DNA of 63,314 bases. Origin: an uncultured Methanosarcinales archaeon (GTDB lineage: Archaea; Halobacteriota; Methanosarcinia; Methanotrichales; Methanotrichaceae). Below are positions 1 to 63,314 of the stretch, piece after piece (position 1 is the first letter of the stretch; every line of letters begins with the position of its first letter). The notes beneath the pieces were generated by a model, which did no database searches, had not been told where the DNA came from, and was given only the letters and a program-made list of their open reading frames with translations. A program made the translations under genes and the position numbers. The stretch covers positions 1 through 63,314 of the forward strand of contig CAIQHB010000024.1 of the NCBI GenBank assembly GCA_903871465.1, in the 5' to 3' direction.

Positions 1-368
1 AGTTATCTAGCTTAGCGGTAGCTATCGAAGTATGACCAAAAAAAGATGATCATAGATGAAGAAATGGACGCGATGAGCGCGGAAAACGCACTATTCTCGG
101 AAATTCCTCCTCAAATGCAAGTAAATAGGAATTCTCATTAAATAGAATTATGAAAATGTTCTGTGGAATCAGGAAAAATAGAGTTCCTCATCTTATTGGA
201 ATCGATTATTCCCGGGCAGGCAGCAGTAGGTCTCACGCGTGGCATGGGCGGCGACCTACCAGGGCCCGCCCGTGAAAACGCCCGTCCAGATGCAAGTCCA
301 GCCACTGGCAGCCCGCATCCCTTGATGATGAGTCCATGGCAAGTTGCCGGAATCTTCGCTCAACAAAA
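1..368. other. Left-edge region without a convincing gene
   Basis: AT-rich DNA to about 200, then a GC-rich block (about 210-320) just before the TPR gene. A 31-codon frame from ATG 46 to TAA 141 has no ribosome site or recognisable motif. In the GC-rich block, 243-251 can pair with 266-274 (nine pairs, one G-T), and GTAGGTC near 227 pairs with GACCTAC near 253 as an alternative fold. This could be a structured leader or a small RNA, but I recognise no known RNA family. Confidence 0.4.
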
Positions 369-401
369 ATGTTATCTTCTTTAAACGCTTCTTCGATTCT
401 T

Positions 402-1907
402 ATGAAAGGGGTCTACGCAGTCTTCATTATTCTGCTGGTATTGATGCCCTCAGCACATTGTCAGCAGACTTCCAATACCTGGACTATCAGCGGCTTTGAT
501 CTCGACAATTCAGCCAAATATAACAAGGCCCTCAATACCGGCCTTGATTTCTACAATCAAGGCAAATACATTGAGGCCATCAACGCCTATGATGAAGCCA
601 TTAGTCTAGATCCCAACGGTACCCAGACCTGGCAGGCCTGGAATGGCAAAGGCGATGCGCTCTATGGCCAGGGCAAGTACGATGAAGCTGTTCAGGCATA
701 TGATAGAGCCATCCAGTTATCTCCAAATAATGGAATCCCCTGGGCTTACAAAGGCGATGCGCTAAAGGCACTCGGTCGAAATAATGAGTCGGACATGGCC
801 TATGCCAGGGCAAAGGATTTGGGATTTGGCGGAACGACCTGGAGGCCTACTACCATTACATTGAATGGCCGTCCGATTGCTACAACTGGCACCAACATAA
901 CCACGAACATAAATGAAGGCCATGTGCTCTATAATCAAAGCAAATACAACGAGGCCATCAACGCCTACGATGCTGCCATTAGGCTCGATCCCAACAGTGC
1001 TGACACCTGGCAGGCCTGGAACGGCAAAGGTGATGCCTTAAAGGCACTCGGCCGAACGGAAGAGTCGGATGTTGCCTATACTACTGCAAAGGGCATGCAC
1101 ACTACGATCACCAAGAACACCAGCCCGAGTGCAACGCCCGTCACCCACATTCTTGATCATAGCATGGCAAGCAAACTGGACGAATCCTCCAATAGTCCAA
1201 TCACGAGAACCTATAATTTCTCCACCGCCAATAGTCGGGCTTACTCCTGGTTGAGCTTGGGAAATATTGGACAGGGTAAGGTCGAATGGTATTGGTATTC
1301 TCCAGACGGCAACCTATACAAAAAGGGTTCCGCTGATATCCCACCCAATCCGAACGGTGATTATTGGCCCTCTTACAACATCTGGTATTATATCGATATT
1401 GCCGATATACCAGTTGAACCGTACTTCTCTGGAAACTGGCATGTAAATGTTTACCTGGCGGGTCCTACCTATGTAACGCAATTGACGGAGCAATTTACCC
1501 TGGAGAATGGTCATGAGGACAAGACAATCAGCACCCAGATTCTTGATCACAGCCTGGCAAGCAGCATTGACGAGTCCACAAGCAGTCCGATCACAAGAAC
1601 TGACAAATTCTACCTTAGTACTGATAGCAAGGTCTACTCCTGGTTGAGCCTTGCAAATGTTGGACCTTGCACATTCTATTGGTATTGGTATTCTCCAGAC
1701 GGCAGCTGGTACAAAGCAGGTCCGATTGATATCCCACCCAATCCGAGCGGTGGCTATTGGCCTTCCTACAATATCTGGTGTCCTATCGACATTCGCACTT
1801 TGTATGGAGATACGTGGGACCTGGAACTCCCGTCAGACGAATTCTATGTAGATGTTACCCGAAATGATCGTCACATTCTGACGGAGTATTTTACGGTGGA
1901 TCAATAG
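402..1907 (+). CDS. Secreted TPR protein with a duplicated aromatic-rich C-terminal domain
   Basis: About 501 residues from ATG 402, chosen because it is followed at once by a signal peptide (MKGVYAVFIILLVLMPSAHC); ATG 369 and 336 are possible earlier starts. Two blocks of tetratricopeptide repeats lie at about residues 35-150 and 180-245. They are near copies of each other at DNA level (about 550-660 and 945-1045), including the phrase TWQAWNGKGDA. The rest is one domain of about 120 residues present twice, from about 249 and 379. Each copy has ILDHS, YSWLSL, WYWYSPDG, DIPPNP and YWPSYNIW. TPRs mediate protein contacts; the duplicated domain is unknown to me but looks like an exported beta-rich binding module. 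A clear terminator follows. Role inferred only: an exported scaffold or binding protein. Confidence 0.8.
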   Translation: MKGVYAVFIILLVLMPSAHCQQTSNTWTISGFDLDNSAKYNKALNTGLDFYNQGKYIEAINAYDEAISLDPNGTQTWQAWNGKGDALYGQGKYDEAVQAYDRAIQLSPNNGIPWAYKGDALKALGRNNESDMAYARAKDLGFGGTTWRPTTITLNGRPIATTGTNITTNINEGHVLYNQSKYNEAINAYDAAIRLDPNSADTWQAWNGKGDALKALGRTEESDVAYTTAKGMHTTITKNTSPSATPVTHILDHSMASKLDESSNSPITRTYNFSTANSRAYSWLSLGNIGQGKVEWYWYSPDGNLYKKGSADIPPNPNGDYWPSYNIWYYIDIADIPVEPYFSGNWHVNVYLAGPTYVTQLTEQFTLENGHEDKTISTQILDHSLASSIDESTSSPITRTDKFYLSTDSKVYSWLSLANVGPCTFYWYWYSPDGSWYKAGPIDIPPNPSGGYWPSYNIWCPIDIRTLYGDTWDLELPSDEFYVDVTRNDRHILTEYFTVDQ

Positions 1908-1917
1908 GATAGAAGCT

Positions 1918-1952
1918 GGCTTATTGCAGGCATAAAACCTGCAAGCCTTTTT
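1918..1952 (+). terminator. Intrinsic-type terminator of the TPR gene
   Basis: TTGCAGG (1924-1930) and CCTGCAA (1938-1944) form a perfect 7-bp stem around CATAAAA. Outer GGC/GCC can extend it past a small bulge, and TTTTT follows at 1948-1952. It lies 10 bases after the stop codon. Confidence 0.75.
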
Positions 1953-1958
1953 CATTAA

Positions 1959-2257
1959 TCAGAAGAGACCTTCATCATGCACTCTCGGAGATCGGTGCAT
2001 TCGTTCTTTCTCTCGCAGAACAACGGATACAGGCTCCAAAGAGACATCTATGGTACGACCATCGATTGATGGTATGGGATGGCCCAGTCTCAATCCAAGG
2101 ACTATCCAGCCTTCGATGGTGGAGATAAGCTCCTTGCGGCATTCTTCGAAGGTCTTGCCTGTTGCCCACACCCCTTCCAATCCAGGCACAGTCGAGGATC
2201 GTCAATTATCTCATACTTGGATCGCTCCAAAGCTGCCTGAATGTATTCTGTAAACAT
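1959..2257 (-). pseudogene. Frameshifted HicB-family antitoxin
   Basis: Read leftward from ATG 2257, the frame gives MFTEYIQAALERSKYEIIDD, the typical first half of archaeal HicB-like proteins. The continuation, PGLEGVWATGKTFEECRKEL followed by IEGWIVLGLRLGHPIPSIDG, lies in another frame. The junction is near 2192, where a few residues (normally about YYGEI) are also missing. HicB proteins neutralise the HicA mRNA interferase and have a partial RNase H-like fold. No intact hicA is visible on either side. I call this a decayed orphan antitoxin; a sequencing error could mimic the shift, but the missing residues argue for real decay. Confidence 0.75.
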
Positions 2258-2386
2258 ATCAAGATCCTATGCAGTGCGAAAGGATCTAGATTTGTTGCTG
2301 ACATAACTCTGTTTGACAGCAATGAACGAATCGAAGAAGGCCAACTTCCAAGAGGTAAATTTTTATGGAATAGCACGTTTCTATGA

Positions 2387-2406
2387 ATGTATAAAAATAT
2401 TTAAAA
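2387..2406 (-). promoter_or_regulatory. AT-rich TATA-like box upstream of the hicB remnant
   Basis: A run of A/T with TTTTTAAATATTTTTA on the minus strand lies about 130-150 bases before the hicB ATG. The 2258-2486 interval has no supportable gene. One minus frame contains FHKNLPLG near 2360, reminiscent of the C-terminal part of HicA, but it is too short to call. Confidence 0.3.
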
Positions 2407-2486
2407 ATTAATAAGAAATAGAAGCCGCCAAGCACTTTACCAATTGCGTTGATGCAGTCCGCCCATTTTCTTCCAGCAAAAATATT

Positions 2487-2511
2487 GAGAGACTAACCGC
2501 CGTAGTCTCTC
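2487..2511 (-). terminator. Terminator of the fdhA-nfn operon
   Basis: A perfect 9-bp stem (GAGAGACTA / TAGTCTCTC, loop of 7) begins on the stop codon of the formate dehydrogenase-like gene. On the minus strand it is followed by AATATTTTTG. Confidence 0.75.
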
Positions 2512-5188
2512 ATCCCGCTATCTTCTCTATCCTTATGGCGCATGCCTTGTACTCCGGCGTCTTGGCCTGAGGATCCAGGGCCGCGTTGGTGAGAAGGTTA
2601 GTAAGAACTTCCGGGTGGTGAAAGGACAAAAAGACTACACCGCGCGATGACTTTTCGGTCACTCTTGCTTTTGTCAGAACCTCACCGCGCCGGGACTTGA
2701 CCAGAACCGTCTCTCCGTCCCCAACCTCCAGCTCTTCCGCATCTGCAGGGTTTATCTCTATGGCCTCCTCTGGAGATATCTTCATGATTCCCTTGGAGCG
2801 CCGGGTCATGGAGCCGCAGTTGTAATGCTCTCTCCTCCTCCCGGTGGTGAGAATCAGAGGATAATCCGGATCAGTCTGCTCTGCTGGGAACTTGTGCTCC
2901 ACGGCATTGAACTTTCCCAGGCCACAGGTGAAACGGTCAACATGCATCGTCTCTGTGCCCGGATTGTCAATAGACGGACAGGGCCACTGCAGCCCACGAG
3001 AGCCCAGCCGATCAAAGCTCACACCGCCGAACATCGGTGCCAGAGAGGCAATCTCATCCATGATCTCCGAAGGATGACTGTAGTTCATGGGATAGCCCAT
3101 CTTCTGGGCAATGAGGCAGATTGCCTGCCAGTTCTCCATGCCACAGATTGGAGGTATCGCTTTATTCACCCTTTGAATGCGCCGCTCGCCATTGGTAAAT
3201 GTTCCGTCACACTCGGCAAAGCTGGCCGCTGGCAGGATAACATCAGCATACTTGGTGGTCTCCGTCGGGAAAATCTCCTGGACAACGACGAAGTCCATGG
3301 CCTTCAGTGCATCACGAACCCTATTGGTATCAGGATCGGTCTGGGCGGGATCCTCTCCCAGGATGTAGAGCCCCTTGATCCCCCCATCCCGCTCTATCAT
3401 CTGAGTGGAGGCCTTGCCGATATTTGCGGGCAATATAACCCCCCAGGCCTCTTCGAACTTTGACCGGACATTGGCGTCCACTACCTGCTGATAGCCAACA
3501 TAAGCATTGGGAAGAGCCCCCATATCGCAGGCCCCCTGCACATTGTTCTGCCCCCGGAGAGGCATGACGCCCGTCGAGGGTCGCCCGACATTGCCCGTCA
3601 GCATTGCCAGGTCGCCTAAACACATTACATTGTGGGTTCCAGTGGTATGCTCGGTTATCCCCAGGCTGTAGATGATCATCGCCTTATCGGCCCTGGCATA
3701 GAGCCTGGCCGCCTCAATGATCTTCTCCACAGGAACGCCCGTAATTTTCGCCGCCCGTTCAGGCGGATACTCCTCCACCAGCGTCTTTAATTTCTCAAAG
3801 CCCTCAGTGCGCCCGTAAATGAACTCCTCGTCCTGCATCCCTTCCTTGAGAATGACATTCATCATTCCGTTAAGCAAGGCGATGTTGGTCCCTGGCAAAA
3901 TGTTGAGCCAGACTGATGCCAGGTCGACCAGCTCGATCTTGCGGGGGTCAGCCACGATGATCTTTGCACCATTGCGAACGGCCTTGATTATCTTCAGACT
4001 GACGATCGGATGAGCCTCGGTGGTATTGGAACCGATAACGAACAGGACATTGGCGTCTTCAATCTGATCAAAGGAATTGGTAGCCGCTCCGCTTCCAAAG
4101 CAGGCGGCAAGCCCCGTCACCGAAGGAGCATGGCAGACTCTCGCGCAGTTGTCTACATTGTTGGTGCCGAAGACTGCCCGGGCAAGCTTCTGCACCAGAT
4201 AATTTTCCTCATTGGTACACCGGGACGACGACAGTGCCCCCAGAGAATCAGGACCGTACTTATTTTTGATCTCAGTGAACCTTCTGGCGACAAGGTCGAG
4301 TGCTTCCTCCCAGCTGGCCTCCTCAAGCTTGCCGTTCCGTCTTATCAGGGGTGTAGTCAAACGGTCGGGATGATGGACGATCTCGTTCAGGCCAAAACGG
4401 CCTTTAATGCATGCCTGCCCCAGATTCACCGGGCCATCTCTATTCGGTGCGGTATAGATGATCCTATTTTCTTTGACGCCCAATGTCAGTCGACAGCCAA
4501 CTCCACAATATGGACAGATCGTAGCGACTTCCCTGTCTGGAAAACCTCCCCCAAATCCCCTCCGATCGTATAATGCCCCGGTCGGGCAGGCATCAACACA
4601 GGCCCCGCAGAACTTGCACCCAACATCCTGGAGCGGCTTGTTGAAGGGGGTAACGACCAGCATCTCGCTTCCCCGCATTGTGAAGGCTATTGCTCTAGAC
4701 CCCCGCACCTCATCGCACATACGAACGCAGCGCCCGCATATGATACAGAGGTTGTAGTCCCGGTCGAAGAAGGGGGAGTCTTTGTCCACCTGTTTCTCCT
4801 TGAAAGTGGTTGGCAGCTCTATTCCCTCCAGCCCTATGTGTTTTGCCACCTCCTGCAGCTCGCACTGACCATTGGCATGGCAGACGAGACACACGTGGCG
4901 GCCCAGAGACAGGATCAATTCTAAAATTCCCTGCCTGAACTTCTGAAGCTGGAGCGTGTCTGTCCTCACAACCATCCCATCGGCTGCGGGCGTGTTACAG
5001 GCTGTGGGCAGACCGCGCATGCCATCGATTTCAACCACGCAGAGACGGCAGGCCCCATAAAGTGACAGATCAGGATGGTAACAAAGGGTGGGAATATAGA
5101 TGCCCGCGCTCCGGGCTGCTTCAAGAACAGTAGAGCCCTTTGCCGTCTTCACCAGCTTGCCGTCAATGACCAGGTCAATATTATCCAT
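2510..5188 (-). CDS. fdhA: Formate dehydrogenase-like molybdopterin oxidoreductase, alpha subunit
   Basis: 892 residues. An N-terminal [2Fe-2S] domain (residues 1-78, Cys at CYHP and CRLC) is followed by a NuoG-type Cys/His cluster and two [4Fe-4S] groups (CIICGRC, CKFCGACVDACP). Next come a fourth cluster (CPYCGVGC) and the bis-MGD catalytic domain to the end. The active-site motif RVCHAPSVTG carries Cys where FdhF of E. coli has selenocysteine, so no recoding is needed. The family oxidises formate or reduces CO2. It is last in an operon with nfnA- and nfnB-like genes, which suggests pyridine nucleotide or ferredoxin as electron partner. In an acetate-using methanogen a likely role is making formate for purine synthesis (inference). 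Start fixed by AGGAGAA six bases before ATG. Another Mo/W oxidoreductase is not excluded. Confidence 0.9.
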   Translation of the reverse strand: MDNIDLVIDGKLVKTAKGSTVLEAARSAGIYIPTLCYHPDLSLYGACRLCVVEIDGMRGLPTACNTPAADGMVVRTDTLQLQKFRQGILELILSLGRHVCLVCHANGQCELQEVAKHIGLEGIELPTTFKEKQVDKDSPFFDRDYNLCIICGRCVRMCDEVRGSRAIAFTMRGSEMLVVTPFNKPLQDVGCKFCGACVDACPTGALYDRRGFGGGFPDREVATICPYCGVGCRLTLGVKENRIIYTAPNRDGPVNLGQACIKGRFGLNEIVHHPDRLTTPLIRRNGKLEEASWEEALDLVARRFTEIKNKYGPDSLGALSSSRCTNEENYLVQKLARAVFGTNNVDNCARVCHAPSVTGLAACFGSGAATNSFDQIEDANVLFVIGSNTTEAHPIVSLKIIKAVRNGAKIIVADPRKIELVDLASVWLNILPGTNIALLNGMMNVILKEGMQDEEFIYGRTEGFEKLKTLVEEYPPERAAKITGVPVEKIIEAARLYARADKAMIIYSLGITEHTTGTHNVMCLGDLAMLTGNVGRPSTGVMPLRGQNNVQGACDMGALPNAYVGYQQVVDANVRSKFEEAWGVILPANIGKASTQMIERDGGIKGLYILGEDPAQTDPDTNRVRDALKAMDFVVVQEIFPTETTKYADVILPAASFAECDGTFTNGERRIQRVNKAIPPICGMENWQAICLIAQKMGYPMNYSHPSEIMDEIASLAPMFGGVSFDRLGSRGLQWPCPSIDNPGTETMHVDRFTCGLGKFNAVEHKFPAEQTDPDYPLILTTGRRREHYNCGSMTRRSKGIMKISPEEAIEINPADAEELEVGDGETVLVKSRRGEVLTKARVTEKSSRGVVFLSFHHPEVLTNLLTNAALDPQAKTPEYKACAIRIEKIAG

Positions 5189-5232
5189 TGCTTATTCTCC
5201 TGATTTTATGTTTCTGTTTCGGGTATCCAGAG

Positions 5233-6675
5233 TTAAATCCACGATTTGTCTTCTCCGCGAAGGAACTTATCTATGGACGCTGCTGCTTTTCTTCCTGCGC
5301 CCATCGCACTGATAACGGTGGCGGCACCGGTAACAATATCCCCGCCTGCCCAGACCTTCGGTTTCTTTGTCTTGCCGGTATCCTCGTCTGCGGTTATTGT
5401 GCCGCGCTTGCCAGTTTCCAGCCCAATCGAAGTCTTGGGAATGAGTGGGTTGGGATTGTTGCCCAGAGCGACGATTACGGTATCAACGGGAAGCAGAAAC
5501 TCGCTGCCCTCTTTTGGGATGGGGCGGCATCGCCCGCTCTTATCCGGTTCGCCGAGCTCCATCTGGATGCACTCCATTGCATTTACCCAGCCATGGCCAT
5601 TGGCGAGAAATCCGAGGGGATTGGTGAGAAACTTAAAAATGATGCCTTCCTCCTTCGCGTTTTCTATCTCCTCACGACGGGCCGGCATCTCTGCCTCGGA
5701 CCGCCTGTAGACCACATAGACCTTATCGGCGCCCAGTCGCAGAGAACAGCGTGCTGCGTCCATGGCCACATTGCCACCGCCTACAATTGCCACCTGCTTT
5801 CCAATCTCAACTGGGGTATCGTATTCTGGATAGAGATAGCCCTTCATCAGGACAGTTCGGGTAAGGAATTCGTTAGCAGAATAGATGCCGCAGAGGTTCT
5901 CACCCGGCAAATCCAAAAACATTGGAAGCCCCGCGCCCGTGCCTATAAAGACTGCATCGTAACCGTTACTCAAGAGTTCGTCCACTGTATCTATCTTGCC
6001 CACAACCGAGTCCAGCTTGAGCTCTGCTCCCAGAGATTTGATATAGTCAACTTCAGCTTGAACGATCTCTTTGGGCAGCCTGAACTCAGGGATGCCATAC
6101 ATCAATACGCCACCGGCAACATGCAATGCCTCGAAAATGGTGACAGAATATCCCAGTTTGGCCAGGTCTGCCGCTGCCGTTAATCCCGCCGGCCCGGAGC
6201 CAACTACTGCTACTCGTTTGGCACCTGTTTTGGATGATGATGGTGATGTTTTCTGTGAGCTGGCCGATCCCTTGCTTCCCACGTTTCCCTTGTTGGTTCT
6301 CTCCCAGTCAGCTACATATCGTTCCAGGCGGCCAATAGCGATTGGTGCCCCCTTTTTCCCAAGAGTGCAGACATTTTCGCATTGGGTTTCCTGAGGGCAA
6401 ACCCGGCCACAGATTCCGGGGAGGCTGTTCTTCCCTTTTAGTATCCTTGCCGCTTCGGGCATATTGTCCTCTCGAAGTGCCTTTATGAATTCAGGGATAT
6501 CCACTCCTACTGGGCAGCCTCCCTTGCAGGGATGCCTGGGGCACTGGATACAGCGATTTGCCTCTTTTTGGGCTTCCTCTTTTCCGTATCCCAGGGCGAC
6601 CTCTTTGAAATTCTTGCCCCGCACGATAGGGTCTTGTCTTGGCATTGGCACACGATTTAGATTCAATTTCGCCAT
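5233..6675 (-). CDS. NfnB/SudA-like NADPH-linked flavoprotein (glutamate synthase small-subunit family)
   Basis: 480 residues from ATG 6675, chosen because GGAGGAGA stands seven bases upstream and the N-terminus MAKLNLNRVPM matches the paralogue at 7845; the earlier start at 6708 would overlap the previous gene. Residues 35-110 hold two Cys clusters (CIQCPRHPCKGGCPVG and CGRVCPQETQCENVC) for [4Fe-4S] centres. An FAD Rossmann motif (VVGSGPAGLTAAADLAKLG) and an NADPH motif (AIVGGGNVAMDAARCSLRLG) follow. The family includes the GltD-type reductase, sulfide dehydrogenase SudA and the large subunit of NfnAB transhydrogenase. It sits 17 bases after the nfnA-like gene and 44 before fdhA, so an Nfn-type complex coupled to the dehydrogenase is likely. 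A Ser/Lys-rich linker near 145 is unlike the paralogue. Confidence 0.85.
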   Translation of the reverse strand: MAKLNLNRVPMPRQDPIVRGKNFKEVALGYGKEEAQKEANRCIQCPRHPCKGGCPVGVDIPEFIKALREDNMPEAARILKGKNSLPGICGRVCPQETQCENVCTLGKKGAPIAIGRLERYVADWERTNKGNVGSKGSASSQKTSPSSSKTGAKRVAVVGSGPAGLTAAADLAKLGYSVTIFEALHVAGGVLMYGIPEFRLPKEIVQAEVDYIKSLGAELKLDSVVGKIDTVDELLSNGYDAVFIGTGAGLPMFLDLPGENLCGIYSANEFLTRTVLMKGYLYPEYDTPVEIGKQVAIVGGGNVAMDAARCSLRLGADKVYVVYRRSEAEMPARREEIENAKEEGIIFKFLTNPLGFLANGHGWVNAMECIQMELGEPDKSGRCRPIPKEGSEFLLPVDTVIVALGNNPNPLIPKTSIGLETGKRGTITADEDTGKTKKPKVWAGGDIVTGAATVISAMGAGRKAAASIDKFLRGEDKSWI

Positions 6676-6692
6676 GAATGTGTCTCCTCCAT

Positions 6693-7526
6693 TCACCACT
6701 GAGCGCACTTATAGCATTGATAGCGGAGTTCTGGCGACGTCTCACCTGAATAAGTACACCGGCGGGTCATTAACATATCCCAGGCTACTTCTTGAGCATC
6801 GAACACGGGTCCGTCGACACAGGCAAATTTGGTGACACCATCTATGATAACCCGGCAGCAGCCGCACATTCCAGTCCCATCAACCATAATTGGGTTCAGG
6901 CTGGCTATGGTCTTGACTTTGAATGGTTTCGTTGTGAGCGAAACAAGCCTCATCACACAGGTTGGAGCCATAGTGATAACCAGATCGAATTTCTCCTTTT
7001 TAAGTAACTCCCGAAGGGGCTCAAAAACGAAACCATGGTACTCGTTTGAAGTGTCACCTGTGACCACCATTATCTTGTCGCTATACTCTCCCAGGCGGGC
7101 CTCTCCAAAAAGCGTCTCTTTTGATGGTGCCCGTATGATTGAGGTAACTATATTTCCGGCCTCCTTTAGGGCGCGAACGATTGGCAAGATGGTAGCGGCT
7201 CCATATCCTCCAACAACGCAAGCCACATTGCCAAAGTTCTCAATAGCGACTGGCAGACCCAGCGGCCCGGCTACATTTTCGATGGAATCACCCGCTTTCA
7301 GTGCGGCTAGCTTATTGGTTGTCTTTCCCACCTGGTTGAAGACGATCGTAATACTCCCAACATCTCGATCCCAGTCAGCGATGGTAAGTGGGATGCGTTC
7401 ACCCTTATCATCTACTCGCACAATAACAAATTGCCCCGGCTCTGCTTTCCGGGCAATTGTTGGGGCGTCAATCTTGAAACGGTGAATATTAGGAGCTAGA
7501 TCCTCTCTAAGCAAAATTCTGTACAA
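6693..7526 (-). CDS. NfnA/SudB-like ferredoxin-NADP reductase subunit
   Basis: 277 residues. The N-terminal half is a ferredoxin reductase-type FAD barrel (PGQFVIVRVD, RIPLTIAD), followed by an NAD(P)-binding domain (VVGGYGAATILPIVRAL). The C-terminus is the family's [2Fe-2S] binding region (GMCGCCRV, FACVDGPVFDAQEV, CYKC). In Nfn enzymes this subunit exchanges electrons between NADH and the NADPH/ferredoxin subunit; in Sud it pairs with SudA. The start is TTG 7526, supported by GGAGGGA seven bases before it; there is no ATG nearby. It is the first gene of the leftward operon ending in fdhA. Confidence 0.88.
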   Translation of the reverse strand: MYRILLREDLAPNIHRFKIDAPTIARKAEPGQFVIVRVDDKGERIPLTIADWDRDVGSITIVFNQVGKTTNKLAALKAGDSIENVAGPLGLPVAIENFGNVACVVGGYGAATILPIVRALKEAGNIVTSIIRAPSKETLFGEARLGEYSDKIMVVTGDTSNEYHGFVFEPLRELLKKEKFDLVITMAPTCVMRLVSLTTKPFKVKTIASLNPIMVDGTGMCGCCRVIIDGVTKFACVDGPVFDAQEVAWDMLMTRRCTYSGETSPELRYQCYKCAQW

Positions 7527-7551
7527 TTAATTGTCCCTCCAAGTGTGTACA
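7520..7551 (-). promoter_or_regulatory. Paired TGTACA sites over the nfn-fdh start
   Basis: The 6-bp palindrome TGTACA, followed each time by A, occurs at 7520-7525 (over the start codon) and 7546-7551, 26 bases apart and flanking the ribosome site. Two palindromes at this spacing on the leader suggest a repressor site; no regulator can be named. Confidence 0.3.
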
Positions 7552-7632
7552 AATTCTAATTCATACCAAAATGGGGCCCGTTTTTCTGTAGTTTTTGCCA
7601 AAATAAATCTGTGCGATTGGACTGATAACTCT

Positions 7633-7648
7633 AACTTTGAATAAAGTT
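7633..7648. promoter_or_regulatory. Inverted repeat in the divergent promoter region
   Basis: AACTTT-GAAT-AAAGTT is a perfect inverted repeat in the 318-base gap between the nfn-fdh operon and the divergent SudA-like gene. Its place suggests an operator shared by both directions. The rest of the gap shows no gene; ATATAGATA near 7726 is a weak TATA candidate for the rightward gene. Confidence 0.3.
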
Positions 7649-7844
7649 GGCGGGTACTCCCTGAATGGGTTTTACTCATATCAAACCTCAGATTCAGCCT
7701 AGGCATTGTACCATTTCCCTAATGATATAGATACTGGGTATACTGGGCATGTGTTTAGCTGGGCTAGCTTTGCCGTCAGCATTTGGTAACCACAAGGATG
7801 ATCCGCAAGAGAGATCTTATCCTCAGAGGCACGGTGCAGAAAAG

Positions 7845-9251
7845 ATGTCAACCAAGATAAATTTGAATCGGGTGGAGATGCCCAAGCAATCCCCGGAGTT
7901 GAGGAGGCACAACTTCCAGGAAGTTGCCCTGGGATACAGCCCGGAACAGGCGGCAGAAGAGGCGGCAAGATGTCTTCAATGCAAGAAGCCCAAGTGCATT
8001 GAAGGCTGTCCGGTGGGCGTGGAGATTCCGATCTTCATTCGTGCCCTGCGGGACGGGGATATGCCTGAGGCGGCCCTGTCCCTTAAGAGAAAGAACAGCC
8101 TGCCCGGAGTCTGCGGTCGGGTTTGTCCCCAGGAGGTACAGTGCGAGTGTCGATGCGTTCTGGCCAAGAAGGGGGCGCCCGTGGCCATAGGCCGTCTGGA
8201 GCGCTATGTGGCCGACTGGGAGCAGACCACGAAAAAATGCCCTGTATGCGAACTTGTGCCTCCCTCCGGAAAACGTGCCGCGGTCGTCGGCTCGGGCCCC
8301 GCCGGCCTCACATGCGCCGCGGATCTGGCCAGAATGGGCCACAAAGTTACCATCTTCGAGGCCCTGCATGATGGCGGCGGCGTCCTGGTCTACGGCATTC
8401 CTGAGTTTCGCCTGCCCAAGGGCATTGTGAAGTCGGAGATCGAGTACGTCAAGTCCCTGGGCGTCGATCTGGAGCTTGACTCCGTCGTGGGAAGACTGGT
8501 TCAGTTGGAAGGCCTGTTCAAGGAGGGCTACAATGCTGTGTTCCTGGGCATCGGGGCGGGAGCACCCCGTTTTCTCAACATTCCCGGCGAGAACCTGAGC
8601 GGTATTTACTCTGCTAACGAATACCTGACGCGAATCAATCTGATGAAGGCCTACAAGTTCCCGGATTACGATACGCCCGTAAAGATCGGGAAACGGGTGG
8701 CAGTGGTGGGTGGAGGTAACGTGGCCATGGATGCCGCTCGCTCGGCCATGCGCCTCGGCGCGGAAGAGGTGCACGTGATATACCGCCGCTCCCGGGAAGA
8801 GATGCCCGCCCGTCTGGAAGAGGTGGAGAACGCTATGGAGGAGGGTGTGATCTTCGACTTCCTGACCAATCCCACGCGCTTTTTAGGCGACGATCGGGGC
8901 ATGGTCAAGGGCATGGAGGTAGTGCAGATGGAGTTGGGCGAGCCGGATGCCTCTGGCAGGCGTAGCCCGTGCGTGAAGGCGGGCACCGAGCATATCGTAG
9001 ATGTGGATACGGTTGTCATCGCTGTAGGAACCGTGCCGAATCCCCTCATCGCCTCTTGCACACCTCAACTCAAGACCACCAAGTGGGGTACATTGGTTGT
9101 GGACGAACGAGGCCGCACGACTATGGAGGGCGTCTGGGCGGGAGGAGACATCACCAGCGGCGGAGCCACAGTGATCAGCGCCATGGGTGCGGGAAAGGTC
9201 GCGGCTGCGGATATGGACGGGTGGCTGAGGAAGGATGGGAAGTGGTGCTGA
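7845..9251 (+). CDS. Second NfnB/SudA/GltD-like NADPH flavoprotein
   Basis: 468 residues from ATG 7845; the upstream extension to 7749 has no family similarity. It has the same layout as the gene at 5233-6675: N-terminal Cys clusters (CLQCKKPKCIEGCPVG, CGRVCPQEVQCECRC), an FAD motif (VVGSGPAGLTCAADLARMG) and an NADPH motif (AVVGGGNVAMDAARSAMRLG). It is transcribed away from the nfn-fdh operon and has no small-subunit gene beside it. It may serve as the reductase for a split glutamate synthase (an FMN synthase domain is encoded at 19688) or as an alternative Nfn large subunit. It looks more GC-rich than the leftward copy, so it may be a separate acquisition rather than a recent duplicate. Confidence 0.85.
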   Translation: MSTKINLNRVEMPKQSPELRRHNFQEVALGYSPEQAAEEAARCLQCKKPKCIEGCPVGVEIPIFIRALRDGDMPEAALSLKRKNSLPGVCGRVCPQEVQCECRCVLAKKGAPVAIGRLERYVADWEQTTKKCPVCELVPPSGKRAAVVGSGPAGLTCAADLARMGHKVTIFEALHDGGGVLVYGIPEFRLPKGIVKSEIEYVKSLGVDLELDSVVGRLVQLEGLFKEGYNAVFLGIGAGAPRFLNIPGENLSGIYSANEYLTRINLMKAYKFPDYDTPVKIGKRVAVVGGGNVAMDAARSAMRLGAEEVHVIYRRSREEMPARLEEVENAMEEGVIFDFLTNPTRFLGDDRGMVKGMEVVQMELGEPDASGRRSPCVKAGTEHIVDVDTVVIAVGTVPNPLIASCTPQLKTTKWGTLVVDERGRTTMEGVWAGGDITSGGATVISAMGAGKVAAADMDGWLRKDGKWC

Positions 9252-9354
9252 AGAAGAGTTACCACCGATTTAATTATTTTTTAGGTATAGTTTTACGTCG
9301 TATTAATAATAAAAAAATCAACTCCACTTGTGTCTGAGGTCGTCTGATACTTTT

Positions 9355-9471
9355 CATCAAGTACCCATCAAGTTCGTGAAAATCGCCAAGCAGTTCGATT
9401 TTCGGTATTCTGAATGTCATTCCAGGCCCAATCTATCCGGTTCCATCAAGTATCCATCAAGTACTCATCAA
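9355..9471 (+). repeat. 11-base CATCAAGTAYY repeats in two groups
   Basis: CATCAAG recurs at 9355, 9366, 9443, 9454 and 9465. Within each group the spacing is exactly 11 bases (about one helical turn), so two units are followed by three units 70 bases later. Such phased repeats often bind a protein along one DNA face. There are too few units and no spacers, so this is not CRISPR. Confidence 0.6.
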
Positions 9472-9726
9472 GCAATCGTGTCACCCCTGGCGGCCAGTCC
9501 AGAACCGAAATGTTGCGCATCAACTTCGGGGCCGTATCTGGGTCGTAGGGCAGCACTACCTCGGCATTTTATACTGCCCTAATTCGGTCCGCCTTTTCCA
9601 TCTGTTGATCGCACTCTTGGCCGAATGCTGGATGAATGACAGGGATACCAAAATCTTTTTATCGGATAAGGGCAACACATTGTATGTTAACAGCTCACGG
9701 GCGGCGGGGATTCTGTCCCCATGCAA

Positions 9727-9744
9727 ATAGCGGATAACCGCTAT
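9727..9744 (-). terminator. Hairpin after the NYN gene
   Basis: ATAGCGG / CCGCTAT form a 7-bp stem with a 4-base loop, 14 bases beyond the NYN stop codon. No strong T-run follows, so termination is only probable. Confidence 0.35.
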
Positions 9745-9758
9745 GCCGCCTGGATTAA

Positions 9759-10334
9759 TTACTTTTTATCCCGTTCAATTTTGCTTATGATCATCTCCAG
9801 GTCAATGAACCGATCTGATAGCCGGATCATCTCCCTATTAATGCCCTGACTTTTGAAGTATGCCACTTCCACAATTAACCCTTGCCTCTGAACGTCGTCT
9901 ATCACTTGGTGAAAATCAAAGTCCCCCGACACGATAATAGCTACATCATAGGCGTTTGCTGTTGCCAGGGATAGAACATCCGACGCCAAAGCGATGTCTA
10001 CACCCTTCTCGATGAACGTTTCACTGGTGGTAACGTGTTTGCAGCCTTCGCATGTGAACTCAGAGGTCCTTTTTCTTCTTGGAATGATCCTGGTTTTGAG
10101 TCCCTGATGCTCTAGCATGTGATAGAAGCCCCATTTTTTGTTTACGCTCGCTGCTATTGCTTCATCATTATTTGGGTTGGGATGAATTGATCCATAATAG
10201 TATGCCCTCTTTAGCTTCCGACCTTCTGATAGCACTTTCACCAATTTGATGCAATCAACTTGTTTACCCAATCCACTAGCTCCACCATCAAGATTTGAGC
10301 CGTCAATAAATATCATCAATCGGTCTTCTGGCAT
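9759..10334 (-). CDS. NYN-domain (LabA/DUF88-like) predicted ribonuclease with Cys pair
   Basis: 191 residues. The NYN/PIN-like fold is marked by the acidic motif FIDGSN (residues 8-13), EKGVDIALASDVL (about 108-120) and VSGDFDF (about 134-140). These carry the Asp residues that bind metal in the family. A CEGC pair near residue 96 may hold zinc with other ligands. NYN proteins are predicted RNases, often in RNA processing or defence. It is transcribed away from the type I restriction operon, about 300 bases off, which fits a defence island. Start: GGAGAT five bases before ATG 10334. Target unknown. Confidence 0.8.
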   Translation of the reverse strand: MPEDRLMIFIDGSNLDGGASGLGKQVDCIKLVKVLSEGRKLKRAYYYGSIHPNPNNDEAIAASVNKKWGFYHMLEHQGLKTRIIPRRKRTSEFTCEGCKHVTTSETFIEKGVDIALASDVLSLATANAYDVAIIVSGDFDFHQVIDDVQRQGLIVEVAYFKSQGINREMIRLSDRFIDLEMIISKIERDKK

Positions 10335-10534
10335 ACTATCTCCATAGATTGACTCAGTTATAAAAAAGAGTGGGTTAAGAATCCGTAGGCACTTTGGCCC
10401 GCTTGATGGTTACTTCCAGCATTCCCCCGCATCGGCTTTGCATGCAAAGTCCGTTCTGCAAATAAGGCCTGATGCCTGCAAATGAAGTCCCCTTCAAAAG
10501 GGACTTTGGGTGCGAAGCCACTGGAAGAGGTTGC

Positions 10535-10542
10535 TTTAAATA
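10535..10542 (+). promoter_or_regulatory. TATA box of the type I restriction operon
   Basis: TTTAAATA lies about 100 bases before the hsdM ATG, with a stem-loop (AAGTCCC 10485-10491 / GGGACTT 10500-10506) just upstream. The 10335-10643 interval holds no gene. Confidence 0.45.
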
Positions 10543-10643
10543 TGGTAGCTCAACTATTTGTCTACTATCTGGGGTGCAGTCCACTTCACCCGGTGCTTGA
10601 ACGGGCGCTTTCATTCCGAAAAATCGAACAAAGGTTGCTTACC

Positions 10644-13043
10644 ATGGCTCTCAAGAAATCCGAACTCTACTCCTCTCTGTGGCAGTCCTGCGATGAACTG
10701 CGTGGCGGCATGGACGCCAGCCAGTACAAGGACTATGTTCTCGTATTGCTGTTTATCAAATACGTCAGCGACAAGTATGCAGGCGTGCCCTATGCGCCGA
10801 TCACCATCCCGGAGGGCGCGAGCTTCAAGGACATGGTTGCACTCAAGGGCAAATCGGACATTGGCGACCAGATCAATAAGAAGATCATCGCCCCGCTGGC
10901 CAATGACAACAAGCTTTCCGACTTCCCTGATTTCAATGACGTCGCCAAGCTTGGAAGCGGCCATGAGATGGTAGAGCGGCTAACCAATCTGATCGCCATC
11001 TTCGAGAATCCCGCGCTGGACTTCTCGAAAAACCGTGCCGACAACGACGACATCCTCGGCGATGCCTATGAATACCTCATGCGCCACTTCGCCACCGAGA
11101 GCGGCAAGAGCAAGGGGCAGTTTTACACACCAGCCGAGGTCAGTCGTGTGATTGCGCAGATCCTTGGCATCCATGAAGCCCGTACTCGTGCGGACACCAC
11201 CGTTTATGATCCCACCTGCGGCTCTGGGTCGCTGCTGCTAAAAGTCGCAGACGAAGCGCGGACGCCTGTCACCCTCTATGGGCAGGAAAAGGACGCAGCC
11301 ACCAGCGCTCTCGCTAAAATGAACATGATCCTGCACAACAACCCAGGCGCGAGCATCGTGCAGGGAAACACCCTGGCCGACCCCAAATTCAAGGACGGCG
11401 AGGCCCTGAAGACCTTCGATTACGTCGTCGCCAATCCGCCTTTTTCCGATAAGCGCTGGAGCACGGGCCTCGATCCTCTAAACGATCCCTTTGAGCGCTT
11501 CCAGTCTTTCGGAGTGCCGCCTGCCAAGCAGGGGGACTATGCCTATCTGCTGCAAATTGTCCGCTCGCTCAAGAGCACAGGCAAGGGCGAGTGCATTCTG
11601 CCACATGGCGTTCTCTTCCGGGGCAATGCGGAGGGTGAGATTCGGCGCAACCTCGTGCGCAAGGGCTATATCGAGGGCATCATCGGCATGCCCGCCAACA
11701 TCTTCTACGGCACCGGCATTCCCGCCTGCATCGTTGTCATCGACAAGCAGGACGCCCACGCCCGCAAGGGCATCTTCATGATCGATGCCAGCCAGGGCTT
11801 CAAGAAGGAAGGCCCCAAGAACCGCCTGCGAGCGCAGGACATCCACAAGATCGTGGACACCTTCACGAAAAGGCTCGATATCCCCGGTTACTCTCGCATG
11901 GTTTCTATGGAGGAGATCGAGAAAAATGAGTTCAACCTCAACCTGCCGCGCTATATCGAGGGCCAGCAGGCGGAAGACATTCAGGACATCGAAGGCCATC
12001 TGCGTGGCGGGATTCCTGTGCGGGATGTGGAGGCGCTTCATGCTTATTGGGCCGTCTGCCCGAAGCTGAAAACTGCCCTCTTCCAGGAAACCCGACCCGG
12101 CTATTTTGCTCTGACCGTGGACAGGGAGGCCATCAAACCCGCCATCTTCGGCCATCCTGAGTTCATCGCCTTCACAACTGGTATGAATGCCCATTTCAGC
12201 GAGTGGAGAGGACGCAGCGCTGCCACGCTCAAAGCCCTCCAGCCAGGCTTTCTCCCCAAAGAAGTGATCCTTGCACGGTCCAATGATCTGCTCACACACT
12301 ACGCCGATATGCCGCTCATCGACAAATACGATGTTTATCAGCACCTGATGGACTACTGGGAGAAGAGCATGCAGGACGACTGCTACCTGGTCGCCGCCGA
12401 CGGCTGGAAGGCCGAGACTTATCGAGTCATCGAGAAGGACAAGAAGGGCAGGGAAAAGGACAGGGGCTGGAGCTGCGACCTCGTGCCCAAGGCCCTTATC
12501 GTCGCCCGTTACTTTGCCCAGGATCAAGCCGCTATAGATCTGCTCGCAGCTGAGCTGGATAGCGTCACCGCCCGCATGGCCGAACTGGAAGAGGAACACG
12601 GCGGCGAAGACGGCGCTTTCTCCGAACTCGACAAGGTAAACAAGGGCAACGTCAACGCCCGGCTGAAGGAGATCAAGGGCGACAGGGAGGCAAGGGACGA
12701 AGCTGCCGTGCTCAATGAATGGCTGAAGCTCGCCAGGGATGAAGACGACCTCAAGATGAGGCTCAAGGATGCCGAGGCCAAACTGGACGCAAGAGCTTAT
12801 TCACATTATCCCAAGCTCAGCGAGGACGAGATCAAGGTGCTGGTAGTGGACGACAAATGGCTGGCAACGCTTTCAACTGACATACAGACGGAACTCGATC
12901 GGGTGTCTCAGGCGCTTACTGGTCGAATCGAGCAGCTTGCCGAGCGCTACGCTATGCCATTGCCAAAACTCACAGATGATGTTGAAATCCTGAGCATGAA
13001 GGTAGATGAGCACCTGAAGAAGATGAGGTTTGCGTGGAAGTGA
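10644..13043 (+). CDS. hsdM: Type I restriction-modification DNA methyltransferase subunit
   Basis: 799 residues from ATG 10644 (MALKKSELYSSLW, the usual family start); upstream in-frame codons look non-coding. N-terminal HsdM domain at about 1-130. The N6-adenine methylase domain follows with the SAM site DPTCGSGSLL (about 190) and catalytic NPPF (VVANPPFSDKRW, about 270). The protein is longer than the common 500-residue HsdM: beyond about residue 460 it carries a roughly 330-residue extension, largely helical with Glu/Lys coiled-coil stretches (about 620-720). It modifies one adenine in each strand of the site chosen by HsdS. First gene of the operon; its end overlaps hsdS by 10 bases. Confidence 0.93.
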   Translation: MALKKSELYSSLWQSCDELRGGMDASQYKDYVLVLLFIKYVSDKYAGVPYAPITIPEGASFKDMVALKGKSDIGDQINKKIIAPLANDNKLSDFPDFNDVAKLGSGHEMVERLTNLIAIFENPALDFSKNRADNDDILGDAYEYLMRHFATESGKSKGQFYTPAEVSRVIAQILGIHEARTRADTTVYDPTCGSGSLLLKVADEARTPVTLYGQEKDAATSALAKMNMILHNNPGASIVQGNTLADPKFKDGEALKTFDYVVANPPFSDKRWSTGLDPLNDPFERFQSFGVPPAKQGDYAYLLQIVRSLKSTGKGECILPHGVLFRGNAEGEIRRNLVRKGYIEGIIGMPANIFYGTGIPACIVVIDKQDAHARKGIFMIDASQGFKKEGPKNRLRAQDIHKIVDTFTKRLDIPGYSRMVSMEEIEKNEFNLNLPRYIEGQQAEDIQDIEGHLRGGIPVRDVEALHAYWAVCPKLKTALFQETRPGYFALTVDREAIKPAIFGHPEFIAFTTGMNAHFSEWRGRSAATLKALQPGFLPKEVILARSNDLLTHYADMPLIDKYDVYQHLMDYWEKSMQDDCYLVAADGWKAETYRVIEKDKKGREKDRGWSCDLVPKALIVARYFAQDQAAIDLLAAELDSVTARMAELEEEHGGEDGAFSELDKVNKGNVNARLKEIKGDREARDEAAVLNEWLKLARDEDDLKMRLKDAEAKLDARAYSHYPKLSEDEIKVLVVDDKWLATLSTDIQTELDRVSQALTGRIEQLAERYAMPLPKLTDDVEILSMKVDEHLKKMRFAWK

Positions 13044-14353
13044 AGCCGATGTACAATATGGTAGCTAAACAGTGGAAAGAAATCACTGTAGAAGACCTAA
13101 AGGCTCCTTCAAATAATGCACTTGCAACTGGGCCTTTCGGCTCAAGCATTGGCTCTCGTTTTTTCCAAGATCATGGCTTTCCCGTTATTCGTGGAAGCAA
13201 CCTGAGCAATGATGCTCTAATACGATTCAATGACCACGGACTAGTGTTTATTTCCGAAGAAAAGGCCGCCGAGTTTAAACGATCAATCGTTCGCAAAGGC
13301 GATCTCATATTCACTTGTTGGGGAACTATCAATCAAGTAGGTCTGATCGATGATACAGCCAAACACCTGGAGTATGTCATTTCAAACAAGCAGATGAAAT
13401 TTACCCCTAACCCAAATAAAGCAGATAGCTTATTCCTATATTACCTGTTTTCAAGCTCTGAAGTCCAAAATAAGCTCAGGAATCAGAGCATAGGTAGCTC
13501 TGTGCCAGGATTCAATCTTGGTCAACTCCGAGCAATGTGTTTGAAAGTTCCCCCTCTTCCCGAACAGCGCGCCATCGCTTCCACCCTCCGCGATGTAGAT
13601 GTCCTCCTAGTTGCCCTCGATCATCTCATCGCCAAGAAGCGCGACATCAAGCAGGCTGCCATGCAGGAACTGCTCACCGGAAAGAGAAGGCTGCCGGGCT
13701 TTGCATGTAGTAAGGGATACAAGCAGACCGAAGTAGGATTGATTCCTGAAAATTGGGAAATTAGATCTGCTAGCTCCATCTTGAATAAAGGGAGGTTAGG
13801 AGGAAATTACCCTAATCAAGATAAAGAGACGAACTATCCGCTAATAAAAATGGGGAACATCGGTCGAGGCAATATCGACAATGAGAAAATCGAGTATATT
13901 ATAGATGGTGTCGTGCCAAATGAGATGGATAGGCTTAGATATGGAGATCTTTTATTCAATACAAGGAATACTCTTGATTTAGTAGGAAAAGTCGCAGTTT
14001 GGAGGGATGAATTGCCTCTTGCCTATTACAACTCGAATCTTATGCGTCTTGAATTCAAACCGGATGAGATAGCTTCGACATTTTTTGCTAATTATGCATT
14101 TAATTCTACTGGCTGCATATCTCGTCTAAGAGAGATTGCCACTGGCACTACGAGCGTGGCGGCAATCTATACACGAGATCTATTGAAGATTCCATTTCCT
14201 CTTCCCCCTCTTCCCGAACAGCATGCTATTGCTACTGTTCTCTCCGACATGGATTCCGAGATTGCCGCCCTGGAAGCCCGCCGTGAAAAAACCCGCGCCC
14301 TCAAGCAAGGCATGATGCAGGAGTTGCTCACCGGGAGGATTCGATTAGTATGA
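13034..14353 (+). CDS. hsdS: Type I restriction-modification specificity subunit
   Basis: 439 residues. Two target-recognition domains (about 15-170 and 240-385) are each followed by a conserved helical spacer. The spacers begin PPLPEQRAIASTL and PPLPEQHAIATVL and end with MQELLTGK and MQELLTGR. HsdS chooses the DNA sequence recognised by the whole enzyme. Both recognition domains are clearly AT-richer than the spacers and than hsdM, typical of domains swapped by recombination between the repeated spacers. Starts at 13034, 13049 or 13058 are possible; I give the longest, which overlaps hsdM. Confidence 0.9.
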   Translation: MEVKPMYNMVAKQWKEITVEDLKAPSNNALATGPFGSSIGSRFFQDHGFPVIRGSNLSNDALIRFNDHGLVFISEEKAAEFKRSIVRKGDLIFTCWGTINQVGLIDDTAKHLEYVISNKQMKFTPNPNKADSLFLYYLFSSSEVQNKLRNQSIGSSVPGFNLGQLRAMCLKVPPLPEQRAIASTLRDVDVLLVALDHLIAKKRDIKQAAMQELLTGKRRLPGFACSKGYKQTEVGLIPENWEIRSASSILNKGRLGGNYPNQDKETNYPLIKMGNIGRGNIDNEKIEYIIDGVVPNEMDRLRYGDLLFNTRNTLDLVGKVAVWRDELPLAYYNSNLMRLEFKPDEIASTFFANYAFNSTGCISRLREIATGTTSVAAIYTRDLLKIPFPLPPLPEQHAIATVLSDMDSEIAALEARREKTRALKQGMMQELLTGRIRLV

Positions 14354-15393
14354 ACACCTTACCCTCTAATGATAACGTGCTGATTGCCGACATCTGCGAA
14401 CTGATCGAGAGAGCACGCCAGCGAACGGCGACGGCGGTGAATGCTGAGCTAACGCGACTGTATTGGCAGATAGGGCGGCGGATTCAGTTTGAGGTGATCA
14501 AGGGCGAGCGTGCTGCTTATGGGCAACAGATTTTTTCGGTGCTGTCGGTAAATCTAACCAGTGAATATGGTAAGGGATGGAGCGAGCGACAACTGCGGCA
14601 TTGTCTGCGCATTGCAGAGGTATTTCCTGACGAGAAGATTTTGCACACGCTGTGTGCAGAATTGAGCTGGTCTCATTTGCGCCAGATCGCCGCACTGGAT
14701 GATGCGATCAAGCGCGATTTTTACATCGAACTTTGCCGCCTTGAACATTGGAGTGTGCGCCAGTTGCAGGAGCGGATGAATTCGATGCTGTACGAACGCA
14801 GCGCTATATCCAAAAAACCGGAAGAGACCATCCGGCAAGAGCTGGTACAGTTGCGACAGGAACAACAATTGTCGCCAAGCTTGCTGCTGAAAGACCCATA
14901 CATCCTGGACTTTCTTGGTTTGAATGATCGTTATCTGGAAAGGGACTTGGAGGATGCCATACTGCGGGAGATTGAGCAGTTTTTGCTGGAGTTAGGAGCT
15001 GGTTTTACCTTTGTGGCGCGACAGAAGCGAATTCAAATTGATGACGATGATTTTTATATCGACCTGCTGTTCTATAACCGCAAGCTGAAACGTTTGGTGG
15101 CCATTGATCTGAAACTAGGCAGATTCAAACACGAATACAAGAGCCAGATGGAACTATATTTGCGCTGGCTGGCAAAGCACGAGCAGGAATCGGATGAGGC
15201 GTCACCGCTCGGCATCATTCTGTGCGCGGGCAAAAAGCAGGAACAAATTGAGCTGCTGGAACTCGATAAGAGTGGCATTCATGTGGCAGAGTATTTGACG
15301 GTGCTGCCATCACGCGAAGTCTTACAAATCAAGCTGCATCGATCCATCGAGATTGCCCGGCAACGTCTGTTGCAGGACAAGGAGAAGGCATGA
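14350..15393 (+). CDS. YhcG-family (DUF1016) PDDEXK nuclease
   Basis: 347 residues, ATGA overlap with hsdS. The N-terminal DUF1016 helical domain covers about residues 8-150 (RLYWQIGRRI, GKGWSERQLRHCLRIAEVFP). The C-terminal nuclease domain (about 165-320) has the PD-(D/E)xK core DDFYIDLLFYNRKLKRLVAI followed by DLKLG. YhcG-like proteins are predicted endonucleases often found inside type I restriction loci; their role there is not settled. The full-length frame, intact catalytic residues and tight coupling suggest it is made with HsdM and HsdS. It could be an extra effector against unmodified or incoming DNA (inference). Confidence 0.88.
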   Translation: MNTLPSNDNVLIADICELIERARQRTATAVNAELTRLYWQIGRRIQFEVIKGERAAYGQQIFSVLSVNLTSEYGKGWSERQLRHCLRIAEVFPDEKILHTLCAELSWSHLRQIAALDDAIKRDFYIELCRLEHWSVRQLQERMNSMLYERSAISKKPEETIRQELVQLRQEQQLSPSLLLKDPYILDFLGLNDRYLERDLEDAILREIEQFLLELGAGFTFVARQKRIQIDDDDFYIDLLFYNRKLKRLVAIDLKLGRFKHEYKSQMELYLRWLAKHEQESDEASPLGIILCAGKKQEQIELLELDKSGIHVAEYLTVLPSREVLQIKLHRSIEIARQRLLQDKEKA

Positions 15394-15650
15394 AAGAGCA
15401 CCAGCACGTAGCCGAGGCAGAGATTCCCCCAAGAAACTACCCGAGAAACTGCCCAAGAAACGCAACTACTCAGGGGAACATCAACACAGTCACAGGTGAA
15501 GTCACAGGTGAAGTCACAGATGAAGTTACAGGTGAAGTCACCCGGTTGCTGCTGGCCTGCCGGGAGGCGATTAGCTGGCTTTGGAAATACCGTCTCACCG
15601 CCAAAGGCCGAGCTATTCAGACATCTTTGCAGAGAGGGAAATCAAAATGA
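15390..15650 (+). pseudogene. Internally deleted winged-helix protein remnant with VTGE repeats
   Basis: An 86-codon frame, ATGA-overlapping yhcG and hsdR. It has a VTGEVTGEVTDEVTGEV stretch, then RLLLACRE, then after only six residues KYRLTAKGRA. In intact relatives known to me, the EVTxEV linker leads into a winged-helix domain of about 55-60 residues that ends in KYRLTxKGR. Here the middle of that domain is gone in frame, so DNA binding should be lost. The frame survives, perhaps because it keeps translation coupled from yhcG to hsdR. It may still be translated as a small protein. Confidence 0.6.
15489..15536 (+). repeat. Four tandem 12-base units
   Basis: GTCACAGGTGAA repeated four times (two exact copies, two with one change each) encodes VTGE/VTDE. 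Such repeats readily change unit number by slippage, always in frame. Confidence 0.85.
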
Positions 15651-18600
15651 GCACCATTGACAAACCCGAGCGCGCAACACAAAACCGCGTCATTGACCTC
15701 TTCTGCCATGAGCTGGGCTATCGTTATCTCGGCGACTGGTCAGTTCGTGATGGTAACAGCAACATCGAGGAAGGGCTGCTGACAAGCTACCTCGCCCGAA
15801 ACGGCTATTCTCGTGAGCAGATCAGTTCGGCACTCTACAAGCTGCGCACCGAGGCGGACAAACACAGCCGCAATCTCTACGGCAACAACCAGGCCGTTTA
15901 CAGTCTAATGCGCTACGGCGTCCCTGTAAAGATCGAGGCGGGAAAAGACACGGAAACAGTCCACCTCATCAACTGGAAGGAGCCGGAGAAGAACGACTTC
16001 GCCATAGCTGAAGAAGTAACCCTAAGAGGCAACCAGGAGCGGCGGCCCGATGTCGTGCTCTACGTCAACGGTATTGCCGTCGGCGTGCTGGAGCTGAAAC
16101 GAAGCTCCGTCACCATCGGCGACGGCATCCGCCAGAATCTTTCCAATCAGCAGCCCGAATTCAACGAGTGGTTCTTCAGCACTGTCCAGTTCGTATTTGC
16201 AGGCAACAACACAAAAGGGCTGAAATATGGCACCATAGGCACAGAGGAGAAGTATTTCCTCAGGTGGAAGGAGGACGAGGAGGACGATCTCCGCTACAAG
16301 CTGGACAAATATCTCTTGAAGATGTGTCGCAAGGACCGATTGGTCGAACTGATGCACGACTTCGTTCTCTTCGACGGCGGCAGGAAGAAGCTACCGCGAG
16401 TGCACCAGTATTTTGGCATAAAGGCGGCGCAAGATCATGTGGGCAAGCGCAAGAGCGGCATCATCTGGCACACTCAGGGCAGCGGCAAGAGCATCATAAT
16501 GGTGCTGCTCGCCAAGTGGATACTGGAGAACAATCCGAACGCCCGTGTGGCTATCATTACAGATCGTGACGAGCTGGACAAGCAGATAAAAGGCGTCTTC
16601 ACTGAGGCCGGTGAGGACATTTATCGCACCAGCAGCGGCCGCAACCTGATGGCTCAGCTTGGTCAGGCCAAGCCGCGCCTGCTCTGCTCGCTGGTGCACA
16701 AGTTCGGCCGCAAGAATGTGGAAGATTTCGAGGCTTTCATCAGAGAACTGAAGGCCCAGCCGAGCCGGACAGTGGGCGAGGTCTTCGTCTTCGTGGACGA
16801 GTGCCACCGCACTCAAAGCGGCAAGCTGCATCGAACGATGAAGGCCATGATGCCGGACGCTGTTTTTATTGGCTTCACAGGCACGCCGCTCTTGAAGAAG
16901 GACAAGAAGACCACCCTGGAGGTCTTCGGCGGCTACATCCACACCTACAAATTCGACGAGGCGGTGGAAGACGGAGTAGTACTTGACCTGGTCTATGAGG
17001 CAAGAGACATCGACCAGCATATCAGCTCCCAAGAAAAGATTGATGCCTGGTTCGATGCCAAGACAAAAGGGTTAAACGCCTGGCAAAAGGAGGAACTGAA
17101 GGCGCAATGGGGCACTATGAAGCAGGTGCTCAGTTCACGCTCGCGGATGGATCGGATCGTGAATGACATAATCTTTGATTTCGGCATTAAACCTCGCCTG
17201 TCTAGCGAGCGCGGCAATGCCCTTCTCGTGACTTCCAGCATTCATGATGCATGCAAGTATTTTACCCTGTTTCAGAAGACGCCCTTCAAGGGTAAGTGTG
17301 CACTGGTCACCTCCTACAATCCGCAGGCCCAGGACTTAACCAAGGAAGAAACCGGCGCCAACACCGAGACCGACAAACAGTTTATCTACAACACTTACAC
17401 CGAGCTGCTCAAAGAAGTAAAAGCGGAATCGGGTATGACCAAGTCCGAGACTTATGAGGAAAAAGCCAAGACGCTGTTCATCAAAGAGCCGGCGAACATG
17501 AAGCTGCTCATCGTGGTGGACAAGCTGCTCCTTGGTTTTGATGCTCCGCCTTGCACATACCTTTACATCGATAAGTCCATGCAGGATCACGGCCTCTTCC
17601 AGGCCATTTGCCGCACCAACCGCCTGGACGGCGAGGACAAGGACTTTGGCTATATCGTCGATTATAAAGACCTGTTCAGAAAATTGGAGAACGCCATTGC
17701 TGTATACACCTCAGAGCTCGATAACAGCGCTGGTGGCGGAGATCCGCAGGTGCTGCTAAAGGACAGATTGAAGATGGGCCGGGAACGGCTTGACAATGCG
17801 CTGGAAGCGCTTGCCTTGCTCTGCGAGCCTGTGGAGCCGCCTAAAGGCGATCTGGAGCATATCCACTATTTCTGCGGTAACACCGAGAATCCGGCAGATT
17901 TGCAGGAGCGGGAAATGCTACGAGCCGCTCTCTACAAAGCGGCCGTCTCGTTGGTGCGCTCTTATGCCAACATCTCCGACGAACTGGAAGCTGCAGGATA
18001 CAGCAGCTCCGATATCAATCGCATCAAGAAAGAGATGGGGCACTACCTGAAGATCCGCGATATCGTACGCATGGCCAGCGGGGAAATCCTGGACCTCAAG
18101 CCCTACGAGGCTGATATGCGACACCTCATAGACACCTATATCGATGCCGACGATCCGAGGAAGATCTCTCCCTTCGACAACGTGGGGCTGTTGGATTTGA
18201 TCGTAAAGACGGGTATCGCCGACGCCATAGCCTCGAAGCTTAGCGCTCTGAACGGCAATAAGGGCGCTATCGCCGAGACCATCGAGAACAACGTTCGCAG
18301 CAAGATCATCAAGGAGCACCTGAGCGACCCGGCTTTCTATGAAAAGATGTCTGCGCTGTTGGACGAGATCATCGCTGCACGTAGGGCGAAAGCTATCGAG
18401 TACGAGGAATACCTGATAAGCATCGCAGAACTCGCAAATAAGGTGGAGGCCGGACATGCAGAAGATACGCCGGAACCACTCAAGCATAGCCCGGCCCTGC
18501 GTGCCATCTACCACAACCTCAAGCAATCCGATGTGCCCGGTGAAGGTGATTTTATGTTGGCCCAGGCGCAGCAGATCGACGAGACCATCAAACGAGTGCG

Positions 18601-18730
18601 CCCGGACGGCTGGAGGGGGATTTATGCGCGTGAGAACATCATCAAAGCAGCGCTGTTGCCGCTGTTGGAGAATAGCGTATCCGAGGTGGAACGCATCTTC
18701 CTTATCATCAAAGCCCAGAAGGAATACTGA
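15647..18730 (+). CDS. hsdR: Type I restriction enzyme, restriction and translocation subunit
   Basis: 1027 residues from ATG 15647, which overlaps the preceding stop as ATGA; the in-frame extension to 15581 is unlikely. N-terminal nuclease domain with RRPDVVLYVNGIAVGVLELK (the PD...LELK core, about 125-145). Then superfamily 2 helicase motifs: Walker A TQGSGKSIIM (about 280), DECH box VDECHRTQ (about 382), motif III FTGTPLL, and a second RecA-like lobe with a motif VI-like CRTNR (about 655). The C-terminal 350 residues are helical and should contact HsdM. It translocates DNA by ATP hydrolysis and cuts at a distance from unmethylated sites. All catalytic motifs are intact, so the system looks functional. 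Confidence 0.93.
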   Translation: MSTIDKPERATQNRVIDLFCHELGYRYLGDWSVRDGNSNIEEGLLTSYLARNGYSREQISSALYKLRTEADKHSRNLYGNNQAVYSLMRYGVPVKIEAGKDTETVHLINWKEPEKNDFAIAEEVTLRGNQERRPDVVLYVNGIAVGVLELKRSSVTIGDGIRQNLSNQQPEFNEWFFSTVQFVFAGNNTKGLKYGTIGTEEKYFLRWKEDEEDDLRYKLDKYLLKMCRKDRLVELMHDFVLFDGGRKKLPRVHQYFGIKAAQDHVGKRKSGIIWHTQGSGKSIIMVLLAKWILENNPNARVAIITDRDELDKQIKGVFTEAGEDIYRTSSGRNLMAQLGQAKPRLLCSLVHKFGRKNVEDFEAFIRELKAQPSRTVGEVFVFVDECHRTQSGKLHRTMKAMMPDAVFIGFTGTPLLKKDKKTTLEVFGGYIHTYKFDEAVEDGVVLDLVYEARDIDQHISSQEKIDAWFDAKTKGLNAWQKEELKAQWGTMKQVLSSRSRMDRIVNDIIFDFGIKPRLSSERGNALLVTSSIHDACKYFTLFQKTPFKGKCALVTSYNPQAQDLTKEETGANTETDKQFIYNTYTELLKEVKAESGMTKSETYEEKAKTLFIKEPANMKLLIVVDKLLLGFDAPPCTYLYIDKSMQDHGLFQAICRTNRLDGEDKDFGYIVDYKDLFRKLENAIAVYTSELDNSAGGGDPQVLLKDRLKMGRERLDNALEALALLCEPVEPPKGDLEHIHYFCGNTENPADLQEREMLRAALYKAAVSLVRSYANISDELEAAGYSSSDINRIKKEMGHYLKIRDIVRMASGEILDLKPYEADMRHLIDTYIDADDPRKISPFDNVGLLDLIVKTGIADAIASKLSALNGNKGAIAETIENNVRSKIIKEHLSDPAFYEKMSALLDEIIAARRAKAIEYEEYLISIAELANKVEAGHAEDTPEPLKHSPALRAIYHNLKQSDVPGEGDFMLAQAQQIDETIKRVRPDGWRGIYARENIIKAALLPLLENSVSEVERIFLIIKAQKEY

Positions 18731-19446
18731 TGTCCACAGAGATCGAGCTTGGTGACCTCAAGGTAGATGTAGTGTTCAAGGACATAAAGAATGTCCATTT
18801 GAGCGTTCACCCCCCGAACGGAAGGGTGCGGATTGCGGCGCCGACGCGTATGAGCACGGAAACCGTCAGAGTTTTTGCTATTTCCAAGCTTAGCTGGATC
18901 AGACGGCAACAAGAGAAGATCCAGGCTCAAGAGCGCGAAACGCCGCGTGAGTATCTGGACCGGGAAAGCCACTACATTTGGGGTAAGCGCTACCTGCTCG
19001 ATGTAGTTGAGGAAAACACCCGGCCGGAAGTGGTACTGTTGCACGGAAAGATGATTCTACGGGTGCGCCCTGGAACCGATGAGAACAGAAGACAGGTTGT
19101 CGTGGAAGAATGGTATCGTGCTCAGCTCAAGCAGGCAGTGACGCTATTGCTCCCCAAATGGGAACCACTAATAGGCGTGAAGGTGGAACGGTTATTCGTG
19201 CAACGGATGAAAACCAAATGGGGAAGTTGCACTCCCAAGTCCGGAAATATCCGGCTTAATACCGATCTTGCCAAGAAACCACGCGAGTGCCTCGAATACG
19301 TCCTTGTTCACGAGATGGTGCACATTTTGGAACCTACACACAATGCTCGTTTCGTCTCGCTGATGGATAGCTTCGTTCCCAGGTGGCAATTCTACAGGGA
19401 AGCGCTAAATCGTCTGCCTGTTCGGCATGAGCATTGGGATTACTGA
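18730..19446 (+). CDS. YgjP-like (DUF45) zinc metallopeptidase
   Basis: 238 residues; ATG overlaps the hsdR stop (TGATG). The zinc-protease signature is VLVHEMVHILEPTHNARF (about residues 194-211), with HExxH and a downstream His. The upstream stretch MKTKWGSCTPKSGNIRLN (about 158-175) is typical of the YgjP/SprT-like group. These small peptidases are frequent companions of type I restriction operons; a role in limiting HsdR activity by proteolysis is a guess. Last gene of the operon. Confidence 0.88.
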   Translation: MSTEIELGDLKVDVVFKDIKNVHLSVHPPNGRVRIAAPTRMSTETVRVFAISKLSWIRRQQEKIQAQERETPREYLDRESHYIWGKRYLLDVVEENTRPEVVLLHGKMILRVRPGTDENRRQVVVEEWYRAQLKQAVTLLLPKWEPLIGVKVERLFVQRMKTKWGSCTPKSGNIRLNTDLAKKPRECLEYVLVHEMVHILEPTHNARFVSLMDSFVPRWQFYREALNRLPVRHEHWDY

Positions 19447-19646
19447 GGTAGTTTAGCCATCTACCGTAGAGGGCAGCTAGCTTGTGTTTGCAGGCTCTTG
19501 TTGCCGATGGTCATATTTTTCAAAATCTTTTGCGGCTGGTGGTTTGCAAAGTCCGGCATCATCACATCGTCCTAAGTAAGATACATCGGCGCTGAACGTT
19601 CTGAAAAAAGACGGTAAAGTGAAGCTAAAATCTAAAATAATAAACA

Positions 19647-19672
19647 TCAGGCCCCCGATTATCGAGGCCTGA
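19647..19672 (-). terminator. Terminator between hsd operon and gltB-like gene
   Basis: TCAGGCC / GGCCTGA form a perfect 7-bp stem around a 12-base loop. Read on the minus strand, TGTTTATTATTTTAG follows, fitting the end of the leftward synthase gene; it may also stop rightward transcripts. The rest of 19447-19687 shows no gene. Confidence 0.6.
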
Positions 19673-19687
19673 CCTCTTCTTCAGAAT

Positions 19688-21277
19688 TTATGCATCCAGT
19701 ACTTTCAGGGCTTCCGCGCGGCGGGCCTGCATCACATAGGGGATGCCGGATACCTTGGCAGACTCTTCTGTGAGTGCCATGAGGTCGTCGCGGGACATGG
19801 TTGCCAATTTGAAGTTCCGGCTTCCAGCCATCAGCTGCTGCAATCCGGTCTTGAACTTCTGGCCGTAGGTGTACAGAGCAATGGCGCCGTAGGGGATGTT
19901 CTTGAAGTCGTTGCCGAACTTGGCCTTCAGCTCCTCGTAGGCGACGAAGATCTCCTCGGGCTTGCTGCCGAACTTGCTGACGCCCTTGGGCAGGTCTCCC
20001 TTGGCAATCCAGTCCTGGATATTCTTGCCGACCATGCCGGGGATCATGAGCGGGCGGCCCATGCAGACGGCTCTAAAGTAGGGTGTGCCCATAGCCAGAG
20101 CCTTGTAGACGCCGTCCTCTGTGGAGAAGCCGCCGGCCATTGCCAGGTCTGGAACGCGCATGCCTTTTGCCTTCAGGCGGTTGGCGAACTCGATAGCCAG
20201 CGACTGCAGGTAGAATGTGGGTATGCCCCACTCATTCATCATATTCCAGGGGCTCATGCCTGTGCCGCCCGGTGCGCCGTCGATGGTGAGCAGGTCCAGC
20301 TTTGCCTCGGAACCGTAGCGCAGTGCCATGGCCAGCTCAACCATGGAATAAGCTCCTGTCTTGAGGGTAATGCGCTTGAATCCCAGGCCTCTGAGCCTAT
20401 CGATCTCGGCCATGAAGCCGTCGTAGGTGACGAAGCCCAGACGGGAGTGGCGCTCGAACTCCTTGATGGCGCCGGCCTTGAAGGCTGCCTGAATCTCGGG
20501 CAGAGTCGGATCTGGGGAGACTATGTAGCCGCGCTTCTTGAGCTCAAGAGCCCGGTCCAGTGTCTTCACCTTGATCTCGCCGCCGATGCATTTTGCACCC
20601 TGGCCCCATTTGAGCTCGATGGTATCCAGGTTATGCTTGGATGAAACATACTCAGCCACGCCGAGGCGGGTATCTTCTACGTTCATCTGCACCAGGATCT
20701 CGCCGAAACCGTTGTAGAACTTCTTGTAGGTCTCGATTCTGCGATCCATCTCTGGAGACTTGGTGACCTTTCCCTTGCCGTCCCTCTCCAGTCCCGGGTC
20801 TATTCCGCAGACGTTCTCTCCGCAGACAAGAGTTATGCCGGTGATAGCGGCGCCTATGGCGAAGTGTTCCCAGTTCTTTCTGGCGATCTCAGTCGAGCCA
20901 AGAGCTCCGGTAAAGATGGGAACCTGCATCTTGACCTTCTTGTCCCAGCCGTACTCGGTCATTGTGTCAACATTCGGGAATAGAGCCGTGTCCGGTCCTG
21001 GCTCAACGCCTGCGGGCAGGCCTTCTGCACCTATGGCGTAACCCTGAATGCTGAGATGAGAATAGTCAATAGGATAATCCTTGTCCGCTCCTGCGGTGAT
21101 CTCGCCGAAGGGCCCCGGATAGAGCACTTCACGGCCCCGGAAAGAAGCCAGCCATGTTTCGCATCCTCCCCGGCATCCGTCTAGGCAGTCAGAACATATT
21201 CCCGACATGGGGACAACGCTCCGCGAGCGGTTGAACGTTCCAGTGGCAGCACTGGCATTTGGCCTTCTCAGATTCAT
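19688..21277 (-). CDS. FMN-binding glutamate synthase domain protein (archaeal GltB central domain)
   Basis: 529 residues from ATG 21277 (MNLRRPNASAATG); a TTG three codons earlier is less likely. An N-terminal Cys-rich stretch (CSDCLDGCRGGCE, about residues 27-39) is followed by a TIM-barrel FMN domain. That barrel contains LLTIDGAPGGTGMSPWNMM and LAMAGGFSTEDGVYKALAMG (phosphate-binding loop). In bacteria this barrel is the centre of GltB and makes glutamate from 2-oxoglutarate and ammonia. Archaea encode it as a separate gene. The amidotransferase and C-terminal beta-helix parts are not in this window; a GltD-like reductase is encoded at 7845. Exact reaction unproven. Confidence 0.85.
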   Translation of the reverse strand: MNLRRPNASAATGTFNRSRSVVPMSGICSDCLDGCRGGCETWLASFRGREVLYPGPFGEITAGADKDYPIDYSHLSIQGYAIGAEGLPAGVEPGPDTALFPNVDTMTEYGWDKKVKMQVPIFTGALGSTEIARKNWEHFAIGAAITGITLVCGENVCGIDPGLERDGKGKVTKSPEMDRRIETYKKFYNGFGEILVQMNVEDTRLGVAEYVSSKHNLDTIELKWGQGAKCIGGEIKVKTLDRALELKKRGYIVSPDPTLPEIQAAFKAGAIKEFERHSRLGFVTYDGFMAEIDRLRGLGFKRITLKTGAYSMVELAMALRYGSEAKLDLLTIDGAPGGTGMSPWNMMNEWGIPTFYLQSLAIEFANRLKAKGMRVPDLAMAGGFSTEDGVYKALAMGTPYFRAVCMGRPLMIPGMVGKNIQDWIAKGDLPKGVSKFGSKPEEIFVAYEELKAKFGNDFKNIPYGAIALYTYGQKFKTGLQQLMAGSRNFKLATMSRDDLMALTEESAKVSGIPYVMQARRAEALKVLDA

Positions 21278-21679
21278 TGATCTCAACCCTTTTATATTAT
21301 AAATCTCAAAATCGCGTTAAACCCGTCTGCTGGATGCATAACTATCGACAATTTAAGCAGGGCTTTTTCTGATTCCGCCCCGAATCGATACGCATGCATT
21401 TAGCCTCTCTCTCCGGCAGACAGTCTGCGACCTTTGGGCACCAACTGCCTTCCTATTTCCTCTATAAATATGTTTTCACAAAAGTGCATAAATTATATGA
21501 ATCGACCTGGAGGAAGGGTCTTTCCGGGGGTAAATATCCTCGGATTTCTTACGTATATCTCTTTTCATAATTCTGCATAATTATTATGAACTCTCAGACT
21601 GGAAAAGCTTTTCCGGTAATGGGGGAACGGGCAAGCAGAAAGGTTAGATAGAGGCGAGAGGAAAGGCTGAGGTAAGAAG
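21278..21679. promoter_or_regulatory. Divergent promoter region between gltB-like gene and hisH
   Basis: No gene in about 400 bases. CTATAAATATG (21461-21471) is a good TATA candidate for rightward transcription. GGAAAAGCTTTTCC at 21601-21614 is a perfect 14-bp palindrome about 65 bases before hisH and could be an operator. Confidence 0.4.
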
Positions 21680-22282
21680 ATGATAGCAATAGTTAACTAC
21701 GGCATGGGCAACCTGTTCAGCATTTACAATGCCCTGGATCGGATCGGCGGCGATCCCAGAATCGTTCCAGACCCGGAGGGTTTGGCAGGAGCAGACGGCA
21801 TTGTGGTTCCGGGCGTAGGGGCCTTTGGAAGCTGCATGGATCAGCTCAGTCGATTTGAAGGTTCGCTCTTAAGAGCCTTTCAGGAAGGTGTGCCGATGCT
21901 GGGCATTTGCGTTGGCATGCAGGTGCTCTTCGAGGAGAGTGAAGAGAGCCCCGGCGCCAAGGGCCTTGGCTGGATAAAGGGAAACGTTGTGCGCCTCCCG
22001 GATGGTGTGATGATTCCTCAAATGGGCTGGAACAGCCTTTCCATCAAACGTCCCGTGGAGATGTTGGAAGGCATCTCGAACGGTGACATGTTCTATTTTG
22101 TGCACTCCTATTATGGCCGGCCTGTAGATCGCTCGGTTATTGTCGCCACCACAGATCATGGAGTGGAGGTAACGGCCGCGATTGCCAAAGACAACCTTTT
22201 TGCTACCCAGTTCCACCCGGAAAAGTCGGGCGCCAAGGGCTTGAAGATATTGGAGAACTTTGTGAGGTGCCTGCATTGTTAG
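21680..22282 (+). CDS. hisH: Imidazole glycerol phosphate synthase, glutamine amidotransferase subunit
   Basis: 200 residues, class I glutaminase. Oxyanion loop [11 protein letters not shown], nucleophile Cys in [11 protein letters not shown] (about residue 76), catalytic His/Glu in [10 protein letters not shown] (about 180-185). It releases ammonia from glutamine and passes it to HisF in histidine synthesis, which also yields AICAR for purine synthesis. GAGGTAAG precedes ATG 21680. The end overlaps hisF by 16 bases, so the partners are co-translated. Confidence 0.95.
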
Positions 22283-23088
22283 CGAGAAGGATTATTCCCT
22301 GTTTGGACTGTGATCTGGGAGTGCCGGGCGGTCGGGTAGTTAAGGGAATCGAGTTCAAACAGATCAGATATGCCGGGATTCCCTGGGAGCTGGCCGGCAG
22401 ATACTATGAGGATGGCGCAGACGAGATTGTCTTCCTGGACATCACTGCATCCCATGAGCGAAGGGAGACGATGACGAGCGTTATCAAGAAGACCTCGGAA
22501 TCTGTCTTTGTGCCTCTAGCTGTGGGCGGCGGCATAAAGAGCGTAGATGAGGCAAGAGAGGTCTTCAATGCCGGGGCCGACAAGATCACCTTGAACACAT
22601 CCGCTTTGAAGCGCCCAGAGCTGATAAGTGAGATATCGGATCGATATGGAAACCAGGCCGTGGTTCTGGCCATTGATGCCAAGAGGCGTTATGGTCAGGA
22701 GGCAGGGAGGGAGATCGTAGAGACCCCGGAAGGCCCTTGCTGGTTTGAGTGCTCCTTTTACGGAGGCCGGGAGTTTACCGGGATTGACGCCATTGCCTGG
22801 GCAAAGGATGCCGTATCCAGGGGGGCTGGGGAGATCCTCCTCACCAGCATGGACAGAGACGGGACCTATGATGGTTTCGATATACCTCTCACGGATGCTG
22901 TGGCAAAAAGGGTTCGAATACCTGTGATCGCCTCGGGCGGATGCGCCAGTCCAGATCATATGCTTGAGGTCTTCCAGAAGACCGAGGCCTCTGCAGCACT
23001 GGCGGCGAGCATCTTCCACTTCGGTGAATGGAACATCCGGGACGTTAAGACGTATCTGAAGGAACGGGGAGTGAATGTCCGGGTTTGA
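22267..23088 (+). CDS. hisF: Imidazole glycerol phosphate synthase, cyclase subunit
   Basis: 273 residues. A (beta/alpha)8 barrel with the catalytic Asp pair in [10 protein letters not shown] (about residue 14) and [12 protein letters not shown] (about 197), and phosphate sites VGGGIKS and ASGGCAS. It forms the imidazole ring from PRFAR and ammonia supplied by HisH. The start is GTG 22267, inside hisH; TTG 22276 is the alternative. An insert near 145-165 ([18 protein letters not shown]) is normal for several archaeal HisF proteins. The end is 23 bases before feoA. Confidence 0.95.
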
Positions 23089-23111
23089 AGGCTTGGAGTG
23101 AATTATCGAAG

Positions 23112-23366
23112 ATGGGATCTATAGAGCTGACCCGGGCTCCCTGCAATCAGCCGCTGGAAGTCATGGCTGTCAATGGTGACTATGGTTGGGATAAGAAATT
23201 TGAATCGATGGGGATAAGAAAAGGAAAACACATACGAATAATAGCCTGCCAGCCCTTCGGCGGACCTGTGGTGGTTGAGATAAACGGCTCCAAGATCTCT
23301 CTTGGCAGGGGAATCGCGTCAAAAATCGAGGTAGAAGTGCTCGCATCCTCCTCTGGCGAGAGTTAG
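23112..23366 (+). CDS. feoA: FeoA-domain protein
   Basis: 84 residues from ATG 23112, preceded by GGAGTGA; TTG 23085 is an alternative overlapping hisF. A small SH3-like FeoA fold: initial PL-EVMAVNGDYG, then RLxxMGI-like FESMGIRKGKHIRII, and the final SLGRGIASKIEVE. FeoA domains assist the ferrous iron transporter FeoB or regulate metal-responsive proteins. No FeoB is here, and the gene is coupled to histidine genes, so an iron-transport role is only presumed. Confidence 0.85.
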   Translation: MGSIELTRAPCNQPLEVMAVNGDYGWDKKFESMGIRKGKHIRIIACQPFGGPVVVEINGSKISLGRGIASKIEVEVLASSSGES

Positions 23367-23401
23367 ACCCGATTCTTCCACAATTCCAATTCCTGGAGCG
23401 T

Positions 23402-23779
23402 TCAGGTTGATATGAGCTGCTTGAGCCTTTGGATGCTCTCCATGGCCTGGGCCGACTCGTGAAGCTTCTCCTCCTCGAAATGCTTTATGATTTCATCAAT
23501 GCTCGCTCGCAGCGAGTAGACCTTCATCGGTCTCCCTTTGCCTTCACGCTTGATCTCTTTCTCCTCAATCCAGTTGTTGTCGCGAAGGGTGCGCATGGCA
23601 ATGCTCACTTCCGGCTGCCGTAGGTCAGAGCCCATCTCTATCTCGCGGGATGAGGCTTCCTCCACATTAGCCAGGAAAGTTATCAGCGTTGCGACGTTGC
23701 GCGGAACTCCCAGGGACCGAAGCGTTTCGACAAATTCCATATCCTTGTCGTCCAGGATCTTTACGGTTGACTCCCTCAT
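23402..23779 (-). CDS. Winged-helix transcriptional regulator (archaeal, MarR/ArsR-like)
   Basis: About 125 residues. The winged helix covers about 15-95: an initial helix (FVETLRSLGVPRNVATLITF), a recognition region (DLRQPEVSIAMRTLRDNNWI) and a basic wing (KEIKREGKGRPMKVYSL). A coiled tail (EEEKLHESAQAMESIQRLKQ) probably dimerises. ATG 23779 is preferred because GGTGA stands five bases before it; ATG 23791 is also possible. A TATA-like TTTATATCA lies near 23820. Such small regulators are common in methanogens. Target unknown; it converges on feoA, so iron is one candidate signal (weak inference). Confidence 0.8.
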   Translation of the reverse strand: MRESTVKILDDKDMEFVETLRSLGVPRNVATLITFLANVEEASSREIEMGSDLRQPEVSIAMRTLRDNNWIEEKEIKREGKGRPMKVYSLRASIDEIIKHFEEEKLHESAQAMESIQRLKQLIST

Positions 23780-24164
23780 AATCGTCACCATATTTTTCTT
23801 GTCACAAATACTTAATGATATAAATAATTTGTTTTGAACGCAATGTCTTTTAATTTTACTAATTTAGACTAATACTTTAGATAATAAGTCGAAAAGCAAT
23901 TATCATTTACAATTCGGTGGTTTCAGAATCTAATGAAAAGTACATTAGGAATTTATAATTGTAAGGATTTCAGATGGCCCAATAATGTAGTCGAAGAAAT
24001 CCTGTCATTTTTGGTCATCTAGCCGAGGAAAGTTCAAAATAGGGTTAAATAATTAATTTAAAGAGTATAATTTAGTATCTTTGTATAAATTTTTTTATAA
24101 ATAAATTATTTGGTATGCGGATTGATCCCAATCTAGATATATTTCCCTGAACAAATGGCTCCTC
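23780..24164. other. AT-rich divergent intergenic region
   Basis: No gene seen. TATA candidates face both ways: ATTTATATCATT near 23820 (leftward) and TTTTATAAATAAATT near 24092-24106 (rightward). Composition is strikingly A/T-rich compared with both neighbours. Confidence 0.4.
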
Positions 24165-24713
24165 ATGATACCCATCGAGATTTGCGAGAAGGATCTCTAT
24201 GAGCTCACAAAAACGGAGGTGTGTAATCTCCCCGGTGCCCTTTTTACGGGATGCAGCCCTCTTCTCAAGCCTTTTATGAAGAAGCTGGAAGAGCTTCTCC
24301 CCCCGGAGAACAGGGGACGCGGGGACAGCTACATCCTTCGTGCGCTCCATTCTCATATCGACGAGGTGCATGCTGACGAAGGCCGAATCCTGGTGAAGAG
24401 CGGCGACGCCATGGTAGAGATTCGTCGCGAAGAGCTGGGCGAGTTGATGGGTGCGAAATATCCTACCACATGCCATTATCGCCTTAACCTGCCTGGTCTT
24501 CTGTTCCTGCAGAGCGGACCGGCGCTGCATACGGCCAGCGCTATACTCCTGCGCCGGGAGCATAAGCTCTGCATCCCTGACGGGCGCAGGACTATGCGCT
24601 ATGTCTTTCATATGGGCGTGGTCTCCCTGGATGCCGATAAAGAAAAGATAATCGTTAGCTTTGATCCGGACAGGCTGCCCAAGAAAGGGGACGGCACTTC
24701 TGTGCTGGAATAG
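24165..24713 (+). CDS. Uncharacterised protein, probably methanogen-specific
   Basis: 182 residues, no family recognised. Mixed alpha/beta character, no membrane segment or signal peptide. Cys residues occur at about 7, 20, 30, 102 and 135, without a CxxC pair. Two regions look like folded beta structure: GRILVKSGDAMVEIRREELG (72-91) and the C-terminal MGVVSLDADKEKIIVSFDPD. A TATA box about 65 bases upstream supports ATG 24165, although there is no clear ribosome site. It stands alone, converging on the geranylgeranyl reductase gene. Function unknown. Confidence 0.65.
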   Translation: MIPIEICEKDLYELTKTEVCNLPGALFTGCSPLLKPFMKKLEELLPPENRGRGDSYILRALHSHIDEVHADEGRILVKSGDAMVEIRREELGELMGAKYPTTCHYRLNLPGLLFLQSGPALHTASAILLRREHKLCIPDGRRTMRYVFHMGVVSLDADKEKIIVSFDPDRLPKKGDGTSVLE

Positions 24714-24853
24714 GAACAAAACGTCTTGCCGGAAATTCAGATTCCTCAAGGCTCAGGATTTTGGAGTTTCTGTATCCGTTGGTCTAAAACCATGGCTTTG
24801 GAGAACCAGGCCCCAGAGCCACAGAACTAAAACAGAAGTTTCTCTCTACAACT

Positions 24854-26029
24854 TTAGACCACCAGATGCCGCAGGTCCCAAAGTAATTTCGGATTCAGCT
24901 TGAAGAGCACGCGCAGCATGCTGGGCAGATCCATCTTGGAGATATCCTCCTTCGCGAGGGAGCCGAAGAGCAGGTTGAGATCTTTATCGGTCAGCTTTAC
25001 GAAGAACTCTTTGAACTCCAGGCTGCGGGCTAGATGACGGCCTATGCTCTCTCGCCAGCGGTCTTCGTACTCTTTCAGTCCCGCCCGGCTGACTTTGCCA
25101 GAGGTTATGGCTTTCACTGCCACCTCTCCCGCGATGATTCCTGCCTCCATGGCGTTCAAGATGCCTCCACCGGTAAGTGGATCGGTCTGGCGGGCCGCAT
25201 CTCCTACCAGCATCACGCCATCCGCAGTAGCTGATTCGATGATGCCCGCGCAGGGATCTCCCCCCACCACCATCTCCACAACTTTGCCGTTCGGGAAGTG
25301 AGATTTCATGAATTCATGCAGCAGACGCGTGGCTTCCCCTGGACGGGACCGGGAGCCCTGGATTCCCAGGCCCACATTGGCCAGCTTCTCTCCTTTGGGG
25401 AAAGACCAGGCATAACCCGACGGGGCGATTGAATTTCCCAGGTAGAACTCGGTGTATTCGTCATCGATGCATGGGTCGTATACCAGAAACTGGGCGCAGG
25501 ACTCGATGTCCTTCAGCTTCAGGGTGGTATCGATGCCCGCCCAGCGTCCCACTTTAGATTCCACTCCGTCTGCGCCGATGATAATTGGAGCCTCAATTCG
25601 CAGAGGCTCTCCTATGCGCATGGCAGTGATGCCGCAGGGCACGCCCTCCTTCTTGAGAAGCCCAAGAGCTCGGGTTTTGACCATGACCTTGGCGCCGGCG
25701 CGGGCTGCCAGCATAGCCAGGCCGCGGTCGAAGACCTTCCTTTCCAGGACATAGCCCACCTCGCTGCCGCTCTTGTCCTCGGACATAACTATACTTCTTC
25801 CGTCGGGAGAATAGATCCTGGCACCCTTTACCTCAGAGGCGATCCATTCCGGCTCAGGTTTCACCATCTGGCATAGGGCCCTCTTTCCGACGCCCTCAGC
25901 GCAGCGCACGGGATCGCCGATCTCCTGGCGTTTCTCCAGCAAGACGACATCCAGGCCCGCCTCTGCAGCTGTCTTGGCGGCCATCGATCCACCCGGCCCG
26001 GCCCCTACTATTATCACGTCGCACTTCAT
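24854..26029 (-). CDS. Digeranylgeranylglycerophospholipid reductase (geranylgeranyl reductase)
   Basis: 391 residues from ATG 26029, which overlaps the ferredoxin stop as ATGA; longer frames to 26080 run inside the ferredoxin gene. Rossmann FAD motif VIIVGAGPGGSMAAKTAAEA (4-23), the family's DPVRCAEGVGK motif (about 40), a second FAD site VMLVGDAARQTDPLTGGGI (about 270-290), and a helical C-terminus. It saturates the isoprenoid chains of archaeal membrane lipids with electrons from reduced ferredoxin. In Methanosarcina acetivorans the enzyme needs a ferredoxin encoded next to it; the same arrangement is seen here. Confidence 0.92.
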   Translation of the reverse strand: MKCDVIIVGAGPGGSMAAKTAAEAGLDVVLLEKRQEIGDPVRCAEGVGKRALCQMVKPEPEWIASEVKGARIYSPDGRSIVMSEDKSGSEVGYVLERKVFDRGLAMLAARAGAKVMVKTRALGLLKKEGVPCGITAMRIGEPLRIEAPIIIGADGVESKVGRWAGIDTTLKLKDIESCAQFLVYDPCIDDEYTEFYLGNSIAPSGYAWSFPKGEKLANVGLGIQGSRSRPGEATRLLHEFMKSHFPNGKVVEMVVGGDPCAGIIESATADGVMLVGDAARQTDPLTGGGILNAMEAGIIAGEVAVKAITSGKVSRAGLKEYEDRWRESIGRHLARSLEFKEFFVKLTDKDLNLLFGSLAKEDISKMDLPSMLRVLFKLNPKLLWDLRHLVV

Positions 26030-26196
26030 GCCTTGACCTCCAGGGCTCCCACGGGGCAGATCTTGGTGCAGATGCCGCACTCTTTACAGTCTGCAGAGAC
26101 CTCTAACCAGGTCTCCACCAGCTCCAGGGCACATGTCGGGCAGACACCTACGCAGGCACCGCAGTAGCAGCATTTGTATCTATTAACGGTAAGCAA
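26026..26196 (-). CDS. 2[4Fe-4S] ferredoxin partner of geranylgeranyl reductase
   Basis: 56 residues from TTG 26196 (no ATG available), preceded by GGATGTGATC. Two clusters are evident: CCYCGACVGVCPTCALE and CKECGICTKICPVGALE. It is co-translated with the reductase by an ATGA overlap, so it should be its dedicated electron donor. A TATA-like AATTAAATATTAG lies near 26240-26252. Confidence 0.9.
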   Translation of the reverse strand: MLTVNRYKCCYCGACVGVCPTCALELVETWLEVSADCKECGICTKICPVGALEVKA

Positions 26197-26257
26197 GAGA
26201 TCACATCCAGATAAATAATCATAAATGATAATTGAGTCTAATATTTAATTCTAATAA

Positions 26258-26527
26258 TCAATATTCGATTTCAAAATCCTCGAATCCTTTGCACTCCAGC
26301 TCGGAGAACTCCATTCCCAGAATGATGGCTCCCGCCGGACCTGATTTCATGGCCTTGAGCAATTCGCCGACCTGTTTCCTCTCTCCCTCCAGTACAGCCT
26401 CCACTCCCCCGCTGGGAATGTTTCTCACCCAGCCGTTGACCCCCAGAGCTTTGGCCCGATCGATGGTAAAGGCCCGGTAGCAGACCCCCTGCACCCTGCC
26501 AGAGACGCGAACATGCACAGAGATCAT
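26258..26527 (-). CDS. acyP: Acylphosphatase
   Basis: 89 residues. It carries the acylphosphatase signature VSGRVQGVCYRAFTIDRAKA (residues 8-27, with the phosphate-binding Arg) and WVRNIPSGGVEAVLEG (catalytic Asn in VRN). It hydrolyses acyl phosphates such as acetyl phosphate or carbamoyl phosphate. Start ATG 26527 lies one base after the tpiA stop codon, so translation is coupled; the in-frame extension to 26629 belongs to tpiA. Confidence 0.92.
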   Translation of the reverse strand: MISVHVRVSGRVQGVCYRAFTIDRAKALGVNGWVRNIPSGGVEAVLEGERKQVGELLKAMKSGPAGAIILGMEFSELECKGFEDFEIEY

Positions 26528-26528
26528 T

Positions 26529-27191
26529 TTAGGCTCCCGTAACCAGATCTTCCAGGGCTTTTCTCTGATCTTTGGCCTTGATGATTCCCGACGCGAGCAA
26601 CACTCCAATTGAGCCCAGCTCCAGGGCACTTCTCAGATCTTCGCCATGGGTTATACCCGCACCGCAGAGCACGCCCACATGGGGGGCAATGCATTTTACT
26701 GCATCAACCGAATCGCGAATTACGCTGGGGTTAGCTTTTGAAACGGGAATACCGCTGCCTATCAGCTCCGGTGGCTCCACTGCCACATAATCCGGCTCCA
26801 ATGCGGCTGAGGCACGAGTTACTGCCACGTTGTTGGTGCAGACGATAGTCTCGAGGCCGGCGTTACGGCATGCGGAGATGGCCGCGTCGACTTCGGCGAG
26901 CTTTAGCCTCCGCTCGGAGTGATTGATGAGAGACCCGGCAGCTCCGGCAGCCTTCAGGGAAGCGGCGGTCACGTGGCCGGTAAATCCGCCGTATCCGACG
27001 CCATCTACATGCTGAGCATAGACCGGTATCTTCACCGTCTCGGATATGGCATGGATGTCTGCCACCTGGGGTACAACTACCATCTGCACAGCATAATCCC
27101 TGGAAATATCTTCGCAGATCTCCGCCAGGCGCAGAGCCTCTTGGCCTGTCGATTCACGATAGCACTTGAAGTTGAGCACAATTAAGGTCAT
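26529..27191 (-). CDS. tpiA: Archaeal-type triosephosphate isomerase
   Basis: 220 residues from ATG 27191, after GAGGGAGA; this matches the compact archaeal form (about 220-225 residues versus 250 in bacteria). Substrate Lys/Asn in VLNFKCYRES, catalytic His in GSLINHSERRLKLAEVD (about 93), catalytic Glu in VAVEPPELIGSG (about 141), phosphate loop VLCGAGITHGED. It interconverts DHAP and glyceraldehyde 3-phosphate, mainly for gluconeogenesis in methanogens. Paired with acylphosphatase. Confidence 0.95.
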   Translation of the reverse strand: MTLIVLNFKCYRESTGQEALRLAEICEDISRDYAVQMVVVPQVADIHAISETVKIPVYAQHVDGVGYGGFTGHVTAASLKAAGAAGSLINHSERRLKLAEVDAAISACRNAGLETIVCTNNVAVTRASAALEPDYVAVEPPELIGSGIPVSKANPSVIRDSVDAVKCIAPHVGVLCGAGITHGEDLRSALELGSIGVLLASGIIKAKDQRKALEDLVTGA

Positions 27192-27217
27192 AATCTCCCT
27201 CGCAAGACTGTGTAACT

Positions 27218-27769
27218 TCAGTGAACATATATATTTTGGCTGCATTCCGCTTGCAGTTCATTGTAATATTTTTCATAGACCGCGGTGCAGATGCATTCTC
27301 CGCATGAGATCATTCTCATGGTTCCCTGGAAGATAAAGGCAATCAATGGCAGCATTCCCTTCTCCTCTTCATGTATCATATGATAGAGCAAGCCTTCTGA
27401 TTGGGAATAGTCCAACAAAACTCCTTCCAAATCGGCATGACTTAAGAGGAAGCCCTCTAGAATGGGCTTGCTTTTCTGGCAGATGGCGCAGTCCTTCTTG
27501 CCGATAAATAGTAGAATAGCCTTCTCTTTGTCCTGAATGGATTCTGCCAGACTTTGAGCCGGTCCATAGGTGTCCTTCAAAAAGGAATCCACAACACCGT
27601 CCATCTCATTCAGCGGAACACTGTACTTTTCAGACAGCTCCCGGGCGAGTCGCTCCTGCTTTCTGGCCATGAATCCCTGTACCTTGTGATTGAGATCCAT
27701 GGATAGTGCTCTTTCATTCGTTCCTTGAATTGACAATGATGCTTGATTTAAATATGGCGATTTCTTCAT
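27218..27769 (-). CDS. Thioredoxin-fold-like protein with CxxC
   Basis: 183 residues if started at ATG 27769; ATG 27700 is a serious alternative because an AT-rich TATA-like box (ATATTTAAATC, near 27748) falls inside the longer version. A helical N-terminal part leads to a beta strand and redox motif, AILLFIGKKDCAICQKSKP, typical of thioredoxin-like folds. More Cys follow in MRMISCGECICTAVYEKY (about 150-167). The reading is a disulfide or metal-binding redox protein. It sits 27 bases after an RHH regulator gene, so the two may act together as sensor and regulator (inference). Confidence 0.65.
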   Translation of the reverse strand: MKKSPYLNQASLSIQGTNERALSMDLNHKVQGFMARKQERLARELSEKYSVPLNEMDGVVDSFLKDTYGPAQSLAESIQDKEKAILLFIGKKDCAICQKSKPILEGFLLSHADLEGVLLDYSQSEGLLYHMIHEEEKGMLPLIAFIFQGTMRMISCGECICTAVYEKYYNELQAECSQNIYVH

Positions 27770-27796
27770 GACTGATTTTCAAAATATGTTTTTTAA

Positions 27797-28345
27797 TCAA
27801 AGGTCGTGAATTACCTTCACTCTAAGCTTGGAGAAGTCATCTTTGATCTCCACCAAAAAGCCCATGCCTGCAAAGATCTCCTCCAGCTCGATGCGCACGA
27901 ATTTTTTGGGTGCCTCTGATCCAAAGATGAGGGTAAACTCGTTCTTGCTGGTCTTGCTCATTGTGAAGAGGTTGCATATCTCCAATCGTCTAAGGATGCT
28001 CTCCGCATTGAATAGCTTGTGTTTGAATTCTTCGGCATGGGCCCGGCAGACCTCCTTATGAAAATTCCAGAACTTCTCTTTATCAGGGTGAGTCTCAATG
28101 AAGCCCAGAAAGAGTATCCAGTGATCTATGTCCAGGATCACATGCTCACCTGCAGAGAGCATTTCCGCATGAGTGTAGACCTTCTTATCCTCGGCGAACT
28201 CAAAGAGCATCTTATGCTTGCCAAAGAACTTCAAAGATTCCCGCATAAGTTCGCTCTGGGACATGCCCGAGTCCTCTTTCATCTTCTTGAACAGGCCTGC
28301 CGTCTCTTCGTCGAGAGCTATGGTAATCCTTTCCGGCGACTTCAT
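27797..28345 (-). CDS. Ribbon-helix-helix regulator with a methanogen-type C-terminal domain
   Basis: 182 residues. The first 45 form a CopG/MetJ-like ribbon-helix-helix (RITIALDEETAGLFKKMKED and SQSELMRESLKFF), binding DNA as a dimer. The remaining 135 are an alpha/beta domain with HAEMLSAGEHVILDIDHWIL, then FHKEVCRAHAEEFKHK, and a C-terminal ferredoxin-like or ACT-like part. I know such two-part RHH proteins from methanogens but no ligand. GAGGAT precedes the ATG; a TATA box lies 70-80 bases upstream. Probably an effector-responsive regulator of its own operon. Confidence 0.75.
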   Translation of the reverse strand: MKSPERITIALDEETAGLFKKMKEDSGMSQSELMRESLKFFGKHKMLFEFAEDKKVYTHAEMLSAGEHVILDIDHWILFLGFIETHPDKEKFWNFHKEVCRAHAEEFKHKLFNAESILRRLEICNLFTMSKTSKNEFTLIFGSEAPKKFVRIELEEIFAGMGFLVEIKDDFSKLRVKVIHDL

Positions 28346-28413
28346 TTTATCCTCTGCATTTCTCTATCCTGATAATATCAATCTTATGCTATATTACCTT
28401 TTTCTGGCATAAT

Positions 28414-28425
28414 CTTTTTATATCG
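28414..28425 (-). promoter_or_regulatory. TATA box of the RHH operon
   Basis: CGATATAAAAAG on the minus strand, about 70-80 bases before the RHH start codon: a near-ideal archaeal TATA box with purines upstream as BRE. Confidence 0.5.
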
Positions 28426-28576
28426 ACGCCGGAACATGCATTCCTCTTTCTCTTGTGAAAGATGACGGTATTGCTCGTGCAGAACCGTATTCCCTCAAGC
28501 AGGATTGAATTGGATACAGATCATATCGTTAGGTAGACCGATATTTTTATATTCAAAAGAGAAGTGACCATTGGTC

Positions 28577-28705
28577 ATGGATTCATGGATGAAGGACAAG
28601 AGCAAGTATACTGAAAAGGACAGAGAGAAACTGGAAAAAGGGTCTGGTTGTGTCAAGGTCTGGACACTGACCTGCAACTGGGTCTACAGGCTCTTATCCT
28701 GGTAA
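28577..28705 (+). CDS. Possible 42-residue small protein
   Basis: ATG 28577 to TAA 28705, in a gap of 409 bases with no other gene. A charged N-terminal half (KDKSKYTEKDREKLEKGSG) is followed by a Trp/Cys-rich tail (CVKVWTLTCNWVYRLLSW). An AT-rich TATTTTTATATTC box lies about 35 bases upstream, so transcription could be nearly leaderless. It is short enough to occur by chance. Confidence 0.35.
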   Translation: MDSWMKDKSKYTEKDREKLEKGSGCVKVWTLTCNWVYRLLSW

Positions 28706-28754
28706 TTCAGACCCGGGAAAACCTTAACCTTTATATCATCACGACCGTTCCGAT

Positions 28755-29813
28755 CTATTCTATCATAGCAAATAGCATTGCAGCTCTCTTCTTCAATTGA
28801 TCCAGAACCCGGTTTCTATCCGGCCCTTTTGCCAGGATAGACAGGATAGGATCGTCCCGGGCGATTCGCGATCCAGGCCCGGGAACATCGGATGTCCAGG
28901 GCCCGAGAAGATCGGCCTTGATTTCTATATCATTGGCGGCATAGATTATCGCTCTCCCGGCAAAGCAGCCGGCGGCGCCCCTCGTGGGCGGCAGTTTCCC
29001 CTGGAAGGACTGCAGATGAGCCTGAAAGACATTCATACCTGTAGCCATCTCCACGGTATCCAGGCTGCCCTGAAAGCGACAATTGACCTCGACCACGACC
29101 GGCCCCGATTCCGTGATCAGGAAATCGACTCCATTGCTGCCCACGAGACCGAGCCTCGCGATTATCTCTTCCGCCATCCCGGCAACATTGCATTGGGGTG
29201 GATCGAGGGGCGTGATATTCCCACTGTACCTGAATCCCTTTGCTCCTGCCCAGGAAGCACCGATGAGCTGCTCGTTTACGGCCAGGGCGCGCGCCTCATG
29301 CCCGTTGCCGATGACCGAGACGCTTGCTGCTCGGCCTGAGATTATCTCCTGGGCGATCAGCCCCCCCTCCCATAGCAGGTCAGACGGGTCATCCACTCTT
29401 CTGCAGCCAACGCCTCCCGCGCCCTTACGTGGTTTGACAAGGATCGGAAAACCAAGATCCTCGGCAGAAGCATACGTTTTTATGAAAGGAAATTCCGACT
29501 TTTCCAGCCAGGAAGCCAGCCAGAGCTTATCAGAGACCTGGGATGTCTTTTCCGGCGGATTGTTGAGCACGGGAACTCCCTTTACGTGAGCCTCTTCCAG
29601 CCCGGGCCCGAGGACGATCGCCTCCGGTTGGTACTTTTCCACAAACAGAGAAATGGACTCTTCCGGTCCTTCGCGAGGAAGCAGGGCCGTCTCTTCTGCG
29701 CATCTTTCCATGTCCAGATCGCAATAGCCATCAACTGCGAAGACCTCATGGCCAGCCCGTCTGGCGGAGCATGCTATATGCCGGATGTTGACGCCGATTA
29801 CAAGTATTCTCAT
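28755..29813 (-). CDS. ATP-grasp family carboligase (COG2232-like)
   Basis: 352 residues. An N-terminal Rossmann-like domain (RILVIGVNIRHIACSARRAG) precedes an ATP-grasp domain with the nucleotide-binding lysine region FPILVKPRKGAGGVGCRRV (about 125-145). The metal-binding end is GVDFLITESGPVVVEVNCRF (Glu and Asn at the family positions). ATP-grasp enzymes join a carboxylate to an amine or thiol through an acyl phosphate. This archaeal group is uncharacterised; a role in coenzyme or amino acid side-chain ligation is possible. It starts seven bases after aTrm56, in one operon. Confidence 0.8.
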   Translation of the reverse strand: MRILVIGVNIRHIACSARRAGHEVFAVDGYCDLDMERCAEETALLPREGPEESISLFVEKYQPEAIVLGPGLEEAHVKGVPVLNNPPEKTSQVSDKLWLASWLEKSEFPFIKTYASAEDLGFPILVKPRKGAGGVGCRRVDDPSDLLWEGGLIAQEIISGRAASVSVIGNGHEARALAVNEQLIGASWAGAKGFRYSGNITPLDPPQCNVAGMAEEIIARLGLVGSNGVDFLITESGPVVVEVNCRFQGSLDTVEMATGMNVFQAHLQSFQGKLPPTRGAAGCFAGRAIIYAANDIEIKADLLGPWTSDVPGPGSRIARDDPILSILAKGPDRNRVLDQLKKRAAMLFAMIE

Positions 29814-29820
29814 TTTGTAT

Positions 29821-30372
29821 CTATTCTTCTTTATTATTGCAATACTCCGGGTACAAGACCTGCTTTCCTCGGGGATTGGGCACTATCTTGAGTCCTCCTT
29901 CAAACTCACGACAAAGCTCTCGACCCTGGAAGAGCCTGTCCAGAAAGACCGCAAGTGCTGCCACTTCGGAATGAGGCTGATTGCCGACGGCCACATTCCA
30001 GTCCGCCAGATCATACATCTCTGCCGGGACCTTCTCCGCACCCACGACCACCAGGATATTCTCGCAATTCTGAATCTCAGAGATCACATCGGGCAGATTC
30101 GAGCCGTACATGGTGAGGTGAACCACCTTCCCTCCCGATTCTTTCCAGCGCACCGTCTCGCCCTTCCAGGATACATCGGAAGTGAGACTAAAGTTGCCGC
30201 CCCAACGATTCGCCACATCATTCAGGCTCTCTTCTACATGAGGATCGCGACCGGAGAGAAGCATCTCTTCGGCTCCGAAAGCCCGGGCTACCAGGCCCAC
30301 ATGAGTGGTGATCCTCTTGTCACGCTCCGGCCTGTGCCCCAGACGCAAAATCACTACTCGCACGAGCCCCAA
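29821..30372 (-). CDS. tRNA (cytidine(56)-2'-O)-methyltransferase aTrm56
   Basis: 183 residues. A SPOUT-class methyltransferase of archaea that methylates the ribose of C56 in the T-loop of tRNAs. Family hallmarks: VILRLGHRPERDKRITTHVG (residues 7-26), the knot region NILVVVGAEKVPAEMYDLAD (about 105-124) and WNVAVGNQPHSEVAALAVFL. The start is TTG 30372 with GGATGG upstream, or GTG 30363 three codons later, which better fits the usual N-terminus. Confidence 0.92.
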   Translation of the reverse strand: MGLVRVVILRLGHRPERDKRITTHVGLVARAFGAEEMLLSGRDPHVEESLNDVANRWGGNFSLTSDVSWKGETVRWKESGGKVVHLTMYGSNLPDVISEIQNCENILVVVGAEKVPAEMYDLADWNVAVGNQPHSEVAALAVFLDRLFQGRELCREFEGGLKIVPNPRGKQVLYPEYCNNKEE

Positions 30373-30512
30373 GAATATGCCATCCCTTATTTAGAGCCTT
30401 CCAAAAGATCGAATAGTTCTGCCTTCGCCGGATTTTGGGAAACCCTTGAAACGAATTAATGTTCCTCCTTCTTCCCTAAGCTATAAATTCCAAAGGAGCT
30501 TTTCCGGAAGGG

Positions 30513-32651
30513 ATGATTCTGTGTGAGAAATGTCAGGGCTTGGGCTACCTCGTGGTAGGAGATATGCCCTGTCCCAACTGCGGCGGCAGCGGAAAGACCG
30601 AGTCCATCTCCTTGGGCGAGGCTTCGGATAAGGATATGAAGGCTCTGATCGAGAGCGGCTCTGCAAAATGCAGCGTCTGCCAGGGATCGGGCAAAATGCC
30701 GGTTAAAGAAAGCTGCCAGGCCTGCGTGGGCCTCGGGCGAGAGTATCTGTGCCTGGTCTGCAAAACAAAGCTGAATGACAAGAGGGAGCTGTGCGAACGC
30801 TGCTCCAAGAAGCCGCTCGTCCACGTTCTGGATCCGGCTTGCGACGTAAGAGATATCGTTGTGGGCGAGATCTATCAGGGGAAGGTCTCCGGGCTTGCCA
30901 ACTTCGGAGCTTTTGTGGATCTCACGGAGAGTGTGAGAGGCCTTGCCCATAACAAATACTTGAAGACACGGCCGGAGTCGGGCGACACGATATTCGTAAC
31001 CGTGCGAAATATTCTTCCCAATGGCAATATTGAGCTTGAGCCTGCCGAGTTGAAGGAGTACAACATAGTCGAGGTGGAGAAGGACCTCCCCCTCTCCAAG
31101 GCAGCAGATCTGCAAAGCCAGGTGGGCAAGACGATCATGATCAAGGGAGAGGTCATCCAGGTCAAACAGACCGGCGGGCCGACCATCTTTACTGTCGCTG
31201 ATGACAGTGGTCTTGTCTTTTGCGCTGCCTTCGAGCGTGCCGGAGTGCGCGCGTACGCGGACATCGATAGCGAGATGATGGTGAGGGTCCTGGGAGAAGT
31301 CACGCTGCGCAACAATCAAGTTCAGATCGAGATAAAGTCCATGAAGCGTCTCTGGGGGGGCGATGCATCAACGGTCAAAGACCTGATCGAGCAGGCTATA
31401 GACCGTCGCGCCGAGCCCTTCGAGACCGAGTTCCTGGTCAAGAGCGATATCATGATCCGGCTGCGGCCGGCCATGAAGGCGGTGGCCAAGGAGATTCGCC
31501 GTGCTGTCTTCAAGTCCCGTCCCATTGTGGTTCGCCATCACGCCGATGCAGATGGGATAACGGCAGCCGTGGCCATTGAGATGGCCATACTACCACTAAT
31601 AGCAGAGGTGAGCGGCCCTGATGCCGAGTATCACAACTACCGTCGCGCCCCCAGCAAAGCGCCCTTTTATGAGTTAGAGGACGTGACCAAGGATTTGACC
31701 TACGCTCTGGAGGACCAGACCAGGCACGGCCAGAAGATGCCTCTCATCGTCTTGATGGACAACGGCTCCACGGAAGAGGATGTTCCGGCCATGCGGCAGG
31801 CCCAGGTCTACGGTCTGGAAATGCTGGTCGTCGATCACCACCATCCTCACAAGATTGTTGACCAGTACCTCATTGCCCATGTCAATCCCGCCCACGCCGG
31901 AGGAGACTTCGGGCTGACCACGGGAATGCTGGCAACAGAGATCGCCCGCATGATCTATCCGGAGGTCGAGAACAAGATCCGTCATTTTCCTGCCGTGTCT
32001 GCTGTGGGCGACCGCAGTGAAGCTCCGGAGGCGGAAAGCTACATCAAACTGGTGGAGGACAAATACCGCAGAGAGGATCTCAAGAAGGTCGCCCTCGCTC
32101 TGGACTATGAGGCATTCTGGCAACGCTTCAACGATGGGCGGGGCCTGATAAACGATATCCTCTGTCTGGGCAGGCTGGATCGCCATCAAAAGATCGTCGA
32201 GCTTCTCTGCGAACAGGCCAATGCCGCCATAGATGAGCAGCTGCGGGCCAGTATGGGCAACGTGAAGAGCACAACGCTTCCTAACGGCATAGTTATGAAT
32301 GTTCTGGATGTGGAGAACTTCGCCCATAAGTTCACCTTCCCTCCACCCGGTAAAACCTCAGGAGAGGTGCACGATCGGCTCTGCCAGAAATATGTCGGAA
32401 AGCCTGTGGTCACCATAGGCTACGGCCCGGACTTTGCCGTGCTGCGCAGCCGCGCCGTGAAGATGAATATCCCCCTGATGGTCAAGGAGCTGATGGAGGA
32501 GATTCCCAATGGCGGCGTCTCCGGCGGAGGCCATTTGGTCGTCGGGTCGATCAAGTTCGTGGGCGGAATGCGAAAAGATGTGCTGGCGAAGCTTGCGGAA
32601 AAGATCGCAGCTTGCGGGGTGGATGCGGTTCCTGCTGCCAAAAGCAGTTGA
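30513..32651 (+). CDS. Archaeal RecJ-like DHH phosphoesterase with DnaJ-type zinc finger, S1 and OB domains
   Basis: 712 residues (COG1107 type). Domain order: DnaJ-like zinc region (1-95) with CEKCQGLG, CPNCGGSG, CSVCQGSG and CQACVGLG repeats plus CLVC/CERC; an S1 RNA-binding domain (about 110-180, VYQGKVSG-like start, FGAFVDL); an OB fold (about 195-270); a DHH domain with RHHADADGITAAV (about 345) and VVDHHHPH (about 440); and a C-terminal DHHA1 domain ending SGGGHLVVGSIKFVGG. DHH proteins hydrolyse phosphodiesters as exonucleases or nanoRNases. The zinc, S1 and OB parts suggest RNA or single-stranded DNA substrates. A TATA box (CTATAAATT, 30480-30488) lies so close that a leaderless or very short leader is likely. 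Confidence 0.9.
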   Translation: MILCEKCQGLGYLVVGDMPCPNCGGSGKTESISLGEASDKDMKALIESGSAKCSVCQGSGKMPVKESCQACVGLGREYLCLVCKTKLNDKRELCERCSKKPLVHVLDPACDVRDIVVGEIYQGKVSGLANFGAFVDLTESVRGLAHNKYLKTRPESGDTIFVTVRNILPNGNIELEPAELKEYNIVEVEKDLPLSKAADLQSQVGKTIMIKGEVIQVKQTGGPTIFTVADDSGLVFCAAFERAGVRAYADIDSEMMVRVLGEVTLRNNQVQIEIKSMKRLWGGDASTVKDLIEQAIDRRAEPFETEFLVKSDIMIRLRPAMKAVAKEIRRAVFKSRPIVVRHHADADGITAAVAIEMAILPLIAEVSGPDAEYHNYRRAPSKAPFYELEDVTKDLTYALEDQTRHGQKMPLIVLMDNGSTEEDVPAMRQAQVYGLEMLVVDHHHPHKIVDQYLIAHVNPAHAGGDFGLTTGMLATEIARMIYPEVENKIRHFPAVSAVGDRSEAPEAESYIKLVEDKYRREDLKKVALALDYEAFWQRFNDGRGLINDILCLGRLDRHQKIVELLCEQANAAIDEQLRASMGNVKSTTLPNGIVMNVLDVENFAHKFTFPPPGKTSGEVHDRLCQKYVGKPVVTIGYGPDFAVLRSRAVKMNIPLMVKELMEEIPNGGVSGGGHLVVGSIKFVGGMRKDVLAKLAEKIAACGVDAVPAAKSS

Positions 32652-32685
32652 GACGACGGTACTGTTCGCCGCCGTCTTCTCTTTT
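32652..32685 (+). terminator. Terminator of the RecJ-like gene
   Basis: GACGACGG / CCGCCGTC pair with one mismatch around a 9-base loop right after the stop codon, followed by TTCTCTTTTA. Confidence 0.55.
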
Positions 32686-32842
32686 AGGGCAAGGAATTTG
32701 CGTCGGTTCTCGGGAAGACTTTCTTGAAAATGGTGAACCTCTTTTTGGGCTCTGAATGCCTAATGACTACTTATTGAGCAGCCAGAACTGTGCTTACTCT
32801 CTGGAAAAAAAGCTTGTCTGGGTGGGGACATTCTACATTAAG

Positions 32843-32850
32843 TTTAAATA
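32843..32850 (+). promoter_or_regulatory. TATA box of the 29-residue microprotein
   Basis: TTTAAATA lies 50-58 bases before ATG 32901, with GGAGGTGG between them; the spacing fits a leader of about 25 bases. Confidence 0.5.
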
Positions 32851-32900
32851 GTTAAATGTGCACTATAATAAGTTACAAACTATTTGGAGGTGGAACTTCT

Positions 32901-32990
32901 ATGGCCATAAAATTCAAACTGATTGGCTTGCTGCTGGCAGCAATGGCATTGACCACAACAGTTCTCGCTGTAGTTGTAGTCAAGAGATAA
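32901..32990 (+). CDS. 29-residue hydrophobic microprotein
   Basis: A short frame, MAIKFKLIGLLLAAMA followed by LTTTVLAVVVVKR, preceded by a strong ribosome site (GGAGGTGG, eight bases before ATG) and a TATA box. It is one membrane helix flanked by Lys at both ends, so it should insert in the membrane. It could be a small membrane protein, a regulatory peptide, or a bare signal peptide left after loss of its mature domain. Expression signals are better than for many larger genes here. It lies about 400 bases before the giant histidine kinase. Confidence 0.6.
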   Translation: MAIKFKLIGLLLAAMALTTTVLAVVVVKR

Positions 32991-33387
32991 GCCGCCCTAA
33001 ATCGACAGAACTGGCATGCGTTCTGGGAAGAGATGTGGATCCATTAGTCCGGAGTCAAAATTGCTTTGATCACGACCTTGCTGAAAATGACAACGGCCAG
33101 GCTTTCGAGCCTTGGGCCTAACTATTCCCAAGAAATGGCCCCCAGCTAGTCATTCTTGGGAAAAAAACATAACTATAATGGCATCTTTTTTCTGTGATCA
33201 ATAGCCGTGGGTCTTATTTTGCAGGATATGACCATTTTAGACAGATGCTATTGCTATTAACTGGTGCAAAATTCATCCAAGCGATCAAGGGAATCAGATC
33301 CGTGAAAGCCATGCAGAGATTCTAATATGATCCTAATCTCTGGAGAAACATTATTATATCTTCAAGACAGTTGTCTGGCCGGAAAAA
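32991..33387. other. Intergenic region before the sensor kinase
   Basis: No supportable gene. It holds a perfect 10-bp hairpin (separate entry) and, near 33350, ATTATTATATC, a possible TATA box about 35 bases before the kinase ATG, which would mean a very short leader. Confidence 0.4.
33125..33162. other. Strong hairpin downstream of the microprotein
   Basis: TTCCCAAGAA (33125-33134) and TTCTTGGGAA (33153-33162) pair perfectly around an 18-base loop. On the plus strand A-runs follow, so it is not a standard terminator in that direction; on the minus strand the A-run would lie upstream as T-run. It may stabilise the 3' end of the microprotein transcript. Confidence 0.5.
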
Positions 33388-36300
33388 ATGAGGGATGTAG
33401 TGAGATCCGCCGAGAAGGATACGACCGATCGCCACCGATTGGAGGAGACGCCGGAGGGGCAAGAGAATTATCTGAAGACCGTATTCAATTCCGTCCAGAT
33501 AGGATTACTAATTATCGATCCCGAGACCCATTTGATCTTTGACGTTAACCCAAAAGTTGCTGAACTGATTGGGTTAGAACGGAGCAAGATAATTGGTTCC
33601 GTCTGTAACCTGTTTATCTGTCCGGCCGAGGCAGGAAAGTGCCCTATTACCGATCTCGGACAGAATATCGATAATTCCGAACGTATTCTTCTGAAGGCCG
33701 ATGGAAGCCGCTTACCCATCCTGAAAACCGTGATTCACATCACAATAGAGGGCCACGACTATCTTCTTGAGAGTTTCTTAGATATCAATGATCGCAAAAT
33801 CATAGAGGGCGAACTGCAGGAGTCGGAAGCCAAGTTCAAAGATCTGGCCGAACGGGCACTGGTCGGTATATACCTTATCCAGGACGGTATTTTCAAGTAC
33901 GTCAACCCCAAGTTCGCAGAAATCCACGGCTACAGCGTGGATGAGATGCTTGGTGTGATGGGGCCAAAGGATGTCATATACTCGGATGATTGTCCGGTAG
34001 CAGATGAAAACATAAGGAAGCGTCTCTGCGGGGAGTCTCAATCCATCCGTTATGAAACCAGGATTGTGACCAAGAATGGAGATATAAGATCTGTGGAACT
34101 TTACGGGTCCAGGACCCTATTTCAGAGTAGACCCGGCGTTGTCGGGACTGCGTTGGACACCACAGAACGCAAACTTGTTGAGGAAGAGCTGACTAGTGAG
34201 AAAGAAAGGCTGGAGTCGGTCACCCAAAGCATTGGGGCAGGGATGGCAGTAATATCCAGGGATTACAGGACGGTCTGGGCCAACAAGGTTCTTACGGATA
34301 TCTTCGGCGAGTGTGTGGGAAAGGTCTGCTATGCTCACTATAACCAGCAAGAAGAGATATGCTCTGGATGTGGGGCCAGAGAGATCTTCGAGGGTGGAAG
34401 AGAGAAGATGGTTCATGAGCAGATGGGAAGCGACTCTGCAGGTAACACCATCTGGTCTCAGATCATTGCTACCCCCATCAGGGACAGAGGAGGGAATATC
34501 ACTTCCGCTCTGGAACTGGTCGTGCCCATCACAGAACGCAAGCAGGCAGAAGAGGCGATCGGCGAGAGTCATAATCGTCTAACTGATATTCTGGATGGCC
34601 TTGATTCTTTGGTTTATGTTGCGGATTTCAATTCTTACGAGCTATTGTTCCTCAATAAATATGGTCGTAAGATATGGGGTGAAGTGCAGGGGCGAAAATG
34701 TTGGCAGGTCTTTCAAAAAGGCCAAAAAGGCCCATGTTCATTTTGCACGAATGATAAACTAGTGTCTGATGCCGGAATCTCGACCGGAGTATGCCAGTGG
34801 GAGTTTCAAAATACGGTTAACGGTAGATGGTATGAGTGCCGGGATCAAGCGATCCCATGGACCGGCAAGAAGCTGGTTCGTATGGAAATCGCCACAGACA
34901 TCACCGCGCGCAAGCGGGCTGAAGAAGATTTGTTGGAAGCAAAGCTTGCCGCGGACGAGAGCCAGGCCCAGTATGAACAGGTCGTATCGATGATATCCGA
35001 TATCGTCTGGCGATATGATGTCGATCTCCAGGGACAGTTTGTCGCCTCCTACATCTCACCGGTTGCGGACAGGATGCTGGGATTACCCGATGGAACCATC
35101 GGGAATAGCTTTGACAAATTTTTCTCTTATGTTCATCCCGATGACTTGCCAGCTGTGCAGAAGGTGCTCTACGAAGCGATAAGCGTGCTTGCGAAAAAAT
35201 ACGCCACGGATTTTCGACTGCGAACGGCCGATGGCACGACGATTTGGGTCCGAGCCAGGGGTTCGGTCTATTCCCAGCCAGACGGCAAAATCACCGCCTT
35301 TGGAACCACAAGCGATATCACCGAAAGCAAGCGGGCAGAAGAGGCGCTAAGGCTAGGCGAAGAGAAATACCGCACTCTCTACAATAATATGCAGGAGGCT
35401 GTGGCCTTACATGAGCTTGTTTGTGATGAAATTGGACAGGCAGTTGAATACCGAATCGTAGACGTGAATCCCATGTTTGAGTCTATCATCGACACAACGA
35501 GAGATACGATCATCAATAAGATATCGACTGAGGCTTATGGCACATCTCTTCCTCCCTACCTGTCTGAATACTCTGCAGTTGTTCATAGTGGCATTCCCAT
35601 CCATTTTGAAACATTTTTTCCGCCTTTGAACAAGTATTTTGAGATTTCAGCATCTCCTTGGGGCCAGAATGGATTTGCCACCATCTTCAGCGATATCACC
35701 GAGCGCAAGCGGGCAGAGGAAGCCTTGCGGGAAGCAAACCTTGCTATTGAGGCAAGCCGGGCTCAGTATGAGCAGGTCGTCTCAAGGATATCCGATATCG
35801 TCTGGAGCTATAATGTCAATGCCAAAGGCGAGCTCATTGGCTCCTACATTTCTCCGGTTGCGGACAGGATGCTGGGATTACCGTTTGGAACCATCAGGAA
35901 CAACTTCGACAAATATCTATCTTATGTTCATCCCGATGATTTGCCGGCTGTGCAGGATTCGCTTTCCAATTTGATAAAAACTCTTGGCATAGACTTAACA
36001 AATGAATGTCGTATGCTCAAGGCCGATGGCACGACGATTTGGGTCCGTGCCAAGAGTTCAGCATCCTCCCTGCCGGACGGCGGAATCACCGCCGTTGGAA
36101 TCTCAAGCGATATCACCGAGAGCAAGAATGCAGAGTTAGAGCTGCAGGAGTCGAAGCAGCGATTGTCCAATATCATTGATTTCCTGCCTGACGCCACATT
36201 CGCTATAGATAAAGCTGGAACGGTAATCGCCTGGAACAGGGCTATCGAAGAGATGACTGGTATTGGCAGGAACGATATGATCGGGCAGAGCGACTATGCC

Positions 36301-39300
36301 TATGCAGTTCCCTTCTACGGCCTTCGAAAGCCGATGTTGATGAATCTCCTCGACAAAAATGAAGATGAGATCGCCTCCAATTATCAGTATGTGCAAAAGG
36401 GAGGAAACGCTCTCTATGCCGAAACATTTACATCCACATTGCGCCAGGGCAAAGGCGCGCATGTTTGGATAACGGCAGGGCCGATCTTTGATGCTCTAGG
36501 AAACAGAATAGGTGCCATAGAGTCCATTCGTGATATAACCGAGCGTAAATATGAACAAGACGAACTCAAGAACAACCTGAGATTCTTAGAAACTCTGATC
36601 GAAACAATCCCCAGCCCCATCTTCTTCACTGATAGACAGGGCCGATACCTGGGCTGCAACGATGCATTCGCCCGTCAGATTCTTGGTGTGTCTAAAGAGA
36701 ACATAATCGGCAAATCGGTCTTCGAATTGCCGGAATCGATACCTTCTGACCTGGCAGATCTGTATTACGAGCAGGACCAGAAGTTATTCCGAAAGCCAGG
36801 TGCACAGGCGTACGAAATGCAGGTGCAGAGCTTCACAGGTGATACGCGGGATTTTCTATTCACCAAAGCGACCTTCAAAAATCACATGGGAGATGTGGCG
36901 GGTATCGTCGGTGTGATGCTGGATGTAACAACGCGTAAGCAGGCCGAATTGAGTCTTGAGAGTTCCATAATACGCCAAAAGCGATTGAACGGGCTTATGC
37001 AGGATCTGCTAGCCTCAGCCAAATTGGAGCAGAAACTCAAAAAGATCACTGACGGAGTGGTGGAAGTCTTCGGGGCTGACTTCTGCCGCATTTGGATCAC
37101 CAGACCCGGAGACCTTTGCGAGGATGGCTGTAAACATGCATTGGTGACTGAAGGACCGCACGTCTGTCGTTATCGGGATAGGTGTCTCCATCTCCTTGCA
37201 AGTTCGGGACGGTACACGCACATAGACGGTGAAGGCCACAGGCGTGTGCCTTTTGGCTGCTACAAGATCGGACTGGTGGCGTCAGGAGTGGAAAACAAGT
37301 TTCTTACCAACGATGTGCAGAACGATCCGAGAGTTCACGATCACGAATGGGCAAAGGAGGCGGGGCTCGAATCGTTTGCTGGTTACCAGCTGCGTCCTCC
37401 AGATGGAGATGCCGTTGGTGTCCTGGCGCTTTTCAGTAAACAAAAAATCTCAAGCGAGGATGATGCCCAGCTTGAGGCCCTGAGCAATATGACCGCCCTA
37501 ATCATCCAGGCGGACCGAATAGATGAGGAGCTGCGGGCATCGAATCGCATCATCGAAGGGATCATCAATGCGATACCTGTTATGGTGTTCTGGAAGAATA
37601 AGGATCTCGTTTACATTGGCTGTAATGAGATATTCGCCCGTGATGCTGGCTATGCCGATCCGAAGGACGTAGTCGGCAAAGATGATTACCAGATGGTGTG
37701 GCGTGACCAGGCGGAATTATATCGCGCCGATGATCTCCAGGTCATCGAGAGCGGCCGATCCAAGTTGTTTATCGAGGAACCCCAGACGACACCCGATGGA
37801 AAGGTCATCGTTCTTCTTACGAGCAAGATACCTCTGAAGAGTTCAAAGGGAGAGGTCGTCGGAGTGCTCGGGATATATATGGATATCACCGAGCGCAGCA
37901 AGATGGAAACGGCGCTGCGAGACTCCAAAGAATATCTGGATAAGATAATCAATTCTATTGGCGATCCTATATTTGTCGTCGACAGGCAGCACCGTCATAC
38001 TCTGGTAAACGACGCTATGTGTGAACTGTCAAATCGCACTCGGGAAGATTTCATTGGCAAGACCCCCTACGATTTCTTCCCCAAGGAGCAGGTTGACGTC
38101 TTCGTGCAAAAGGATGAAGTCGTCTTTGAGACTGGAAAAGAGAGCGCAAATGAGGAAACAATTACGGATGCAAGAGGAGCCATTCGCACCGTAATAACCA
38201 AGAAGACCCTGTACACGGATGCTTCAGGGAACAAATCAATAGTTGGAATCATCATGGACATAACCGACCGCAAGAAGGCAGAGGAAAAGCTGAAGTCTGC
38301 TCACGATCAGCTGCTTGCGATCATAGATTTCCTGCCGGATGCAACTTTTGTTATCGATAAGGATGGCGTCGTAATAGCCTGGAACCGGGCCATTGAGGTT
38401 ATGACTGGGATTCAGGCCAAGGAAATTATGGGAAAAGGAGACTATGAGTATGCAATCCCCTTCTACGGCGAAAGGAGGCCTGTTTTAATCGATCTACTGC
38501 TCCGACAGGTGAAGGAAATCGAGGATAAATATGTCCGTATCGAGAGGAAAGATGAGGCTCTGGAAGGCGAGGCGTATATGCCAAACATGAACGCTGGATC
38601 CGTCTACCTCTATGGAAAAGCTGCAGCACTATACGATTCGACAGGAAATCTTTACGGCGCAATCGAGTCGATTCGCGATGTCACTGAGCGTAGGAATGCA
38701 GAACAGGTGAGGGAACGCCTGGTCAAGGAACTGGAATCCAAGAACGCTGAGATGGAGAGGTTTACCTACACCGTCTCCCATGACCTGAGATCGCCTCTAA
38801 TAACCGTGAGTGGTCTTGTGGGATTCCTTAAGTCCGACCTGGATAAAGGCAACATCACGCGCACTACCACATTTCTCGAGAGGATCACCAACGCCATAGC
38901 CAAGATGGATAACCTGCTCAAAGACACACTGGAGTTATCCCGCATAGGCAGGGTGGCTAATCCTCCCGAAAAAGTCGCCTTTGATGATATCGTCCAGGAT
39001 GCCCTGAGCCAGGTCCAGGAGCGTATAACGAAGAGCGGCACGAAGATTACTGTTGCAGAAGCCATGCCTGATGTGTTTGTGGACAAAATGAGGATCGCCG
39101 AAGTCATGGTGAACTTAATAGAGAACGGCATTAAGTACATGGGAGACCAGGCTCATCCTGAGATAGAGATCGGCCACCGAATAAAGGATGGCCAGTACAC
39201 ATTCTTCGTCAAGGACAATGGAATGGGCATTGATCCCAGCCAGTTTGATAAGGTCTTCGAACTTTTCTATAAGGTCAACGCTAAGAGCGAAGGAACCGGT

Positions 39301-39426
39301 GCAGGACTTGCTATAGTCAAAAGGATTATAGAAGTTCAAGGCGGTCGAATATGGGTAGAATCGGAGAACGGAATGGGCAGCACATTTTGCTTTAATTTGC
39401 CCCAACAACCTTCGAAAGGAGTTTAA
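33388..39426 (+). CDS. Giant soluble multi-PAS/GAF sensor histidine kinase
   Basis: 2012 residues, no membrane segment. About twelve PAS domains (approx. 25-138, 145-262, 272-385, 394-508, 525-648, 658-772, 790-912, 920-1052, 1062-1184, 1385-1502, 1512-1627, 1638-1766), most ending in the D-ITERK/ITESK linker. One GAF domain lies at about 1205-1375. The kinase core follows: H-box TVSHDLRSPL with His 1798, N-box VNLIENGIKYM, and G-boxes KDNGMGID and GTGAGLAIV. PAS 1, 3 and 4 have Cys pairs (CNLFICPAEAGKC, CSGCGA, CSFC) and GAF has at least six Cys, suggesting heme, Fe-S or metal binding. Two receivers follow directly, so it probably phosphorylates them. No strong ribosome site is seen at 33388. 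Signal unknown; redox or gas sensing is plausible. Confidence 0.9.
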   Translation: MRDVVRSAEKDTTDRHRLEETPEGQENYLKTVFNSVQIGLLIIDPETHLIFDVNPKVAELIGLERSKIIGSVCNLFICPAEAGKCPITDLGQNIDNSERILLKADGSRLPILKTVIHITIEGHDYLLESFLDINDRKIIEGELQESEAKFKDLAERALVGIYLIQDGIFKYVNPKFAEIHGYSVDEMLGVMGPKDVIYSDDCPVADENIRKRLCGESQSIRYETRIVTKNGDIRSVELYGSRTLFQSRPGVVGTALDTTERKLVEEELTSEKERLESVTQSIGAGMAVISRDYRTVWANKVLTDIFGECVGKVCYAHYNQQEEICSGCGAREIFEGGREKMVHEQMGSDSAGNTIWSQIIATPIRDRGGNITSALELVVPITERKQAEEAIGESHNRLTDILDGLDSLVYVADFNSYELLFLNKYGRKIWGEVQGRKCWQVFQKGQKGPCSFCTNDKLVSDAGISTGVCQWEFQNTVNGRWYECRDQAIPWTGKKLVRMEIATDITARKRAEEDLLEAKLAADESQAQYEQVVSMISDIVWRYDVDLQGQFVASYISPVADRMLGLPDGTIGNSFDKFFSYVHPDDLPAVQKVLYEAISVLAKKYATDFRLRTADGTTIWVRARGSVYSQPDGKITAFGTTSDITESKRAEEALRLGEEKYRTLYNNMQEAVALHELVCDEIGQAVEYRIVDVNPMFESIIDTTRDTIINKISTEAYGTSLPPYLSEYSAVVHSGIPIHFETFFPPLNKYFEISASPWGQNGFATIFSDITERKRAEEALREANLAIEASRAQYEQVVSRISDIVWSYNVNAKGELIGSYISPVADRMLGLPFGTIRNNFDKYLSYVHPDDLPAVQDSLSNLIKTLGIDLTNECRMLKADGTTIWVRAKSSASSLPDGGITAVGISSDITESKNAELELQESKQRLSNIIDFLPDATFAIDKAGTVIAWNRAIEEMTGIGRNDMIGQSDYAYAVPFYGLRKPMLMNLLDKNEDEIASNYQYVQKGGNALYAETFTSTLRQGKGAHVWITAGPIFDALGNRIGAIESIRDITERKYEQDELKNNLRFLETLIETIPSPIFFTDRQGRYLGCNDAFARQILGVSKENIIGKSVFELPESIPSDLADLYYEQDQKLFRKPGAQAYEMQVQSFTGDTRDFLFTKATFKNHMGDVAGIVGVMLDVTTRKQAELSLESSIIRQKRLNGLMQDLLASAKLEQKLKKITDGVVEVFGADFCRIWITRPGDLCEDGCKHALVTEGPHVCRYRDRCLHLLASSGRYTHIDGEGHRRVPFGCYKIGLVASGVENKFLTNDVQNDPRVHDHEWAKEAGLESFAGYQLRPPDGDAVGVLALFSKQKISSEDDAQLEALSNMTALIIQADRIDEELRASNRIIEGIINAIPVMVFWKNKDLVYIGCNEIFARDAGYADPKDVVGKDDYQMVWRDQAELYRADDLQVIESGRSKLFIEEPQTTPDGKVIVLLTSKIPLKSSKGEVVGVLGIYMDITERSKMETALRDSKEYLDKIINSIGDPIFVVDRQHRHTLVNDAMCELSNRTREDFIGKTPYDFFPKEQVDVFVQKDEVVFETGKESANEETITDARGAIRTVITKKTLYTDASGNKSIVGIIMDITDRKKAEEKLKSAHDQLLAIIDFLPDATFVIDKDGVVIAWNRAIEVMTGIQAKEIMGKGDYEYAIPFYGERRPVLIDLLLRQVKEIEDKYVRIERKDEALEGEAYMPNMNAGSVYLYGKAAALYDSTGNLYGAIESIRDVTERRNAEQVRERLVKELESKNAEMERFTYTVSHDLRSPLITVSGLVGFLKSDLDKGNITRTTTFLERITNAIAKMDNLLKDTLELSRIGRVANPPEKVAFDDIVQDALSQVQERITKSGTKITVAEAMPDVFVDKMRIAEVMVNLIENGIKYMGDQAHPEIEIGHRIKDGQYTFFVKDNGMGIDPSQFDKVFELFYKVNAKSEGTGAGLAIVKRIIEVQGGRIWVESENGMGSTFCFNLPQQPSKGV

Positions 39427-39864
39427 ATGGACAGACCTTTAGTGATACTGCTAGTGGAAGATAACGAGGATCACGCCATGCTGGTCACCCTGGCCCTAGA
39501 GGAAGTGAACATGGGTTATGGTCTCCATTGGGTCAAGAACGGAGAGGAGGCTATGGACTATCTATATCAAAAAGATATGTTTGCCAAAACTGAAGATAAC
39601 CCCAGGCCGGACTTGATATTGCTGGATTTGAGGCTCCCATTGATGGACGGCCACGAAGTTTTGAAGGCTGTAAAGGAGTCCTGCGATCTCAAAACAATTC
39701 CCGTGGTGATATTGACCTCTTCAGAAAACCAGGGCGATATTTCGAGAGCATATTCCAATTATGCCAACAGCTATCTGGTAAAACCCATGAGTTCTGATTT
39801 ATTAGTGAAGATGGTAGAGTCCCTGGGAGATTACTGGCTCAAATGGAACCGACATCCGGTATAA
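39427..39864 (+). CDS. Single-domain response regulator
   Basis: 145 residues: one CheY-like receiver of the Rcp1 type. Acidic pocket VEDNED (10-15), phospho-acceptor Asp 67 in LILLDLRLPLMDGHE, Thr/Ser switch ILTSSE (about 96-100), Lys 119 in YLVKP. There is no output domain, so it should act by protein contact or as a phosphate relay. ATG directly follows the kinase stop codon; AAGGAG lies seven bases upstream inside the kinase gene, so synthesis is tied to the kinase. Confidence 0.92.
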   Translation: MDRPLVILLVEDNEDHAMLVTLALEEVNMGYGLHWVKNGEEAMDYLYQKDMFAKTEDNPRPDLILLDLRLPLMDGHEVLKAVKESCDLKTIPVVILTSSENQGDISRAYSNYANSYLVKPMSSDLLVKMVESLGDYWLKWNRHPV

Positions 39865-39927
39865 TAAGGCAAATTAAAAAGTGGATAATTCTTGGCAAGA
39901 AGGGCATAGGTCGCAGGAGGAGAGCAA

Positions 39928-41097
39928 ATGGATAATATCAACAAAGTGGAAGAACAAAAAATGGAATCTGGTGTGTTGAAGACGACCAACATTCTGGTGG
40001 TCGAGGATAATGATGATCATTTTCTTATAGTTCAGTTGATCTTTGAGCAAGACGGACCGAGCTGGAAGATACACCGGGCCGCCTCCATCGGAGAGGCACA
40101 TAGATGGATAGATGATCACCGTGGCCAGGACTTCTTGATCATCTCCGATTACCGCCTTCCAGATGGAGTTGGCCTGGACCTGATCAAGGGAGCAGAACAG
40201 CCGGAGGATCTGACTTATCCTTTCATTATCATGACCGGAGTTGGGTCGGAGAAGCTGGCAGTTTTGGCTATGCAATCTGGGGCCATGGACTACGTAGTGA
40301 AAGGGGATGACCTCTACCGGCTACCTCAGGTGGCCGTGTCGGTCCTGAATAGGTGGGCGAGAATTACCGAGCGTCGGCGATCAGAGACGGACCTGATCGA
40401 GTATGTCAACAACCTGGAGAAGTCCAGTTCCAGCCTGGATGAGTTCATCGATAGGATCGCTCAGTACCTGGATACCACCTTGACCTCGGATCACGAGTTC
40501 AATCGTCAGCACATAGTGGACTTCAAGAACAAAGTCGCCAATAGCAAGCGTGAGGGGCCCGGTACTCAGAGCCAGGGAATGAGCAGCAATGCCCTGGACC
40601 TGCTCTCCAAGGAGGGGCTCGACGGAGCTATGATGGTGGTCAATCTGGAGCTCCAGAAGAATCCGCTGAGTTGGGAAGCGCTGGGTGCTAAAGCGGATAT
40701 TCTGTACCTTCTGGAGAAGTATCCGCAAGCGATGAATGCCTGCATCCAGGCCCTGGAAATAAACCCCCTGAATGCTCTGGCCTGGAACACCAAAGGCAAC
40801 GTGCTCTACAAACTCAAAAGATATGACGAGGCCATAGATTGCTATGACAGAGCCATTGAGATATCTCCCTTCTTCCCGAAGTCATGGTACAACAAGAAGC
40901 TTGCTCTGGAGGTACAGCTCAAGAAGTCTATGAAAAGTATGTCTCTACGGCAGCCTCCTGCAGATAAGAACAACAGCAAGGGATCAGGCGATGGCAAAGG
41001 GTCCGGAGACGGCAAAGGGTCTGGAGACGGCAAAGGATCAGGTGATGGCAAAGGGGGCGATGGAACCCTCAGAGTGGGAATAGGACGCATAAGATAG
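39928..41097 (+). CDS. Response regulator with receiver, helical linker and TPR output
   Basis: 389 residues. Receiver at about 20-140: acidic pocket VEDNDD, phospho-acceptor Asp 74 in IISDYRLPDGVGLD, Thr in FIIMTGVGS, Lys in YVVKGDD. A long helical linker (about 145-215) leads to TPR repeats (about 225-330, AWNTKGNVLYKLKRYDEAID). A Gly/Ser/Asp/Lys tail contains four GSGDGK units. GGAGGAG precedes the ATG. Output should be protein-protein, since no DNA-binding domain exists. Together with the kinase and the lone receiver it forms a three-gene phosphorelay. The second receiver resembles those of methanogen RR proteins with C-terminal non-DNA outputs. Confidence 0.9.
   Translation: MDNINKVEEQKMESGVLKTTNILVVEDNDDHFLIVQLIFEQDGPSWKIHRAASIGEAHRWIDDHRGQDFLIISDYRLPDGVGLDLIKGAEQPEDLTYPFIIMTGVGSEKLAVLAMQSGAMDYVVKGDDLYRLPQVAVSVLNRWARITERRRSETDLIEYVNNLEKSSSSLDEFIDRIAQYLDTTLTSDHEFNRQHIVDFKNKVANSKREGPGTQSQGMSSNALDLLSKEGLDGAMMVVNLELQKNPLSWEALGAKADILYLLEKYPQAMNACIQALEINPLNALAWNTKGNVLYKLKRYDEAIDCYDRAIEISPFFPKSWYNKKLALEVQLKKSMKSMSLRQPPADKNNSKGSGDGKGSGDGKGSGDGKGSGDGKGGDGTLRVGIGRIR
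40981..41052 (+). repeat. Four tandem 18-base units in the RR-TPR tail
   Basis: Units start at 40981, 40999, 41017 and 41035; each encodes GSGDGK. Only third-codon or wobble changes separate them, so selection keeps the peptide. The tail is predicted disordered. Confidence 0.9.
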
Positions 41098-41152
41098 GTC
41101 GCTCAAAACAATATTCCGAGGCTTTACATCCGTTCCGGTGCTCTGAGGCGGC

Positions 41153-41185
41153 CTCTGGCAACTTTTGCCAGAGCCTGGCTTTTTT
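41153..41185 (+). terminator. Terminator of the kinase-regulator operon
   Basis: CTCTGGCA / TGCCAGAG form a perfect 8-bp stem (loop ACTTT), followed by CCTGGC and six T. Confidence 0.8.
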
Positions 41186-41248
41186 CCATCCTTGTCTGCT
41201 GCAATTTATTCTCGTCGATCCGATGATATGCATCGACCTGAAATTCGA

Positions 41249-41458
41249 TCAATCGGTTCCGATCATCACATTGGTGGCTTTTATTACTGCATAAACCTCT
41301 TTTCCCTCTTTCAGATCCAGAGATTCTGCTGAGGTCTTGGTGATTACAGAGACTATCGAGTCGCCCCCGGGAAGCAATATTGTCACTTCAGTGTCGATCG
41401 GACCCTTAACAATGCTGTGTATCGTTCCTCTCAGGATATTACGTGCGCTGATCTTCAT
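41249..41458 (-). CDS. Molbindin (single Mop/TOBE domain)
   Basis: 69 residues covering exactly one Mop domain: MKISARNILRGTIHSIVKG, then TEVTILLPGGDSIVSVITK, then LKEGKEVYAVIKATNVMIG. Molbindins assemble into rings that bind molybdate or tungstate oxyanions and buffer the cell supply. This fits the molybdopterin enzyme at 2510 and mobB at 62531. GAGGCC is a weak ribosome site about seven bases before ATG 41458. A free-standing protein, not part of a ModE or ModC fusion. Confidence 0.92.
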   Translation of the reverse strand: MKISARNILRGTIHSIVKGPIDTEVTILLPGGDSIVSVITKTSAESLDLKEGKEVYAVIKATNVMIGTD

Positions 41459-41681
41459 ATTTATGGCCTCTCAATTTGTGCTGGAATGTTCAATTTAGAG
41501 ATGTGTGCGCTTGCTACAGTATTAGCCTTTGCGCTTTGGATTCAGGGGGTGCAGGGTTAGGCGTATTCATGAATTCCATGGAGGCCGAATTAAATGCGGA
41601 CGAAGAATATAAATATCGAGACGCAGTATGTGATTTCAGAAATTCAGGATCAGTCAGCAATTGCGCTCGAAGCTCAAAAAT

Positions 41682-42158
41682 ATGATCAAATCCGGTGACC
41701 AATTCATTGCAGGCCGCTCAGGCGGCGTGGTTGGGGCAATTGTTCCCTGGCACGGGGCATTTGCAGGCGTAGCACCTGCCCATATCTTCTATGCAGCAGG
41801 TACTCGTGACCTGCGCCTAGGGAATCTTGCCTGCAAGGTGGCTTACATTCCGAATGACGCAGATCTGGCCTTTTTTCCCATATTGGGCGCCTGCCAGCCC
41901 ACGGAACTTGGCAAGCCTCATCTTGGCGATGTCGAGCTGAAAAATGCCAGGCACAGCATGCGCTGCAGAATCTCCGACACATCCTGGTCCATTGCCTATG
42001 TTGTCCTGCCGCCCGGCAACCTTCCGGGTCCCGGAGATAGCGGCTCCCCTCTGGTGCAGGACGGAAAAGTGGTTGGCTTGCTGCTATCTCTCAATATGCA
42101 CACCTGGAAGGGAATTGCCATATCTGCGGAGATGATCAAACGGGAGATGCAGGCTTAA
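41682..42158 (+). CDS. Small cytoplasmic trypsin-like serine protease
   Basis: 158 residues from ATG 41682; TTG 41661 is an alternative. No signal peptide or membrane helix. The chymotrypsin-fold triad is visible in the right order: His 34 (VAPAHIF), Asp 61 (NDADLAFF), Ser 120 (PGPGDSGSPLVQDGKVVGLL). The GDSGSP motif is classic, and VVGLLLSLN forms the following strand. It lacks PDZ or other domains, so it is much smaller than HtrA. It may be a housekeeping or self-processing protease, or a viral-type or defence-linked domain. A TATA box (AATATAAATATC, about 41607-41618) supports expression. Confidence 0.75.
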   Translation: MIKSGDQFIAGRSGGVVGAIVPWHGAFAGVAPAHIFYAAGTRDLRLGNLACKVAYIPNDADLAFFPILGACQPTELGKPHLGDVELKNARHSMRCRISDTSWSIAYVVLPPGNLPGPGDSGSPLVQDGKVVGLLLSLNMHTWKGIAISAEMIKREMQA

Positions 42159-42220
42159 TTCCTGTCCTGTCTTTCCTTATCCTATAATTTTATTAACGAT
42201 TACGACCACTATTATTTACT

Positions 42221-42628
42221 ATGTCTCTAAAAGAAGATATTCTCAAGGTCATGGGTGGCGAGCATGTGGCGGCGATTGCCACTGTACAGGAAGGCAAGCC
42301 TGCCGTGAGATTCATGGCCCTGGTGGGTCTGGGCGATCTGAGTCTGGTTGGAGCTACCATGAAAGGCACTCGCAAAGTCGAGCAAATTAAAAGGAATCCT
42401 GAAGTTGCCCTTTCCATCTGGTCCGGCAAGAACTATGCAGATCCCTATGTGACGATCTTGGGTAAGGCCCGGGTTCATGACGACCTGGAGACGAAAAAGA
42501 AATTCTGGGACCCGAAGCTCGAACAGTATTTCAAGACGCCGGAGAACCCGGATTATGTGGTTATTACGATCGCTCCGCGGAGTATCGAGTACTATCACGA
42601 CATGACCATGGATGTCTGGCAAGGCTAA
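42221..42628 (+). CDS. Pyridoxamine 5'-phosphate oxidase-like FMN-binding protein
   Basis: 135 residues: a split-barrel flavin fold (HVAAIATVQEGKPAVRFMAL, LVGATMKGTRKVEQIKRNPE, YVTILGKARVHDD, end YYHDM). Such small archaeal proteins bind FMN or F420 and act as oxidoreductases, or as general stress proteins; true PNPOx activity is not shown. A TATA-like TATAATTTTAT starts about 40 bases before ATG, so the leader is short or absent. Confidence 0.85.
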   Translation: MSLKEDILKVMGGEHVAAIATVQEGKPAVRFMALVGLGDLSLVGATMKGTRKVEQIKRNPEVALSIWSGKNYADPYVTILGKARVHDDLETKKKFWDPKLEQYFKTPENPDYVVITIAPRSIEYYHDMTMDVWQG

Positions 42629-42744
42629 CATCCGGATCCTTTTTTTTGAGATAATGACATCCTTCTTATTGAATCAAAATACTATCCATCGATGTATTGA
42701 CTGTCTTGTCAAAGTATTTATGTCAAGGGAGCAATTCATCTCTG

Positions 42745-43416
42745 ATGAGCCCTCGTAGCGATTTGTTCCCCGAATCCTGGATCGATGAAATTGAGCTCAT
42801 GTACAGGGGAGCCGATCCTGCGCATGACTTCAGTCACATTCGGAGGGTCTTCAAGAATGCGCAAATCATCGGCCAAAGGGAAGGCGCGGATATGCAGGTG
42901 CTCCTTTGGGCGGCCCTGCTTCATGATGCGGGTTCAACAACAAAGCTCTCCCTGGGTTCAGAGGAATCGGAGTCCAAGCGCCGGAAAACGGCAGAGGATC
43001 TCCTGAAGAAGGTCGGGCTCCCTGAAGAGATTAGAACGGAGGTACTATATGCCGTTGAAGTGCATCGCTTTTCTAAGGGCATCATACCCGTCACTCTGGA
43101 GGCCAAAGTCCTGCAGGATGCCGACCGGCTGGATGCCATTGGCGCAATCGGGATCGCCAGAGTCTTCATGACAGGAGGAAGTCTCTGCCGGGCGCTTTAC
43201 AACCCTCACGATCCATTCTGCAAAACCCGGGAGCCGGATGACAAAAAATGGAATCTGGATCATTTCTACCGAAAACTCCTCAAGCTCGAATCGGGCATGC
43301 ACACAAAGACCGCCAGGGAACTCGCCGGCAGAAGGTCTGCTGTGCTGAGAAGATATTTAGTGGACCTGGAAGAAGAGATTCGAGATGATCCTGTAGAAAA
43401 TATCAATTTAAAATAA
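42745..43416 (+). CDS. HD-domain phosphohydrolase
   Basis: 223 residues from ATG 42745; TTG 42697 is an alternative. Metal ligands are all present: His in AHDFSHIRRV, the HD doublet in ALLHDAGSTTK (about 62-63), and Asp in LQDADRLDAIGAIG (about 117). This is the YpgQ/YedJ-like group, which hydrolyses nucleotides or other phosphate esters. The substrate cannot be read from sequence. No operon partner. Confidence 0.88.
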   Translation: MSPRSDLFPESWIDEIELMYRGADPAHDFSHIRRVFKNAQIIGQREGADMQVLLWAALLHDAGSTTKLSLGSEESESKRRKTAEDLLKKVGLPEEIRTEVLYAVEVHRFSKGIIPVTLEAKVLQDADRLDAIGAIGIARVFMTGGSLCRALYNPHDPFCKTREPDDKKWNLDHFYRKLLKLESGMHTKTARELAGRRSAVLRRYLVDLEEEIRDDPVENINLK

Positions 43417-43554
43417 TTATTTAATTAATGATTCCTGATAATAAGAATTACAAAGTTCTCACATGGCGCCCAAAATTAATTTTTTCTAAAAGATAAGTGA
43501 GCTTATTGCTATTGATTATTATTTGGAAGAACACATCTCGTCTTGGCAGATATC

Positions 43555-43565
43555 TTTTTATATCT
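43555..43565 (+). promoter_or_regulatory. TATA box of the beta-helix protein gene
   Basis: TTTTTATATCT about 110 bases before the ATG, giving a leader of roughly 80 bases. The 43417-43673 gap holds no gene. Confidence 0.5.
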
Positions 43566-43673
43566 AAAATATACTAGCACAAACACATGCAAGAGTAGTC
43601 TCAGGGTGAATATAAAATTATCAAACAATACCTGGGTCATGTTAGATAACTGGATCTGTAAAAGGAGGGAATA

Positions 43674-45362
43674 ATGAAATTCGGTAAAACGCTAATCGGA
43701 GCTTTATTGGTAGGGATACTTGTACTAGCTCCATCTGCCTATGGCATCTCGATTTGTGTCTATGGCGATACGGGTGGATTTAAGGAAAATATCCATGCAG
43801 GAGACCGGGACTCAGTTTATGGCAGTGCAATGATTGGGCCCGGGAGTTTTTCCAATTCCATCAGCGGCAGCGGCAACTTGTTGGAGAGTCACTGGGTATC
43901 CAACTCCGCAGGAGCTTCCGCCAGCGTAGGTGTGGATATTCGGAAAGCCAAATCGTATAATTACGGCTATACTCTCACGCCGGGCATTGGGTCTTTCTGG
44001 AAGGCATCTAAATACCCGGTTGTCTCGGCTGGCGAGACTCTGGATGTATTAAATGCGAATTATATCAATGCGTATGCCAATTCTTTCAACGCAAATGGGG
44101 AATATGCCGGTGTGAGCACAGTTCTAGTCGATCCTGGAAATAAGGCAAGCTTGACGGGATACTCCAACTCTGCCACAGCATCCGCGCAAATGGTCTCAGC
44201 ATCTCAGAATGCAGAGAGCGCATCGGCGCCGAACGGACAAATCCAGACCGGTGCCAGTTCCCAACTGAGCCAATTGAGGATCCATCCGCTGGAGCTGAGA
44301 ATGGAAACGGCTGATGCGAGCACTTCCATTAAGAAAGGATCTATCAGTGGATACTCTGATAAGGCTGGTGCCTCGAGTGATTTGCTGGAGGCATCGCAGC
44401 ATATAGACAGTGCGTCCGGCAAACAGATAAGTTCTCAATCGCAATCCCTGTTTGGCTCCGCGACTCTCTTTAAAGGTCTGAAGATGTCCAGCGCTGGTGC
44501 GAGCACGATGACCTCTGGCACTCTCACCGGATACGATGGGAACAGCAAGGTATCTATGGATCTTGTGGAGGCCCAGCAATCAGGTCATATTAAAGGAGCA
44601 TTCACGAGCAAGGCCGTTACTGGCAAAGCCTCCAAAACCAGGAGCTCAAATTACGGCAATGAGTATGACTTGAACATTCAGGCTAAGAAGGATGCATCCG
44701 GCTCATCTGCCTCCGGAAATCTGGGGTACTATGTCGATATCAATAATCCAATTGCCAACAGGATTCAGGGGGCAGTGGATGCCTCGGAGTCTGGCGACGC
44801 CGTTAACGTCGCGCCCGGCACCTATTATGAGAATGTGCAAATAGACAAGTCGCTGGCGGTTAAAGGAGCAGGGGCGAGTGAGACCATTGTTGATGGCCGG
44901 CAATCCGGTTCGGTGTTCACAGTCGGCAAAAATAATCCGGATATAACTGTGACGCTGTCGGACATGGCCATTCAAGGCGGCACCGGAACGAGCACCGATC
45001 TTGGTGGGATTGGATCTTATTCCTTAGTCGGCGGAGGAATCTGGAACGCCGGCCGTCTGACGGTTGACCCCAGCACCATATCCGGAAATACTGCCCAATT
45101 TGGGGGCGGCATCGCCAACTTTGGCACATTGACCATTACTGACAGCACAATAACCGGGAACAGTGCATCCAGTGGCGGCGGCATTTACAACTACAACGGC
45201 ACGGTGAATCTGGAGAGCGGCTCTATTGACCAAAACATAGCTGACCTCAATGGCGGCGGCATCTACAGCATCCTGGGAACATTGACCGGCGATATGGGCA
45301 TAGTGCATGACAATACACCAGATCAAATAAATATCAGCGTTGACTGGCTGCCCAACGTGTAA
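43674..45362 (+). CDS. Secreted surface protein with Ser/Ala/Gly-rich repeats and a C-terminal beta-helix
   Basis: 562 residues; AAGGAGGG precedes the ATG. Signal peptide MKFGKTLIGALLVGILVLAP then SAYG. Residues about 160-320 contain three related blocks of roughly 75-80 residues (SLTGYSNSATASAQ..., SISGYSDKAGASSD..., TLTGYDGNSKVSMD...). Residues about 360-560 form a parallel beta-helix of the polymorphic outer-membrane or pectate-lyase-like type: VNVAPGTYYENVQIDKSLAV, VGGGIWNAGRLTV, FGGGIANFGTLTI, SGGGIYNYNGTVN, NGGGIYSILGTL. No C-terminal sorting signal or membrane anchor is visible. Likely cell-surface or sheath-associated. Confidence 0.85.
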   Translation: MKFGKTLIGALLVGILVLAPSAYGISICVYGDTGGFKENIHAGDRDSVYGSAMIGPGSFSNSISGSGNLLESHWVSNSAGASASVGVDIRKAKSYNYGYTLTPGIGSFWKASKYPVVSAGETLDVLNANYINAYANSFNANGEYAGVSTVLVDPGNKASLTGYSNSATASAQMVSASQNAESASAPNGQIQTGASSQLSQLRIHPLELRMETADASTSIKKGSISGYSDKAGASSDLLEASQHIDSASGKQISSQSQSLFGSATLFKGLKMSSAGASTMTSGTLTGYDGNSKVSMDLVEAQQSGHIKGAFTSKAVTGKASKTRSSNYGNEYDLNIQAKKDASGSSASGNLGYYVDINNPIANRIQGAVDASESGDAVNVAPGTYYENVQIDKSLAVKGAGASETIVDGRQSGSVFTVGKNNPDITVTLSDMAIQGGTGTSTDLGGIGSYSLVGGGIWNAGRLTVDPSTISGNTAQFGGGIANFGTLTITDSTITGNSASSGGGIYNYNGTVNLESGSIDQNIADLNGGGIYSILGTLTGDMGIVHDNTPDQINISVDWLPNV

Positions 45363-45434
45363 ACAGATAAAAAAGTGAACGAGAATACACCAAATCAAAT
45401 AGCGCATAACGTGGACTGGTTTCCGGATGTATAA
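45363..45434 (+). pseudogene. In-frame copy of the beta-helix C-terminus beyond the stop codon
   Basis: After TAA 45360-45362 the same frame stays open for 23 more codons. It encodes VNENTPNQIAHNVDWFPDV, an imperfect copy of the true C-terminus VHDNTPDQINISVDWLPNV. Either the ancestral protein was longer and a stop arose, or the last repeat was duplicated. TAA makes pyrrolysine readthrough impossible. Confidence 0.7.
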
Positions 45435-45464
45435 AATGGGGAGAATTCATCCTCCCCATTTTAC
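45433..45464 (+). terminator. Terminator of the beta-helix protein gene
   Basis: AAAATGGGGAG / CTCCCCATTTT form a perfect 11-bp stem around an 8-base loop, ending in TTTT. Confidence 0.8.
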
Positions 45465-45489
45465 TATTTTCGGTTCCTCGCGGTTTCGA

Positions 45490-45670
45490 GTGGGTAGTAG
45501 AATAATCGAGTTCTCTGTGAGTCCTCCGTTCGCTCTGTGTCTATGTGGTGGTAGTATCGTCAGCCACATGGTTATAACCCAGCAGCTAACGACGTTTCCA
45601 CCACAGAGAAACAGAGTTCACAGAGTACGCGCAGAGCGACTAAATTACAAACTGGAAAACCATAGTAACC
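45490..45670. repeat. Palindromic dispersed element, copy 1
   Basis: The left arm (about 45510-45551, ending CTCTGTGTCTATGTGGTGG) is the near reverse complement of the right arm (about 45598-45636, starting CCACCACAGAGAAACAGAG). The right end ACTGGAAAACCATAGTAACC (45651-45670) recurs exactly inverted at 55263-55282. Its left arm resembles the inverted 54222-54300 sequence. No protein is encoded, so it resembles a MITE-like mobile palindrome. It fills the gap between the beta-helix gene and marker 16. Confidence 0.75.
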
Positions 45671-45682
45671 TCTGGCAGCTTC

Positions 45683-46948
45683 TCACAGATGTTCCACCAT
45701 CTCCGTTATCCTGAAAGACCCATCCAGAATCTGCATCTTCAGCTCTTCTGCTAACTGTACTGCTCTGGTTCGATCAGATTGGCGGAGTTGAATCGGGATC
45801 TTTCTGCCTGCAAGGTTGATAGAGCCCAGATTGCCCCGGAATGCCCCGCCGGTGCATTGCGAGACGCATAGACCGCAGTTGAAGCACTTCCCTCTATCTC
45901 GCTTAACCTGATCCATCTCAATACTTATCGCCCTCATGGGACATACTGGCTCCACGGTGCATTTCCTGCAACCGGCACATTTGCCGGGATCGAACTCTAT
46001 CTCCAGATTCGTTGAGCCCCAGACATCCTCGTAGGTCGTCTTGCCGATTTTCCGGCGGATATTTACATCCATGATGGTAAGAGCAATGTCTCGATCCTGC
46101 AACAATATGTTCTCCAGGATGGATTCATTCAGCACCGGAATTGGCACCGCCCAGGCGCCTATGCATTCCGGGCCTGCAGACGTAACGAAGCCGCCCATGT
46201 ACTCGGGACTCATCTGGTGCATATCGGCGAGTCCCAGAAGGTTCGGCCTGGATGCCATGCTGCGAGTGCCTGTGCCTATCACAAACCCTTTGGCCCCGTT
46301 CAGGAGAATGCGTGTTCCTATGCCGATCGTCTCCAGCAATGGATCGTTCTTGATGGGATTGAGCTGACCGCATCCGGAAACGGTAGCGCAGATTAAATTG
46401 GGAGGAAATTCGAGAACGCTGAAGATCGTTTGCAGAGGAGCGTTCCTGGGGTTGACAAAGGCTACATAGTTCTTGAAGGCGTTGCGAGTAGAGAGGATTT
46501 GAGCGTAGGGAATATCATCCAGGCATAGGGCCTTTGTGAGAGTTTCGCCTTCACTGGTTTCAACTTCAACCTGAGCTTCCTTGCCTTCGACCAGCTCTCT
46601 GAACAGATGTCCTCCACCGTAATCGGATTGGTTTTTGCTATGTGCCGTGCCATAGATCATCAGATCGACGATGCCTAACCGCTCATTTGGACACGGCCCG
46701 ATGCAGCCTGGAACTCCATTGATCCAGACCTTTTCGGCGCGTACAAATGTGCCGGCTTCGGCCATGGGGAACGACAGCACCGCATAGGTGCCGCTCATTA
46801 TGGCCCGAGTTGCTGTGGTGACGACATCCACGTCTTTCAGGGCCAGATCTTTGCCGTCCTTGACGATATCACAGACCTCCTGGGCAGTCATCACAACTGC
46901 ATCCCGGCTCTTGATTCGTCCGTTAATTCCCTCTATTGTACGAGTCAT
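45683..46948 (-). CDS. Methanogenesis marker 16 metalloprotein (DUF39 with two [4Fe-4S] clusters)
   Basis: 421 residues. DUF39/homocysteine-biosynthesis domain (about 1-335) with TIEGINGRIKSRDAVVMTAQ at the start, KNYVAFVNPRNAPLQTIFS, and a Cys in ATVSGCGQLNP. A C-terminal ferredoxin domain has CAGCRKCTVEPVCP and CFNCGLCVSQC. Related DUF39 proteins (MA1821 of Methanosarcina acetivorans) turn aspartate semialdehyde and sulfide into homocysteine with a ferredoxin partner. Marker 16 proteins occur across methanogens with unproven role, perhaps sulfur transfer for a cofactor. A monocistronic leftward gene with a hairpin-rich leader. Confidence 0.9.
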   Translation of the reverse strand: MTRTIEGINGRIKSRDAVVMTAQEVCDIVKDGKDLALKDVDVVTTATRAIMSGTYAVLSFPMAEAGTFVRAEKVWINGVPGCIGPCPNERLGIVDLMIYGTAHSKNQSDYGGGHLFRELVEGKEAQVEVETSEGETLTKALCLDDIPYAQILSTRNAFKNYVAFVNPRNAPLQTIFSVLEFPPNLICATVSGCGQLNPIKNDPLLETIGIGTRILLNGAKGFVIGTGTRSMASRPNLLGLADMHQMSPEYMGGFVTSAGPECIGAWAVPIPVLNESILENILLQDRDIALTIMDVNIRRKIGKTTYEDVWGSTNLEIEFDPGKCAGCRKCTVEPVCPMRAISIEMDQVKRDRGKCFNCGLCVSQCTGGAFRGNLGSINLAGRKIPIQLRQSDRTRAVQLAEELKMQILDGSFRITEMVEHL

Positions 46949-46994
46949 GATTGACAGAAGTACCTGGGCGGCATGAAATTTAAGGTTCGTGCAA

Positions 46995-47041
46995 CCCCCA
47001 AGAGTTGCGATTTATCTTGGGAGGGGGAGGGAAGCCCTCCC
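46995..47041. other. Two adjacent G/C-rich hairpins in the marker 16 leader
   Basis: CCCAAGA (46997-47003) pairs with TCTTGGG (47015-47021), flanked by C-run and G-run that extend it. GGGAGGG pairs with CCCTCCC (about 47025-47041). Both lie 47-93 bases upstream of the leftward start codon, between divergent promoters. This could be an attenuator or riboswitch-like leader; no known class fits. The rest of 46949-47228 has no gene. Confidence 0.4.
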
Positions 47042-47228
47042 GCAGGATATGACAAGTCCCACTCTCCTATCCCGCCAATATATTCTGGTTATGATAATTT
47101 AAAGCCTTATTTTTCATGTTATTGTCATATTGAGATCATCTGAACAGATCGCGGTATACCAATGATTATAATTGAGTTACGGATTTCATAACCGCAAGCC
47201 TAAAATCTAGGAAGCCGGGCTTGCTATT

Positions 47229-48143
47229 ATGGCCATGAATGCGGAACGTTTCATCGAGGACGCCATCGCAGAAATCAAGCGCGATGTTAAGGGTCGCGCC
47301 ATTATTGGTTTATCGGGAGGCGTGGACAGCTCGGTATTGGCAATGCTTGCCCACCGCGCAATAGGTGACCGGCTGGTCCCGGTTTATGTTGACTCGGGGC
47401 TCATGAGGCAGTTCGAGTCGGACCGAATTGAGCACCTCTTCAAGGATATCGGTCTCGTGCGCGTGAACGCCCACAACCGGTTTCTCGATGCCCTGAGAGG
47501 GGTCACAGACCCGGAAGAGAAGAGGATGATAGTAGGCGAGACCTTCATTCGCGTCTTTGAGGAGGAGGCCCGCAAGATCGGCGGCGACTGCCTCATGCAG
47601 GGCACTATCTACCCGGATAGAATCGAGTCGGATGGAGGCATAAAGTCCCATCACAACGTGGGCGGCCTTCCCAGGTTCATGGAGTTCAAGACCATAGTTG
47701 AACCTCTTCGCGATCTGTACAAGGATGAGGTGCGCGTAGTTGCCAGGGCTCTGGGCCTTCCTCCGGAGATCAGCGAGAGAATGCCATACCCCGGTCCAGG
47801 GCTGTCCGTCAGGATCGTGGGCGAGGTCACGAGCGAAAAGCTCGATGTAGTGCGCAAAGCCAATGCCATCGTAGAAGAAGAGGTCGTGCAGTTTGCTCCC
47901 TGGCAGGCTTTTGCTGCCATTCTCGGAAAGGCCACGGGTGTAAAGGGCGACAACCGGGTCTATGGCTATGTAATCGCTGTCCGTTCCGTCTCCTCCAGGG
48001 ATGCCATGACCGCAGATGTGATGGAGCTTCCCTGGGAGGTGCTGAGACGCATATCCAGCCGCATAACCGGCGAGATTCCCAACGTTTCAAGAGTGGTCTA
48101 CGACCTGACTCCCAAACCTCCGGGCACAATCGAGTTCGAGTGA
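47229..48143 (+). CDS. guaAb: GMP synthase, ATP pyrophosphatase subunit
   Basis: 304 residues. P-loop of N-type pyrophosphatases in [20 protein letters not shown] (about 24-43); substrate regions [36 protein letters not shown]-terminal dimerisation end [19 protein letters not shown]-like. It activates XMP with ATP and adds ammonia to form GMP. In archaea the glutaminase is a separate gene (guaAa), not in this window. Starts ATG 47229 and 47235 are equally possible. Confidence 0.95.
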
Positions 48144-48188
48144 GCGAAATCAAGTGGCTGAAGGAATGAATGAGAATCCAACTCGGGC

Positions 48189-48608
48189 CTAAAGCAGACT
48201 CATGAGGGGATAGTTCTTTTGCTTGTCGTACTCCAGCCGGGCGCGAGCGACATCGCCCTCATAATTTATCTCAACCTCGGCGGTTATCATGCGCCCTTCC
48301 AGCTCGCTGTATCCAAAGACATTCTCCATAAGCATTTTCCGGTCTATGCTGACGCGAACCTTTCTCACGTGGGGCTGTAGAGAGATGCTCTCCTGCATAG
48401 CCTCTTCCAGGCTGGATGCCGTCTTTGGGCTTACGGGCGCGCCAACGAATTGATGATAGAGCGCTCCCAGTTTTATGCCTGCCTCGAATGCGGCTATTTC
48501 CTTTTTTGTAGGCGTGTTATCACCACCGGACTTGCCAGATAAAGGATGATCATCATGATCACCAGAAGGGCGGCATAAAGAATATCGTTCTGGCGGAAGA
48601 TGAACCAT
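48189..48608 (-). CDS. mptD: Dihydroneopterin aldolase, archaeal MptD family
   Basis: The conserved body KKEIAAFEAGIKLGALYHQF, then VGAPVSPKTASSLEEAM and YDKQKNYPLMSLL, marks MptD. It cleaves 7,8-dihydroneopterin to 6-hydroxymethyl-dihydropterin in tetrahydromethanopterin synthesis. The conserved part begins at about 48510, but the frame has no ATG, GTG or TTG between there and ATG 48608, which lies 115 bases inside pssA and adds about 33 unlikely residues. A rare start such as ATA or ATT near 48500-48530 is possible. It is last in the artA-asd-pssA-mptD run. Confidence 0.85.
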   Translation of the reverse strand: MVHLPPERYSLCRPSGDHDDHPLSGKSGGDNTPTKKEIAAFEAGIKLGALYHQFVGAPVSPKTASSLEEAMQESISLQPHVRKVRVSIDRKMLMENVFGYSELEGRMITAEVEINYEGDVARARLEYDKQKNYPLMSLL

Positions 48609-49165
48609 CCTGCAGCAAGGAAGATGAATCCAAACAGAGCCATGGCTCTGATGTCTCTGATCTTGGGGTAGGAGATGCTGCTCACCATAAGCCCTGCCAG
48701 AAGCAGCATGAGCACAATCGTCAGGGTCGGCCTGCCCAGGAGAACGCTGGCGGAGAGAAATATGCCTGCTGCTGGAATGGGAAGCCCTTCAAAGAAATTA
48801 TCGCCTTTGCCTGTGACATTAAATCTGGCGAGGCGCAGCGTCCCGCAGATAAGATAGAAAATTCCTGCCGGCCAGACCAGAGGCCCGAGATGGAAGGCCA
48901 TGATCGCAAGGTAAGCCGGTGCTGTGCCAAAGGATATCAGATCTGCCAGAGAATCCAGGTTGGCGCCGATTGGACTTGAGCCCGTCTTCCTGGCCACAAA
49001 GCCATCCAGGCCGTCTGCAGCTGCCGCTAATAGTATGAATACTACCGCGAAATTCGTGGAATTCCCGCCCCAAGCGCCGCCGGCTGCGAGAAGTGCCAGA
49101 AATCCAAGAATGACATTCAAAAGAGTGAATAGGTCAGGCAGGCGCATGACCCGGAAGACATTCAT
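48494..49165 (-). CDS. pssA: Archaetidylserine synthase (CDP-alcohol phosphatidyltransferase)
   Basis: 223 residues, six to eight hydrophobic segments. CDP-alcohol phosphotransferase motif DGLDGFVARKTGSSPIGANL followed by DSLAD (about 52-76), with all the metal-binding Asp. It exchanges the CMP of CDP-archaeol for serine. ATGA overlap with the decarboxylase upstream (49162-49165). PssA and decarboxylase act in series to make archaetidylethanolamine; in Haloferax both are needed for lipid anchoring of archaeosortase substrates. Confidence 0.92.
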   Translation of the reverse strand: MNVFRVMRLPDLFTLLNVILGFLALLAAGGAWGGNSTNFAVVFILLAAAADGLDGFVARKTGSSPIGANLDSLADLISFGTAPAYLAIMAFHLGPLVWPAGIFYLICGTLRLARFNVTGKGDNFFEGLPIPAAGIFLSASVLLGRPTLTIVLMLLLAGLMVSSISYPKIRDIRAMALFGFIFLAAGWFIFRQNDILYAALLVIMMIILYLASPVVITRLQKRK

Positions 49166-49764
49166 GTGCCCACCACGACTGGAGACTTCACGGCAACCAC
49201 CGTCTCTCCGGCCCGGACCTTGTCGCCCAGTCCTACCTGCAATTTGTAACCCTCGGGAATGCTTGCCTCCACCCGCGAGCCGAAGCGAATCATGCCGATC
49301 CTCTCTCCCCGGAGCACATGATCACCAGGACGAACATAACATACGATCTCCCTAACAATTGTCCCTGTAATCTGGCGTAGCTCCAGATCTCCGTCATCGG
49401 TCTCCATCTTTATCCGGTTCTGCTGGTTATGGCAAGCCCTATTCAGGAAAGCCGGCATGTGGCTTCCTTTCCTGTATTCGATACTGCGTACCGTCCCATC
49501 CAGGGGTGCCCGGTTTACATGCACATCGTATGCTCCCATGAAGATCGTGATTTTTTCCGGTGTGGCCTGGAGGATTCTTCCGTCCGCGGGTGAGACCATA
49601 CCATCTCCATGCGGCAAACGATCGGGGTCTCTGTGAAAGAAGATCATGAAGATGAATCCGACCAGCGCTACGGCCGACATGTACCAGCTTCCTGCTATGG
49701 CCAGAGCTGCCGTCAGAAAGATGGGCACCGATATCCAGGCAGTGGAATTTTTGGCCAGCTTCAA
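49162..49764 (-). CDS. asd: Archaetidylserine decarboxylase (phosphatidylserine decarboxylase family)
   Basis: 200 residues of the short PSD type. N-terminal hydrophobic pair (about 10-42), conserved SPADGRILQ and VHVNRAPLDGTV, and the self-cleavage site GMIRFGSRVEASIP. There the Ser becomes the pyruvoyl cofactor (GS variant of LGST). It makes archaetidylethanolamine from archaetidylserine. Start is TTG 49764, overlapping the artA stop (TTGA), with GAGGAG seven bases upstream. Confidence 0.92.
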   Translation of the reverse strand: MKLAKNSTAWISVPIFLTAALAIAGSWYMSAVALVGFIFMIFFHRDPDRLPHGDGMVSPADGRILQATPEKITIFMGAYDVHVNRAPLDGTVRSIEYRKGSHMPAFLNRACHNQQNRIKMETDDGDLELRQITGTIVREIVCYVRPGDHVLRGERIGMIRFGSRVEASIPEGYKLQVGLGDKVRAGETVVAVKSPVVVGT

Positions 49765-50573
49765 ACTGCATCTCCTCTGGGAGTTCTTATATCTGCTGCG
49801 AGCTCGTCTATGATTGACAAAAGCTCCGGAAGGAGCAGGAATACTAAGTAAGATATGGCCAAAAGGGCCACAGTCGACCCCGCCTTGGCGATGATATTAT
49901 GAGCGATTTCGAAGCTTTCGCTCCCAAACCAGCTCCCTCCATAGGCCATAAGTACAAATCCATTTCTCACGATGTTCAAGAGGTAAATGGAAACCGTGGA
50001 TGCCGCCAGTGCAACCAGCCTGCGACCAATTGGCGCCTGAACCGAGAGAATTAGCCCGGCAAAGAGCGCTATGCTCTCAATGGCTGTGCAGGCCAGGATG
50101 ATCTGCACCGATCGACCGTTTAAAGTCATCATGTCCGAGCTCTGCATTATCGCCGGAACAGAAATAAGCTGAAGTGCTTGTACTGTTATGAACGTGGTTA
50201 ATCTAATCAATCCTAATTGAAGCGGCTCGATCTCTGCAAAAGGAAAATAGACCATTCCACAGACAGCCGCCGCGTAGCTCGCCCAGAGCCGGGCTTTTGA
50301 TGAGAAGCCCTTATTCATCACGATCCAGGCCATGTAAAGGCTCATGAGACCTGCTGCCAGGAAGAGGACGGCATTGAAGTAATCCTCTGTGGCCAGATAA
50401 TGACCGGGCTGAAACAGCCAGAACAGGCCAAAAATAGCCCATCCGGGAACGGCAATAGAACTCTTTCGGGCAAGGGCTGAGGCTAGGAGAAGAAGCAAGC
50501 CAATCCAGAGCAGATAGGAAATCAGCCATTCCAGCATCATCCCTCCTAGAAGTACCACAGGTTTATTTAGCAT
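49761..50573 (-). CDS. artA: Archaeosortase A (exosortase-family transpeptidase)
   Basis: 270 residues with about eight membrane helices. The catalytic triad is in place: Cys in IILACTAIESIALF (about 159), Arg in LNIVRNGFVL (about 203), and His in IAHNIIAKAGS (about 226). The family cuts C-terminal PGF- or PEF-type sorting signals and is thought to link the protein to a lipid. AGGAGGG lies just before ATG 50540/50537 (MMLEWL), so the first 11 residues may not be translated. It overlaps asd directly. None of the large secreted proteins in this window shows an obvious sorting signal. Confidence 0.88.
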   Translation of the reverse strand: MLNKPVVLLGGMMLEWLISYLLWIGLLLLLASALARKSSIAVPGWAIFGLFWLFQPGHYLATEDYFNAVLFLAAGLMSLYMAWIVMNKGFSSKARLWASYAAAVCGMVYFPFAEIEPLQLGLIRLTTFITVQALQLISVPAIMQSSDMMTLNGRSVQIILACTAIESIALFAGLILSVQAPIGRRLVALAASTVSIYLLNIVRNGFVLMAYGGSWFGSESFEIAHNIIAKAGSTVALLAISYLVFLLLPELLSIIDELAADIRTPRGDAV

Positions 50574-50652
50574 TATCTACTTACGTCAGTTCATTGTCTA
50601 TTGTGATCTTGAGAAGGACAGGGAAAATGCCCTCCGATAGGTAAGGTTGATC

Positions 50653-53600
50653 ATGGATCGAAAGATTTTCATTCTTATTTCAGTAGCCTGCACAATTTTG
50701 GCAGCCTCCGCCGTCGCGCAGATCGCAGGGGGTGCGCCATCTGAAGTCAGCCCGAAGATAGATCCCGCATTGGCGGACCGGCTCACTGGCCGTGAGGACC
50801 AAAAGATACCCGTAATTGTGATGCTCAATGGCGCGACCAGCCCCAATCTTGATGATTTTGCTGTCAAGTACAGGTACAGCCTAATTCATGGTCTCGCTGG
50901 AGAGGCAAGTTCCAAAGCCATTGAAACGGCTGCAAAGAGCGATTTAGTGAAGGGCATCTATTTTGACGCTTCCACAAAAGTATCAGCTCCCGGCAATGTA
51001 TCAGCTTCCGGCACTAATTCTTCGCAGGGGCAGTATATATCTCCGTCCCAAATTATTAACGCAGATAAGCTCTGGGCGAAAGGGATCGATGGCCGGGGGA
51101 TCACTGTGGCAGTAATCGATTCTGGGATCGATAAAAATCATCCGGATCTGATCGGCAAGGTTGTAGCCGAAAAGAACTTCTTGACTGATGAGGTTACGGC
51201 CGACGATCTTCTGGGCCATGGTACAATGGTTGCAGGAATCATTGCGGGCTCAGGCAACGCCTCAAACGGAAAATATAAGGGAATTGCGCCAGGGGCAAGC
51301 CTTCTCAATGTCAAGGTCATAAATAGCAAGGGCGACGGCAAAGTATCAGATATAATCGCAGGGATCGAGTGGGCAATCTATAATGGTGCCAATGTCTTGA
51401 GCCTCAGCCTTGGCGGCATAAATCTGGGCGAGACCAATCCGCCCATAACCACGGCTGCGGACAATGCTGCAAATGCCGGAGTCGTGGTCTGCGTGGCGGC
51501 AGGCAACCGCAACAGCAGCGAAACCGCGGGTCAGGTCTCGGGAACCTCCAGCAGCCAGGTAGGCCAGAGCAAGACTCCTGTAGACTTATCCCAGACTGGC
51601 AGCGACAACAAGGATGTGTATTATCTCCTTATTCCAATCGTTCAGGCCCTGCCACCCGGTTTGATCGACTCCCCTGGTGATGGTGTAAAGGTCATCACCG
51701 TGGGAGCTACGGATTCGAACGGCCACATGGCCAGCTTTTCCGGTTCAGGGCCCACCAGGGACGATCGGATTAAGCCCGACGTTGTCGCACCAGGTGTTGA
51801 CGTGATCTCTATTGTGCCCGTCGGAGTGAAAAGGCCGAAATCTGTAGATATGTATTATTCCCAAGAGTCGGGCACCAGCCTATCCGCGCCAGTGGCGGCA
51901 GGCCTGTCCGCACTGCTCTTGCAGGCAAACGGCAATCTCACGCCGGCTGGCATCAAGGCGGCCATGACCCGCGGTGCTCTCAAGCTCAACAACTCCTTGG
52001 GTGAGCCCTATGAAGAGTACTACCAGGGCGCGGGCCTTCTGGATGCCCTCCGGTCATACCAGCTTCTAGATAACGACATCGTTGGTGTTATTCCCGATCA
52101 ATGGAGTGCGGGACGCTGGGCTTACCTGCCTTCGGGCAAAGGAGTTTATGTGGGCCTGGATACGGGAGCCGATAGACCTCAAAAGAAGCTCTATTCGCTG
52201 GCCCCTGGCGATCAGGACTGGAATACGCGTTTTGTGTTCTTTAGCAACCAGGCGATAGACGATCTGAAGGTCTCGGCCGCGGGCGCGATCTCTGACTGGA
52301 TCAGCGTGCAAGGTCTTCCCAAGCATATTGCGGCTAATGATCAAGAGGTTTTTGCTGCATCCATGAGCGTGCCGAAGGGAGTCTCGCCCGGAGTTTACAG
52401 CGGGTCTATCGATGTCACCGGGTCCGGCAAAGAGATTTTGAGCATACCCGTCACTGTGGCCGTGGCAGAGCCTATCAACATTTCGAAAGGATTTGGCAGC
52501 AGGGGCGGCATTTTGAACCAAGGCCAATGGGGTTATTATTACCTGGACGTGCCTACGGGCACAAGCGGCATCAAAGCTAACCTCAGCTGGAGTGTGAAAT
52601 CCCGCCAGAATTCCAGCCCGGATCTCTTCTTGCTCTCGCCTACCAGCGAGTACTATGTAGGGGGGACGGAGGACCTGGCAAAAAGGATCCGCATTGAAAG
52701 CCCGCCTTCCGGTCGATGGCTTCTGGCTGTCCATGGCGTGAATGCATCAGAGCCTGTTAACTTCACTTTGTATACAGAGCGCGACCTGATTGAGACCGTG
52801 CCCAGAAGGTGGAACATAGATTCCGCATCTCCTGGAATGTCTGCCAGAACACAGTTTGTGGTGGCGAACAGAGGCAGGGCTCTGGAGAATTTGAGCTATG
52901 CAGAGGTTATTGAGAACACCACTCTCCTAGAGTTTGGGGGTCGTGTGGGATACAAAGAAACATGGAATAAGACCGTAAATGTCACCGAAGGGACGAAGAA
53001 GATCTCAGCAGAGTTGAGCCGTGTGGGTGGCAGCAATGAATCCGAAGTCGCTCTTGTCTTCGAGGACCCTGATGGCGTTGGCAAGGAAGAGAACGCGGAT
53101 GTAGGTTCGGGCAATTTAGGCCCTATCGAAATCAACAATCCAGAGCTTGGCAACTGGACGCTAAAGGTCTACGGATACAATGTTCCCGAGACTGGAGAGT
53201 CCTTCAAAGTCAGTCTCAAGGAATATGCAGAGGCGCAGTGGTCCTGGATCACGACCAAAGGCCCGGCGCGAATAGAGAGCGACTCCAACGGGACAGTGGA
53301 CGCCAATATCACCATACCAAAAAATCTATCGCTGCACAGTCTGGACGGTTACATAAAGATCTCATCAGACAACTATACCTTCGAGATTCCTGTAAGCGTG
53401 TCATTGATCGGCCCGAAGCTGCAAGGTTTGACCTCGGAGAAGGTCGTGGACAGCGATAAGGACGGCAAATTTGACCTCCTCTCTTTGGGCTTCGGTTTGA
53501 ACATCACAGCTCCCGGAGAGTACAGGCTAAGTGGAATGCTGGTTGACTGTCGCGGCGGCTGGATTGGAACAATTGATCGCAGCTTTGCGCTGAACGAAAG

Positions 53601-54201
53601 CGGAAGCATAATGGTCAATGCCAGCGGCACCGATATTTGGAGATATGGCAAGTGCGGGCCGATGCGAATTCAAAATCTCATACTCTACGATAAGAGTGGA
53701 AGCTACATCGATCGATTCGACAAAGAGATCATGATAAACCGGGAGCCAAAAGAGTTCCAGCCGCCTGCCGCCTATCTCACCGGCGAGTATGTCAACCAGA
53801 CCAGCCAGGATTTCATCGCTATCGGAGTCAATGTATCTGTGATCAAACCGGGCAGCTACACGCTTAGCGGCACCATCGCGGACGATGCGGGCGAGGTGCT
53901 GGGGACCCAGACTGTGACGAGCAATCTCGTTCCCTGCAATACCACCATTGCACTGCAGTTCGATCCCACCCAGTTCATTATGCTGGATGAGGTCTCTTCC
54001 GTGCATCTCATCAACCTGGTGTTGAGCAAGGATAGCTTAGAACTGGAGCGAAACGATGACGCCTGGACCTCCGGAGATATGGACCCGCGGGCATTCAATG
54101 CCGGAACGGAAGCGAAAAGCAGCTCTTCCGGACATCCCGCGGTCAAGTTGGGCGGAGCCGGAGGGTTGAAGCTGGAGAACGGCACGGCGGTCATTTCCTG
54201 A
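50653..54201 (+). CDS. Secreted subtilisin-like serine protease with multiple C-terminal domains
   Basis: 1182 residues from ATG 50653; TTG 50647 is an alternative. Signal peptide (FILISVACTILAASAVAQ), an inhibitor-like propeptide (about 50-110), then the S8 catalytic domain. Asp in VAVIDSGIDKNHPDL (about 156), His in GHGTMVAGIIAG (189), oxyanion Asn in VAAGNRN (285), and Ser in SGTSLSAPVAAGL (409). The remaining 700 residues are beta-sandwich modules, including pre-peptidase C-terminal-like domains near 640-730 and 800-900, and a Ca-binding DSDKDGKFD motif (about 935). No transmembrane helix or PGF signal ends the protein. It probably matures or degrades surface proteins. Confidence 0.92.
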   Translation: MDRKIFILISVACTILAASAVAQIAGGAPSEVSPKIDPALADRLTGREDQKIPVIVMLNGATSPNLDDFAVKYRYSLIHGLAGEASSKAIETAAKSDLVKGIYFDASTKVSAPGNVSASGTNSSQGQYISPSQIINADKLWAKGIDGRGITVAVIDSGIDKNHPDLIGKVVAEKNFLTDEVTADDLLGHGTMVAGIIAGSGNASNGKYKGIAPGASLLNVKVINSKGDGKVSDIIAGIEWAIYNGANVLSLSLGGINLGETNPPITTAADNAANAGVVVCVAAGNRNSSETAGQVSGTSSSQVGQSKTPVDLSQTGSDNKDVYYLLIPIVQALPPGLIDSPGDGVKVITVGATDSNGHMASFSGSGPTRDDRIKPDVVAPGVDVISIVPVGVKRPKSVDMYYSQESGTSLSAPVAAGLSALLLQANGNLTPAGIKAAMTRGALKLNNSLGEPYEEYYQGAGLLDALRSYQLLDNDIVGVIPDQWSAGRWAYLPSGKGVYVGLDTGADRPQKKLYSLAPGDQDWNTRFVFFSNQAIDDLKVSAAGAISDWISVQGLPKHIAANDQEVFAASMSVPKGVSPGVYSGSIDVTGSGKEILSIPVTVAVAEPINISKGFGSRGGILNQGQWGYYYLDVPTGTSGIKANLSWSVKSRQNSSPDLFLLSPTSEYYVGGTEDLAKRIRIESPPSGRWLLAVHGVNASEPVNFTLYTERDLIETVPRRWNIDSASPGMSARTQFVVANRGRALENLSYAEVIENTTLLEFGGRVGYKETWNKTVNVTEGTKKISAELSRVGGSNESEVALVFEDPDGVGKEENADVGSGNLGPIEINNPELGNWTLKVYGYNVPETGESFKVSLKEYAEAQWSWITTKGPARIESDSNGTVDANITIPKNLSLHSLDGYIKISSDNYTFEIPVSVSLIGPKLQGLTSEKVVDSDKDGKFDLLSLGFGLNITAPGEYRLSGMLVDCRGGWIGTIDRSFALNESGSIMVNASGTDIWRYGKCGPMRIQNLILYDKSGSYIDRFDKEIMINREPKEFQPPAAYLTGEYVNQTSQDFIAIGVNVSVIKPGSYTLSGTIADDAGEVLGTQTVTSNLVPCNTTIALQFDPTQFIMLDEVSSVHLINLVLSKDSLELERNDDAWTSGDMDPRAFNAGTEAKSSSSGHPAVKLGGAGGLKLENGTAVIS

Positions 54202-54221
54202 AAGCCGCCTCTTTTTGATCA

Positions 54222-54300
54222 TAACCAGTGGCTAACGACTATCCACCACAAAGACACAGAGCGCACGGCGTACGCACAGAGAATTCGATAATAGTAGGTC
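54222..54300. repeat. Dispersed element, copy 2 (single arm)
   Basis: CCACCACAAAGACACAGAGCG with flanks up to AATTCGATAATAGTAGG is, inverted, about 80 percent identical by eye to 45493-45569 in copy 1, including the outer GTAGTAGAATAATCGA part. Only one arm is present here, so it is probably a truncated copy. Confidence 0.7.
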
Positions 54301-54339
54301 GCCAGCAATAGCAAAAAGCGTATTTTTTGCGGTCATGTG

Positions 54340-54411
54340 CGCGCGCGTCCGCACTCGCGGGGGTCGCCCCCGTTCCTGAGCCCACAGGCGTGGGCCCTTG
54401 CCCGCGAGTGC
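54340..54411. other. GC-rich cruciform-like structured element
   Basis: GCACTCGC (54351-54358) pairs with GCGAGTGC (54404-54411), extendable by three more pairs. Inside lie two hairpins: GGGGG-TCG-CCCCC (54359-54371) and GCCCA-CAGGCG-TGGGC (54380-54395). Together they fit a three-way junction. It lies in a non-coding gap after a T-rich stretch. It could be a structured RNA, a cruciform or a mobile-element end. Confidence 0.55.
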
Positions 54412-54515
54412 TTCCGCATAACCGTCCATGTCCATGGCTGAAAAGTCGTGGCCCCATCGAAACGACGGTCCTCACCGCAGCCATTATTATTGAGCGATGG
54501 AGGAAATATCAAACT

Positions 54516-55223
54516 ATGCAGTTGGATGCCAAGATTCGTGCGATTGCGGAGGATTTGGGTGCAGATTTCTTCGGTGTGGCCGATCTTGCGCCTGCACATG
54601 ATTTCATCTCATGGCAGGGAGGAGAGAGTTTAGCCCAATACCCAAAGGCGATTTCCATTGGAATAGCCCTACTCAATCCTATTGTAGACCAGCTTCCTGG
54701 AAGGAGCGAAAAGGCCGTGGCGATGGAATATAGGCACCACGCTTACGACATGGTAAACGATCTCCTGGACACCATCGCCCTGCGCCTCAGCAGTTCGCTG
54801 CAGCGCCAGGGTTACCGGGCATTCCCAATTCCAGCTTCCAAGCGCGCTGTGGTCGATATGCGAGTTGCCGCCATATTCTCTCATAAGCTGGCGGCGCATA
54901 TGGCTGGCCTGGGCTGGATCGGCAAAAGCTGCCTGCTCATCACTCCGGAAGCGGGACCGCGCGTGCGCTGGGCCACGGTGCTGACCGACGCGCCATTGCC
55001 TGCAACGGGCTCTGCAATGGCGGAGCGCTGCGGAGAATGCCAAAAGTGCGTGGAAATTTGCCCGCAGGCCGCCTTCACCGGACGGCCCTTCCGGGAAGAT
55101 GAGCCGCGGGAGGCAAGATATGATGCCCGAAAGTGCGAGCTGTACCTGAAGGATCTGGAAGAGAAAACTGGATATGGAGTGTGCGGGATGTGCCTTTTTG
55201 TGTGCCCGCATGGAAGGAGATAA
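54516..55223 (+). CDS. QueG-like iron-sulfur protein (epoxyqueuosine reductase family, archaeal)
   Basis: 235 residues from ATG 54516, with GGAGG 12 bases upstream; longer frames run through the structured element and are unlikely. The N-terminal part resembles the cobalamin-dependent reductase domain ([34 protein letters not shown]). A C-terminal 2[4Fe-4S] region has [18 protein letters not shown] and [11 protein letters not shown]. True QueG acts in queuosine synthesis, which archaea usually lack (they make archaeosine), and is longer. This shorter relative probably reduces another substrate. Confidence 0.8.
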
Positions 55224-55246
55224 GAAACCGGGGCTCTTCCCAATTT

Positions 55247-55540
55247 CCAGTGGCCAACCTCTGGTTACTATGGTTTTCCAGTGTTTTTATTGGTCTCACC
55301 GTGCGTACTCTGTTTGCTCTGTGAGCTCCGTGATTAAACGTCGTGAGCATGCGGGCTCTCAACGGTTACGAACTCCCACCACAGAGGCACAGAGCGCATG
55401 GAGGACGAACGAACGGAGACGACTGTTGCTCAGAGGCAGATATGCTATTATTTTCAAGTGCTCATAAAAAGGAAAATTGGCACGTCTCTGCGAACTCTGC
55501 GTCTCTGCGGTTAATAATCGTAGCTGAAAAATCGAATAAT
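55247..55540. repeat. Dispersed palindromic element, copy 3 (composite)
   Basis: Starts with GGTTACTATGGTTTTCCAGT (55263-55282), an exact inverted match to copy 1. It continues with a left arm (CGTACTCTGTTTGCTCTGTG) and a right arm CCCACCACAGAGGCACAGAGCG (from 55375). A related piece at 55482-55510 (GTCTCTGCGAACTCTGCGTC) looks like a second unit. It occupies most of the gap between the QueG-like and radical SAM genes. Confidence 0.7.
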
Positions 55541-55711
55541 GATGGTTTCTAACCAAGCCTGCCCGGCATTTGGGGCGTCTGAGTTCTCCCGCGCGTAACA
55601 CCCGCGCGCGGTATCCCAGAGGAAGAGACAGTGGGAGAAACGCAAACCGCTTGAAGAATAGAAAGCCATTAAAGCCTGGAGTTGGAAATTGATAGCTGCA
55701 AAGGATCTCAA

Positions 55712-56707
55712 ATGTCGCTCTTTCATATAACCAGGCATTCGGACATACCGCTGATGGGATGTCTGTACTTTGGTGTAGTCGACAGGGGCAGCAACCTTCT
55801 GCAGATCAGGCCGAGCTGTGGCTGCAACCTGAACTGCCCCTTCTGCTCCGTGGATGCCGGCCCGCACTCAAAATCCCGCGTCACTGACTACCAGGTGGAG
55901 CTGGAATATCTCATGGAAGCGGTCGAGGAGATCGCTCCCTTCAAGGGGCCGGGAGTGGAGTGCCACATCGACTCGCCAGGCGAGCCCACGCTCTATCCCG
56001 ATATCGTAGAGCTGGTGAAACGGCTGAAGCAGATAAAAGAGGTAAGCGTCGTCAGCATGCAGAGCAACGGCACTCTGCTCGATCCGGATTTGATAAAGTC
56101 GCTGGAAGAGGCGGGGCTGGACCGCATCAACCTCTCCATTCATGCACTGGAGCCCGCGAAGGCTGCGTATCTGGCCGGTGTGTCGTGGTTTGATATTGAA
56201 AAAGTTAAAGATGTTGCCAGGAATGTCGCCGGGAGCAAGATCGACCTCATGATTGCGCCCGTGTACATGCCCGGCATCAACGATGACGAGATGCCGGGGC
56301 TGATAGAGTTTGCCTTAAATGTGGGTGCGGGAAAGAAGTGGCCGCCACTGGGCATCCAGAAGTTTGAGCACTACCGGCTGGGCAGATCTCCGGGAAAGAT
56401 AAAGGCCGAGAACTGGTGGCATTTCTACAATCGCAGCATTAAGAGTTGGGAGGAGCAATTTTCCGTATCGTTGCTGCTCAAGGCCCAGGATTTCGGGATT
56501 GAGAAGCGTCCCACCATCCCGACGGTCTTTGAGAAGAAGGAGAAGGCCTGGGTGGAGATCAGGGCGCCGGGCTGGGTGCAGGGTGAACAGTTGGGCGTGG
56601 CCAGAAACCGTGTTGTCTCGGTAATGGACTGCCCCATAAAGCAGGGCAGCGTGCGAGTGAGGATCGTCTCCAACAAGCACAACATCTACGTTGGGGTGCC
56701 TTGCTAG
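55712..56707 (+). CDS. Radical SAM enzyme (archaeal COG2100 type)
   Basis: 331 residues from ATG 55712, after AGGAT; TTG 55682 is an alternative. The radical SAM cluster lies in RPSCGCNLNCPFCSVDAG: Cys spaced as CxxxNxxCxxC variants with aromatic before the last Cys. Then GEPTLYPDIVELVKRLKQ (SAM-binding glycine strand region), the Asn/Ser motif SMQSNGTLLD, and RINLSIHALEP. The last 60 residues form a TRAM-like OB domain (WVEIRAPGWVQGEQLGVARN). Such fusion suggests RNA or tRNA as substrate, but the group is uncharacterised. Confidence 0.88.
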   Translation: MSLFHITRHSDIPLMGCLYFGVVDRGSNLLQIRPSCGCNLNCPFCSVDAGPHSKSRVTDYQVELEYLMEAVEEIAPFKGPGVECHIDSPGEPTLYPDIVELVKRLKQIKEVSVVSMQSNGTLLDPDLIKSLEEAGLDRINLSIHALEPAKAAYLAGVSWFDIEKVKDVARNVAGSKIDLMIAPVYMPGINDDEMPGLIEFALNVGAGKKWPPLGIQKFEHYRLGRSPGKIKAENWWHFYNRSIKSWEEQFSVSLLLKAQDFGIEKRPTIPTVFEKKEKAWVEIRAPGWVQGEQLGVARNRVVSVMDCPIKQGSVRVRIVSNKHNIYVGVPC

Positions 56708-56714
56708 AATCCTT

Positions 56715-57398
56715 TCAAATATCTCTTGACATTCGCGAGAGCCAGCTAATCAGCCATTTGGTCAGAAAGCCCGCCAGGAAGCAGACGAACATGATGCTGA
56801 AGGCTCTCGTTTCGGAGCTGCCATCCTGCGCGATCAGACCGGAGCTTAATATCAGATAGGTCATGTAGCCGAATACCATGGCCAGCAGCGGTATGGTCAT
56901 ATACCAGAGCCTCTTGTATCGCGAAGCCAGTCCATAGCGGCGCAGGTCATCGGCGACGCCCGTCAGAATTTGAGCCGAGGCGCCAAGGCCCGCGAAGAAG
57001 GATGACCATAATGGAACTCCGAGAATGATCACATCAGAATATTTGTAGATCAGGAGGCTGAAGAACAGGATGGCAAGCATGGCAAAGATAACTGCATAAA
57101 GGCCATAGAGCTTGAAGAAATAGGAGATGGTTCTCAAGCTGTGAAATCGGGAGCCTTTGATCTTGATCTTGGCATCATTAATGGCGCCTGTAAGCTCGTA
57201 CTTCGCCCTGTCGCAGTAGAGATATGAGTCGGATAGATTCTCTTTGTTGAACTCTTTTAAAGCCAGGACGTAGAAGTCATAGCTGTCTTTTATGTCAATG
57301 GAACTCCGGTGGGCTGCTTGGAGCATGCGGTCCAATCTTTTGAGGTCCACTTCCACCTCAGAGCATGATTCCGGGATAGTGCAAGCTTTAGAGTTCAC
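56715..57398 (-). CDS. Membrane protein with coiled-coil N-terminal domain
   Basis: About 227 residues if started at GTG 57398. A good TATA box (AAAACTATATATATT, near 57425-57437) would put transcription start near that codon, so a leaderless mRNA is likely; the frame extends to TTG 57446. A soluble helical domain (about 10-85) precedes four hydrophobic helices: YGLYAVIFAMLAILFFSLLI, LWSSFFAGLGASAQILTG, IPLLAMVFGYMTYLILSSGL and FSIMFVCFLAGFLTKWLISW. No family recognised. It converges on the radical SAM gene, eight bases apart. Confidence 0.75.
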   Translation of the reverse strand: MNSKACTIPESCSEVEVDLKRLDRMLQAAHRSSIDIKDSYDFYVLALKEFNKENLSDSYLYCDRAKYELTGAINDAKIKIKGSRFHSLRTISYFFKLYGLYAVIFAMLAILFFSLLIYKYSDVIILGVPLWSSFFAGLGASAQILTGVADDLRRYGLASRYKRLWYMTIPLLAMVFGYMTYLILSSGLIAQDGSSETRAFSIMFVCFLAGFLTKWLISWLSRMSRDI

Positions 57399-57577
57399 AA
57401 TATAATTACTTACTAAATTAATATATATAGTTTTCGTGCCAGACAAGGTCTATACATAATTAAAATAATTTTAATAACTTTGAATTCTTGATTCTGAACT
57501 AAAATGAGGTTATATTTCGATTGATCTAACGGATGCCAAATAGATCGGGAAAAATATTGAGTTCTCCTATCCTTGCT

Positions 57578-57799
57578 TCAACCCGTCATAGCCATCTTCC
57601 TCGCCTGTCTTATCTGCCGGAGGAGCTTTTCCTTTAAAGAGCCTTTATGCCCACCACTGGCGGATATGCCAGCCTTCTCCTGTATTGCTATGTGATGGAT
57701 CTCGTCTATCATGCTCTCGGCGATGCTACAGCATTCATCTATTCCATGGTTCAAGGCGTGATTATCTTTAACCATTTTTTTCATATGTACTAATTGCAC
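57578..57799 (-). CDS. Small helical protein, uncharacterised
   Basis: 73 residues from GTG 57799, or 68 from ATG 57784. A His/Cys/Glu-rich helix (NHGIDECCSIAESMIDEIHH) is followed by a basic tail (SLKEKLLRQIRQARKMAMTG). There is no clear ribosome site; an AT-rich box AAATTTTTTAATTAAG lies about 30 bases upstream. Gaps on both sides (57399-57577, 57800-57989) show no other gene. Confidence 0.5.
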   Translation of the reverse strand: MQLVHMKKMVKDNHALNHGIDECCSIAESMIDEIHHIAIQEKAGISASGGHKGSLKEKLLRQIRQARKMAMTG

Positions 57800-57989
57800 A
57801 TCTTAATTAAAAAATTTTCCCATCGTTGAAAATAACTGATCTCCTAACATCATAACATTTTTGGCCTTGCTGAAATCTTAAAAATTTTGAATAATCTGAA
57901 AAATCGCCTCAAAGCGGTCTCTCTTCTGCCACCGCTTGCGGTTCATTCCGGAGGTCATACTTTAATACCTCGTGGAATAATTATATGCT

Positions 57990-58553
57990 ATGTTTGAAGA
58001 TCAGATCTTCTGCCCCACCTGTGGCGCGAATACGGAACATGCTTTGATAAAATCCGGGCAGGAGAACCTAGTGCGATGCGTTGATTGCGAGACCGTTCAT
58101 TCCGTCATGAAAGAACGCGAGCGGCTCGTCAATTTGAAGGTAATAGTCAGCAAAGATGAGCAATCCATGCCCTATTTCATCAATATCCCTGCCAAGGAAG
58201 TGTTGAGGGTAGGAGATGAGCTCCTAGTGGATGACGCCTCTGCCGATGTGGTGATGACTCAGATCGCATCTATCGAGACGGATCGGAGGGTAAACATGGC
58301 TCCTGCCGAGGCCATAAAGACCGTCTGGGCCAGGGCGACGGACGAGGTACCTCTAAAAATTTCCGTATTCCGAAATGGCTTGAGCCACTCGCTCAAAATC
58401 ACAGTTCAGGGAGATGAAACCCTGGAGATGGGCGAGGTGAGAACGGTTGAAGGATTCAAATTCCGCATAGTCAAGATCAAGCTTCGCGATGAGGGCTTTG
58501 TCGATAGAGCTGAAGCTAAAGACATAGTCCGGGTTTGGGGTCGGGAGATTTGA
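57990..58553 (+). CDS. Archaeal zinc-finger protein of the HVO_0476 type
   Basis: 187 residues. An N-terminal zinc ribbon ([19 protein letters not shown] then CVDCETVHS, residues 8-35) leads into an OB or TRAM-like beta domain and a C-terminal part ([20 protein letters not shown]). The family is conserved in Euryarchaea and has no proven role; RNA or translation links are suspected. It overlaps pcm by 19 bases, so the two are co-translated. Confidence 0.85.
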
Positions 58554-59185
58554 ACAAGGAATACCTTCTCGATGATCTGCGCGAACTCGTGAGCGAACCG
58601 GTTATCATAGCCATGTCCCGGGTTCCTAGAGAGCTTTTCGTGCCCGGGCATCTTGAAGGGAGGGCATACGATGACACTCCCCTTCCCATCGGACTCAACC
58701 AGACTATCTCCGCGCCGCACATGGTGGCCATAATGTGCGAGCTTCTGGACCTCTCGTCCGGAATGAAGGTTCTGGAAGTGGGTGGAGGGAGCGGCTATCA
58801 TGCCGCGGTAATGGCGGTTCTCGTGGGCCCAACGGGACACGTCTATTCTGTAGAGCGTAAGCCGGAGCTTGTAGTCCTGGCCAGAGAAAATCTGGAAAAG
58901 GCCAAAATCGCCAATGTCACTATGGTGGAGGCCAACGGTAGCCTGGGCCTGCCCGAGCATGCTCCCTACGACCGCATAAGCGTGGCGGCAACCGCGCCGC
59001 AAATTCCAGAGTCGCTCAAGCAGCAGCTCGACCTGGGCGGCAAGATGGTCCTGCCTGTGGGCTGCGACCGCCAGGAGCTTCTCCTGGTAACGAAAAAGGA
59101 TCATGGCTTCGAAGTGGAGGAGAAGATGGGGGTGATCTTTGTTCCACTCATAGGAGTTGAGGGGTTCAAAGAACAGCAGATCTAA
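58535..59185 (+). CDS. pcm: Protein-L-isoaspartate O-methyltransferase
   Basis: 216 residues. SAM-binding motif [20 protein letters not shown] (about 79-98); substrate loop [20 protein letters not shown] (about 46-65, the classic Q-T-I-S-x-P); and motif III-like GGKMVLPVG. It methylates damaged Asp residues for repair. The start is TTG 58535, inside the previous gene; TTG 58550 is also possible, just after GGGAGA. Full length for the family. Confidence 0.93.
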
Positions 59186-59215
59186 TATATCCGCGCGAAT
59201 CATGACTTTTGTGAG

Positions 59216-60724
59216 ATGAAGCCAATAGCAATCATCATCATGGACGGCTTCGGCATAAGCCCGATCGAGAAGGGCAATGCCGTTGCCCGGGCCTGCAAGC
59301 CTAACCTGGAGCGATTCTGGAAGAATTATCCTACCACAACACTAGGCGCTTCCGGCCTGGCCGTAGGCCTGCCGCGTGGCCAGATGGGCAACTCCGAGGT
59401 GGGGCATCTAAACCTTGGTGGCGGCAGAATCGTCTATCAGGACTATACCAGGATCAGCCTGGCTGTGGAGAACGGCAGCTTTGGCCGAAATCCTGTCCTG
59501 CTGGAGGCCATGGCGAAGGCAAAGGGCGGTAAGATGCATCTCATCGGTCTTCTCTCGGACGGAGGCGTGCACAGCCACAACACTCACCTTTATGCCCTCC
59601 TGGAGATGGCCCGAAAACAGGATATTAAGAACGTTTTTGTCCATGCTATTCTCGATGGCAGGGATGTCCCTCCCCAGAGTGCCCTGACCTATTTCCGGGA
59701 GCTGGAGGCGAAGTTCGAGCAGATAGGCACGGGCAAGGTGGCGACGGTAAGCGGCCGCTACTACACCATGGACCGGGACCGGCGCTGGGATAGGGTCGAG
59801 AAAGCCTACCGGTGCCTGACTGATGGTGTGGGCTACAGGGCAGAGACGGCAAAGATCGCAGTGGAAAACGGCTACGAGCGAGGCGAGAATGATGAGTTTC
59901 TCCAGCCGACTGTGGTCGATGGCGACGGACTGGTGCAGGATGGGGACAGCATCATCTTCTTTAATTTCCGGCCCGACAGAGCACGCGAGATAACAAGAGC
60001 CTTTGTTGATCCAGGGTTCACTGATTTTCCCACAAAACCGATGCAGATTCATTACACCTGCATGACACAATACGATGCCGGCCTTAATGTACCCATTGCT
60101 TTTCCGGCGCAAAACCTGGGCGACACCCTTGCACAGGTCATAAGCCGCGCCGGGATGCGGCAGCTACGTATCGCCGAGACGGAAAAATATGCCCATGTCA
60201 CCTACTTCTTCAATGGCGGCAAGGAACTGCCCAATCCTGGAGAGGATCGCGCTCTCATACCTTCGCCGAAAGTTGCTACCTATGACCTGCAGCCAGAGAT
60301 GAGCGCCCGCCTGGTTAGGGATGAGTTGATGGGTCGCATCGATTCCGGCAAGTACGACTTCATCGTTCTCAATTTTGCCAATCCCGATATGGTGGGCCAT
60401 ACCGGCATATTCGACGCGGCTGTGCAGGCGGTCGAGGTAGTGGACGGCTACGTGGGTGAGATCGTGGACGAGATCCTCAAGAAGGGGGGCTCAGTTCTGC
60501 TCACTGCAGATCACGGCAACGCAGAAAAGATGATCGATCTGACTACCGGCCAGCCGCATACCGCTCATACTACAAATCCTGTGCCCTTCTCGCTGATAAT
60601 AGATGACGGCATAAATTACCGCCTGCGCGAGGACGGCATTCTGGCGGATGTCGCGCCGACCGTATTGCAGCTTATGCATATACCGCAACCTCTGGCGATG
60701 ACGGGAAAGAGCCTCATCATATAG
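59216..60724 (+). CDS. gpmI: 2,3-bisphosphoglycerate-independent phosphoglycerate mutase
   Basis: 502 residues, the long bacterial-type enzyme rather than archaeal ApgM. Metal Asp in IIIMDGFGISP; the nucleophile Ser in QMGNSEVGHLNLG (about 62); transferase-domain Arg/Asp in HAILDGRDVPPQSA and FFNFRPDRAREITR; C-terminal metal sites VGHTGIFDAA and LTADHGNAEKM. It interconverts 3- and 2-phosphoglycerate with Mn2+. In acetate-grown cells it runs in the gluconeogenic direction. It follows pcm by 30 bases. Confidence 0.95.
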   Translation: MKPIAIIIMDGFGISPIEKGNAVARACKPNLERFWKNYPTTTLGASGLAVGLPRGQMGNSEVGHLNLGGGRIVYQDYTRISLAVENGSFGRNPVLLEAMAKAKGGKMHLIGLLSDGGVHSHNTHLYALLEMARKQDIKNVFVHAILDGRDVPPQSALTYFRELEAKFEQIGTGKVATVSGRYYTMDRDRRWDRVEKAYRCLTDGVGYRAETAKIAVENGYERGENDEFLQPTVVDGDGLVQDGDSIIFFNFRPDRAREITRAFVDPGFTDFPTKPMQIHYTCMTQYDAGLNVPIAFPAQNLGDTLAQVISRAGMRQLRIAETEKYAHVTYFFNGGKELPNPGEDRALIPSPKVATYDLQPEMSARLVRDELMGRIDSGKYDFIVLNFANPDMVGHTGIFDAAVQAVEVVDGYVGEIVDEILKKGGSVLLTADHGNAEKMIDLTTGQPHTAHTTNPVPFSLIIDDGINYRLREDGILADVAPTVLQLMHIPQPLAMTGKSLII

Positions 60725-60744
60725 GAAAAATTCTTGAGGGATTC

Positions 60745-61083
60745 GTGAAACTGTCACAGAAATACTGCGGAAAAAGGAGCAAGCTCAATTTCCCTGTGGA
60801 GAACGACGAATGCATTTACTGGAAGGATCAAGAGGACGGCCTTCTTGGGTATTGCCTGCATCCCGAAGCCCGACCCGGTGAGCCATGCATTCTGGATGTT
60901 GTTGACTATTGTCGTCTCAGGGATCCACCAATGGTCATGGAGCCGCATTCAGTCCATAAATGCGTGATCTGTGGTAATACTATGAGTTCTGATGAATATG
61001 AGGCCGATGGCTGCATTTTATGTGGTTCCAATGCCGAGCCTTTGGTCTGCTCGGAGTCTTATGATGTGCGCGACCGGGAGTGA
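60745..61083 (+). CDS. Cys-rich small zinc-ribbon protein
   Basis: 112 residues from GTG 60745, with TGAGGG five bases upstream. The N-terminal half has CGKRSKLNFP and CIYWKDQE, then CLHPEARPGEPC and YCRL, resembling a small Fe-S or zinc site. The C-terminal half is a zinc ribbon (CVICGNTMSSDEYEADGCIL then CG). Twelve Cys in all. It follows gpmI by 20 bases. Function unknown; a nucleic-acid or metal-binding role is likely. Confidence 0.7.
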   Translation: MKLSQKYCGKRSKLNFPVENDECIYWKDQEDGLLGYCLHPEARPGEPCILDVVDYCRLRDPPMVMEPHSVHKCVICGNTMSSDEYEADGCILCGSNAEPLVCSESYDVRDRE

Positions 61084-61214
61084 AGAACCCTGGCCTCTGG
61101 AGATACGAAGCTTGAAGAAGACCATGTTCCTACCATGTTCCTGTCGAAGAACGAGCTTTTGGAAAGCATTTAATACGCTGCGGGACTTATTAGACACGTT
61201 TTAGGACGGGATAA

Positions 61215-62447
61215 ATGATGCCAGAAGAAATCCTCCAGCCGGATACGAAATACCTCATGGATTTGCTAAAAAAAATCATAAGTTTTAAGACCGTCGCTCC
61301 TCCCGGGAACTGCTATCAAGAGATTGTGGATTGGCTTGAGCCTATTTTCAAAGATATGGGCTTCAAAACCGAGAAGCTGATCATGCCGGAAGAAGTCTTC
61401 GCAGCCAAATGCAGCGACCCGAGGCTGGTGGGCGATCGCTTCAATCTACGGGCAGATCTGTTTGTAGGTGCCGAAAAGACGCTGGTGATCTATGCCCATC
61501 TGGATGTAGTTCCGGCAGAGGGAAATTGGGATACGGACCCCTTCCAGGTGGTGCAGAAGAACGGAAGAGTCTATGGAAGGGGCGTTTCTGACTGCAAGGG
61601 ATCTATCGCTGCCTTAATTGCCGCTTTGAAGGTGCTCCTGGAGAACGGCAAGCCGAAGTACAATCTCTCTGTTCTCTTGACCACGGATGAAGAAGTGGGC
61701 GGCTACTCCGGCCTCTGCTATATCACTGACAGGGGCCTGGTTAAGGGAGATCTGATGCTCTGCATGGACGGCTTTTCCGATGATGTGGTCATAGGCAGCA
61801 ACGGCATCATAACCTGGGATGTGGTAGTGCATGGCCGGTCGTCTCACAGCGGTTCCAGTTTCCTAGGCGTAAATGCTGTGGAAAGGTCGATACCTGTCAT
61901 GGAGACGCTCATGGACCTCAAGAAGGTAATACAGGCGAGAAGGTCTAATCTCCCGGCGAGCTCCGCCTTTGAAGCCGTGGGCCTTAAAAACCTCATGCCG
62001 ATGCTCAATATAACCATGATCAATGGGGGCATCAAAGAGAATATCGTGCCGGACAGGTGCGTTTTGCGGGGGGACCGGCGGGTGATACCCGAGGAGAGCA
62101 TGGAAGAGGCCATGTCTGAGATCGAGAGGACCTTGAAACCACTGGATATCGAGTTTGATCTGAAGTTTTATCCAGGCTATCCACCCATGAGCGTGAATCC
62201 TGACCATGTCTGGGTAACTGAAGTTCGGGAGGCTGTGAAAAAAGGCATGGGAAACATGCCGCGCCTATCAGGTGCGCAAGGAAGCCTGGACCAGGCCTAT
62301 GCCACGGAGAAGACCCGCATTCCCACCTGCGTCTACGGCGTGGGCCGGCAGCTGGAGAGCAATGCCCATGGTCTGAACGAGAATGTGCGCATTGCTGATC
62401 TGGAGGGATTCGCTCGATTCCTCATCGAACTCATCCGGGCGGAATGA
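61215..62447 (+). CDS. M20-family metallopeptidase (ArgE/DapE-like)
   Basis: 410 residues. Catalytic metal site: His and Asp in VIYAHLDVVPAEGNWDTDPF (about 94-113), Asp in GRGVSDCKGSIAALIAAL (about 122-139), catalytic Glu pair in LTTDEEVGGYSG (about 159), Asp in MLCMDGFSD. Middle dimerisation domain with GRSSHSGSSFLGVNAV. The family removes N-acyl groups or splits small peptides: acetylornithine, succinyl-DAP, or dipeptides. The exact substrate cannot be read here; no arg or dap gene is adjacent. GGACGGG upstream of ATG. Confidence 0.88.
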   Translation: MMPEEILQPDTKYLMDLLKKIISFKTVAPPGNCYQEIVDWLEPIFKDMGFKTEKLIMPEEVFAAKCSDPRLVGDRFNLRADLFVGAEKTLVIYAHLDVVPAEGNWDTDPFQVVQKNGRVYGRGVSDCKGSIAALIAALKVLLENGKPKYNLSVLLTTDEEVGGYSGLCYITDRGLVKGDLMLCMDGFSDDVVIGSNGIITWDVVVHGRSSHSGSSFLGVNAVERSIPVMETLMDLKKVIQARRSNLPASSAFEAVGLKNLMPMLNITMINGGIKENIVPDRCVLRGDRRVIPEESMEEAMSEIERTLKPLDIEFDLKFYPGYPPMSVNPDHVWVTEVREAVKKGMGNMPRLSGAQGSLDQAYATEKTRIPTCVYGVGRQLESNAHGLNENVRIADLEGFARFLIELIRAE

Positions 62448-62530
62448 TCTGACAATCCCAACAGACCTAACGATTTCCAGGCAATTAGGGCGGTTTCCGA
62501 AGTCCTAACATACTCGAGAAAAGATCCCCA

Positions 62531-62980
62531 ATGAAGGTCATATCTATAGTCGGAACTAAGAAGACCGGAAAGACCACTCTGGTCACTTCCCTGGTCAGCT
62601 CGCTTGCCAGGCACGGAAAAGTGGGGACGATCAAGAATATGGTCACCCATCCAGTGGACAGCGGCGACACCAAGCGCCACTTCGATGCCGGAGCTGATGT
62701 GGTCATAGGTCTCGGAGAGGCAAGGCTCAAAGTGACGCGAGAGCGGGGCGACCTGGATTCCGCTTTAGCCGATCTGCTGGCTGAGGGGGTGGACTATGCG
62801 ATTGTGGAAGGCTTCAAGCACAGCCGTCTTCCCAAGATCGCGATGTCCGACATCGATGTGCCCAATATAGTGCGGAGGGTGAGGCTCAAGGACCTGGATG
62901 AGGGGCTGGTGGAGGAGCTGACAGAGATGATTCTGGGAATGGAGGACTACGACCAACAGTTGAGTCCCAAAATTATTTAG
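62531..62980 (+). CDS. mobB: Molybdopterin-guanine dinucleotide biosynthesis protein B
   Basis: 149 residues. P-loop ISIVGTKKTGKTTLVTSLVS (4-23); the conserved VGTIKNMVTHPVDSGDTKRH with His/Asp (31-50); DYAIVEGFKHSRLPKIAM (the VEGF/K-P motif, about 97-114). MobB is a GTP-binding partner that helps add guanine dinucleotide to molybdopterin. This supports MGD enzymes such as the dehydrogenase at 2510. Confidence 0.93.
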   Translation: MKVISIVGTKKTGKTTLVTSLVSSLARHGKVGTIKNMVTHPVDSGDTKRHFDAGADVVIGLGEARLKVTRERGDLDSALADLLAEGVDYAIVEGFKHSRLPKIAMSDIDVPNIVRRVRLKDLDEGLVEELTEMILGMEDYDQQLSPKII

Positions 62981-63135
62981 CCTTTCAGAACCGTAAAGGT
63001 GCAGCCACAGAGATTGCGCGTGGTCAGCTTTTTCATTTATTCGAAAATCTTATAGGCTGGTCCAACGATACAGGGATATTCTTAAGACGGAAAGAAGCTT
63101 GAGAGAATTAGCCAAAGGCGCAGCGAGGTGATTTT

Positions 63136-63273
63136 ATGCCAACGAGTAAAAAACAGCTGGAAAAACTGAACAAAGTGAAGAAGGCCAAGGCAGAAGTGCT
63201 CACGAAGCAGGCCGCTTTGGGTGACCAATCCGCTAAGAAGAGGCTCAAGAAGCTCGAGAAGAAGATCAAGTGA
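63136..63273 (+). CDS. 45-residue basic helical protein
   Basis: MPTSKKQLEKLNKVKKAKAE, then VLTKQAALGDQSAKKRLKKL, then EKKIK. Fifteen or so Lys, heptad-like spacing and a GAGGTGA ribosome site five bases before the ATG; a terminator follows the stop. Probably a nucleic-acid-associated or ribosome-associated small protein. The expression signals are strong. No family recognised. Confidence 0.75.
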   Translation: MPTSKKQLEKLNKVKKAKAEVLTKQAALGDQSAKKRLKKLEKKIK

Positions 63274-63300
63274 GCCACTTGGCTCTTTCATATATTTTTA
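63272..63300 (+). terminator. Terminator of the 45-residue protein
   Basis: GAGCC-ACTT-GGCTC hairpin overlapping the stop codon, followed by TTTCATATATTTTTATTTTA. Confidence 0.75.
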
Positions 63301-63314
63301 TTTTATTTTTAAAT

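Follow-up and report, generated by a model that had tools for sequence, protein, structure and literature searches.

What is a soluble sensor kinase of 2012 aa derived from, and where does its signal go when neither of the two receivers encoded beside it is joined to a DNA-binding domain? The question is raised by three genes of the same direction (+; 33388-41097) in the window, the whole 63,314-nt stretch analysed here, which is contig C24 of a host genome of 3.13 Mb in 81 contigs (completeness 99.61; labelled G000) from a methane producer, probably Methanothrix. The genes encode the kinase, a lone receiver and a receiver-TPR protein (REC-TPR):

33388..39426, + strand: FilI-type sensor histidine kinase with 12 PAS, GAF, HisKA and HATPase_c domains, 2012 aa (clade on the core tree)
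39427..39864, + strand: lone receiver of the FilR2 clade, D67, 145 aa (Pfam, REC tree)
39928..41097, + strand: receiver-TPR response regulator, REC-TPR, 389 aa (Pfam)

The reading frame of the lone receiver begins with the nucleotide that directly follows the kinase stop, and the start of REC-TPR is preceded by a clear ribosome-binding sequence, AGGAGGAG. Upstream of the kinase lie about 730 bp of lower G+C without a convincing gene (32652-33387), which include a TATA-like stretch at 33350-33359 and are a possible promoter region. A misassembled chimera is judged unlikely, because the longest exact match of the kinase locus is 34 nt to the other kinase loci fetched from the same genome and 49 nt to those of other species.

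The kinase is resolved into twelve PAS domains by twelve PAC/linker anchors of the DITERK type, and Pfam places PAS domains, one GAF domain (residues 1213-1372), HisKA (1789-1854) and HATPase_c (1899-2007) along the chain:

33415..33822, + strand: PAS1, Cys triad C73-C78-C85 (Pfam PAS_8)
33817..34197, + strand: PAS2 (TIGR00229 stretch, residues 144-268)
34192..34563, + strand: PAS3, Cys motif C309, C314-x10-C325-x2-C328 (comparison with PAS domains of other kinases)
34558..34935, + strand: PAS4, Cys motif C438-x11-C450-x2-C453; 86% aa and about 90% nt identity to a PAS of a G020 kinase
34945..35355, + strand: PAS5, 63% identical to PAS7 (Pfam)
35350..35733, + strand: PAS6; 84% aa and 87% nt identity to a PAS of the genome's own hybrid kinase (G000:C80)
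35743..36150, + strand: PAS7, 63% identical to PAS5
36145..36573, + strand: PAS8, 73% to the genome's own kinase C9
36568..36963, + strand: PAS9, 74% to the same kinase C9
36964..37557, + strand: GAF with six Cys (1233, 1244, 1248, 1260, 1266, 1291; Pfam PF01590)
37543..37923, + strand: PAS10, 78-79% to PAS domains of G027, G001 and G020 kinases
37918..38298, + strand: PAS11
38293..38718, + strand: PAS12
38752..38949, + strand: HisKA (DHp), H1798 in TVSHDLRSPL (Pfam)
39082..39408, + strand: HATPase_c (Pfam)

The chain has no membrane segment (highest 19-residue Kyte-Doolittle mean, 1.24), no Pfam match to CHASE4 or HAMP, and no C-terminal receiver of the hybrid-kinase type, as the reading frame ends after HATPase_c; the phospho-acceptor H1798 is intact. 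Both receivers retain the phospho-accepting aspartate (D67 and D74), the acidic pair, the threonine and the lysine. Reading frames, Pfam and hydropathy thus agree with an earlier note on this DNA, which had described a soluble multi-PAS kinase with two receivers, one of them fused to TPRs. The same note ranked the kinase among the largest signalling proteins of archaea; its size is real, and the ranking is overstated, since kinases of other Methanotrichaceae reach 2021 aa (L085) and 2004 aa (L138). The latter is followed by two receiver proteins of 206 and 322 aa (L138:1932-9451, in G027:C122) and is a parallel arrangement of giant kinase plus two receivers, with a core only 28% identical to that of the window.

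Kinship to FilI/FilR2/FilR1

The fil locus of Methanosaeta harundinacea encodes the kinase FilI (886 aa), the lone receiver FilR2, separated from filI by a 37-bp gap, and the DNA-binding FilR1 (446 aa) with a C-terminal receiver (Li et al. 2014, PMC3991700); FilI, reported as an acyl-homoserine-lactone synthase, phosphorylates both FilR2 and FilR1 (PMC3991700). Locus L136 of the Methanotrichaceae genome G064 matches this published locus, with a gap of 37 bp and products of 886, 155 and 446 aa. The core of the window kinase falls in a FilI-type clade of 21 cores (support 100/99, branch length 1.42; IQ-TREE), which contains none of the 19 other kinases of the host genome on the core tree. FilI itself has no row in that tree and is placed by search (core 56% identical) and by comparison of the DHp helix, which is nearly the same in both proteins (AEMERFxYTVSHDLRSPL). 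In the receiver tree the lone receiver belongs to the FilR2 clade (support 96) with FilR2 of L136, and the receiver of REC-TPR to the FilR1 clade (100) with FilR1 of L136; identities to FilR2 and to the receiver of FilR1 are 45% and 46%. Both systems consist of a kinase and two receivers, one of them lone, and on these trees and identities the trio is kin to FilI/FilR2/FilR1.

The same trio occurs in four congeners (G020, G007, G008, G009), whose receivers group with their respective window counterparts (98 and 97). REC-TPR is full-length only in the host genome, G020 and G007, whereas G008 has a fragment at a contig end and the copy of G009 is broken; no further REC-TPR was found in a phylum-wide draw of 393 genomes. 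The G009 copy (L052:8044-8990) is split over three frames and is without the central portion of its TPR module, owing to decay or to sequencing error.

At both ends the trio departs from its relatives. FilI is a membrane kinase of CHASE4-HAMP-PAS-GAF architecture, whereas the window kinase is a soluble array of twelve PAS domains, and with the FilI sensor absent the input differs completely. FilR1 is a DNA-binding activator of the order wHTH-FilR1_middle-REC, in contrast to REC-TPR, in which Pfam matches neither wHTH nor FilR1_middle. Nor has FilR1_middle (PF08350) any match in the 99.6%-complete host genome or in the four other trio genomes, three of which are incomplete (58, 78 and 84%); it is missing also from some genomes without the trio. 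The claim of the earlier note that the locus has no DNA-binding output is therefore borne out, as the wHTH plus FilR1_middle module that FilR1 homologues of this receiver carry is absent here and genome-wide. Since two defining features of the published system, the DNA-binding part of FilR1 and the membrane sensor, are missing, we regard the trio as a derived variant of FilI/FilR and not as a strict FilI/FilR system. The window trio is 59-66% identical (aa) to the other trios, below uvrB (83%) or the KaiC-linked genes (70-85%) compared with their G020 orthologues; it may thus represent an ancient paralogue or have been acquired by transfer, and its function may have shifted. In another genome, a 6885-bp unit encoding a 607-aa FilI-clade kinase occurs in three tandem copies with the same gene sizes (L137, G073:C1:1640000-1659900), reflecting triplication or an assembly effect.

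Composition of the sensor array

Several blocks of the sensor region match other kinases at 75-90% nucleotide identity and have sharp edges, which coincide with the DITERKxAEE linkers between PAS domains or with the end of the GAF domain:

34528..34925, + strand: block A, about 90% nt to the G020 kinase L097, edges in the PAS3-4 and PAS4-5 linkers
34899..35736, + strand: block B (PAS5-6), 79% nt to the genome's own hybrid kinase C80
36122..37534, + strand: block C (PAS8-9-GAF), 76% nt to the genome's own hybrid kinase C9
37526..37894, + strand: block D (PAS10), 83% nt to the G020 kinase L097

For comparison, uvrB of the host genome is about 80% identical in nucleotides to that of G020, as against about 90% for PAS4 between the same two species. 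The kinases that share these blocks are hybrid PAS kinases, probably of Methanothrix (L064, L065, L068, L069, L071, L087, L097); their PAS/GAF modules are 60-86% identical (aa) to those of the window kinase, but their cores lie in another deep clade and they end in a receiver. The window core shares only about 30% identity with any other kinase encoded in its own genome, compared with 65-66% with the cores of the other trios, which, with the block matches to kinases of the other clade, indicates an exchange of modules across kinase classes in which the core was kept. PAS domains are known to be shuffled in general, and the array is, as judged from these block edges and identities, a mosaic.

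Whether so long an array is put to use is a separate matter. The trio kinases of the congeners span only 626-838 aa (three combine an N-terminal receiver with two PAS domains, and otherwise about four or five PAS domains are present), and PAS5 and PAS7 are close duplicates; both facts would suit an unselected accretion of modules in which most PAS domains sense nothing and only the last ones matter. Against this, the reading frame stays open across 2012 codons and the Cys motifs are still conserved in PAS1, PAS3, PAS4 and GAF, so that we think accretion of this kind rather unlikely. All six homologues compared retain five of the GAF cysteines, and five of these homologues have the sixth as well; the last three cysteines of PAS3 are kept in five PAS domains of other kinases, and the C-x(10-11)-C-x2-C pattern of PAS3 and PAS4 recurs in other kinases. 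The PAS1 triad is complete in its one close relative, the L055 kinase (49% identity). Because the GAF cysteines are conserved and the PAS3 and PAS4 patterns recur, Cys-based inputs are plausible, and metal, Fe-S, heme or thiol chemistry may plausibly take place at these sites. The redox part of an earlier suggestion, that the Cys-rich domains serve redox or gas inputs, is thereby retained as plausible; its heme and gas part has no direct support, and a search of PDB structures gave no convincing relative of the GAF domain (best E 0.33).

Origin and neighbourhood of REC-TPR

REC-TPR unites a receiver and TPRs in one chain (Pfam Response_reg, 1.5e-12; TPR_1, 9.4e-18) and is built as follows:

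39991..40323, + strand: receiver domain of the FilR1 clade, D74 (Pfam, REC tree)
40360..40545, + strand: helical linker, the first half of a DHp-like domain that is whole in 247-262-aa relatives (hhalign)
40576..40917, + strand: TPR module of one degenerate and two clear repeats with a capping helix (Pfam); from a stand-alone TPR gene
40978..41055, + strand: 18-bp tandem repeat, 4.3 copies, coding GSGDGK
41056..41094, + strand: C-terminal tail GDGTLRVGIGRIR, conserved in REC-TPR of G020 and G007

The GSGDGK repeat is likely a length-variable linker before the conserved 13-residue tail. Residues 1-205 align with proteins of 247-262 aa that consist of a receiver and a DHp-like helical domain, the latter related to the DHp of FilI-type kinases (hhalign probability 94.6, E 6.7e-8), and residues 217-352 match small stand-alone TPR proteins at 53-63% identity. 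These alignments show that in REC-TPR a FilR1-type receiver, with half of its DHp, has been fused to a TPR gene. An AlphaFold model computed from the single sequence without an alignment (pLDDT 41) was set aside. In another family of the phylum (f10), pairs of a REC-HisKA-HATPase protein and a lone receiver (L156, L157) have a lone receiver 58-61% identical to that of the window and a second regulator that shares the receiver and N-terminal DHp half of REC-TPR (40-41%); this second regulator keeps the full DHp and CA domains, whereas REC-TPR has only the first DHp helix followed by TPRs. The occurrence in that family of FilR1-type receivers fused to a full HisKA-HATPase (L156, L157 and L158, in G161, G188 and G321) suggests that FilR-type regulators descend from REC-kinases. 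The types given in the census of Galperin et al. that we could compare include archaeal response regulators that likewise join a receiver to TPRs (REC-PAS-TPR and TPR3-REC), in another order and other lineages (Methanolinea, Nitrosopumilales), and the order REC-half DHp-TPR is not among them (PMC5847659). A limited literature search found no precedent for an output swap with a traceable donor gene.

The stand-alone TPR gene is present in the host genome (G000:C46) beside uvrB and an EndoIII-like gene, both named by inspection and not by family search. In G000, G015, G012, G035, G024, G007 and G009 it is convergent with an operon for a receiver, a PAS histidine kinase, DUF835, PadR and a KaiC-like ATPase (L070:855-4651 in G000:C46; also L095, L100, L102, L103, L150 and L151), and this conserved operon has the appearance of a signalling hub of the KaiC type in Methanotrichaceae. 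The trio adjoins uvrB in G020 and G007, and in G000 uvrB adjoins the stand-alone TPR gene. G020 lacks the stand-alone gene at its usual place between the KaiC and EndoIII-like genes, where a 19-bp gap is left, and the fusion lies two genes away; G007 and G009 retain the stand-alone gene. Taken together, the position beside uvrB and the state of this junction suggest that the fusion arose locally, close to the KaiC locus. The gene order of the window is HK-REC-REC-TPR (HK, REC, REC-TPR), compared with REC-HK-REC-TPR in the congeners, and the trio stands at a different place, from which we conclude that it was moved or acquired. A protein flanking the G020 cassette, sought as a mark of a possible empty site, has no convincing orthologue in G000. 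Incomplete copies of uvrB precede the lone receiver of the trio on its upstream side (L049:5159-5620 and L051:3051-3245); in G020 the intact uvrB is at the other side. These copies are possible traces of duplication at trio insertion.

This neighbourhood admits a more specific output, namely that REC-TPR is a phosphorylation-controlled adaptor to the partner of the stand-alone TPR protein (KaiC-like ATPase, DUF835 or PadR), through which the trio feeds the KaiC-type hub and, by way of PadR, may still reach transcription. The 53-63% identity of the TPR part to a protein encoded convergently with the operon in seven genomes, and the G020 junction with its 19-bp gap and the fusion two genes off, speak for it; the case is one of neighbourhood and homology, however, the TPR gene is convergent and lies outside the operon, and in G034 the stand-alone gene has none of these neighbours. 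We therefore hold an adaptor role of this kind to be possible and on the whole unlikely, and it is a little more doubtful still that REC-TPR connects FilI-type phosphosignalling to a KaiC-like ATPase hub via the partner of the KaiC-linked TPR protein. If true, one gene fusion can rewire the output of an archaeal two-component system from promoter binding to an ATPase hub.

Proposed working and output

We consider it likely, for the proposed working as a whole, that the trio is derived from FilI/FilR2/FilR1 with both ends replaced. In this reading the sensor array was built by module-wise exchange at PAS-PAS linkers with kinases of another class, and the TPR output arose by fusion with a copy of the KaiC-operon-linked TPR gene. 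Cytosolic signals, at least some of them read by PAS and GAF domains with conserved cysteines and probably redox in nature, would shift the state of the long chain of PAS domains, which are joined by signalling-helix linkers, and the summed state would set autophosphorylation at H1798. The kinase core would then phosphorylate D67 of the lone receiver and D74 of REC-TPR, as FilI does with FilR2 and FilR1. On phosphorylation REC-TPR may change its dimer or linker state and expose the TPR groove to a protein partner, while the lone receiver may compete for phosphate or modulate the kinase. The sequences themselves show the anatomy, the key residues, the kinship to FilI/FilR, the fusion and the mosaic, and of these the kinship, the origin of the TPR part by fusion and the mosaic origin of the sensor had escaped the earlier note. 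Within this scheme we infer phosphotransfer from the core to both receivers by analogy with FilI, a protein-binding output of REC-TPR because a TPR is present and the DNA-binding domain is missing, and also the signals and the TPR partner.

The statement that signals must flow to protein partners goes too far, as other regulators can be the target of a lone receiver, which can also serve as a phosphate sink. In the extreme case the trio would be a sink or a node of cross-talk, the lone receiver taking most of the phosphate and buffering or passing signals among many kinases, with REC-TPR as a minor branch; receiver-only proteins have been proposed as central hubs in Methanosarcina acetivorans, where a hybrid kinase preferred a receiver-only partner (PMC11784639), and at least 16 other kinases found in the host genome end in a receiver, yet both window receivers sit in clades that accompany FilI-type cores, as dedicated partners would, and in five species the trio has retained its REC-TPR gene, so that we regard this reading as improbable.

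With the trio read as a FilI/FilR derivative, one of the few archaeal two-component systems studied by experiment would have had both its ends swapped and its phosphotransfer core kept. One receiver clade would then present a natural series of outputs, comprising a kinase, a DHp-like domain, wHTH-FilR1_middle and TPRs. The trio offers a ready way to test the action of archaeal receivers to which no DNA-binding domain is joined, with the products of the KaiC-like operon as candidate partner.
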